Of a DNA stretch of 34,660 bases, positions 1 through 34,660 are shown one piece after another. The number at the start of each line of letters is the position of its first letter. Positions within the stretch are counted from its first letter, which is position 1. The notes under the pieces are model-generated. The model did not search any database and was not told the origin of the DNA. It worked only from the letters and a program-made list of their open reading frames with translations. Source of the DNA: an uncultured Eubacteriales bacterium (GTDB taxonomy: Bacteria; Bacillota; Clostridia; Christensenellales; Christensenellaceae); contig CAOKKG010000009.1 in the NCBI GenBank assembly GCA_948468985.1, positions 1 to 34,660 on the forward strand, given 5' to 3'. The translations under genes and the position numbers were made by a program.

Positions 1-55
1 CAATCGTGCCGACATTGACATGCGGCTTCGTTCTGCTAAATACTTGCTTTGCCAT
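1..55 (-). CDS. tuf: Elongation factor Tu, N-terminal fragment cut by the window edge
   Basis: Reading leftward from an ATG at 55, the 18 visible codons give MAKQVFSRTKPHVNVGTI, the characteristic first residues of EF-Tu just before the P-loop. EF-Tu is the GTPase that delivers aminoacyl-tRNA to the ribosome. An AAAGGAG ribosome-binding site lies about 10 bases upstream of the ATG. It follows fusA by about 60 bp, as in the classical str operon. Only the start is present, so length and integrity cannot be judged. Confidence 0.92.
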   Translation of the reverse strand, partial: MAKQVFSRTKPHVNVGTI

Positions 56-74
56 TGCCTTACTACTCCTTTAG

Positions 75-98
75 GGGCGGGAAAACTCTTCCCCGCCC
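75..98. other. Intergenic hairpin between fusA and tuf
   Basis: GGGCGGG (75-81) pairs perfectly with CCCGCCC (92-98) around a 10-base loop. There is no T-run after it on the minus strand, so it is probably not a strong terminator. It may instead stabilise or process the fusA-tuf transcript. Confidence 0.45.
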
Positions 99-116
99 AC
101 CGTAATATTCTTCTTG

Positions 117-2192
117 TTAAGCCTTCTTGCCGACAACCTTTTCCGCGATGTTGTTCGGCACGCGCTCATACTGCGCAAACTGCATGGTATAGGTGCCTCT
201 GCCCTGCGTCTTGGAGCGCAGGTCGGTCGCATACCCGAACATTTCGGAAAGCGGAACCATCGCGTGGATGACCTGTGCGCCCGCACGCATTTCAGAGCCT
301 TCGATGCGACCTCTGCGCGCGTTGATGTTACCCAGGACATCGCCGAAATATTCTTCCGGCACATTGACTTCGACCTTCATGACCGGTTCCAGCAGGACGC
401 AGGCCGCCTTGGACAGCGCATCCTTGAGCGCCATAGAACCGGCGATCTTGAACGCCATTTCCGAAGAGTCGACTTCATGATAGGAGCCGTCATACAGCGT
501 CGCACGGAAGTCCAGCACCTCATAGCCGCCGATGATGCCGCTCTTGGAGGCTTCCTGGATACCTGCGTCGATTGCCGGGATGTATTCCTTCGGGATGACA
601 CCACCGACGATTGCGTTCACAAATTCGTAACCGGAGCCCGGTTCCAACGGCTCCACACGGATCTTACAATGACCGAACTGACCGCGGCCGCCAGACTGAC
701 GGACATAGCGGCCTTCGGCCTCGACCGTCTTGGTGAGCGCTTCGCGGTATGCGACCTGCGGCTTACCGACATTCGCTTCGACCTTGAATTCGCGCAGCAA
801 GCGGTCGACCATGATCTCCAGGTGCAATTCACCCATACCTGCAATGATGGTCTGGCCGGTCTCTTCGTCCGTATACGTCTTAAAGGTCGGGTCTTCCTCG
901 GCCAGCTTGACGAGCGCCAGGCTCATCTTGTCCCTGCCCGCCTTGGTCTTAGGCTCGATGGCGACGCGGATGACCGGCTCCGGGAATTCCATATCCTCGA
1001 GTTCGATCGGCGCCTTTTCGTCGCACAAGCTGTCACCCGTGCCGACATCCTTCATGCCCACAATGGCGGCAATGTCGCCCGTGTGTACGCTGTCGACTTC
1101 GTTGCGGCGATTCGCCTGCATCCGCACGATACGGCCAACGCGGTCGCGCTTGCCCTTGGAGGCGTTATATACATAGGAACCCGCCTTGAGTTCGCCGGAA
1201 TAGACACGGATAAACGCCAGCTTACCGACGAACGGGTCGGTCATGATCTTGAACGCCAACGCGGAGAAAGGCTCACTGTCATCCGCCTTGCGGACTTCCG
1301 GTTCCTTCGTGTCCGGTTCTACGCCCTCGACCGGCTTGATGTCGAGCGGGGACGGCAGGAAGTCGACGACATAGTCGAGCATCGGCTGCACGCCCTTGTT
1401 GCGGTAGGAAGAACCGCAGCAGACCGGGACGATCTCGCCCGCGATCGTACGCTTGCGCAACGCCGCAACGATCTCTTCCTTGGAAAGCTCCTCGCCTTCG
1501 AAATACTTCTCCATGAGGGATTCATCGGCTTCGGCCGCAGCTTCCACGAGCTTCGCACGGTATTCCTCCGCCTGATCCTTGAGATCTGCAGGGATGTCTA
1601 CCACTTCAAACTTTGCGCCCGTCTCATCGCCCGTATCATAGAGGATCGCGTCCATGTCGAGCAGATCTACTATGCCCAAAAAGTCCGCTTCCTTGCCAAT
1701 CGGCAGCTGCAAAAGCACCGGGTTCGCCTTCAGGCGATCTTCAATCATGTGCACGACATTGAAGAAGTCGGCACCCGTGATATCCATCTTATTGACATAG
1801 GCAAGACGCGGTACGCCAAACTTTTCCGCCTGACGCCACACGGTCTCGGACTGCGGTTCTACGCCACCCTTGGCGCAGAACACGGCGACTGCGCCGTCCA
1901 ATACGCGCAGGGAGCGCTCTACTTCTACGGTGAAGTCCACATGTCCAGGGGTATCGATGATGTTCAACTGATAGCCCTTCCAATGCGCGGTAACAGCAGC
2001 GGACATGATCGTGATGCCTCTTTCCTGCTCCTGTTCCATGAAGTCGGTCGTGGACGCGCCGTCGTGCGTCTCGCCCATCTTATAATTCTCACCGGTATAG
2101 TAGAGAATTCTTTCGGTTGTTGTCGTCTTGCCGGCATCGATATGCGCCATGATACCGATGTTCCGGACAAGATTCAAGGGGACTCTTTCCAC
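117..2192 (-). CDS. fusA: Elongation factor G
   Basis: This is the translocation GTPase that moves tRNA and mRNA through the ribosome and helps recycle it. The N-terminal GTPase domain shows [11 protein letters not shown] (P-loop), DTPGH (G3) and NKMD (G4), followed by the usual EF-G domains to a complete C-terminus. About 691 residues is normal for the family. I start it at the GTG at 2192: an in-frame ATG at 2210 overlaps the AAAGGAG ribosome-binding site that serves this GTG, so the longer reading is unlikely. It lies downstream of rpsG and upstream of tuf on the same strand, consistent with one str operon read from the promoter before rpsL. Nothing looks broken. Confidence 0.97.
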
Positions 2193-2251
2193 TTGCGTTT
2201 CTCCTTTCAAGACAAGTCATAGAGAGCGGATGTCTCTTTGCCCTTATGCAT

Positions 2252-2280
2252 TTTACGCGCGCAAAAATCGCGCGCGTAAA
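2252..2280. other. Perfect 11-bp hairpin between rpsG and fusA
   Basis: TTTACGCGCGC (2252-2262) and GCGCGCGTAAA (2270-2280) are perfect complements around a 7-base loop. It lies in the leader between rpsG and fusA and has no T-run on the minus strand. RNA processing, stability or translational control of fusA are possible; the role is unknown. Confidence 0.5.
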
Positions 2281-2317
2281 TTGTATAAGTCTGTTAAATT
2301 GATATTTCGCAGAGCGA

Positions 2318-2788
2318 TTAGAAGCGGAAATGCGCGAATGCCTTGTTCGCTTCTGCCGCTCTGTGCATTTCTTCTTTTCTACGCACGCTTGCGCCCGTGT
2401 TGTTCGCCGCGTCCATAATCTCCGCCGCAACGCGCTCGCACATCGTTCTCTCGCCGCGCGCTCTCGAAAAAGCGGTCATCCAGCGCAGAGCCAGCGTCTG
2501 ACGACGCTCCGGGCGGACTTCCATCGGGACCTGATAGGTCGCGCCGCCGACTCTTCTCGCCTTGACTTCCAGGGCGGGCATGATGTTTTCCATCGCCGCT
2601 TCAAAGACTTCCATCGGGTCCTTGCCCGTCTTCTCACCGATGATGTCAAATGCGTCGTAGCAGATGCGCTGCGCCGTGCCACGCTTGCCATCCAGCATGA
2701 TCTGGTTGATGAGTTTCGTTACAACTGTGCTTTTATAGATAGGATCCGGCGTAACTGTACGCTTCGGTGTTCCACCGCGTCTAGACAT
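2318..2788 (-). CDS. rpsG: 30S ribosomal protein S7
   Basis: Ribosomal protein S7 binds the 3' major domain of 16S rRNA and nucleates head assembly of the small subunit. The 156-residue product starts [18 protein letters not shown] and ends [12 protein letters not shown], both typical of bacterial S7, and the length is normal. The ATG at 2788 follows a GGAGG ribosome-binding site about 7 bases away. It lies between rpsL and fusA, as in nearly all bacteria. S7 is known in other bacteria to repress its own operon by binding the mRNA; no such site was identified here. Confidence 0.97.
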
Positions 2789-2849
2789 GTTTTACCTCCG
2801 TAATTTTTCGTAATCCAATTGATCGGCCCGGCTGTTCGCCGCAACAGGC

Positions 2850-3230
2850 TTATTTGCTCTTCTTGGCCTTCTTTGCACCGTAGCGCGATCTAGCCTGCAT
2901 TCTGCCGTTTACGCCTGCAGCATCCAGCGCGCCGCGGATGATGTGATACCGCACACCAGGCAGGTCCTTGACTCTGCCACCGCGGATCAAAACCACCGAG
3001 TGCTCCTGCAGGTTGTGGCCGATACCGGGGATGTATACGGTACCTTCCATGCCGTTTACCAGACGGACTCTGGCAATCTTCCGAAGAGCGGAGTTCGGCT
3101 TCTTCGGGGTCATCGTACGCACTGCGGTGCATACGCCCCTCTTCTGCGGGCACTGCTGAAGAATCGGGGAATTGGATTTATATTCAATAGTTTTTCTTCC
3201 TTTTTTTACAAGCTGGTTAATGGTAGGCAT
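2850..3230 (-). CDS. rpsL: 30S ribosomal protein S12
   Basis: S12 sits at the decoding centre of the 30S subunit. The 126-residue protein starts [14 protein letters not shown], carries the conserved [11 protein letters not shown] loop with lysine at residue 43 and the [13 protein letters not shown] loop with lysine at residue 88, and ends in a basic tail. Both lysines are the wild-type, streptomycin-sensitive residues. An AGGAGG site lies upstream of the ATG. It is the first gene after the promoter at 3356-3385, behind an untranslated leader of about 120 bases, and begins the rpsL-rpsG-fusA-tuf series. Confidence 0.97.
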
Positions 3231-3355
3231 ACCTTAACTCTGTACCTCCTTGCGTGATTCTGCTAGAAATAATATGTATATATAAGATTCCCACGCAACC
3301 CTTGGGGAATGAACTTACGCATACATGCAAAATAAGACAGTTTGCAGCACCATGT

Positions 3356-3385
3356 ATTTTATCATCTGCTTTCCTGTCATGTCAA
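3356..3385 (-). promoter_or_regulatory. Sigma-A type promoter for rpsL-rpsG-fusA
   Basis: On the minus strand TTGACA (3380-3385) and TAAAAT (3356-3361) are separated by 18 bp. Transcription would start near 3349, giving a leader of about 120 nt before rpsL. This would let the str genes be read independently of rpoBC. Confidence 0.7.
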
Positions 3386-3404
3386 TAAAAAATTCACAAT
3401 TCCA

Positions 3405-3435
3405 GGGGCTTTGGCGTCTTTTCGTCCAAAGCCCC
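3405..3435 (-). terminator. Hairpin after the rpoC-downstream hypothetical gene
   Basis: GGGGCTTTGG (3405-3414) pairs with CCAAAGCCCC (3426-3435), a 10-bp stem just after the stop codon at 3449. A T-rich stretch follows only after about a dozen bases, so termination may be partial. It separates the rpoBC unit from the rpsL promoter. Confidence 0.55.
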
Positions 3436-3448
3436 CAAAATCGCTTGC

Positions 3449-4204
3449 TTATTCGTCGCCCGGCTGTCTCGGGTCATCGCTGAAGAAGCAGAAGTGCTCC
3501 CGCGGCTTTTTCTTAGTGAGCAGCAGCCGGGTCTTTTCCTGCTCGTCCCGGTATACGAACCAGCCGAGCTCCGCCATCTCCGCCATCTCCGGGATGTCGA
3601 ATACGCGGAAGTAGGTCTCGTCGCCGTATTTTTTGACGAGTTTGCGCGAGATCCAGCCGCCCAGCGCATACACAACCGCCATCACAAACAGCAATATGAC
3701 AATCGGAATGTATTCCGGCGAATACTGGATGAATTCCGTCTTGGCGACGGACAGAACGACGCCCAGCCCCACGAGGAACCCGACAACTGCGGAATAGAAC
3801 TTGAAGTTCTCCGCCAGGCGATAGTGCCGGCGGCATTCCTTGCAGATCGCGATCGGGAAGGGGATTAGGCTCCCTACATCCGCGCGCTGCAGGCTCCCGA
3901 GCCCAAAAATCATGCCCTTTTCATAGGGCGGATCGGGGTGCGCCATATCCAACATCGCATATCCCGCCTTGGAGTTGCCCGGCCGCTTTTTGCAGAAGAA
4001 GCAGGTCTCCGACTGATGAAACTGGTCGGCGTTCCAGGGCAGATTGCTCTGCGTTACCTGCCAGATCTCATTCGTTTTGGCCTTTTCGTATTCCTTGACA
4101 TTGTTCTTATACAGCGAGCATTTTTCGCAGCCGTCGCTCCCCAAAAATTTGCAAATCGGCGTGTGCTTCACCGTACATTTCCGGCTGATTTTTTCAATTG
4201 CCAC
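3449..4204 (-). CDS. Unrecognised two-TM protein with CxxC pairs
   Basis: I do not recognise this family. The 251-residue product has three CxxC pairs (C26/C29, C68/C71, C121/C124) plus C10 and C18, suggesting zinc binding. Two hydrophobic segments lie near residues 138-153 and 166-183, and the C-terminal part is polar. I start it at GTG 4204, because the in-frame ATG at 4222 overlaps the GGAGG ribosome-binding site that fits this GTG. It lies 33 bp after rpoC and before a hairpin, so it is probably co-transcribed with rpoB-rpoC. Many Firmicutes have an L7Ae-type ribosomal protein gene in this slot, and this protein is not one. The topology suggests a membrane hairpin with cytoplasmic metal-binding ends; the function is unknown. 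Confidence 0.8.
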   Translation of the reverse strand: MAIEKISRKCTVKHTPICKFLGSDGCEKCSLYKNNVKEYEKAKTNEIWQVTQSNLPWNADQFHQSETCFFCKKRPGNSKAGYAMLDMAHPDPPYEKGMIFGLGSLQRADVGSLIPFPIAICKECRRHYRLAENFKFYSAVVGFLVGLGVVLSVAKTEFIQYSPEYIPIVILLFVMAVVYALGGWISRKLVKKYGDETYFRVFDIPEMAEMAELGWFVYRDEQEKTRLLLTKKKPREHFCFFSDDPRQPGDE

Positions 4205-4237
4205 TTTGCACCCTCCGTGCATGCCGGCCGGCGGGGC

Positions 4238-7813
<3,576 letters not shown>

Positions 7814-7867
7814 AGTAAAAACCCTCTCCTTCCATAAAATTATAAAGTGAGTTGTCGTTTGCGCCGA

Positions 7868-10800
7868 TTAGTCATCCAGGTCATCCCCAGAAAACACATC
7901 GTCCAGGTCGTCTGAAGAGAGGATGTCGTCCAAAAAGTCTATATCGCCCTCTTCCGTCGCCGGCATATCTTCGTCTTCGTTCAGGATATCGCCCAGTTCC
8001 TTGAAATCCAGGTCGTCGATGTCCAGATCGTCGTCTTGTTCTTCGTCCTCGTCGGAATCCGATTCCGGTTCCTCGTCCTCGGCCGGGCCGGGGGCGGGAA
8101 GCTCGTTGCCTTCGATATTGATGTCAAGGTCGATATCATCGTCGTCCGATTCCAGAAGCTGGATCTCCTGCGCGCCTTCGCCCAAGACCTTGACATCCAA
8201 GCACAGGCTCTGCAATTCCTTAATGAGCACCTTGAAGGATTCCGGCACGCCCGGTTCCGGGATGTTTTCACCCTTCACGATCGCTTCATAGGTCTTGACA
8301 CGACCCACAATGTCGTCGGACTTGACGGTCAGGATCTCCTGTAGCGTGTTGGCCGCACCATACGCCTCGAGCGCCCAGACTTCCATTTCGCCGAAACGCT
8401 GTCCGCCGAACTGCGCCTTACCGCCGAGCGGCTGCTGCGTCACGAGCGAGTAGGGGCCGGTCGAACGCGCGTGAATCTTGTCGTCGACCAGGTGATGCAG
8501 CTTCAGGATGTACATATAGCCCACCGTCACGCGGTTTTCAAACGGTTCGCCAGAGCGTCCGTCATAGAGCACCGTCTTGCCGTCCGGCGACAGACCGGAG
8601 CTGGCCAGCAGTTCCTCGATGTCTTCCTCCGTCGCGCCGTCAAAGACGGGCGTCGCGATCTTCCAATTGTTCGCCTTTGCCGCCAGGCCCAGATGTACTT
8701 CCAAAACCTGCCCGATGTTCATACGGGAAGGTACGCCGAGCGGGTTCAATACGATGTCGAGCGGCGTGCCGTCCGGCAGGAAGGGCATATCCTCCACCGG
8801 CAGCACGCGGGAAATGACACCCTTGTTTCCGTGGCGGCCTGCAATCTTGTCGCCGACTGAGATCTTGCGCTTCTGCGCGATATACACGCGCACCAGCTTG
8901 TTGACGCCGGCCGTGAGTTCGTCCTTGTCCTCGCGGGTGAAAATCTTGACATCGACGACGATGCCGCCTTCGCCGTGCGGGACGCGCAGAGAGGTATCGC
9001 GCACCTCGCGCGCCTTTTCGCCGAAAATCGCGCGCAGCAGGCGTTCCTCGGCCGTGAGCTCGATCTCGCCCTTGGGCGTAACCTTGCCGACCAAGATGTC
9101 GCCGCTCGTCACTTCCGCACCGATGCGAATGATGCCGTCGGCGTCGAGATCCTTCAATGCTTCCGGCCCGACATTGGGGATGTCGCGCGTGATCTCCTCC
9201 GGCCCGAGCTTGGTGTCCCGCGCCTGCGATTCATATTCCTCGATATGGATCGAGGTGAACACATCGTCCTGCACCAACCGTTCGGAGATGAGGACGGCGT
9301 CTTCGTAGTTATAGCCTTCCCAGGTCATGAAGCCCATGAGAATGTTCTTGCCGAGCGCAATCTCGCCCTTGTCCGTCGAGGGGCCGTCCGCCAGCACTTC
9401 GCCCTTTTCCACCCGGTCGCCCTTAAAGACGAGCGGCATCTGATTGATGCAGGTCCCGTTGTTGGAACGCGAATATTTGATGAGTTTATAGACATCTTCC
9501 TTGCCGTCGTCCGTGGCAACGACGATGCGGTTCGCCTGAACGCTCTTGACGGTGCCCGCGCGTTCCGCCTTGACGAGCACGCCAGAGTCATACGCCGCCT
9601 TGCCCTCCATACCGGTGCCGACGATCGGCGATTCCGGAATGAGCAGCGGCACGGCCTGACGCTGCATGTTGGAGCCCATCAGTGCGCGGTTCGCGTCGTC
9701 GTTTTCCAAGAAGGGGATCATGGCCGACGCCACGGACACGAGCTGCCGCGGCGAGACATCCATCATGTCGACCATTGCCGCCGGGACTTCGACGAACTGA
9801 TCCAGCTGCCGGCATACGATGCGATCGTGCTTGAAATGGCCTTCCGCGTCCAGCGGTTCATTGGCCTGCGCGACGATGTAGTTGTCCTCTTCGTCCGCGG
9901 TGATATAGCGGATCTCGTCCGTCACCGCATTCGTTTCCTTATTGATCACGCGGTAGGGCGATTCGATAAAGCCGTATTCGTTGACGCGCGCATAGGTCGA
10001 CAGCGAGCCAATGAGGCCGATGTTCGGACCTTCCGGCGTCTCGATCGGGCACATTCTGCCGTAGTGCGAATGGTGTACATCGCGGACTTCAAAGCTCGCG
10101 CGGTCGCGGTTCAAGCCGCCCGGGCCCAGTGCAGACAAGCGGCGCTTGTGCGTCAATTCCGCAAGCGGGTTCGTCTGATCCATGAACTGCGAAAGCTGCG
10201 AGGAACCAAAGAATTCCTTGATCGCCGCCGTGACCGGCCGGATGTTGATGAGCGCGGACGGCGTCGCGTGTTCGAGGTCCTGGATGGACATGCGTTCGCG
10301 TACGACGCGTTCCAAACGGGACAGACCGACGCGCAGCTGGTTTTGCAGCAATTCACCGACCGAGCGGATGCGCCGGTTGCCCAGGTGGTCGATGTCGTCC
10401 AGCGAGCCAACGCCAAAGCGCAAACCCAGCTGATAGCTGATCGAAGCGAACATATCTTCCACGATGATATGCTTCGGGATGAGCGTGTGGATGCTCTTGC
10501 GGAGCTTCTCACGCAGGTCCTCCTCGCCCTCCGCCTCGTCCAGGATCTTCTTCAGCGCCGGGTAATAGACATCCTCGTTGATGCCCGCCTCCTCGGGGTC
10601 AAAGCTGAGGTAGGCGCGCGCATTCACGAAATGGTTGCCGATGACCTTGTGTGTCTCGTCGCCAAAGGCCAGTTTGACCGCGTTGATGCCGGCGTTCTGG
10701 ATCTCCTTGGCCACCTTGTCGGTGATGATCTCGCCCTGCGAAACAAACAGCTCGCCCGTTTCGGGATTGACGATGTTTTCCGCCGCCGTATGCCCGGAAA

Positions 10801-11650
10801 TGCGGGCCGCGAGCGACAGTTTCTTATTGAATTTATACCGGCCGACTCTGCCAAGATCGTACCGCTTGTGGTCGAAGAACAGCGATTCCACGAGCATGCT
10901 GGCGCTCTCCACCGTCGGCGGTTCGCCCGGGCGCAGGCGCTTATAGACCTCCAAAAGGCCCTCCTGCTGATTCTCGGCCGTGTCCTTGGCGATGGTCGCT
11001 TCCAGCACCTCGTCGTCGCCGAAATAGGACAAGATCTCGTGATTTTCGCCGATGCCCATCGCGCGGATCAGAATGGTCGCCGGCAGCTTGCGCGTGCGGT
11101 CGATGCGCACGGACAAAATGTCGTTGGAATCCGTCTCGAATTCCAACCACGCGCCGCGATTCGGGATGACCTGCGAAGAAAAGAGGTCCTTGCCCGTCTT
11201 ATCCTTTGCAGAACTGAAATACGCACCCGGCGAGCGGACCAGCTGGCTTACGATGACGCGCTCCGCCCCGTTGATGACAAAGGTGCCCTTTGGCGTCATG
11301 AGCGGGAAATCGCCCATAAACACTTCCTGCACATTCACTTCGCCTGTTTCCTTATTGATGAGGCGGACTTCCACCTTCAGGGGCGCGGCATAGTTGACAT
11401 CCCGCACCTTGCATTCCTCAATGTCGTATTTGGGCTGATCCAGCACCCGGTAATTCAAAAATTCCAGCGCCAGCGTTTCCGAATAATCGGTAATGGGAGA
11501 AATGTCGTCGAACACCTCCCGCAGACCATATTTCAAAAGACGCGCATAGGAATCTTTCTGGATCTCAATGAGATCGGGAATTTCAATGGCTTCCTGGATC
11601 TTGGAAAAGCTCATTCTCTTTGCTTTCCCGGCGTTTACTTCATGCACCAT
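7868..11650 (-). CDS. rpoB: RNA polymerase beta subunit with long acidic tail
   Basis: RpoB forms the other half of the RNA polymerase active cleft. The rifampicin-binding segment is present with wild-type key residues ([24 protein letters not shown]). The conserved body ends near [16 protein letters not shown]. The last 93 residues (DNA 7871-8149) are an extension in which about half the residues are Asp or Glu, longer than the short acidic tails I know from Bacillus. I prefer the ATG at 11650 ([15 protein letters not shown]), which matches related N-termini; an in-frame GTG at 11665 overlaps the AGGAG ribosome-binding site. The product is about 1260 residues. It is transcribed from the promoter at 11813-11841 with rpoC downstream. 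Confidence 0.96.
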
Positions 11651-11812
11651 ACTCGGACCACTCACTCCTATTCATAAATCTTTGTTTGCCCCGCGCTTCC
11701 GCAGCATTGCGAAAACATGAACTTTTTCCCAAAAAAGCGCTTTATCATGCGGATTTCCCGCGTGCGCCCGCCCCTCTTTGGCCGTCCAAACTTTCAGAGA
11801 GTGCAGTATATG

Positions 11813-11841
11813 ATAATAACATTTTGTAAAAAGCCTGTCAA
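11813..11841 (-). promoter_or_regulatory. Strong sigma-A promoter for rpoB-rpoC
   Basis: On the minus strand TTGACA (11836-11841) and TATTAT (11813-11818) are separated by exactly 17 bp. Transcription would start near 11806, giving a leader of about 155 nt before the rpoB ATG. I see no gene in the 11666-12004 intergenic stretch; it holds this promoter, the leader and the terminator of yacL. Confidence 0.8.
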
Positions 11842-11936
11842 CGAAAACGTCCCGTCTTTTTGCAGATTTCCCGCTATTTGCCGGGTTTTTTTGACCTTTG
11901 CCCGTCTTTTTTCGTCTGGGCGGAAAAAATCTATGC

Positions 11937-11978
11937 AAAAAGGCGAGAAATTCATAAAATATTTACAAATTCCCCGCC
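11937..11978 (-). terminator. Intrinsic terminator after yacL
   Basis: A stem of about 14 bp (with wobble pairs) between GGCGGGGAATTTGT and ATGAATTTCTCGCC on the minus strand is followed by TTTTT at 11937-11941. It lies just after the yacL stop codon and before the rpoB promoter. Confidence 0.75.
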
Positions 11979-12004
11979 TCGTTTTCAATTTTTCTCCCAA
12001 ACGA

Positions 12005-13081
12005 TCACCGGCCGATTGGTTTGGCAAAGATCATGCGCCCCGCCGCCGTTTGCAGCACGCTCGTTACCGCGACGCGCAGTTCCTCGCCGACGCGGTTCTT
12101 GGCGTCCTCCACCACGATCATCGTGCCGTCCTCCAGATAGGCGATGCCCTGTTCGCGTTCCCGCCCCTTTTTTAGGATGCACACGTGCAATTCTTCGCCC
12201 GGCAGGAGCAGCGGCTTAATCGCATTGGCCAATTCGTTGATATTGATGACCGGCACCTTTTGCACACCCGCTACCTTGTTCAGGTTGTAATCCAGCGTCA
12301 GCACTTTACCGCCCGTTTCCTTGGCCAGTCGCAAAAGCGCGGTGTCCACCGGCTCCTCCTCCGCCTTGGTCAGCTTTTGCACCTCCACACGCAGGCCGAC
12401 ACCGGAAAGCTCCTTTTGCATCTTCTGCAAAATATCCAGCCCGCGCCGCCCCTTGCTGCGCCGGAGCGGGTCTTCGGAATCGGCGATATGCTGCAACTCT
12501 GCGAGTACGAATTCTGGGATGATGAGCACGCCTTCCAGGATACCTGTCTTGCAGATGTCAAAAATCCGGCCATCGATGATAACGCTGGTGTCCACATACT
12601 TCGGGATGCCTACAGCCTCGCCCTCCTCATAAAAGCCGATCCGATCCCGGGAATGGCTCATGCGGCGCGCGACCGCCAGCCCCAGATAGGCGCAGATGAC
12701 ATATACGATGGCGTTCAGGCAGAACACGAGCGGCGAATTCCCAAGATGCGAGAGCAGCGTCGAGATGAGAAACGCCATAATAAGCCCCACCACCAGACCA
12801 ATGCTCGCGAACAAAAGCGTCTTATACGACGCCTGCGCGATCCCCTTTTCCGCCCGCTTGACAAAGAGCATGATCCTCTTCAGCAGGTTTTGGGAAAAGA
12901 TCATCGTGAGCACGCCGCCTACGACGATGCAGATTCCCAAAAACGCCGGCTGGATCCACCAATCGTACCGTCCGCCGAAGCGGCCGTAGTATTGCTGTAC
13001 TACCGCGATCACGAGCTGTGCCAGCCCCAGCCCCAGGGAGGCGCCCGCCAGCACCAGCATCGTCTTCAAAAGTTTTTTCAC
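12005..13081 (-). CDS. yacL: Membrane-anchored PIN-TRAM protein (YacL family)
   Basis: The 358-residue protein has four hydrophobic segments in its first 140 residues, a PIN nuclease-like domain from about residue 162 (KYVDTSVIIDGRIFDI, with Asp164 as a likely metal ligand) and a C-terminal TRAM domain (about 290-350) of the kind that binds RNA. This is the architecture of Bacillus YacL, whose exact role is not settled. The start is GTG at 13081 with GAGG 8 bases upstream. It has its own promoter (13129-13158) and a terminator before rpoB. In Bacillus the order is radA-disA-yacL-ispD-ispF; here yacL follows radA directly and no disA is present. Confidence 0.88.
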   Translation of the reverse strand: MKKLLKTMLVLAGASLGLGLAQLVIAVVQQYYGRFGGRYDWWIQPAFLGICIVVGGVLTMIFSQNLLKRIMLFVKRAEKGIAQASYKTLLFASIGLVVGLIMAFLISTLLSHLGNSPLVFCLNAIVYVICAYLGLAVARRMSHSRDRIGFYEEGEAVGIPKYVDTSVIIDGRIFDICKTGILEGVLIIPEFVLAELQHIADSEDPLRRSKGRRGLDILQKMQKELSGVGLRVEVQKLTKAEEEPVDTALLRLAKETGGKVLTLDYNLNKVAGVQKVPVININELANAIKPLLLPGEELHVCILKKGREREQGIAYLEDGTMIVVEDAKNRVGEELRVAVTSVLQTAAGRMIFAKPIGR

Positions 13082-13128
13082 AAAGTATTCCTCGTCGATA
13101 AAAATAAATAAAAAAAGAAATCCTTTTT

Positions 13129-13158
13129 ATGGTAGTATGAAACCCGACTGCTTGTCAA
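13129..13158 (-). promoter_or_regulatory. Sigma-A type promoter for yacL
   Basis: On the minus strand TTGACA (13153-13158) and TACCAT (13129-13134) lie 18 bp apart, immediately upstream of the yacL ribosome-binding site. Confidence 0.6.
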
Positions 13159-13182
13159 CCGCCTACGGCTGCGAACTTTTTC

Positions 13183-14541
13183 TTAAAACATGGCCGCGAG
13201 CGCGTCGTGCAGCGTGCGCACACCCACGATCTCTACATTCGAGGCCGCGCCGGGCGCGTTGCTTGCCGGCAGCAAGATGCGTTCCATCCCCATGCGTTCC
13301 GCCTCGGCGATGCGCTTTTCCGCCTGTGAGATATGGCGGATCTCCCCGGTCAGGCCAATCTCTCCGAACAGCACCGTGCCCGTGCGTAACGGCTTGTTCC
13401 GAAAGCTGGACACGATGCTCGCCGCAATCGCGAGGTCGAGCGAAGTGTCCCAGATCCGCATGCCGCCGCCGACATTGACGAAGATGTCCTGGTTATACAT
13501 CTTGAGGCCGATCTTCTTTTCCAATACGGCGATGATGAGGCTCACGCGGTTGTAATCCGCCCCGGCCGTCATGCGCCGCGGCGTGCCAAACGAGGTCTCG
13601 CTGACCAATGCCTCCACTTCAATGAGTACCGGGCGCGTGCCCTCGAGTGCACAGTACACGCAAGAGCCGGGCATGCCCCGCATCCGCCCGGAGAGCATGA
13701 TCGCCGAGGGGTTCTTGACCTCCTGCATGCCCTTGGCGTCCATGTCGAATACGCCGATCTCGTTGGTCGACCCAAAGCGGTTTTTGACCGCTCGCAGGAT
13801 GCGAAACGCGCTCTGCGCCTCGCCCTCGAAATACAGGACGGTGTCCACCAAATGTTCCAGCACGCGCGGACCCGCGATGTTGCCCTCCTTGGTCACATGG
13901 CCGATGATGAACACCGCTGTGTTGCTCTGCTTGGCAAAGCGGGCCAGCGCCGCGGCGCATTCGCGCACCTGGCTCACGCTCCCGGACGCGGAGGCCACCT
14001 CTGCGTGATAGATGGTCTGGATGGAGTCGACAATGAGGATCTCGGGCTTTTTCTGTTCCGCCGCCGCGAGGATGAGCTCTGCTTGCGTCTCTGCCATGAA
14101 TTCCATGCCGGAGCTCAGCCCCAGGCGCGAAAAGCGCATGGCCACCTGTTCGGCCGATTCCTCGCCCGAAACATAGAGCACGGCATGATTTTGCGCCAGT
14201 TTATCCGCCATCTGCAAAAACAGCGTGGACTTGCCGATGCCCGGCTCGCCCCCGGCGAGCACCACGCTGCCCGGGACGATGCCGCCGCCGAGCACGCGGT
14301 CGAGTTCGCCGATGCCCGTCTTGACGCGCGCCGTGATCGTCTCGCGGATGCTGCGCAGCTCGACGATGTGCGAAAGGTCCACCTGCGCCGCCGGCTTTAC
14401 CTTGCCGCCATAGGCCGCGGGCATTTCCCGGGAAACCTCCACAAGGGTGTTCCATTCCCCGCAGGCCGGGCAGCGCCCGAGCCACTTGGCCGCCTCATAG
14501 CCGCATTCCGTGCACCGATACAAGCTCTTCGCCTTTGCCAT
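13183..14541 (-). CDS. radA: DNA repair protein RadA (Sms)
   Basis: RadA is a RecA-like ATPase that promotes branch migration and processing of recombination intermediates. The 452-residue protein shows in order a four-cysteine zinc finger (CTECGYEAAKW...CPACGEWNT), Walker A (GGEPGIGKST), the RadA signature KNRFGSTNEIG and a Lon-protease-like C-terminal domain (NVGGGMRIWDTSLDLAIAAS). The length is normal. The ATG at 14541 follows a GGAGGAGGG site that overlaps the end of the upstream gene, so it is probably co-transcribed with rqcP, ispDF and the propeller-like gene. Confidence 0.96.
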   Translation of the reverse strand: MAKAKSLYRCTECGYEAAKWLGRCPACGEWNTLVEVSREMPAAYGGKVKPAAQVDLSHIVELRSIRETITARVKTGIGELDRVLGGGIVPGSVVLAGGEPGIGKSTLFLQMADKLAQNHAVLYVSGEESAEQVAMRFSRLGLSSGMEFMAETQAELILAAAEQKKPEILIVDSIQTIYHAEVASASGSVSQVRECAAALARFAKQSNTAVFIIGHVTKEGNIAGPRVLEHLVDTVLYFEGEAQSAFRILRAVKNRFGSTNEIGVFDMDAKGMQEVKNPSAIMLSGRMRGMPGSCVYCALEGTRPVLIEVEALVSETSFGTPRRMTAGADYNRVSLIIAVLEKKIGLKMYNQDIFVNVGGGMRIWDTSLDLAIAASIVSSFRNKPLRTGTVLFGEIGLTGEIRHISQAEKRIAEAERMGMERILLPASNAPGAASNVEIVGVRTLHDALAAMF

Positions 14542-14559
14542 CTGCCGTCCCTCCTCCGA

Positions 14560-15702
14560 TCACCATTCCATATCCGCGTATTTTACAATATCCACATCCG
14601 AATAGCTGGTCACATCATACCAGCAGACGCTGCGCCCGCAGACGCTCGCCAGGAGCGCCTTAGAGACCGTCGTGTTCATCCGGTAGCTCTTACCTGTCTC
14701 GAACACATAGGCATAGACCGCGTCTTCCTTCGTATAGGCCAAAAACCCGTCGCCCATCCGCAAATTGGTCACATCCGATGCCAGCAATTGCGGCTGCGCA
14801 CCGTTTTCGCTCAGGTACACATCATCGGGTGCGCCCGACGCCGACGACAAAAACGCGATGTATTTCCCGCTGCGCATCGGGGAATAGACGAGCCTCTCCC
14901 AGTCGTAGCTTTCCTCCGCGCCGGAGGAAAGGTCGAGCGTCGTGACCCGGCTCTTTAGGAGGTCGCCCTCGTAATACCCCACTGCATAGGTGAGCACCGT
15001 GCCGTTCAGATGCGCGCCGCCGCTTGCGTCCACCGCCCCCTCAAACACCTTAGGGGTGACCGTCTCACCCGTCCGGAGGTTGCAGACATATAGCCGGTCC
15101 GTCGTCTCGCCCGCCTGCTGCAAAAAGGCGAGATAGTCGCCCGACAGGCTGAGTTTGGGCATCGCATAGGCGTATTCCTTGATTGTCCGGAATTCCGCCG
15201 TTTCTCGGTCATAGACGCACACGCGCCCGCCCCCGCCGCTCGACGCGTCGAGATAGGCGATGTAGCGGTCGTTCATCACAAGCCCCGTCAGGTTGTTATA
15301 CCGCACCTTGGCCGGGATCGTGTCGCTTTCCTGCGTGTCCGTGTGATAGATGACCAATCGGGTATAGGAAATGCTGCCGCTCGTTGCGGAAAAGACGATG
15401 TCGTTTCCATATTTATACGGTTCGTTGATCGCGTTATAGCGGATCTTCGCCTCGCGCTGCAAATAGCTGATGTCCGCCGCACTCCCCGTGATTGCCGTCT
15501 TGGCCGAGTCGATGATCGCCCCCGGCGTCAGGCTCGGCTTGTCCGATTTTTTCCACAAGTGCGGCAGCAAAATCGCCAACCCCACAACGAGGGCCGCCGC
15601 TCCGCCCAGGGCTGCCCAGCGCAGGGGCCGCGGCATCGACTGGAACCACCGTCCGTTCTGTTTTTTCTCGCGCAGCCTGCGCTGCCTTCTCCTTCTGACC
15701 AT
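14560..15702 (-). CDS. Single-TM protein with probable beta-propeller outer domain
   Basis: I do not recognise a named gene. The 380-residue protein has a very basic N-terminus (MVRRRRQRRLREKK), one membrane segment near residues 28-46 and a large domain made of repeated beta-strand units such as 'RYIAYLDASSG', 'DYLAFLQQAG', 'KYIAFLSSAS' and 'GFLAYTKEDA'. That pattern resembles TolB or DUF5050-type propellers that sense or bind outside the membrane. The positive-inside rule places the propeller outside the cell. It sits 10 bp after ispDF and 18 bp before radA, within one likely operon. The role is unknown; a cell-envelope function is an inference from topology. Confidence 0.75.
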   Translation of the reverse strand: MVRRRRQRRLREKKQNGRWFQSMPRPLRWAALGGAAALVVGLAILLPHLWKKSDKPSLTPGAIIDSAKTAITGSAADISYLQREAKIRYNAINEPYKYGNDIVFSATSGSISYTRLVIYHTDTQESDTIPAKVRYNNLTGLVMNDRYIAYLDASSGGGGRVCVYDRETAEFRTIKEYAYAMPKLSLSGDYLAFLQQAGETTDRLYVCNLRTGETVTPKVFEGAVDASGGAHLNGTVLTYAVGYYEGDLLKSRVTTLDLSSGAEESYDWERLVYSPMRSGKYIAFLSSASGAPDDVYLSENGAQPQLLASDVTNLRMGDGFLAYTKEDAVYAYVFETGKSYRMNTTVSKALLASVCGRSVCWYDVTSYSDVDIVKYADMEW

Positions 15703-15712
15703 GGCTCGCCCC

Positions 15713-16867
15713 TCAGCGCTTGCGCAGCGCGCAGCTCACCGCCGCTGCGATCGCCTCGCCGCCGCCGACGGCACCGAATTTTTCCGCCGTTTTGGCCTTG
15801 ATGTTCACCTGCTCCAGGCTGAGATTCAGCGCCTCGGCGATATTTTGACGAATTCCTTCCTTATAAGGTGACAATTTGGGCTTTTCCGCGAAGATTGTCG
15901 CGTCGATGTTCAAAATTTCCCAAAACTTGTCCTCCAGCGCTTCCCGCACCTGTTCCAACAAGAGCATGCTGTCCGCCCCTTGGTAGGCCGGGTCCGTGTC
16001 CGGGAACCATTCGCCGATGTCGCCCAACGCTGCCGCGCCCAGCAGGGCGTCGATGAGTGCATGCGTCAGCGCATCCGCATCCGAATGCCCCGAAAGGCCC
16101 TTTTCGTGCGGGATCTCCACTCCGCCCAGGATAAGCCGCCGCCCCGGCACGAGCGCGTGAATGTCATAGCCCTGCCCCACGCGCATCTGCCGGCTTTCCC
16201 AAAGCTGGCGCTCGCCGCGGATAAAGTCATGCGGGATTGTCAATTTGAAATTCTCCTCTCTGGATTCCACAAGGCGTACCGGTTTGCCGATCCGCTCCAT
16301 CAACCCGGCGTCATCCGTGCCGGTGAACCCGTCTCGAAAGGCCGCCTCATAGGCCTCAGCAATCTCCGCGCGCCGGAACACCTGCGGCGTTTCGACCAGG
16401 ATGATCTCGTCCCGGTTGAGCGTGTGTACAAAATAGTCCGCCGCGTCAATCGTCTTGACCGTATCGGTGCAACGCCGACCGGCTACGCCGCTGCCGTAGA
16501 CCTCGCAGCTCTGCACGCAGCGTACAATGAGCTCCGGCGTGATGAAACAGCGTGCGCCGTCGTGGATGGCCACGATGTCCGCGTCCGCAGGCAGCGCGCG
16601 CAGCCCGGCATAGGCGGATTCCTGCCGCGTCACCCCGCCCACGGCATAGATCGCGTGCGGAAACAGGCGTCCGGCGATTCGCCGCGCCTTCTGCATCTCA
16701 CATTCCTGGCAGACGATGACGGCGTTTTCAAAGCACCCCGCCTTTTTGCAGGCGCGCAGGCTGTATTCGAGCGGCGTCCGCCCGGCAAGCTGTGCAAACA
16801 TCTTATTCTGCTTAAGCCCCGCGCGCAGTCCCTTGCCTGCCGCTAGCAGGATTACATACGCCTTCAT
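15713..16867 (-). CDS. ispDF: Fused IspD-IspF of the MEP isoprenoid pathway
   Basis: The first part (residues 1-227) is IspD, which joins CTP to methylerythritol 4-phosphate. It shows LLAAGKGLRAG with KQNKMF and the HDGAR motif. The second part (residues 228-384, MRVGQGYDIH) is IspF, which closes the cyclodiphosphate. It shows the metal-binding D235-x-H237 pair, SGHSDADALTHALIDALLGA and the C-terminal KAKTAEKFG. The two catalyse non-consecutive steps, joined by IspE, which is not in the window. In Bacillus they are separate neighbouring genes; fusion is common in alpha- and epsilon-proteobacteria. The ATG at 16867 overlaps the rqcP stop codon as ATGA, so the genes are translationally coupled. 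Confidence 0.94.
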   Translation of the reverse strand: MKAYVILLAAGKGLRAGLKQNKMFAQLAGRTPLEYSLRACKKAGCFENAVIVCQECEMQKARRIAGRLFPHAIYAVGGVTRQESAYAGLRALPADADIVAIHDGARCFITPELIVRCVQSCEVYGSGVAGRRCTDTVKTIDAADYFVHTLNRDEIILVETPQVFRRAEIAEAYEAAFRDGFTGTDDAGLMERIGKPVRLVESREENFKLTIPHDFIRGERQLWESRQMRVGQGYDIHALVPGRRLILGGVEIPHEKGLSGHSDADALTHALIDALLGAAALGDIGEWFPDTDPAYQGADSMLLLEQVREALEDKFWEILNIDATIFAEKPKLSPYKEGIRQNIAEALNLSLEQVNIKAKTAEKFGAVGGGEAIAAAVSCALRKR

Positions 16868-17109
16868 TGGGCAATCACCTCATAGAGCGTTTCGGCCTCC
16901 TCCTTGCGGATCGATTCCCGAAGCTCCTTCACGCGAATCGTCAGGGAGCTCCCGCCGAATTCGATCTGTACGATGTCGCCAACCTTAAGCTTGTGCCCCG
17001 GCTTGGCCGCCCGGCCGTTCACCAGGACCCGGCCGGCATCCGCCGCCGAAGCCGCGACCGTCCGCCGTTTGATGACACGCGAAAGTTTCAAAAATTTATC
17101 CAGCCGCAC
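16864..17109 (-). CDS. rqcP: S4-domain ribosome quality control protein RqcP
   Basis: This 81-residue S4 RNA-binding protein belongs to the YabO/RqcP family, which stabilises P-site tRNA on stalled 50S subunits during alanine-tail addition by RqcH. It begins RLDKFLKLSRVIKRRTVA and has the conserved GRVLVNGRAAKPGHKLKVGD segment. I start it at GTG 17109; the in-frame ATG at 17127 overlaps the AAGGAGG ribosome-binding site for this GTG. It lies between the HU terminator and ispDF. In Bacillus it lies just after mazG; here HU is interposed. Confidence 0.9.
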   Translation of the reverse strand: MRLDKFLKLSRVIKRRTVAASAADAGRVLVNGRAAKPGHKLKVGDIVQIEFGGSSLTIRVKELRESIRKEEAETLYEVIAQ

Positions 17110-17142
17110 TGCGCATCCCTCCTTCATCTGTTCTTTCGTTAT

Positions 17143-17180
17143 AAAAAAGAAATGGCCCTGTCTTGCGGCAGAACCATTTC
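17143..17180 (-). terminator. Intrinsic terminator after the HU gene
   Basis: GAAATGG (17149-17155) pairs with CCATTTC (17174-17180), extended by five more pairs including wobbles, and is followed on the minus strand by TTTTTT (17143-17148). It directly follows the HU stop codon. Confidence 0.85.
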
Positions 17181-17193
17181 ATAAAGCTCGTGC

Positions 17194-17466
17194 TTATTTC
17201 ACAGCATCCTTGAATGCCTTGCCGGCCTTAAATGCAGGAACTACGGAAGCAGCGATATCGATCGTTTCCTTGGTCAAGGGGTTGATGCCCTTTCTCGCCG
17301 CGCGTTCCCGCGCCTCGAAGGTGCCGAAGCCGACGATCTGTACCTTCTTGCCATTGGTCAGTTCTTCCACCACCGTATCGGTGAATGCCAGCAGCGCCTT
17401 TTCCGCATCTTTCTTAGACAGCTCTGCCTTTGCCGCAATTGCCGCGATCAATTCTGTTTTGTTCAA
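17194..17466 (-). CDS. hup: HU-family histone-like DNA-binding protein
   Basis: HU proteins bend and compact DNA. The 90-residue product starts [20 protein letters not shown] and carries the [15 protein letters not shown] arm-base motif and the C-terminal [13 protein letters not shown], all typical of HU. The start is TTG at 17466, with AGGAGG 8 bases upstream. It has its own promoter and terminator and so looks monocistronic. HU or IHF is known to help Cas1-Cas2 integration in other type I-E systems, but nothing here shows a link to the distant CRISPR locus. Confidence 0.95.
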
Positions 17467-17525
17467 CTTGAGTTCCTCCTGAGAAATAAAAATCCTTATT
17501 TAGCAAAAACAATTGTCACAAATCT

Positions 17526-17553
17526 AAAAAAGTGCATTACAGCGCGCTTTTTT
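17526..17553. terminator. Bidirectional hairpin in the HU leader, after mazG
   Basis: AAAAAAGTGC (17526-17535) pairs with GCGCTTTTTT (17544-17553), a 10-bp stem with A/T tracts on both sides. It would terminate the mazG transcript, but it lies downstream of the likely HU start point, so HU transcripts must cross it about 10-40 nt after initiation. Confidence 0.6.
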
Positions 17554-17569
17554 AACTTTGCCGAAGTAG

Positions 17570-17598
17570 ATTATAACCAATCGTCCGGCATTTTACAA
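17570..17598 (-). promoter_or_regulatory. Sigma-A type promoter for HU
   Basis: On the minus strand TTGTAA (17593-17598) and a perfect TATAAT (17570-17575) lie 17 bp apart. Transcription would start near 17563, giving a leader of about 95 nt. Confidence 0.7.
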
Positions 17599-17613
17599 GC
17601 CTTTTTCCGCTTT

Positions 17614-19002
17614 TTATAGACTTTTTGCGCAATTTGCCCGCTGCCAAAGCATTTTCCGCGCCTCTGCCGGCAAATTGGCCGGGTCGGCGCCCTCTGCCCG
17701 TGCGAGCGCCTCCATGCGGGAAATGGCCTCCACAAACCGGCTGCACGCCCGTTGCAGGGCCGCTTCCGCGTCCACGCCGCGCGCCCCGAGCACCTGCGTC
17801 AGGTCGAACAGGACTTCCCCCGCGAGGCGTTCCGCCACCTCCGCTGGCGCGCCCAGCAGGGCGGCAAATTCGCCCGGGATGCGTGCCGCCGCGTCCTCCG
17901 CCCCCGCGGGCGTCACATGCAGGGAATCCGCCTTGCGGTGCAGCTTTGCGGCGCGCAACAGGGCGCTCATCGCGCGCGGGATGTCGGAAAGCGCCGCCGC
18001 ATAGCTCTCCCACGGCTTTTCGCGGCGCTTCAATTCCTCCCAGCTCTCTGCCCCATCACCCGATCCGAAGATGTTCGGGTGACGGCGGATCATCTTGCGC
18101 GAGATCTCGGTGCTGACATCGAGCGCGTCAAATTCGCCGTGCTTTTCGGCGATTTTTGCGTGGATGCAGACCTGCATCAAGAGATCGCCCAGCTCGTCCG
18201 CCAGTTGGAACGAATCCTTTTCATCGATCGCCTCCACCACCTCATAGCATTCCTCAAGCAGGCAGGTGCGCAGGCTCTCGTGCGTCTGCGCACGATCCCA
18301 TGGGCAGCCATTTTCCCCGAGCAGAATGTCCAAAATGCGGCAAAAATCCGCAAAGGTATACCCCTCCCGCGCGGTGAGCGACTGTTCCGGTACAACGATC
18401 ACACAGGAAAAATCCCAATCCGGCCATGTGCACAGCTCAGAAATAGCGCAGGCGCGCTTGTCCGTTCCCCGCACGACATAGGCCGTCCAATCGCCCGAAA
18501 AGTACCGCTGCAAGCGAAGCGCCACCTCCGCCGCGAGATAGGGAGAATCCACCTCCGTAATCACGAGGCTCCCCTGTCCGCTGTATTCCGATTCTAAAAA
18601 GTCATACGCGCTGCAGCTCTGCGCCACGCTCCCAGAAAGCTCCGCCGCGCACAGCGAGAGCGCCGCCGCGGACGGGCTGTACCCTGCGACGAGCTCCGCC
18701 GGGCCGGTTTGCAACAGTGCGCACACCAGCGTATTCGTGAAAAGATCGCCCATTACGCAAAACAGGGCATCCGGCCGCCTTTGGAAATACTGCACGGCGA
18801 ATTCCTGCAATTCGTCAAAATCTTCCGCCGCGTCATAGCACGCGTCCAGCGTTTCAAAGGCGATTCCGCGCCGCGTGAGCTCTTCGGCCAGCGGGATATG
18901 TCCCGTTTGCAGGACTACCTGCCCGCCCGCCTCAATGCGAGAAAACCCCTCCATGGTAAGCGACGCCAAGTCGCCCCGTCCGATTCCCAAAATGGTAAGC
19001 AT
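17614..19002 (-). CDS. mazG: YabN-type protein: methylase-like domain plus MazG
   Basis: The 462-residue protein joins an N-terminal SAM-dependent tetrapyrrole-methylase-like domain (MLTILGIGRGDLASLT to about residue 200) to a MazG nucleoside triphosphate pyrophosphohydrolase domain. The MazG part shows GCPWDRAQTHESLRTCLLEE followed by EcyEvvEAIDEKDSFQLADELGDLLMQV, containing the metal-binding acidic residues. This matches Bacillus YabN. MazG enzymes hydrolyse non-canonical NTPs; the methylase-like half has no firmly known substrate. The ATG at 19002 follows an AGGAG site. It is probably transcribed from the extended -10 promoter at 19030-19038. Confidence 0.93.
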   Translation of the reverse strand: MLTILGIGRGDLASLTMEGFSRIEAGGQVVLQTGHIPLAEELTRRGIAFETLDACYDAAEDFDELQEFAVQYFQRRPDALFCVMGDLFTNTLVCALLQTGPAELVAGYSPSAAALSLCAAELSGSVAQSCSAYDFLESEYSGQGSLVITEVDSPYLAAEVALRLQRYFSGDWTAYVVRGTDKRACAISELCTWPDWDFSCVIVVPEQSLTAREGYTFADFCRILDILLGENGCPWDRAQTHESLRTCLLEECYEVVEAIDEKDSFQLADELGDLLMQVCIHAKIAEKHGEFDALDVSTEISRKMIRRHPNIFGSGDGAESWEELKRREKPWESYAAALSDIPRAMSALLRAAKLHRKADSLHVTPAGAEDAAARIPGEFAALLGAPAEVAERLAGEVLFDLTQVLGARGVDAEAALQRACSRFVEAISRMEALARAEGADPANLPAEARKMLWQRANCAKSL

Positions 19003-19029
19003 GCCCTTGCGCTCCTGTCATTTTTCCCT

Positions 19030-19038
19030 ATTATAACA
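19030..19038 (-). promoter_or_regulatory. Extended -10 promoter for mazG
   Basis: TGTTATAAT on the minus strand is a perfect extended -10 element (TGnTATAAT). No good -35 is seen 16-18 bp upstream, which is common for extended -10 promoters. The start would lie near 19023, about 20 nt before the mazG ATG. Confidence 0.5.
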
Positions 19039-19066
19039 TTTCCCGGCGGGAAAAACCGCCGGGAAA
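19039..19066. other. Perfect 11-bp hairpin between iscU and mazG
   Basis: TTTCCCGGCGG (19039-19049) pairs with CCGCCGGGAAA (19056-19066) around six bases. On the minus strand it follows the iscU stop codon and abuts the mazG -10 element. It lacks a clear T-run on the far side, so it is a candidate iscU terminator of unproven strength. Confidence 0.5.
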
Positions 19067-19095
19067 CGGAAAGTTTGTGTGAATTTATCGGAAGC

Positions 19096-19533
19096 TCAAT
19101 ACTCTTCCTCTTCTTCACCCTCGTGGATGTCGCTCTTCGGTTTCTTGAGGCCCTCAATCTGGATGTTGTGCTTGGTCGCATAGTCCCACAATGCCGCATG
19201 AATGGCTTCCTCCGCCAACAGCGAGCAGTGGATCTTGACCGGCGGGAGCCCGTCCAGCGCTTCCATAACCGCCTTGTTCGTCACTTCCATCGCTTCCTGG
19301 ATGGATTTGCCTTTGACGAGCTCGGTCGCCATGCTGCTCGTCGCGACGGCCGCGCCGCAGCCGAAGGTCTTGAATTTGACATCGCGGATGATGCCGTTGT
19401 CGTCAATGTCCAGGAAGATACGCATGATGTCGCCGCACTTGGCGTTGCCGACCGTGCCGACGCCGCTCGCGTTTTCGATCTCCCCCATATTTCTCGGATG
19501 CTGGAAATGATCCATTACTTTTTCGCTATACAT
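19096..19533 (-). CDS. iscU: Iron-sulfur cluster scaffold protein IscU/NifU-like
   Basis: This scaffold assembles Fe-S clusters with sulfur from the desulfurase encoded just upstream. The 145-residue product starts MYSEKVMDHFQHPRNMGEIE and has the three cluster cysteines in their usual settings: C33 (NAKCGD, with D35), C59 (FGCGAA) and C103 (HCSLLAEEA). The C-terminus adds an acidic tail (HEGEEEEEY). It lies 12 bp after iscS and last in the rrf2-iscS-iscU unit. The pairing of a NifS-type desulfurase with this scaffold is the NIF-like set typical of anaerobes. Confidence 0.94.
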   Translation of the reverse strand: MYSEKVMDHFQHPRNMGEIENASGVGTVGNAKCGDIMRIFLDIDDNGIIRDVKFKTFGCGAAVATSSMATELVKGKSIQEAMEVTNKAVMEALDGLPPVKIHCSLLAEEAIHAALWDYATKHNIQIEGLKKPKSDIHEGEEEEEY

Positions 19534-19545
19534 TTCAATTCTCCC

Positions 19546-20736
19546 TTACTTAGCGCCGCCCTGCTTGGCGACGAAGTCCGCATACAGCGGCGACATCGCG
19601 CGCAGCTTGCGCACGATCTCCTTCAGCTGATCAACGGTGTAATCGATCTGCTCCATCGTGGTGTCATACCCGAGCGTGAGCCGCAGCGACCCATGTGCGA
19701 TTTCGTGCGGGAGGCCGATCGCCAACAGCACATGCGACGGATCGAGCGAACCTGAGGTGCAGGCAGACCCGCTGGACCCGCAGATGCCCGCCATATCCAG
19801 CAGCATGAGCATGCTCTCGCCCTCGATGAACTGGAAACAGAAGTTCGCGTTATTGGGGAGCCGCTTGGTGCGGTGCCCGTTCAGACGCGCATACGGAATC
19901 TCGGCCAGCACGCGGTCGATCAGGTGATCGCGCAGCTTGGTTTCCCGCTCCATGCGTTCGGGCAAGGTCTGCATGGCGATCTCCACCGCCTTTCCCAGCC
20001 CCACGATGCCCGGGACATTTTCCGTGCCGGCGCGGCGCTTGCGCTCCTGTGCGCCGCCATGGATGAAGGAACGGAGCTTCAGCCCCTTGCGGATATACAG
20101 GAAGCCGATGCCCTTCGGGCCATTCAGTTTGTGGCCGCTGGCCGAAAGCATGTCGATGTGCATGGCCTCCACATCGATCGGTACCTGGCCATAGGCCTGT
20201 ACCGCGTCCGTGTGGAAGATTACGCCGTGCTCATGGGCGATCTTGCCGATCTCGGCAATCGGTTCGATCGTGCCAATCTCGTTGTTCGCAAACATAATGC
20301 TCACAAGGATGGTGTCCGGGCGGATCGCCGCCTCTACCGCCGCGGGCGATACCATGCCGTATTCGTCCACATCCAGATAGGTCACTTCAAACCCGCGTTC
20401 CTCCAGATACTGGCAGGTGTGCAGGATCGCATGGTGCTCGATCTTGGAAGTGATGATGTGCCTACCCTTGCCGGCATAGGCTTCCGCCGCCGCCTTAAGC
20501 GCCCAGTTGTCTGATTCACTGCCGCCGGCCGTGAAATAGATGTCCTGCGCCGGAGCGTTCAGGGATATGCCGATACTCTCCCGCGCGTGCTCCTCGGCCT
20601 GCTTGCTGCTGGCGCCCAACGAATAGACCGTCGAGGGGTTGCCATAGAATTCGCAGAAATACGGAAGCATTGCCTCCAATACCTCCGGCCGCGTTGCCGT
20701 CGTCGCGGCGTTATCTAAATAAATCGGCTTTTTCAT
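19546..20736 (-). CDS. iscS: Cysteine desulfurase (NifS/IscS family)
   Basis: This PLP enzyme takes sulfur from cysteine and passes it to IscU. The 396-residue protein starts MKKPIYLDNAATT, has the PLP-lysine motif SASGHKLNGPKG and the mobile catalytic-cysteine loop GICGSSGSACTSGS, followed by LRLTLGYDTT. I start it at the ATG at 20736 behind a GGAGG site; the longer open frame upstream overlaps the regulator gene and is not family-like. It lies 25 bp after the Rrf2-family regulator and 12 bp before iscU, so one operon is likely. Confidence 0.96.
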   Translation of the reverse strand: MKKPIYLDNAATTATRPEVLEAMLPYFCEFYGNPSTVYSLGASSKQAEEHARESIGISLNAPAQDIYFTAGGSESDNWALKAAAEAYAGKGRHIITSKIEHHAILHTCQYLEERGFEVTYLDVDEYGMVSPAAVEAAIRPDTILVSIMFANNEIGTIEPIAEIGKIAHEHGVIFHTDAVQAYGQVPIDVEAMHIDMLSASGHKLNGPKGIGFLYIRKGLKLRSFIHGGAQERKRRAGTENVPGIVGLGKAVEIAMQTLPERMERETKLRDHLIDRVLAEIPYARLNGHRTKRLPNNANFCFQFIEGESMLMLLDMAGICGSSGSACTSGSLDPSHVLLAIGLPHEIAHGSLRLTLGYDTTMEQIDYTVDQLKEIVRKLRAMSPLYADFVAKQGGAK

Positions 20737-20761
20737 ATGTATTCGCCTCCAAAAAAGATTT

Positions 20762-21220
20762 TCAAATAGGACAATTTTGTTTTTCCTTGGGATCAATCTG
20801 TTTCTCACGGCTCTCCGCAACCAGCTCGTCCAAGAAAATGTGATTGACCGTCCGGTTGATGCTATCGTCAATCTGCTGCCATACATACTTGGTCACGCAG
20901 GTATGCTCACTTTGGCAATTGCCTGCCACACCGTGGATCGCCGTGCAAGCCACCGGCGTGAGGTCACCCTCCAGCGCCCGCAGGATGTCCCCAACCGAGA
21001 TCTCCTCCGGCGCTTTGGCAAGCACATAGCCGCCCTGCGCGCCGCGTACGCTACACACCAGCTCCGCCTTTTTGAGACGGGACATCAGCTGTTCCAGATA
21101 GTTTTCTGAAAGCGACTGTCTGGCCGCAATGCTGCTGATCGATACCGCGCCCTGCGTTTGATTCACCGCGAGGTCGACAATCGCCCGCAGGCCATACCGT
21201 CCTTTTGTTGAAAGTTTCAA
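20762..21220 (-). CDS. iscR: Rrf2-family regulator of Fe-S assembly (IscR-like)
   Basis: The 152-residue protein starts MKLSTKGRYGLRAIVDLA and has the Rrf2 winged-helix fold with SLSENYLEQLMSRLKKAELV followed by the wing GAQGGYVLAK. Three cysteines (C92, C102, C108) lie where IscR binds its [2Fe-2S] cluster, so it probably senses cluster supply and represses its own operon. The spacing differs slightly from Escherichia coli IscR (C92, C98, C104), and CymR-type Rrf2 regulators lack these cysteines. It is the first gene after a promoter whose -35 is covered by an inverted repeat. The symbol is by family resemblance; the true regulon is not shown. Confidence 0.88.
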   Translation of the reverse strand: MKLSTKGRYGLRAIVDLAVNQTQGAVSISSIAARQSLSENYLEQLMSRLKKAELVCSVRGAQGGYVLAKAPEEISVGDILRALEGDLTPVACTAIHGVAGNCQSEHTCVTKYVWQQIDDSINRTVNHIFLDELVAESREKQIDPKEKQNCPI

Positions 21221-21257
21221 ACGGCCACCTCCAATCCCTACTCTTTCACTCGGGTAT

Positions 21258-21303
21258 ATGATAATCCATCCGAACGCACATTGTCAATATTAAACTTGAC
21301 AAT
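21258..21303 (-). promoter_or_regulatory. Promoter of iscR-iscS-iscU with operator-like inverted repeat
   Basis: On the minus strand TTGACA (21282-21287) and TATCAT (21258-21263) lie 18 bp apart. The -35 is part of a perfect inverted repeat, ATTGTCAA (21280-21287) and TTGACAAT (21296-21303), separated by 8 bp. This geometry suits a dimeric repressor, most simply autorepression by the Rrf2 protein. Confidence 0.65.
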
Positions 21304-21308
21304 TTCAC

Positions 21309-21323
21309 TTGGAATTATTCCAA
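21309..21323. promoter_or_regulatory. Second palindrome upstream of the iscR promoter
   Basis: TTGGAAT, one central base, then ATTCCAA form a perfect 7-1-7 palindrome five bases upstream of the -35-overlapping repeat. GGAAT-type half-sites are known for some Rrf2 regulators, so it may be a second operator; it could also be part of the spoVB 3' end structure. Confidence 0.45.
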
Positions 21324-21350
21324 AATATCGCTCTCCAGCACCGTTTTCCC

Positions 21351-22907
21351 CTATAACAGGCAAAACCGCCCCCAGGCCTCCGGCGCCGGCTGCGCAAAGT
21401 CCCGCCGCGTGACCGCTCGGCACAGCCAAATCCCCGCGGCATAGACCGCCGCGCCCAGTGTCCCCGCGCCCACGAGCGCCCAGCGCGCGCCGCCGAGCAG
21501 CCTCGGGTAGGCAAGCCGCATAACCGCCAGCATGGCGGCGCTACACGCCAGCGGCTTTGCGCAGCAGTCCAAAAAGTGATACTCCCCGCAGCCCAGGCGC
21601 AGCACATCCGTGAGGTTCCACAGCGCCGCGACGCCATAGCACAGCGTGCTCCCGATCGCCGCGCCCCGAATATGCACCGCCGGATCGCACATCAGGGCGG
21701 CCTCCAACGCAATCTTGCCCGCCGCCCCTAGGCACAGATGCACCATCGGGCGCTTTACGCGCCCCATGCCTTGTAGCATGCCGCCCGTGACTTGTGCTGC
21801 CATTGCAAACAGCGCACACGGCGCCATCAGGCGGAATAACCCCGTTGCCTGCGACAGTTCCTCCCCGACAAGATGCGGGTACAGCGCACAGAGGATCTCC
21901 TCCGCGAAACTCCAAAACAGCACGGCCGCCGGGATGCCGAGCACACCTGCCGCCTTCAGGCCGAAGCTGTACTGCCGCCGCTGCAGGTCCTTGCGGTCGT
22001 TGGCAATCGCCGCGGCAAGCGCCGGGACCAGGTTCATCGAAACGGCCGCGGACAAAATGCCCGGGAGGTGCACGATCGGCAGTACAAACCCGCTGTACAG
22101 TCCGTACAGTGCCGAAGCCTGCGCCTCGGAATACCCCGCGCGCGCCAGCATTGCAAGGCTCAGCATCGAATCCACACTGCCCAGTGCCGGGAACACCGCC
22201 GCAGCCAGCGTCACTGGCACCGCCCGACGCAGCAACTCCCCCACACGCCGCCTGCCCCCGCCGCGCGTCCCCCGAGGGATGTGTCCGCACAGCCGCATCC
22301 ACAACAGCCCCACACATTCGGAAATGCTCACACCGAACATAGCCCCCGCCACGCCATACGCCGTCCCGCGCAAGCTCCACCGCCTTGCGAAATACGCCCC
22401 CGCCAGCATTTTCACAACCTGCTCCACGATCTGCGAAGCCGCCGCCGGACGCATGTCCTGCGCGCCCTGATAATATCCGCGATAGGCCGCCGATACCGCC
22501 GCAAAAAGGATTGCGGGTGCCGCGATTTTCAGGCTGCCTTCGGCGGCAGGCATACCGACCCAGCGGGCAAGGGCGGCGCTCAGCGCATAGCTTGCTATAC
22601 CAAACGCCAGCCCCAGCAGCGCCGTGAGCCCGCGCGCCGTGCGGAAATATGCCTCCGCCTCCTCGGGCCTGCGCCCGGCCAGCTGCCCGGCCACCACTGC
22701 TGAAAGCGCCATGGAGATCCCGCCGGATGCCGCCATTAGTAGCATACTGTAGACGGAATACGCCAATTGATATCCACCCATGCCCTGCGTCCCAAGCAGG
22801 TTGCCGAGCTGGATACGGTAAACCATGCCCAGGACTTTGCAGAGCGCACCCGCACCCGTCAGCAAAAGCGTGCCCTGCACCATGCTTTTCCATCGTTTTT
22901 TCTTCAT
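21351..22907 (-). CDS. spoVB: Polysaccharide/lipid flippase-like protein (SpoVB family)
   Basis: The 518-residue protein has many membrane segments, the MurJ/SpoVB/MATE-like polysaccharide transporter pattern (N-terminal GTLLLTGAGALCKVLGMVYRIQLGNLLG, then GGYQLAYSVYSMLL). SpoVB is needed for spore cortex synthesis in Bacillus and is thought to move lipid-linked precursors. I start it at the ATG at 22907 (MKKKRWKSMVQG) behind GAGAGG. It lies directly downstream of spoVT, as in Bacillus where spoVB-like yabM follows spoVT. It could also be a vegetative flippase; the neighbourhood favours a sporulation role. Confidence 0.85.
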   Translation of the reverse strand: MKKKRWKSMVQGTLLLTGAGALCKVLGMVYRIQLGNLLGTQGMGGYQLAYSVYSMLLMAASGGISMALSAVVAGQLAGRRPEEAEAYFRTARGLTALLGLAFGIASYALSAALARWVGMPAAEGSLKIAAPAILFAAVSAAYRGYYQGAQDMRPAAASQIVEQVVKMLAGAYFARRWSLRGTAYGVAGAMFGVSISECVGLLWMRLCGHIPRGTRGGGRRRVGELLRRAVPVTLAAAVFPALGSVDSMLSLAMLARAGYSEAQASALYGLYSGFVLPIVHLPGILSAAVSMNLVPALAAAIANDRKDLQRRQYSFGLKAAGVLGIPAAVLFWSFAEEILCALYPHLVGEELSQATGLFRLMAPCALFAMAAQVTGGMLQGMGRVKRPMVHLCLGAAGKIALEAALMCDPAVHIRGAAIGSTLCYGVAALWNLTDVLRLGCGEYHFLDCCAKPLACSAAMLAVMRLAYPRLLGGARWALVGAGTLGAAVYAAGIWLCRAVTRRDFAQPAPEAWGRFCLL

Positions 22908-22983
22908 TTTGCCGTTTCCTCTCTCCAAGCTTATGCAGAGAGACAGGCGCTTAGTTATCTTGCCAGCACTCCGGCTTTTCCAC

Positions 22984-23016
22984 AAAAAAAGGCGGGAAGG
23001 CCGCCGCCTTCCCGCC
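22984..23016 (-). terminator. Strong intrinsic terminator after spoVT
   Basis: GGCGGGAAGG (22991-23000) pairs with CCTTCCCGCC (23007-23016), extended by flanking A/T pairs, and is followed on the minus strand by TTTTTTT. It is nearly symmetrical and could act in both directions. It separates spoVT from spoVB. Confidence 0.9.
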
Positions 23017-23024
23017 TTTTCGCA

Positions 23025-23570
23025 CTATTCCATCTGCCGTCCCAAAAACAGAGCTGCGACCTCCGCGCTCTTTTCCTCGGCCGCGCCAAACGGGCGCCCC
23101 ACCGCCTGTTCTAACAGCACGATGCCGCCCAGCGTCTGCCCCTCGCTCAGGATTGGCTGGATGAGCTGCCCCCAGAGTTCCTCTCGCTCTACCGCCTTGC
23201 GGATCGGAATCTTCTCTTCCTCCCCCTGCCGGACGATGCGTTTTCGCCGCTCGATCACCTCCACCAGTTCCGAACTCACCGGCTTTCCCAGGTATTCCCG
23301 GCATCTGTCTCCCACAGCCGCCACCACGCTATCCTTGTCACAAATCAGGACACTCCGCTCCAGCGCACTGTTCATCGAGTGCGCCAATTCCTCCGTATAC
23401 GCACCCATCTCGCCCACCGGTGAATACTTTTTCAAAATCACGCTTCCGTCCGTATGCGTATAGATCTCCAGCGGATCGCCCTCCCGAATATGCAGAATCC
23501 GACGGATCTCTTTGGGAATGACGATGCGTCCCAGGTCGTCGATCCGGCGAACGATTCCTGTTGCTTTCAT
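23025..23570 (-). CDS. spoVT: Stage V sporulation regulator SpoVT
   Basis: SpoVT is an AbrB-type regulator of forespore genes. The 181-residue protein starts MKATGIVRRIDDLGRIVIPKEIRR, the swapped-hairpin DNA-binding domain, followed by a C-terminal GAF-like domain (about residues 55-178). I start it at the ATG at 23570; the longer open frame upstream adds non-conserved residues. It lies before spoVB, as in Bacillus, with a strong terminator between them. It marks the organism as a spore former or descendant of one. I did not find a convincing forespore promoter upstream. Confidence 0.93.
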   Translation of the reverse strand: MKATGIVRRIDDLGRIVIPKEIRRILHIREGDPLEIYTHTDGSVILKKYSPVGEMGAYTEELAHSMNSALERSVLICDKDSVVAAVGDRCREYLGKPVSSELVEVIERRKRIVRQGEEEKIPIRKAVEREELWGQLIQPILSEGQTLGGIVLLEQAVGRPFGAAEEKSAEVAALFLGRQME

Positions 23571-23641
23571 AGATATTCTCCCTTTGGTGTCATCATTGCT
23601 TCTATTTTCTGCAATTCCAGGAAATCTATACAAAAAAACGC

Positions 23642-23737
23642 TCATCCCAGCGGGGAAGAACGCACAGTTTTTTTCATCTGGCAACGCTTGCATACGACGC
23701 CGGTCGACATGCCAACAAACTCATGATTACAACTCAT
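23642..23737 (-). CDS. 31-residue zinc-ribbon-like ORF beside the phage remnant
   Basis: An ATG at 23737 opens a 31-codon frame with C3, H5 and a later C16-x2-C19 pair (CNHEF then VVCKRCQ), the layout of a tiny zinc ribbon. Small proteins of this look are found near structural genes in gut Firmicutes phages, and this may be the shortened end of one. The ribosome-binding site (AAGG) is weak, and it lies after a terminator. It could also be chance. Confidence 0.35.
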   Translation of the reverse strand: MSCNHEFVGMSTGVVCKRCQMKKTVRSSPLG

Positions 23738-23757
23738 CGTTATCGCCTTTTTAATAG

Positions 23758-23781
23758 TATAAAAGCCGCTACACGCGGCTT
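23758..23781 (-). terminator. Intrinsic terminator ending the phage-remnant genes
   Basis: AAGCCGC (23763-23769) pairs with GCGGCTT (23775-23781) around five bases, followed on the minus strand by a TTTTAT tract. It overlaps the stop codon of the 88-residue gene. Confidence 0.75.
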
Positions 23782-24046
23782 AGAGATCCAAAATTTCTAC
23801 ATCATCGGCGACCTCACGGATAGACTTTCCTTCAACAAGCGGCGCATTCAAAAAATCGCGCCCGCTCTTAAAAGAAATTTTCCGCGTTTCCTCTCCGTCT
23901 TTCATAAAAAGATATTCCGGCGCAAAATATGCGCCAAGCGGATCAAACCAATAGCGAGCCCCGTGGTAGCGAAAAGAAATCATCTCAGAATGATTTCTCA
24001 CTCGGTCCAAGAAATACTCCCAGTTAGTTTGGTAAAATGTCTGCAT
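23780..24046 (-). CDS. Small hypothetical protein (88 aa), possible immunity protein
   Basis: I do not recognise a named family. The 88-residue protein is acidic at its end and has alternating aromatic beta-like segments (FRYHGARYWFDP, then YFAPEYLFMKDGEE) followed by a short helical part ending KSIREVADDVEILDL. Small proteins of this shape occur in prophages and beside toxin-like domains. The ATG at 24046 has a GGGGAG site. It lies 51 bp after the 70-residue gene and shares its terminator, downstream of a phage protein with a nuclease-like tail, which is the usual place for an immunity gene. That role is an inference. Its base composition is lower in GC than the chromosomal genes. Confidence 0.65.
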   Translation of the reverse strand: MQTFYQTNWEYFLDRVRNHSEMISFRYHGARYWFDPLGAYFAPEYLFMKDGEETRKISFKSGRDFLNAPLVEGKSIREVADDVEILDL

Positions 24047-24097
24047 TTTCTATTCTCCCCTCTTCCGTTAAGCCACACTCTTCGAGGCGCTTTGCAG

Positions 24098-24310
24098 TTA
24101 TTCCTCTTCGTCGAGATTATCCAAGTAAATGCGGTCGCGCATGGCTTCTAGCTTCCGGCCAAAAGCTGTCAGCTCGTAGTCTTCGTCAAAACCCTTCGCG
24201 GCCAAGAGCACATCAATCGCGTCTAAAGCCTCATCGTAATCGTCTTTAATCTCTTGAAAATTAGGCAAATTTTTAGACAGCCATTCTTTGTCTTCCGGTC
24301 TATAGATCAA
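24098..24310 (-). CDS. Small acidic hypothetical protein (70 aa)
   Basis: The 70-residue, strongly acidic and probably all-helical protein starts at a TTG at 24310, two bases after the stop codon of the phage capsid fragment and behind a GAGGGGG site. It therefore looks translationally coupled to that gene. Acidic helical partners often neutralise basic nucleases, so it is a candidate immunity protein, but I recognise no family. It may be of no use now that the gene before it is broken. Confidence 0.6.
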   Translation of the reverse strand: MIYRPEDKEWLSKNLPNFQEIKDDYDEALDAIDVLLAAKGFDEDYELTAFGRKLEAMRDRIYLDNLDEEE

Positions 24311-24312
24311 TC

Positions 24313-25364
24313 TTATTTCCCCCTCTTTTTTGGCATTACTTGAATCAATCGATGATCTCGCAGACTTATGGTGACCGAACCGAAGCCTTTTTTGAAGTAT
24401 ACTTGGCGCAGATCGTCTTTCATTTCTTTGGGCTCCGAAATCGTATCCGGCTCCGTCAAAATGGCCTTGACTTTATCCACAGATGTACCTATACGAGCAT
24501 GAGGTCTCCCCTTCTCGGTTTCAGCATACTGTCCAATCACGCGATTGATGAAGTGAGAAGCATAGCTCTCAATTTTCTCACCGCCCGCCGTCGTGATTCC
24601 TACCAGCTTCGCCTCCACCTCTTCCGCGACTTTTTGATAGTACCCAAAGCCGATCAGCGGATGGATCTCTTCCTTGTTAACGCCGCGCATATATCCTTTG
24701 AAAAGCTCTTCGCGGCCATCATCCTTGATTTTTTTTAGGGCCTTGAGCGTGTCCTCCACGGAAAAGGTGCCAAGGTATGGTCCATACTTGGCATGCTGTT
24801 TACCCCAAGTGCGCCATGGCTCTTTTTTATTATTATACCACAAAAGCTGCTTGTCAGCCACAAAAACTTGTAATCTTTGCGCTCTTGGTGTCAAGTTATT
24901 TTCTCTACACCAGGCCTCGTAGTTCTTGGCCAGCGCCTCTGCGGTCTGCGCCATTTCCGCCCCATCCAGCCCCGCGGCTTTGAGGGCGGCTGACTCCAGC
25001 TTTGCGGATCGCACATCCCGCTCAAAGGCTCACTGTTTTTGGGTAAGCAGGTAGGCTTCTTCGTTTTTCTCCAGCTCCTCCGGCGTCATCTCATGATACC
25101 GAGGGAGGGAAAAGCCGTCCACGAAAGTATAGGGCGAGTGGCCGCAGTTGATGCTGAAAATGCCCGCGGACTCGCCGTAGCTCGTGTCCGTGATAGGCAC
25201 ACACTGGTAAGCGTTCCCGTCCAAGTCATATACGATGCCGGAACTCCCGTCCCAACTGCATATCCACCCGACATACGGTGCGCACAAAGGGCGCGAGATT
25301 TTGTTGGGGCCGATCTGAAAGGTCGTTACCCCATACTCGGCGGTGCGCTCCCGCTGTGTGGAAT
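24313..25364 (-). pseudogene. Broken phage minor capsid protein with nuclease-like tail
   Basis: The frame runs from the edge of the CRISPR array to a stop at 24313. The first part (about 25364-25033) carries ...PYVGWICSWDGSSG... and FSINCGHSPYTFVDG, which resemble the C-terminal half of phage minor capsid protein 2. The helical segment DVRSAKLESAALKAAGLDG also fits that family. The end (SHFINRV to VTISLRDHRLIQVMPKK) looks like a compact nuclease-type domain such as occurs at the tips of MuF-like phage toxins. An in-frame TGA at 25030-25032, where relatives often have Arg (CGA to TGA is one step), splits it, and the N-terminal part is missing. A downstream GTG at 25014 could restart translation of the tail, but no clear ribosome-binding site is seen. 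Confidence 0.75.
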
Positions 25365-25454
25365 TATCTCCCCCCGCTTACGCGGGGAAAAGCTGCAAAC
25401 CAAAATGAACGAACTTGTCGAAGCTAGGATCACCCCCGCTTACGCGGGGAAAAG

Positions 25455-26044
25455 AAACTTTGTAACCAGCTACTATGGGAAGGACGGATTTGCACGGTTT
25501 TTACAAAAAAATGTGGATGCAAATGCGATTTTGTTTGTAGATAAGAAAAAAGCTGCAAAACTTTCGGCCGAGTCAAGCACCCAATGGCTTGAGCAGCTGA
25601 AAGATTACAACTCTAATGTTATTATACGCAAAACGCATGCGAAAATCAACTTTCCACAAGAAAAATCTGTCTCTGCAAAAGGTATCGGCGAAAAGCGATA
25701 CAGCATGATTGGAGAGAAGGGCAAGGCAAACGACCAGACAAATGCATTGATCGAACCAATCGATACAGGTTTACACTGGTTTGTTGGGAATGACGGCAAA
25801 TTGCGCCTCGAAATCAGCGATGCTTCTGCTCGAATAAACACAGAGGCATTTGCAAGGGCGAAGGAAGCGTTCCAAAAGTTGCAGCGGGGAGACTTCAATG
25901 TTTTGACTTCGGACTTGGATTTGACCGTGAAAGATGTCTTTCAACACGACGCATTATTCCAGTTATACCCGGAACTCCCGGATGTGAGGGTGACCGTAAC
26001 CGACCCGGGGGATGACACACTCGGTTTGTATTCGTCGCGCGGAA
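25455..26044 (+). pseudogene. 590-bp phage coding fragment between two CRISPR repeats
   Basis: The interval is one open frame on the plus strand, about 196 codons, with no start codon and both ends exactly at repeat borders. It reads SYYGKDGFARFLQKNV near the start, then a linker, then WFVGNDGKLRLEISDASARI and LTVKDVFQHDALFQLYPELPDV. The last part resembles the domains attached to large polyvalent phage or MuF-type proteins (a DGKxRxEI segment followed by HxxLFxxYPEL). It is therefore a truncated piece of a phage gene and not an array leader or cas gene. The composition is lower in GC than the flanking cas genes. Confidence 0.8.
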
Positions 26045-26743
26045 GGGTCACCCCCGCTTACGCGGGGAAAAGTCGCGGAGCATACGCCTATCCGCAAGCT
26101 GCATGGGATCACCCCCGCTTACGCGGGGAAAAGTTGGCGCAGGGGAATTTTTCTGCAAGGTGCTAAGGATCACCCCCGCTTACGCGGGGAAAAGATTTGC
26201 AGCTGTTTGCGGACGAAGGCGCGACAGGGATCACCCCCGCTTACGCGGGGAAAAGGTAATTTTGTCGCGCCCGGCGGGTTCAATTCAAGGATCACCCCCG
26301 CTTACGCGGGGAAAAGGGCGCAGAAAACTCCCGTCCTGATTCAATGCGAGGATCACCCCCGCTTACGCGGGGAAAAGTGTATAAGCAGCAGTATGAACTT
26401 GAAAATCAGGGGATCACCCCCGCTTACGCGGGGAAAAGTGAATATGCGGGTGATAGAGACCGGTATCCGCGGGATCACCCCCGCTTACGCGGGGAAAAGC
26501 CCCCCTTTTTGCTTTCAGCATACCTCGCCGAAGGATCACCCCCGCTTACGCGGGGAAAAGGAGATTGGGAAATGCTGACGCATGACGAACTTGGGATCAC
26601 CCCCGCTTACGCGGGGAAAAGGCTGTTCACTGCTTTTGCCAGCCATGTCTTTAAGGATCACCCCCGCTTACGCGGGGAAAAGTTGCCCCAGTGCGTCCAT
26701 CGTGCACTTAAAGCAGGATCACCCCCGCTTACGCGGGGAAAAG

Positions 26744-26770
26744 AAAAAGCCGCCCCGAAGGGCGGTTTTT
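26744..26770 (-). terminator. CRISPR spacer that forms an intrinsic terminator
   Basis: Within the spacer at 26744-26776, read on the minus strand, CCGCCC pairs with GGGCGG around a UUCG tetraloop closed by C-G, followed by C and UUUUU and then the CUUUU of the next repeat. A-tract upstream pairs with the U-tract. This is the third spacer from the leader, so it could stop pre-crRNA synthesis before the remaining repeats. Confidence 0.8.
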
Positions 26771-26926
26771 GTCGTGGGATCACCCCCGCTTACGCGGGGA
26801 AAAGAAGCCTCCGACTACTCGAAGCTCGGCTCTTCCAGGATCACCCCCGCTTACGCGGGGAAAAGACCATTTTTTGCCGCCGCCCGAAATGCCGAACAGG
26901 ATCACCCCCGCTTACGCGGGGAAAAG

Positions 26927-26964
26927 ACTAAAAAAACCCCATAAAATCGGCCTTCGGCAATTTG
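26927..26964 (-). promoter_or_regulatory. Very short CRISPR leader
   Basis: Only 38 bp, AT-rich with an A-tract next to the repeat, separate the cas2-dnaQ stop codon from the first repeat. I see no convincing promoter in it. Array transcription may come from inside cas2 or be continuous with the cas operon, and any leader-anchoring sequence must lie here or in the cas2 3' end. Confidence 0.55.
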
Positions 26965-27843
26965 CTAAGCGTCCAATTCCTTTAACTTCTCAAATACGGC
27001 AAAGGTCAAAAAGCAATCCGCCAAGGCCCGGTGCGCACCGGAAACATCCATCCCAAAATGTATAGCAAGCGTCGTCAGCTTATAATCTATGATACTCTCC
27101 AAATGCTGTTTTGCCAACTGTAAAGTATCCAAATACCGATTCTTGAACTCCGGGAGGTGACATTTCCGGCAGGCCCTCTTCAAAAACGCATAGTCAAACC
27201 CGGCATTATAACAGACGATTTGCCCATCTCCCACAAACGAGAGGAACCGCCGCATGCCCTCCTCCAATTCCACGCCTTCTTCCCGCAGCATTTCCTCCCG
27301 GATTCCGGTCAATTCCGAGATTGTCGCGGGCAAATTCCCCCGGATACGCACCAGCGTTTCAAATTGCTCCACCACCTGCCGCCCCACGATGTGCAGCGCC
27401 GCAATCTCCAAAATCTCATGCTGATCCGCGCGCAATCCCGTCGTTTCGATGTCCACTACATAGTAGCCTTCCCGCTGAGCTTTGCGCGCGGCCGCCCGGT
27501 GGATCGCCTGTACCGTTTGCCGCTGCGCTGCGCGGCTTGGCGGGAGGCTGCCACCTTCCGGCCTCGCACCTTCCGCCGGGCGGAGCATCAGCTGAATGCC
27601 GTCATAGTCCACGGGAATCCAGGTCGTGTTATGCACCCGGAAATCCATCCCTTGCTCCGTATTTGCGCGGAACACCATGGTCGCCCGACCGTCACGCAGG
27701 TTTTCGCAGACCCTCTGCCAGAGTTCGTCGCGGACGCGCGCACTAACGCGTCCGACATAGACGCCGGCGTTGATCTCGACGAGCCATTTGCTGAGGTCGC
27801 CGCGCAGCTTGGGCGGGCAATTGCTAAGAGAGAGGACAATCAT
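26965..27843 (-). CDS. cas2: Cas2 fused to a DnaQ-like 3'-5' exonuclease
   Basis: Residues 1-90 are a type I-E Cas2 (MIVLSLSNCPPKLRGDLSKW, NAGVYVGRVSARVRDELW), the dimeric core of the Cas1-Cas2 integrase. After a linker rich in Arg and Ala (about 91-126) comes a DEDDh exonuclease with all catalytic residues: D131 and E133 (VDIETTG), D217 (NAGFD), H271 and D276 (HRALAD). In Streptococcus thermophilus the same fusion trims prespacers, so it should do so here. I start it at the ATG at 27843, which overlaps the cas1 stop as ATGA and matches the other junctions; an earlier ATG at 27852 is possible. It is the last cas gene before the array. Confidence 0.96.
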   Translation of the reverse strand: MIVLSLSNCPPKLRGDLSKWLVEINAGVYVGRVSARVRDELWQRVCENLRDGRATMVFRANTEQGMDFRVHNTTWIPVDYDGIQLMLRPAEGARPEGGSLPPSRAAQRQTVQAIHRAAARKAQREGYYVVDIETTGLRADQHEILEIAALHIVGRQVVEQFETLVRIRGNLPATISELTGIREEMLREEGVELEEGMRRFLSFVGDGQIVCYNAGFDYAFLKRACRKCHLPEFKNRYLDTLQLAKQHLESIIDYKLTTLAIHFGMDVSGAHRALADCFLTFAVFEKLKELDA

Positions 27844-28790
27844 GTTTCCCACTCTCTTCCGTAGGAAACGGCATTCTTCACCGTTCTGCCTTCGCCTTCC
27901 CAGAGCCGTACGACATCCGCTTCGAGCGGTTCCTCTTCCCCCTCCTCGCGCAGCAAAACCTGAATATCCCGCACCATGCGCTCCAGGATGCGCTTCTGTA
28001 CCATCTCCTCCCGCATGCGCCGCCGAATGAGCGCACCAATGTCCTCCGCCGCCTCCGCCGCGACCTCAAAGGCAACTGGAATCGTCGTCTCCGCTTTATA
28101 CAAATCGGCGATGTCATATACGAAGGAGCAGTCGTGCCCCACATGCACAAAGCCCAGCCCCGGAGAACACCCGAGCGCCGCAATCACGGCATGCGCCAGA
28201 CCATACAGGCAGGCATGCCCGGCGGAGAGCGCCTGATTCACCGCGTCTCCAGCAGAGAAGTCCTCTGGGTCATACTGCCGGCCGTTCCAGGGGATGCCCC
28301 ACCGCTGCGATTCCCGCCGGTATATCCCCCGGACGCGCGCACCCTCTCTCCCGCGGAGCTGCTGCATCGTGAGGCGCGAAACATCCTCTTCCGGAAAGCG
28401 CATTTGGTACATCTTCTTGGCGACTTGCAGATGTGCGCGCGCATTGCTCACCAGCTTTGCCTGCCGCATCAACAGCCCGGCGCGATGCGTCAGCGGCCGT
28501 CCACTGGCGTAGTAGCGGACGCCCTGTTCACCGACCCAGACGGCCGTCACTCCGCTGTCTCCAATCAGCTCCATCCCGCGGTGCGTGATGCGCGTCCCTG
28601 GCCCAAGCAGCAGTACACTGATCGAGGCCGCCGGCACATGCACCGTGCCGCGCTCTTCTGTGACGGTGATTGCGCTGTCCAGTCGGCTAATCGTGCACCG
28701 CTCCAGGTACAGGAAGGTCATGCGGTCGCGAATCAGCGGAAGCGCCTGCAAATCCGGCCGCTGCATGCCGGAAATCCCTGCCCTGCTCAT
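27840..28790 (-). CDS. cas1: Type I-E Cas1 integrase
   Basis: Cas1 is the metal-dependent integrase that inserts new spacers at the leader-side repeat. The 316-residue protein is of the type I-E subfamily (SRLDSAITVTEERG, ISVLLLGPGTRITH) and keeps the catalytic residues E149 (GREGARV), H216 (GFVHVG), D226 and D229 (YDIADLYK), each eight higher than in Escherichia coli Cas1. The ATG at 28790 overlaps the cas6e stop as ATGA. The N-terminus carries about eight extra residues relative to Escherichia coli. Confidence 0.97.
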   Translation of the reverse strand: MSRAGISGMQRPDLQALPLIRDRMTFLYLERCTISRLDSAITVTEERGTVHVPAASISVLLLGPGTRITHRGMELIGDSGVTAVWVGEQGVRYYASGRPLTHRAGLLMRQAKLVSNARAHLQVAKKMYQMRFPEEDVSRLTMQQLRGREGARVRGIYRRESQRWGIPWNGRQYDPEDFSAGDAVNQALSAGHACLYGLAHAVIAALGCSPGLGFVHVGHDCSFVYDIADLYKAETTIPVAFEVAAEAAEDIGALIRRRMREEMVQKRILERMVRDIQVLLREEGEEEPLEADVVRLWEGEGRTVKNAVSYGREWET

Positions 28791-29413
28791 ACCCCCCGGC
28801 TGCGCATGACGGTAAGCAACCCCATACCATAGGCTTTCCCCCGGCCGATCCCATTGGTCAGCGCCTCGCGGAACGCCTGCACATCCGTGACAGTCAGTAG
28901 CCCTTCATAGGTCACGCCCAGCAGCCGCACCCGGCTGCCTGCCTTTTTCGTGAAGGTATACCAGCGCATTTGTGTGCTGTACGCCGTATCCTCCGCCACC
29001 GAAAAGCCATGCGCCGCGCCCTGTTCCTGCAGCCAGCGCATCTGATGCTCCGGCGAGGTGTGCGCATGCACGCTCCCGCGCCCCTCGGCGCGGCTCTTGC
29101 TATAGGTCGGGTTTGCCCGCAGGCGGAATTGCCAACGGCTCCCCTGCTCGATCCGTTCCAGCAGCGGCGCATAGTCGCACATTTCCGGTACTTCCCCGGT
29201 ACCAAACTGCCGGACGATCCCGGTGCAGTCCGGCGCATTTTCGCTCAATAGCAGCAGATACCGCTCCCCCTGCAGCGTGTCGACCCGCCAAAGCCTGCGC
29301 CCGGTGCGCAAAGCAAACGCCTGCTCGACCGCACCGTGAAACATCGATGGATTGTATAGCGCCAGCATGGTCGGCCTTTTGGCCGTATCCAGTGCAATTC
29401 TCGATAAAATCAT
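28787..29413 (-). CDS. cas6e: Cas6e, the pre-crRNA endoribonuclease
   Basis: Cas6e (Cse3, CasE) cuts each repeat below its hairpin and stays on the crRNA 3' end. The 208-residue protein has the catalytic histidine at residue 26 (MFHGAVEQAF) in the same position as the studied Thermus enzyme, and the C-terminal glycine-rich loop GIGRGKAYGMGLLTV. The ATG at 29413 lies 4 bp after the cas5e stop, behind GAGGTGA. The repeat hairpin CCCCGC/GCGGGG in the array is its expected substrate. Confidence 0.95.
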   Translation of the reverse strand: MILSRIALDTAKRPTMLALYNPSMFHGAVEQAFALRTGRRLWRVDTLQGERYLLLLSENAPDCTGIVRQFGTGEVPEMCDYAPLLERIEQGSRWQFRLRANPTYSKSRAEGRGSVHAHTSPEHQMRWLQEQGAAHGFSVAEDTAYSTQMRWYTFTKKAGSRVRLLGVTYEGLLTVTDVQAFREALTNGIGRGKAYGMGLLTVMRSRGV

Positions 29414-29417
29414 CCGC

Positions 29418-30086
29418 TCACCTCAATTCCTGCATGGGGTCGTGTTCCTCTTCCCCTGTCCAGGCCAACCACGCCTCCCGCGCCGCACGGTAGGCATATT
29501 GCCGCTTTTCCGGGCTGTAGGACACCGGCACATCGGCGAGATAGGCGCTTCCCATCGAATCCTCCAGCAGCAGGCGCGCCTGTCCCGGCGTTTTATTCCA
29601 TCCCCAGTCCCGCACAGCAAGGTACGGCTCCTGCCGAAGCGCCTGTTCCAGGTCCATCTCCCTCAGTCCGAGGCAGACACGGCCCTCCGGTGGACAGGAC
29701 CGCCTCCCGAGAAACAGCGGAAAGGCCGGATGCGACACGGCTTCCTCGAGCTGCCGCATCCACGCTTCATCCTCTCCATAAAAGCCGACCAAAAACACCG
29801 CATCGCACAGGTAGTAGCGTTCGGTCACAAAGACCGCCTGCTTTCCTCCCTGCTGATGCACCATATGAAAGTCCCGCAGCAGCCTTCCCTCTCGGTCGAC
29901 GCGCACCCCAAAGCGCAGTGCCGTTAGTTTCCCAAGCGGTGCGTCGCGCCGCAGGCCCAGGGCCGCCGCCAACAGACCCGTCGCGCCACTCTTGGTTGGT
30001 TCGCGGTTTGTCTTGCGAATCTCAAAGCGGGAATCCACACCCCACGCCTGCATCGGCCCGGCAAAGCGCAGCAGCAGGGTACTCAT
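29418..30086 (-). CDS. cas5e: Cas5e, Cascade subunit holding the crRNA 5' handle
   Basis: The 222-residue protein starts MSTLLLRFAGPMQAWGVDSRF and continues NREPTKSGATGLLAAALGL, the hallmark Cas5 N-terminus. Cas5e (CasD) caps the 5' handle of the crRNA in Cascade. I start it at the ATG at 30086, which overlaps the cas7e stop as ATGA; a longer frame with an ATG at 30101 is less likely. Length is normal. Confidence 0.95.
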   Translation of the reverse strand: MSTLLLRFAGPMQAWGVDSRFEIRKTNREPTKSGATGLLAAALGLRRDAPLGKLTALRFGVRVDREGRLLRDFHMVHQQGGKQAVFVTERYYLCDAVFLVGFYGEDEAWMRQLEEAVSHPAFPLFLGRRSCPPEGRVCLGLREMDLEQALRQEPYLAVRDWGWNKTPGQARLLLEDSMGSAYLADVPVSYSPEKRQYAYRAAREAWLAWTGEEEHDPMQELR

Positions 30087-31144
30087 GCCTCTGCCCCCCA
30101 CTGCGCGGCCAGCGCCTGGACCGCGTCCAGCACCTGCCGCATGGGCATCGGATCCGCCAGCTCCGCCATGCCGCTGCCGATCGCAAAGGCCGCCTCCGGC
30201 TCGCCCAGATAGTCCCGATACAGCGCCTTTGCATGCCTGACAAGCGCCTTCATGGAGGGCTGCACATAGCCGTCCATGCCCGCTGTGACCGGCTTTTCAA
30301 ACGCCCCTGCGAGGTTGAGCGGCTGATCGCGGCGGATCGCCACATAGACCGCATCGGGCAGCGTGTTGTTGGCATAGGAATTGCGCTTGCCCGTGGGCAT
30401 GCTGCACAAAAATGCCTGCAGGAATACGCGCACCGCCTCCGGCGTGCGGCCGTCCAGATGCGCCGCGAGCTCGCCGATATTGACCGTCGCATAGCGATAC
30501 AGCGTCGAAGAGTTGTATTCCGCCGTGTCCATATGCGCTGCACCCATGCTACCCTCCGGCGCGCAGTCGTCCAATGCGGTGAAAAAGTCGAACTCGTTCT
30601 GCACCGCATGCGTCGAAATCGCATGCGCCACCTGCGCCGCCGCGTCGTAATTCAAGCTCGGATCCTCCGCGGCCATGCGCCCAAACAGCGCGATATCCAC
30701 CGCCGGATTCTCCCGCATGGCCTTTTGGCACTCCTTTTTATCCAGCTTGCCGCCCTCCGCGCCGAGGACGACCTCCGCCAGCGCCGCGAGCTGTCCCGGG
30801 CTGACAAAAAACAGCGCGTCTCTCTTATCTCCCTCCTTCACAGAGACGCCCGCCGCCGCAAGGCCGTCCTTGGCCAGCTTTTCGGCGTCTGCCTCCGGCG
30901 CGCGCGCCCGGATTTCCTCCACGAGGAGGGCGTGCAGCAGCTTTGTGCGCTTGCCCACCTCTTCCGCCGGAAGCTCTTGGCGGAAATAGTCGCGCATTGC
31001 CTTTTTCCACGCCTGCGAAGAGACGCGCGCCCGGGTCACCCCGCCATAGAAAGCCGTCTTGGGGCTGCCGGTGTCGTCGCGGTTGACGCAGCTCGGCGGG
31101 ACCGTCTGCAGCACATGAATGTCCATATAGAGAGAATTACGCAT
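30083..31144 (-). CDS. cas7e: Cas7e, Cascade backbone subunit
   Basis: Cas7e (Cse4, CasC) forms the six-unit backbone that holds the crRNA spacer. The 353-residue protein starts MRNSLYMDIHVLQTVPPSCVNRDDTGSPKTAFYGG and continues RARVSSQAWKKAMRDYF, typical of the family. I start it at the ATG at 31144 behind AAAGGATGG; it overlaps the cse2 end by 8 bp. The longer upstream frame is not family-like. Confidence 0.96.
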   Translation of the reverse strand: MRNSLYMDIHVLQTVPPSCVNRDDTGSPKTAFYGGVTRARVSSQAWKKAMRDYFRQELPAEEVGKRTKLLHALLVEEIRARAPEADAEKLAKDGLAAAGVSVKEGDKRDALFFVSPGQLAALAEVVLGAEGGKLDKKECQKAMRENPAVDIALFGRMAAEDPSLNYDAAAQVAHAISTHAVQNEFDFFTALDDCAPEGSMGAAHMDTAEYNSSTLYRYATVNIGELAAHLDGRTPEAVRVFLQAFLCSMPTGKRNSYANNTLPDAVYVAIRRDQPLNLAGAFEKPVTAGMDGYVQPSMKALVRHAKALYRDYLGEPEAAFAIGSGMAELADPMPMRQVLDAVQALAAQWGAEA

Positions 31145-31745
31145 AAGTTTGTTCCATCCTTTCTTCTTTCGTCTGTCTAATTTGCCGGTAAAAATCCTGT
31201 CCCCATGCGAGGCGCACACGCGCCGCACCGTCCGGAAACTGGAAGTTATATAGATCCGCCGCCAATTGCGCATAGTCGAGCGGAATCTTGCCCCCGCGCA
31301 GCAGCCGCACAAGCCCGCGCAAGTGCTGCGCCGCCTCGGCGATGCCGTTTGCCGTCGCCGCCATCTGCAGCCGCCGGGCGATGCGTTCCTCTTCCTCCTC
31401 GACTGTTACAAGCTGCCTGGCCGCAGCCCCGAGCCGCCTGCCCGGCCGATGCATACAGCCCTCCGGCCCGGTTGCCTCGCTGCCCTGCTGATGCAGCGCA
31501 TACAGCGTGAGCGCCGTATAGACCGCCCATTCCTCCCGCGTCGGCTCGCCGGAGACACTCAAGAATTCCTCCGGCAAGTCGCCGAACAGGATCCCCCAAA
31601 GCTCCGGCAGGTCGCCTGGCTTCTTGCCGACGCCGCGCCGCAGCATAGCCAGCTGTGCGCGCACATAGCTCCTGTCGGAAGCATTCTGATACCTCTCCAA
31701 CCGGCGATCCATGTACGCCTTTAGTTCTCTGCTTCGATTTGCCAT
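31137..31745 (-). CDS. cse2: Cse2 (Cas11e), Cascade small subunit
   Basis: Cse2 (CasB) forms the belly dimer of type I-E Cascade and stabilises the R-loop. The 202-residue helical protein has the family pattern AYMDRRLERYQNASDRSYVRAQLAMLRRGVGKKPGDLPELW, a middle LYALHQQG segment and a terminal DLYNFQFPDGAARVRLAWGQDFYR. I start it at the ATG at 31745, with a strong GGGAGGAC site 6-7 bases upstream; an upstream GTG overlaps that site. It follows the cse1 stop by 13 bp. Confidence 0.94.
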   Translation of the reverse strand: MANRSRELKAYMDRRLERYQNASDRSYVRAQLAMLRRGVGKKPGDLPELWGILFGDLPEEFLSVSGEPTREEWAVYTALTLYALHQQGSEATGPEGCMHRPGRRLGAAARQLVTVEEEEERIARRLQMAATANGIAEAAQHLRGLVRLLRGGKIPLDYAQLAADLYNFQFPDGAARVRLAWGQDFYRQIRQTKEERMEQTYA

Positions 31746-31758
31746 CTCTGTCCTCCCT

Positions 31759-33336
31759 TCATCCAAGCAGCTGCTTTATCTGATACTGAAACTGATTATA
31801 CGCTTCCGGCAGGCTATAGCGCCGGCCGTCCTGTTCCCGCCCGAGGAAGGCGGTGGGGAGCGCCTCGCCAATCAGTTCCTCCCCCAGCGCCAGCGCGATG
31901 CGCCGTTCTGCCTCTCGCCACTCCTCCCGCCAGACGGCCTTTCCTTCATAGTCCGCCTGTGGGTCGATCTTTTCCAGGAAACGCCGGAACGGAATGTCGA
32001 TCCGGTAATAGAACTGCATCTTTGCAAAGTCGGCGAGCGCGCCGTTTGCATGACCGTTTGCGCTATCCAGATTCCTCCCCAGTTGTGCGACGATCCCTGC
32101 GGCCCGATCCGCCAACGCGACCTCCTCCTGTACCCGGCGGTTCCATTCCCGTCCGATTTCTGCCAGCAGCGCCGTGTGGAACTGAATCGAGTCGCTGAAA
32201 ATATCTTTTATAAAGAAGTCTTTGTCGCCGTATTTCACCCCTGCAATGCGCAGACGCACAAGCAGGTTTCGCTGCAGCATCCCGTTGTATTCCAAAAGTT
32301 CCCGCCAGCGCACAACGCCCGGCTTTCCCTTCGGCGCCTCCGCCGATGCGATGGACGCGAATTCCCGCCAAATCTGTTTCTGCGGATCGTGTCGGCGGGG
32401 CTGCCAATAGTCGGCCGCCTTGCCCTTTGCGTCGATATGCGCCCAGACCGTCATCTGCTCGGAAAAGGCGTTCTTCCTGTCAAAGAAATCCCCGCCCAGC
32501 AGGGTGACACCCGTCACCCCGCGCGCATCGCGCTGGAGCAGTAGTCGCCGGGATTGCAGCGTCAAAAGCTGCATTTGGCTTTGCGGCAAGGCAATCTCCC
32601 GGCGCTCCTGTTCCGGCGGTGCGTCCAGTTCCCAAACGGGGCAGTTTTCGTCCCAGAGTTCTTCATTGTCATCCACCATCACAAAGTTCAGCATCAGCGT
32701 CTCAAATAGATTATCGCCTTCCGCCCAGACGAGCCCCAATTTCCCGAGCCAGCCCGCCCCCGGAGAGGGCAACCCTTTCTGCTTTGGCTTCGCTGAAGTG
32801 TCATCATAGCCGTTTAGGTGCAGCAGCCATCGGGCCGCCTCCGCATAGGTGAGGACCTCCTTAGCTTCCCCCGCTCTTCCCGCAAAAAGCCGGTACTTAT
32901 TCCCACTTTCCGCGATTACGCCGTTCAGCTTTGCCGCCTTAAAATAGGTGCCGACCTCCGCCGCCTTCACCTGCCAAAACGGCCGCTCCGGGTGAAACAG
33001 GTAAAACCGCTCCCGATAGGCCTCCAGATAGGCGCGGATGGGCTGTTCCGGGAAGTGCCCGCCCTCCCAAAGCGTCTGCCAACGCCGCAAAGCATCGTCC
33101 GCATCCGCAAGCGGCTCGGCACCGCCCGCCTCCCTCGTGCGGGCAAACACAGCGTACAGCACCGCCAAAAGCATGCGGAGCATTGCCGCATCCTGCGTAG
33201 GCAATTCCCCCGCCAGCGCACGAAAGGTATGCGCCCGCACAAGCGCGTCCACGAGAGAGACCTCCTCCACCGTGCAATCCTGCCGCAGCACCCGGATCCA
33301 CGGTTCCTCCAGCAAACAAAATTCCTTTTCCTTCAT
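31759..33336 (-). CDS. cse1: Cse1 (Cas8e), Cascade large subunit
   Basis: Cse1 (CasA) recognises the PAM, opens target DNA and recruits Cas3. The 525-residue protein starts MKEKEFCLLEEPWIRVLRQD, has RPFWQV, and a long C-terminal helical bundle ending near AYNQFQYQIKQLLG. The length is close to Escherichia coli CasA (502). Its ATG at 33336 overlaps the cas3 stop as ATGA. The PAM preference cannot be read from the sequence. Confidence 0.95.
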   Translation of the reverse strand: MKEKEFCLLEEPWIRVLRQDCTVEEVSLVDALVRAHTFRALAGELPTQDAAMLRMLLAVLYAVFARTREAGGAEPLADADDALRRWQTLWEGGHFPEQPIRAYLEAYRERFYLFHPERPFWQVKAAEVGTYFKAAKLNGVIAESGNKYRLFAGRAGEAKEVLTYAEAARWLLHLNGYDDTSAKPKQKGLPSPGAGWLGKLGLVWAEGDNLFETLMLNFVMVDDNEELWDENCPVWELDAPPEQERREIALPQSQMQLLTLQSRRLLLQRDARGVTGVTLLGGDFFDRKNAFSEQMTVWAHIDAKGKAADYWQPRRHDPQKQIWREFASIASAEAPKGKPGVVRWRELLEYNGMLQRNLLVRLRIAGVKYGDKDFFIKDIFSDSIQFHTALLAEIGREWNRRVQEEVALADRAAGIVAQLGRNLDSANGHANGALADFAKMQFYYRIDIPFRRFLEKIDPQADYEGKAVWREEWREAERRIALALGEELIGEALPTAFLGREQDGRRYSLPEAYNQFQYQIKQLLG

Positions 33337-34660
33337 CGTTCCTCCTTTTGGTATTGCAGACCGTCTTCCCCGTCATAGCGGAGGCGCTGCCCCAAGAGCG
33401 ACGCCTCCCCCGCCGGATCAAGCAGCAAAAACAGTTCCTGCCCCACCCGGGGCGAGCGTGCCCATTCGCGAAGCACCCCCTGTCGGACGGCCTCCAGCTG
33501 CTTGATCGTTTCTTCCATTCGATAAGGCAGACTGAAGAAATAGGGAAGGCGCAGGCTTTGCCGCAGGATGACCTCCGCCTCTTCCCGCGAAGGCGGGGTA
33601 TCCGGCGCGATGCAGAGCGCCTCTCCCGTCAGGGTGTGCAGCATGCCATCCTCTCCGTATTGAAGCAGCAGCACCTCGATCGACGCCGCCCCGTCGCGGA
33701 CGCTGGCCTCCGCCTGCGCCTCACTTCCCGCCGAAAAATCCCGATCCAACAGGCCGTGAATATAGCGCTTTCTGCTCCCCGACTCACGCGGCGCGTTGGG
33801 CAGGCACATGTTCCGCGCCATAGACCCTCGCCGTTCCAGGTCTGCCTCATACGCTGCCCGCAGGGCGTCCAGCCCCAGACGACCGTCATTTCCCGCGGCG
33901 TATACCTCCTGCACTAGGCGCGAGATGTCCCCGGGCAGGTCGATCTTCTCCGGCAATAAGCACCGAGTCTTTCGCAGCAGATATTCACCGTAGATGGCCT
34001 GTGCGCCGCCTTCCAGCTCCTCTCCCTCTGCCCCCAGCACAAGACAGGCCGCCCGTTTAACGCCCGCCGGGCGCTCGCGCCCCGGGTGCCGGTGCAATCG
34101 TCCCAGGCGCTGCAAAAGCAAGTCCATCGGGCACAGATCGGTAACCAGCACATCAAAGTCGATGTCCAAAGACTGCTCCAGAACCTGCGTCCCCACGACC
34201 AGGCAGCCGTTTCGTTCAGCTGGGGTGGAATGCTTGCCGAGCTTTTGCTTCAGCCGCTCCTCCTTGCGGAGGCGGTCCGGCATTGCAAATTGCGCATGGT
34301 TCAAAATCACTTCCGCCCCCGGAAAGGCCCGGCGCAGATCGGCGGCGACCTGCTGCGCCCGCCGCACGGTATTGAGGATCACGCCCGCGCAGCCGCCTGC
34401 CCGCAGACGCTCCCGCAGGAAGGGGACAACCCCCGCATCCTCCCCGCGGAGGATCTCCACCTCGGTGGGTGGGGCGGAAAGCGCTACCGTCTCTGTATGC
34501 ACAGCCGCCCCGTCCGTCCAGGTGAGCAATGGGTAGGCGCGTTCTTCCTCCAGCGCGGCGCCGTCCGCGGGCGCTTCGCACAGGTATGCCTGCACCAGTT
34601 CCCGCCGGCGCTTGCCCGGCAGCGTCGCGGAAAGCAGGATGACTGGCGTCTGGTATGCCC
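33333..34660 (-). CDS. cas3: Cas3 helicase-nuclease, C-terminal part only
   Basis: Cas3 is recruited by Cascade to unwind and shred target DNA. The visible 441 residues, cut at the window edge, begin AYQTPVILLSATLP, which contains helicase motif III (SAT, 34623-34631). They continue through the second RecA domain with GTQVLEQSLDIDFDVLVTDL and motif VI DLLLQRLGRLHRH, and a C-terminal domain. The N-terminal HD nuclease and motifs I-II lie outside the window, so completeness is not known. A GTG at 34595 is not the true start, since the frame is open and family-like beyond it. It is presumably the first gene of the cas operon, whose promoter is also outside. Confidence 0.94.
   Translation of the reverse strand, partial: AYQTPVILLSATLPGKRRRELVQAYLCEAPADGAALEEERAYPLLTWTDGAAVHTETVALSAPPTEVEILRGEDAGVVPFLRERLRAGGCAGVILNTVRRAQQVAADLRRAFPGAEVILNHAQFAMPDRLRKEERLKQKLGKHSTPAERNGCLVVGTQVLEQSLDIDFDVLVTDLCPMDLLLQRLGRLHRHPGRERPAGVKRAACLVLGAEGEELEGGAQAIYGEYLLRKTRCLLPEKIDLPGDISRLVQEVYAAGNDGRLGLDALRAAYEADLERRGSMARNMCLPNAPRESGSRKRYIHGLLDRDFSAGSEAQAEASVRDGAASIEVLLLQYGEDGMLHTLTGEALCIAPDTPPSREEAEVILRQSLRLPYFFSLPYRMEETIKQLEAVRQGVLREWARSPRVGQELFLLLDPAGEASLLGQRLRYDGEDGLQYQKEER

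Follow-up and report, generated by a model that had tools for sequence, protein, structure and literature searches.

In a type I-E CRISPR array one spacer position was found to be occupied by 590 bp of foreign DNA carrying an internal fragment of a mobile-element gene. As an observation the interval is real: its preliminary description as a repeat-free stretch of exactly 590 bp between two near-identical repeats was confirmed, both repeats being full 28-mers with one substitution in the second. The interval is best explained as an over-long spacer, namely a long prespacer that Cas1-Cas2 would have joined at its PAM-defined end while the other end was left untrimmed. This explanation is given about an even chance of being correct, and confidence in it is only moderate because the two genomes concerned, that of the window and that of a second array, are both metagenome assemblies and the source element was not seen.

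The 590-bp interval and its locus

The window, the whole stretch of 34,660 bp that was analysed, is one complete contig of a metagenome-assembled genome (1.47 Mb, 92% complete, 91 contigs). It carries a type I-E CRISPR-Cas locus with a Cas2-DnaQ fusion, complete on the minus strand apart from cas3, which is cut by the contig end (Table 1). The consensus repeat of the array on the minus strand is CTTTTCCCCGCGTAAGCGGGGGTGATCC. Read on this strand from the leader adjoining cas2, the array holds the 590-bp interval as its second-oldest unit, second from the trailer end. The remaining 15 intervals measure 33 bp (14 of them) or 34 bp (one), as had been described. No convincing protospacers were found for the window's own spacers. 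In a comparison with relatives, six same-genus genomes gave no match to the repeat or to cas1; the locus therefore looks like a recent gain or the survivor of repeated loss.

Table 1 Features of the window and of the G396 locus. Window positions count from its first letter; those marked L183 count within region 115000-134900 of contig WRMW01000003.1.
Feature	Positions	Strand	Remarks
Phage minor capsid protein 2 (PF06152) pseudogene	24313-25363	-	5'-truncated at terminal repeat; in-frame TGA at 25027-25029
Terminal repeat	25365-25392	-	22 nt intact, leader-distal end lost
Type I-E CRISPR array	25371-26926	-	17 repeats, leader on right
Leader-distal repeat of 590-bp interval	25427-25454	-	Full 28-mer, consensus
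590-bp interval in place of one spacer	25455-26044		Leader-proximal end 26044, leader-distal end 25455
Last 34 nt of interval	25455-25488	-	Preceded by AA (25489-25490), first base T: AAY PAM
Internal fragment of MuF/large polyvalent protein gene	25456-26043	+	C-terminal part of MuF_C followed by LPD23-like part; lacks start and stop
Leader-proximal repeat of 590-bp interval	26045-26072	-	Full 28-mer; one substitution, GGGTC for GGATC, outside hairpin
Leader region	26927-26964	-	Short (~38 bp), between array and cas2 stop; assigned from sequence
cas2-dnaQ, Cas2e fused to DEDDh exonuclease	26965-27852	-	Motifs DIET, NAGFD, HRALAD intact
cas1 (I-E)	27840-28790	-	
cas6e, cas5, cas7, cse2, cas8e	28787-33336	-	
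cas3, C-terminal part	33333-34595	-	Contig ends at 34660
83% homologue of G396 372-bp insert	L183:4457-4765		Just past decayed repeat, further down G396 locus
G396 array	L183:5961-14129		77 recognisable repeats
G396 1771-bp interval	L183:9559-11329		~430-bp piece plus IS, inverted ends of at least 23 bp, 8-bp target duplication GCAATCAG
G396 245-bp interval	L183:13885-14129		Three tandem copies of ~37-bp unit plus terminator-like hairpin
G396 1279-bp interval			Truncated integrase, HicA and HicB
G396 1313-bp interval			Small gene and AbiEii gene cut at border
G396 372- and 400-bp intervals			Small complete genes

At its leader-distal end the array finishes in a repeat without its final bases, directly followed by the remnant of the capsid protein 2 gene. 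Beyond this remnant no decayed repeat scoring above shuffled sequences was found. The remnant could be what erosion has left of an older long unit, or else the scar of an unrelated prophage. Two small ORFs follow the pseudogene, down to position 23780.

Within the 590 bp no repeat-like stretch was detected, the best having 16 of 28 matches, which is the level of shuffles. A run of ordinary units with lost or degenerate repeats was rejected, since 590 does not equal 33+61n and no repeats are hidden inside. Terminal inverted repeats, direct repeats, a target duplication and a transposase were looked for in the interval and none was found; a transposon or MITE was accordingly rejected, and the later insertion suggested at first is, as a transposon-like event, left without support. 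Campbell-type phage integration at a spacer followed by deletion was also rejected, as the identical 33 nt that it predicts at both ends are absent.

One stop-free frame of 196 codons runs through the interval on the plus strand, and a full-length open frame occurred in none of 2000 shuffles. The single plus-strand frame without a start codon thus stands as first reported; as part of a longer ORF (25039-26166) it continues through both flanking repeats. Hence the borders are set by homology and not by stops. The resemblance to MuF or polyvalent proteins was also correct. Positions 70-102 of the MuF_C profile match the left end of the interval with E values of 0.004-0.02 and 15-18 bits, against a Pfam cut-off of 27.6, a score below the cut-off because the interval carries a fragment of the domain; the relatives score 60-82 bits. 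The closest of these are large multi-domain MuF_C proteins of same-order genomes with 33-48% identity over the first 65-110 residues, several of them also having ART, ArdC or metallopeptidase domains. They belong to the polyvalent proteins that phages and conjugative elements encode; for the phage-type gene of the interval, the term phage gene used earlier should read phage or conjugative-element gene. A protein of Pseudomonas phage F116 matches residues 103-189 of the 196. Altogether homology begins at residue 1, 1 bp off the leader-distal repeat, and extends to about 30 bp short of the leader-proximal one; being nearly border to border, it indicates that the fragment is colinear mobile-element DNA almost throughout the interval. 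The gene type is that of the large polyvalent/MuF proteins of phages and conjugative elements (MuF_C, then an LPD23-like region), but only an internal piece is present here, which has neither start nor stop and is not a functional gene.

The GC content of the interval, 45% compared with 58% in housekeeping genes and 62% in cas genes, marks the DNA as foreign, and its sequence occurs once in the genome. The interval has complete repeats on both sides in an array with a leader and cas1-cas2, is of foreign origin, and starts on the leader side with T, as a PAM-derived first base would, a sign that is weak for one interval alone. Since its length departs from the ruler length of 33 ± 1 bp, the unit is called spacer-like and not an ordinary spacer.

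Long intervals in a second array and the PAM-side base

About 85,000 genomes were scanned for the I-E repeat class, and intervals were measured in the 80 loci listed by means of a mismatch-tolerant repeat search. Among the survey matches listed, 987 of 1,069 intervals were 33 bp and 44 were 34 bp. Nearly all other long gaps were N-runs, array ends or, by look, two separate neighbouring arrays. Among these matches one array, from another species and designated G396, is a genuine parallel to the window; it lies on a 214-kb contig (WRMW01000003.1) of a termite-gut clostridial metagenome-assembled genome. Besides 68 normal spacers (64 of 33 bp, four of 34 bp), it contains at least seven long intervals, of 245, 607, 1771, 372, 400, 1279 and 1313 bp, each between full repeats. 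These repeats are perfect except for two substitutions in the leader-distal repeat of the 1313-bp interval, and the borders of the long intervals cut mobile-element genes. The insertion sequence with its target duplication sits within the 1771-bp interval, and the long unit thus predates it. An 83% homologue of the 372-bp insert lies further down the locus and is probably an older unit of like kind, possibly captured from a related element.

Both arrays are of type I-E and one repeat class, with long pieces of mobile elements enclosed by repeats that are full and mostly perfect, and with a pyrimidine on the leader side. They differ in that G396 has at least seven such units, up to 1.3 kb without the insertion sequence, and a stand-alone Cas2e; a DnaQ fusion is therefore not required for long intervals.

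The leader-side first base is C or T in all 15 normal spacers of the window, in all 68 of G396 and in eight of eight long intervals (P = 0.003 by their own base composition). The same rule holds in a sister I-E array (record MT835722), whose spacers match Faecalibacterium phages; four of its phage protospacers read AA/C or AA/T, with an AA PAM directly before the first base. The Megasphaera Cas1-Cas2/DEDDh integrase recognises a TT/AA PAM (PMC10284694). When the 372-bp insert is aligned with its 83% homologue, AA stands directly before the homologue's counterpart of the first insert base; this reading depends on a 17-nt extension with identity at only 9 of 17 positions, a level reached by 1% of positions in that stretch. 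The leader-side end of the long units thus seems to be made as in ordinary spacers. Two records filed as 'Bacteriophage sp.', MT835722.1 and MT838183.1, hold ordinary I-E arrays with spacers matching Faecalibacterium phages and gokushoviruses and are probably bacterial contigs.

Origin of the long intervals

A contiguous phage gene with the sequence of the interval was not recovered: no DNA-level relative of the 590 bp was found in phage, viral-contig and genome collections, and nearly 800 genome searches across the order and class (some genomes twice) gave only protein relatives of 33-48% identity. Sources of the G396 long intervals were likewise absent from phages, plasmids and viral contigs. 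Among the matches listed, no spacer hit to the 590 bp or to the capsid remnant, as self-targeting would give, rose above chance. The array repeat, whose presence in a phage genome would mark insertion of a phage-borne mini-array, was absent from 2.9 million viral contigs.

According to the over-long-spacer explanation, DNA of a phage or conjugative element would have been captured beside an AA PAM as a piece far longer than 33 bp. Its PAM-side end would have been processed by Cas1-Cas2/DnaQ and joined at the leader-repeat junction as usual, and the non-PAM end would have been attached at the opposite edge of the repeat without prior cutting to ruler length; repair would then have duplicated the repeat, as at any acquisition, and 14 normal spacers would have been added afterwards. 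Both joins by Cas1-Cas2, and the failure of trimming, are steps that we infer.

This sequence of events is favoured by the full repeats on both sides without transposon marks and by the independent G396 array, in which seven long intervals obey the PAM-side base rule. In vitro, Cas1-Cas2 of S. pyogenes without its trimming partner performs full-site insertion of untrimmed substrates, those substrates being short (PMC8034620). The DnaQ domain of the window keeps its DEDDh residues, and these intact motifs together with 14 later normal spacers imply a rare failure and not a lost trimmer. Of the initial proposal that Cas1-Cas2-DnaQ had failed in trimming, the over-long prespacer is retained as best supported, mainly by G396; the tie to DnaQ lacks specificity. 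Against the over-long spacer it weighs that the source element was missing from the collections searched, that a pyrimidine at the first position has an even chance when only the window is considered, and that the known ruler should disfavour kilobase full-site integration. In addition, the long intervals of G396 cluster toward its old end (P = 0.001), which also fits change after acquisition; the clustering suits either a gradual build-up of changes as units age or a past period of leaky trimming, and the run of four consecutive long units favours the latter.

The strongest alternative, although rather unlikely, is recombination between spacers and protospacers. Here a single gene would have supplied two adjacent spacers, lying about 556 bp from each other on one strand. 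In homologous or gap repair that drew on the invading element, the middle repeat would have given way to the element DNA that separates the two in the gene, leaving the outer repeats to bound one long interval. In a variant, half-integration at one end would be combined with annealing of the other to a spacer already in the array. Recombination should leave a PAM at a distance of one spacer length from the distal border; in the window AAA/T is found exactly 34 nt from it, a possible trace of an older spacer. In G396 an AAY lies at this distance in two of seven intervals (at 34 nt in the 1279-bp and 33 nt in the 1313-bp interval). An AAY at 33 or 34 nt in at least three of eight long intervals has P = 0.011, estimated at ~0.07 when the window, which suggested the test, is left out. 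The position of the long intervals toward the old end of G396 also agrees with recombination. However, five of the eight have no PAM at that distance, so that it explains at most three, and the usual spacer of the window is 33 nt and not 34. Neighbouring spacers from the same gene would moreover be needed many times over, including for the four consecutive G396 units, and the two-spacer state left no trace. Recombination and long acquisition may coexist.

Insertion of foreign DNA into an existing 33-bp spacer, by end-joining at a break or as a transposon or MITE, would leave spacer remnants at both ends and keep the pyrimidine-first rule, and a genuine insertion sequence with target duplication is present in one G396 interval. 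That element, however, is located within a long interval and not in a 33-bp spacer, and the 590 bp have neither inverted ends nor a target duplication. As homology runs from residue 1 to about residue 189 of 196, there is little room for an unrelated left-over spacer; 33 unrelated nucleotides do not fit, except possibly in the last 20-30 nt. This origin is considered improbable. An assembly artefact, in which phage reads were joined into the array via the 28-bp repeat, deserves no greater credence in spite of the genome being a metagenome assembly in 91 contigs: it requires another molecule in which the fragment is flanked by the repeat at either end, while no viral contig has the repeat, the genome has no second copy of the fragment, and similar intervals occur in a 214-kb contig from another project. 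Finally, recombination of the host array with a phage or plasmid bearing its own repeat or mini-array, which for a phage with a repeat was also suggested at the outset, is very improbable: virus-borne mini-arrays are known (PMC6858448) and a phage remnant abuts the array end, but the viral contigs are devoid of the repeat and a phage would still need repeats flanking the gene fragment on both sides.

Relation to known systems and significance

Ordinary type I-E spacers, as produced by the Megasphaera trimmer-integrase (PMC10284694), share with the 590-bp unit the Cas2-DnaQ architecture, the AA PAM logic, the PAM-side base, the foreign origin and the full repeats on both sides; they differ in length, 33 bp against 590 bp, ruler-trimming being evidently absent here at one end. 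The S. pyogenes reaction (PMC8034620) is alike in that substrates are inserted at unprocessed length without a trimming partner; it is, in contrast, of type II-A, in vitro and with short substrates, whereas natural arrays here hold hundreds to more than 1,000 bp. Arrays interrupted by insertion sequences also show a long gap between units, but the 590 bp lack a transposase, inverted ends and a target duplication. No report of gene-sized spacers was found in literature searches confined to an open-access library, an absence that is weak evidence.

The prevailing view is that the Cas1-Cas2 ruler sets a constant spacer length. Gene-sized units would be easily missed, because adaptation assays generally rely on short amplicons and array finders limit the gap between repeats and thereby split such arrays. 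CRISPRDetect, for instance, has a default maximum extension of 125 nt (PMC4869251).

The G396 array suggests that the enzyme writing CRISPR memory sometimes inserts gene-sized fragments. Tentatively, and at somewhat less than an even chance, natural type I-E Cas1-Cas2 may occasionally perform PAM-guided full-site integration of hundreds to more than 1,000 bp, such that arrays store genes of mobile elements (toxin-antitoxin, AbiE-like), in some lineages as a sizeable part of the old array. The systems of the window and of G396 supply concrete proteins for a direct test. If gene-sized units with a correct PAM-side end do arise in this way, trimming and integration would be separable in nature, and arrays could capture genes.

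What the first reader, a model, noticed from the sequence alone, without database searches (positions are those of the whole stretch)
26744..26776. Third spacer from the leader is an intrinsic transcription terminator
In the crRNA sense the spacer has six G-C pairs with a C(UUCG)G tetraloop, an A-tract before and a U-tract after. If active it would cut expression of about a dozen older spacers. It was presumably captured from a phage or plasmid terminator. Cascade proteins or Cas6e binding may counter termination, or a polarity effect may be real.
Basis: partly seen in the sequence, partly recalled or inferred. Interest (0 to 1): 0.65.

Follow-up and report, generated by a model that had tools for sequence, protein, structure and literature searches.

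The report
A CRISPR spacer that is a terminator
One of the youngest memory entries in a bacterium's CRISPR array has the sequence of a transcription stop signal, which may quieten the older entries behind it; such entries turn up by chance now and then, and this one looks like an accident rather than a device.

Summary
Window 26744-26776 is the third spacer from the leader of a type I-E array. In the crRNA sense (minus strand) it reads as an intrinsic terminator: A5, six G-C pairs closing a UUCG loop, one C, then U5, and the next repeat adds CUUUU. It ranks second of all terminator candidates in the window on both strands, after the one behind spoVT. Dinucleotide-preserving shuffles give such a hairpin in 49 of 20,000 cases for this spacer and in 7 of 2,000 for the 14-spacer array. 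The reverse strand is terminator-like too.

The origin was not found: five searches gave no protospacer in viral, phage or plasmid DNA, and the host holds only a similar terminator, not a target. Among 1,858 spacers of related arrays, terminator-like spacers are rare and equally common in both orientations (strong: 3 sense, 2 antisense), so no sense-specific purging is seen. Best reading: a terminator captured by chance, probably causing partial polarity on 11-12 older spacers. Termination in vivo was not testable here. Ordinary, but useful as a natural experiment.

The parts
26744..26776 (-). Spacer 3 from the leader, containing the terminator-like sequence
26750..26765 (-). Stem-loop CCGCCC-UUCG-GGGCGG (six G-C pairs); also a stem-loop CCGCCC-CGAA-GGGCGG on the + strand
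26739..26748 (-). U-rich tract in crRNA sense: U5 of the spacer (26744-26748) followed by CUUUU of the next repeat (26739-26743); a single C at 26749 separates it from the stem
26045..26926 (-). Main CRISPR array, 15 repeats (28 nt) and 14 spacers (33 nt); crRNA-sense repeat CTTTTCCCCGCGTAAGCGGGGGTGATCC; the leader-distal repeat at 26045-26072 differs from it by 1 base
26073..26715 (-). Spacers 14 to 4, the 11 older spacers of the main array that lie downstream of the terminator-like spacer
25366..25454 (-). Two further repeats (outer one degenerate) around one 33-nt spacer, separated from the main array by a 590-bp insert
26927..26988 (-). Leader, 62 nt upstream of the first repeat; begins with AAGTTAAAGG (26979-26988), which overlaps the end of cas2, and ends TTTTTTTAGT
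26965..27852 (-). cas2 fused to a DEDDh (DnaQ-like) exonuclease; stop codon 38 nt before the first repeat
27840..34595 (-). cas1e, cas6e, cas5e, cas7e, cas11e, cas8e and the C-terminal part of cas3 (cut near the contig end), all on the minus strand

Best explanation
Spacer 3 is a piece of foreign DNA that happened to carry a bidirectional intrinsic terminator and was captured like any other spacer. Placed in the array, it forms a GC-rich UUCG hairpin followed by U5 C U4 in the pre-crRNA. RNA polymerase coming from the cas/leader side should pause there and release in a fraction of passages. crRNAs of spacers 4-14 and of the one beyond the insert would then be made at lower level, on top of the usual leader-to-trailer gradient. 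The same hairpin sits in the guide part of crRNA 3 and may make it a poor guide. Shown: the sequence, its place and orientation, its strength relative to chance and to a gene-end terminator in the same window, and the lack of orientation bias in relatives. Inferred: foreign origin, partial termination, weak guide function.
For: Sequence and fold; shuffle controls; d-score 37 in sense and 25 on the other strand, second only to the site behind spoVT (64.5), while the repeat hairpin itself scores -27. Read direction: type I-E operon on the minus strand ending in cas2-DEDDh, leader features shared by 44 of 50 related leaders. No sigma-70-like site on the minus strand between spacer 4 and spacer 14 and no boxA-like match on the minus strand near the leader at up to 2 mismatches. 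Terminator-like spacers occur in related arrays at about the rate and symmetry of chance sampling: strong 3 sense against 2 antisense, middling 9 against 11, of 1,858. Phage DNA gives 38 of 34,480 windows with a strong terminator inside 33 nt and 159 of 34,480 with repeat context. Passages of PMC4499155: an E. coli I-E repeat hairpin with a run of T terminates efficiently in vitro. [quoted passage not shown]
Against: No protospacer found, so foreign origin is unproven. The C between stem and U-tract weakens the signal. Arrays may be protected by antitermination; such complexes are described for Rho-dependent termination (passages of PMC10883916 and PMC7862264). Strong terminator-like spacers in relatives are fewer than the three-phage estimate: 3 (sense) and 2 (antisense) against 8.6-11.1 expected with context. 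That could mean mild selection or acquisition bias against hairpins in either orientation, or an unsuitable phage reference.
Confidence: 0.68

Rival explanations
1. The hairpin is a terminator in sequence only: in the cell, antitermination factors, coupled Cas6e cleavage or the C before the U-tract let polymerase pass, and crRNA levels are unaffected.
For: No orientation bias against terminator-like spacers in 1,858 spacers of relatives, including a five-pair sense terminator in G101 with about 200 spacers behind it in the fetched stretch. Antitermination of CRISPR arrays is reported elsewhere (passages).
Against: The host leader shows no boxA-like match. The d-score is well inside the range of gene-end terminators. 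Counts in relatives are too small to exclude a cost.
Confidence: 0.27
2. The spacer is useful as a polarity element: by muting old spacers it keeps the newest crRNAs abundant, and it has been kept for that reason.
For: Dilution of new crRNAs by old ones, and enrichment by premature termination, are proposed in print (passages of PMC10883916 and PMC5749868). The site is close to the leader.
Against: Terminator-like spacers are not enriched in sense over antisense or over phage sampling. Two newer spacers were added after it, so it is only one step in a moving array.
Confidence: 0.03
3. The palindrome is a chance product of spacer sequence, unrelated to any real terminator.
For: Such hairpins do arise in shuffles (49 of 20,000); no source found.
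Against: All elements (A-tract, perfect G-C stem, UUCG, T-tract) occur together and on both strands. Records annotated as phage terminators match the query (93.5% over 76%). The host has a similar terminator at C5:44294-44331.
Confidence: 0.02

Closest known systems
Intrinsic (Rho-independent) terminator
   Same: GC-rich stem with UUCG loop, A-tract before, U-tract after; strength similar to the terminator behind spoVT in the same contig.
   Different: Lies inside a CRISPR spacer, not at the end of a gene; activity untested.
Type I-E CRISPR array with Cas2-DEDDh fusion (Megasphaera system of PMC10284694, passages read; Streptococcus thermophilus CRISPR4, recalled)
   Same: cas gene content and Cas2-DEDDh fusion, 28-nt repeat and 33-nt spacers. 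Pyrimidine as first spacer base in 14 of 14 spacers here and 1,711 of 1,858 in relatives; the AAY-N32 rule is described for V. cholerae I-E (passages).
   Different: Nothing in the system itself; only the content of spacer 3 is unusual.
Premature termination and antitermination of CRISPR arrays (Stringer et al. 2020, not held, known here only through citing papers)
   Same: Concerns how far polymerase gets along an array.
   Different: That work concerns Rho and boxA; here the stop would be intrinsic and encoded by one spacer.

Membership tests
Intrinsic terminator | Stable GC-rich hairpin | tested here: met
   Six G-C pairs, UUCG loop, -11.1 kcal/mol for the 16-nt hairpin; spacer z-score -3.3
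Intrinsic terminator | U-tract directly after the stem | tested here: met
   C then U5, then CUUUU from the repeat; the single C is a departure from the ideal
Intrinsic terminator | Releases RNA polymerase in vitro or in vivo | not testable with these tools
   needs transcription assay or RNA-seq
Spacer captured from a phage or plasmid terminator | Matching protospacer next to a PAM in a mobile element | tested here: inconclusive
   No exact or near-full match: viral contigs (0 stretches each); 14 stretches share 16 nt only, 16-23 of 33 bases; phage and plasmid BLAST gives only terminator-shaped partial matches
Type I-E CRISPR-Cas | cas8e, cas11e, cas7e, cas5e, cas6e, cas1e, cas2e and cas3 | tested here: met
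   (cas3 only as C-terminal part, cut near the contig end)
boxA-protected CRISPR array | boxA (GYTCTTTAAAA) between promoter and first repeat | tested here: not met
   No minus-strand match with up to 2 mismatches between 24282 and 32207; a diverged boxA cannot be excluded

The most novel reading that the evidence does not exclude
The captured terminator splits the array into an expressed young part (spacers 1-3) and a largely silent archive of 11-12 old spacers. One acquisition event would thus switch off older immunity wholesale, and loss of that one unit would restore it.
Probability: 0.25. Interest if true: 0.45.

Novelty: new member of a known kind. Interest (0 to 1): 0.27.

Why it matters
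If it terminates, this array is a natural test of how type I-E arrays without an evident boxA deal with intrinsic stops, and of whether a single acquired spacer can mute older immunity. If it does not, it shows that pre-crRNA transcription resists a strong intrinsic terminator. Either way the measurement is simple. The comparison with relatives suggests that terminators enter arrays at the rate expected from sampling phage DNA, or somewhat below it.

Tried and rejected
Self-targeting: the host genome has no second copy of the hairpin within one mismatch. The nearest host site, C5:44294-44331, is 87% over 37 bases with length changes; ungapped it matches 24 of 33 bases, so it is not a target.

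Depletion of sense terminators in relatives: looked for and not seen. I also looked at whether sense terminators sit near the trailer end (L073 index 7 of 8, L113 index 20 of 22). I dropped this, because the L073 array is cut by the contig end and the L113 array at its leader side, and n is 2.

Leader promoter: the only promoter-like site on the minus strand near the leader is at 27117-27089, inside cas2, no more than chance; no promoter is claimed.

Origin of the 590-bp insert: a related frame occurs in 5 other genomes of the order (6 of 248 have a match, the own genome included), weak matches in 16 Pseudomonas phage records, none in plasmids and none confirmed in viral contigs. Mechanism left open.

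Papers: no report of an intrinsic terminator inside a spacer surfaced in searches. These cover only the held library, and Stringer et al. 2020 is not held. I do not claim absence from print.

Full report
What is there. The window is a whole contig (C9) of a 1.47-Mb draft genome in 91 contigs. On its minus strand lies a type I-E cas operon: the C-terminal part of Cas3, Cas8e, Cas11e, Cas7e, Cas5e, Cas6e, Cas1e and a Cas2e fused to a DEDDh exonuclease. The cas2 stop codon is 38 nt before the first repeat. The main array, 26045-26926, has 15 repeats and 14 spacers with an exact 61-nt period. In the minus-strand sense the repeat reads CTTTTCCCCGCGTAAGCGGGGGTGATCC. Two more repeats lie at 25366-25454, beyond a 590-bp insert.

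Orientation. Three things agree that transcription runs from the cas2 side. The repeat has the type I-E orientation on the minus strand. The degenerate and one-base-different repeats are at the far end. The leader carries features shared with relatives: of 68 related leaders extracted, own included, 50 end in the pattern [AGT]AG[TC], and 44 of these 50 carry an AARYTNAAKR motif, at 61-63 nt before the first repeat in 39 of the 44. The other 18 of 68 were dropped before that count because they did not end in the pattern. The first spacer base is a pyrimidine in 14 of 14 own spacers and in 1,711 of 1,858 spacers of relatives, as in the AAY-N32 rule described for V. cholerae I-E (PMC7677007, passages).

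The terminator. Spacer 3 (26744-26776) has all parts of an intrinsic terminator in the crRNA sense, and the following repeat lengthens its U-tract. In the predicted fold of repeat-spacer-repeat the two repeat hairpins and the spacer hairpin coexist, so Cas6e sites are not predicted to be disturbed. A d-score (d'Aubenton-Carafa form, recalled) ranks it second in the window on both strands with 37.0; first is 22991-23016, just downstream of spoVT, with 64.5. The same palindrome scores 25.0 on the + strand. The repeat hairpin in place scores -27, so ordinary repeats are not terminators by this measure. Chance controls: 49 of 20,000 shuffles of the spacer and 7 of 2,000 shuffles of the array reach a stem of at least 6 bp with at least 6 G-C pairs and a T-tract; 17 of 21,938 33-mers elsewhere in the window do so when set in repeat context.

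Origin. The 33-mer has no exact match in viral contigs, nor do two relaxed forms. A 16-nt core hits 14 viral stretches, but only 16 to 23 of 33 bases match. BLAST against phages and plasmids returns terminator-shaped partial matches, some annotated as terminators. Foreign origin is therefore inferred from what CRISPR arrays do, not shown. A query with the main array (window 26073-26926) finds no other good match in the host genome than the array itself, a terminator on contig C5 and two 19-bp chance-level matches.

Relatives. From these, arrays of three or more repeats in 100 loci gave 1,858 distinct spacers. With repeat context, strong terminators (at least 6 bp, at least 5 G-C, at least 5 T of 8) occur in 3 sense and 2 antisense spacers, middling ones in 9 and 11; strictly inside the spacer, strong ones in 1 and 1. 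Dinucleotide shuffles of an earlier set of 1,352 gave means of 0.3 (inside) and 1.0 (context, sense) against 1 and 2 observed. Three phage records, chosen as gut phages and not as known sources, give 38 of 34,480 windows (inside) and 159 of 34,480 (context), or 8 and 23 of 3,841 windows behind an AAY motif. Scaled to 1,858 spacers this is 2.0-3.9 and 8.6-11.1. Observed counts are lower in both orientations alike. So there is no sign of purging specific to the sense strand; a mild bias against strong hairpins of either orientation, or an ill-fitting phage reference, remains possible. By the same phage rates one strong terminator in an array of about 15 spacers is uncommon (roughly 2-9%) but not strange.

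Likely working. Polymerase entering from the cas/leader side would meet the hairpin after about 180 nt of array. No promoter-like site on the minus strand lies between spacer 4 and spacer 14, so older spacers rely on read-through. No boxA-like match lies on the minus strand near the leader. I therefore expect partial polarity. In print, passages read: an E. coli repeat hairpin followed by a T-run terminates efficiently in vitro, and array transcription is suggested to need help (PMC4499155); antitermination of arrays against Rho is described (PMC10883916 and PMC7862264 citing Stringer et al.); gradients of crRNA along arrays are common (PMC3649979; PMC4605320). The crRNA of spacer 3 itself may be a weak guide, because stable guide structure is advised against in type I-E and a 5' C lowers targeting in V. 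cholerae (PMC7677007).

Verdict. Interest is modest.

Noticed in passing
25455-26044: A 590-bp insert sits between two repeats of the array where a 33-nt spacer would be expected. It carries an open frame on the + strand with weak similarity to phage MuF-C/LPD/PLxRFG-type proteins. Read in crRNA sense it begins with T, like normal spacers. Long gaps (101-1500 nt) between repeats also occur 20 times among 1,966 repeat-to-repeat gaps in relatives.
   Followed up: partly
26979-26988 (minus strand) and the leaders of related loci: A leader motif AARYTNAAKR, mostly AAACTAAATGAAAT, lies 61-63 nt before the first repeat in 39 of the 44 leaders that carry it (44 of 50 examined), about one repeat-spacer unit away, and overlaps the last codons of cas2-DEDDh. 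It persists in six loci whose longest upstream frame does not end near the repeat, which suggests a DNA-level adaptation signal rather than protein constraint.
   Followed up: partly
26073-26898: The first base of every spacer in crRNA sense is C or T (14 of 14; 1,711 of 1,858 in relatives), so the true repeat may be 29 nt with a last base derived from an AAY-type PAM.
   Followed up: partly
L191 and L192 (G101 C1): One genome of the class holds 394 copies of this repeat type, in an array of several hundred spacers; a middling sense terminator lies in it with about 200 spacers behind it.
   Followed up: no
22991-23016: Strong bidirectional terminator just downstream of a spoVT-like gene, the best terminator in the window; the host is presumably a spore former.
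   Followed up: no
MT835722 and MT838183 in the phage collection: Two records named 'Bacteriophage sp.' match the query region in many places (27 places in one, 8 joined pieces in the other), so they probably carry CRISPR arrays with a similar repeat and may be bacterial contigs.
   Followed up: no
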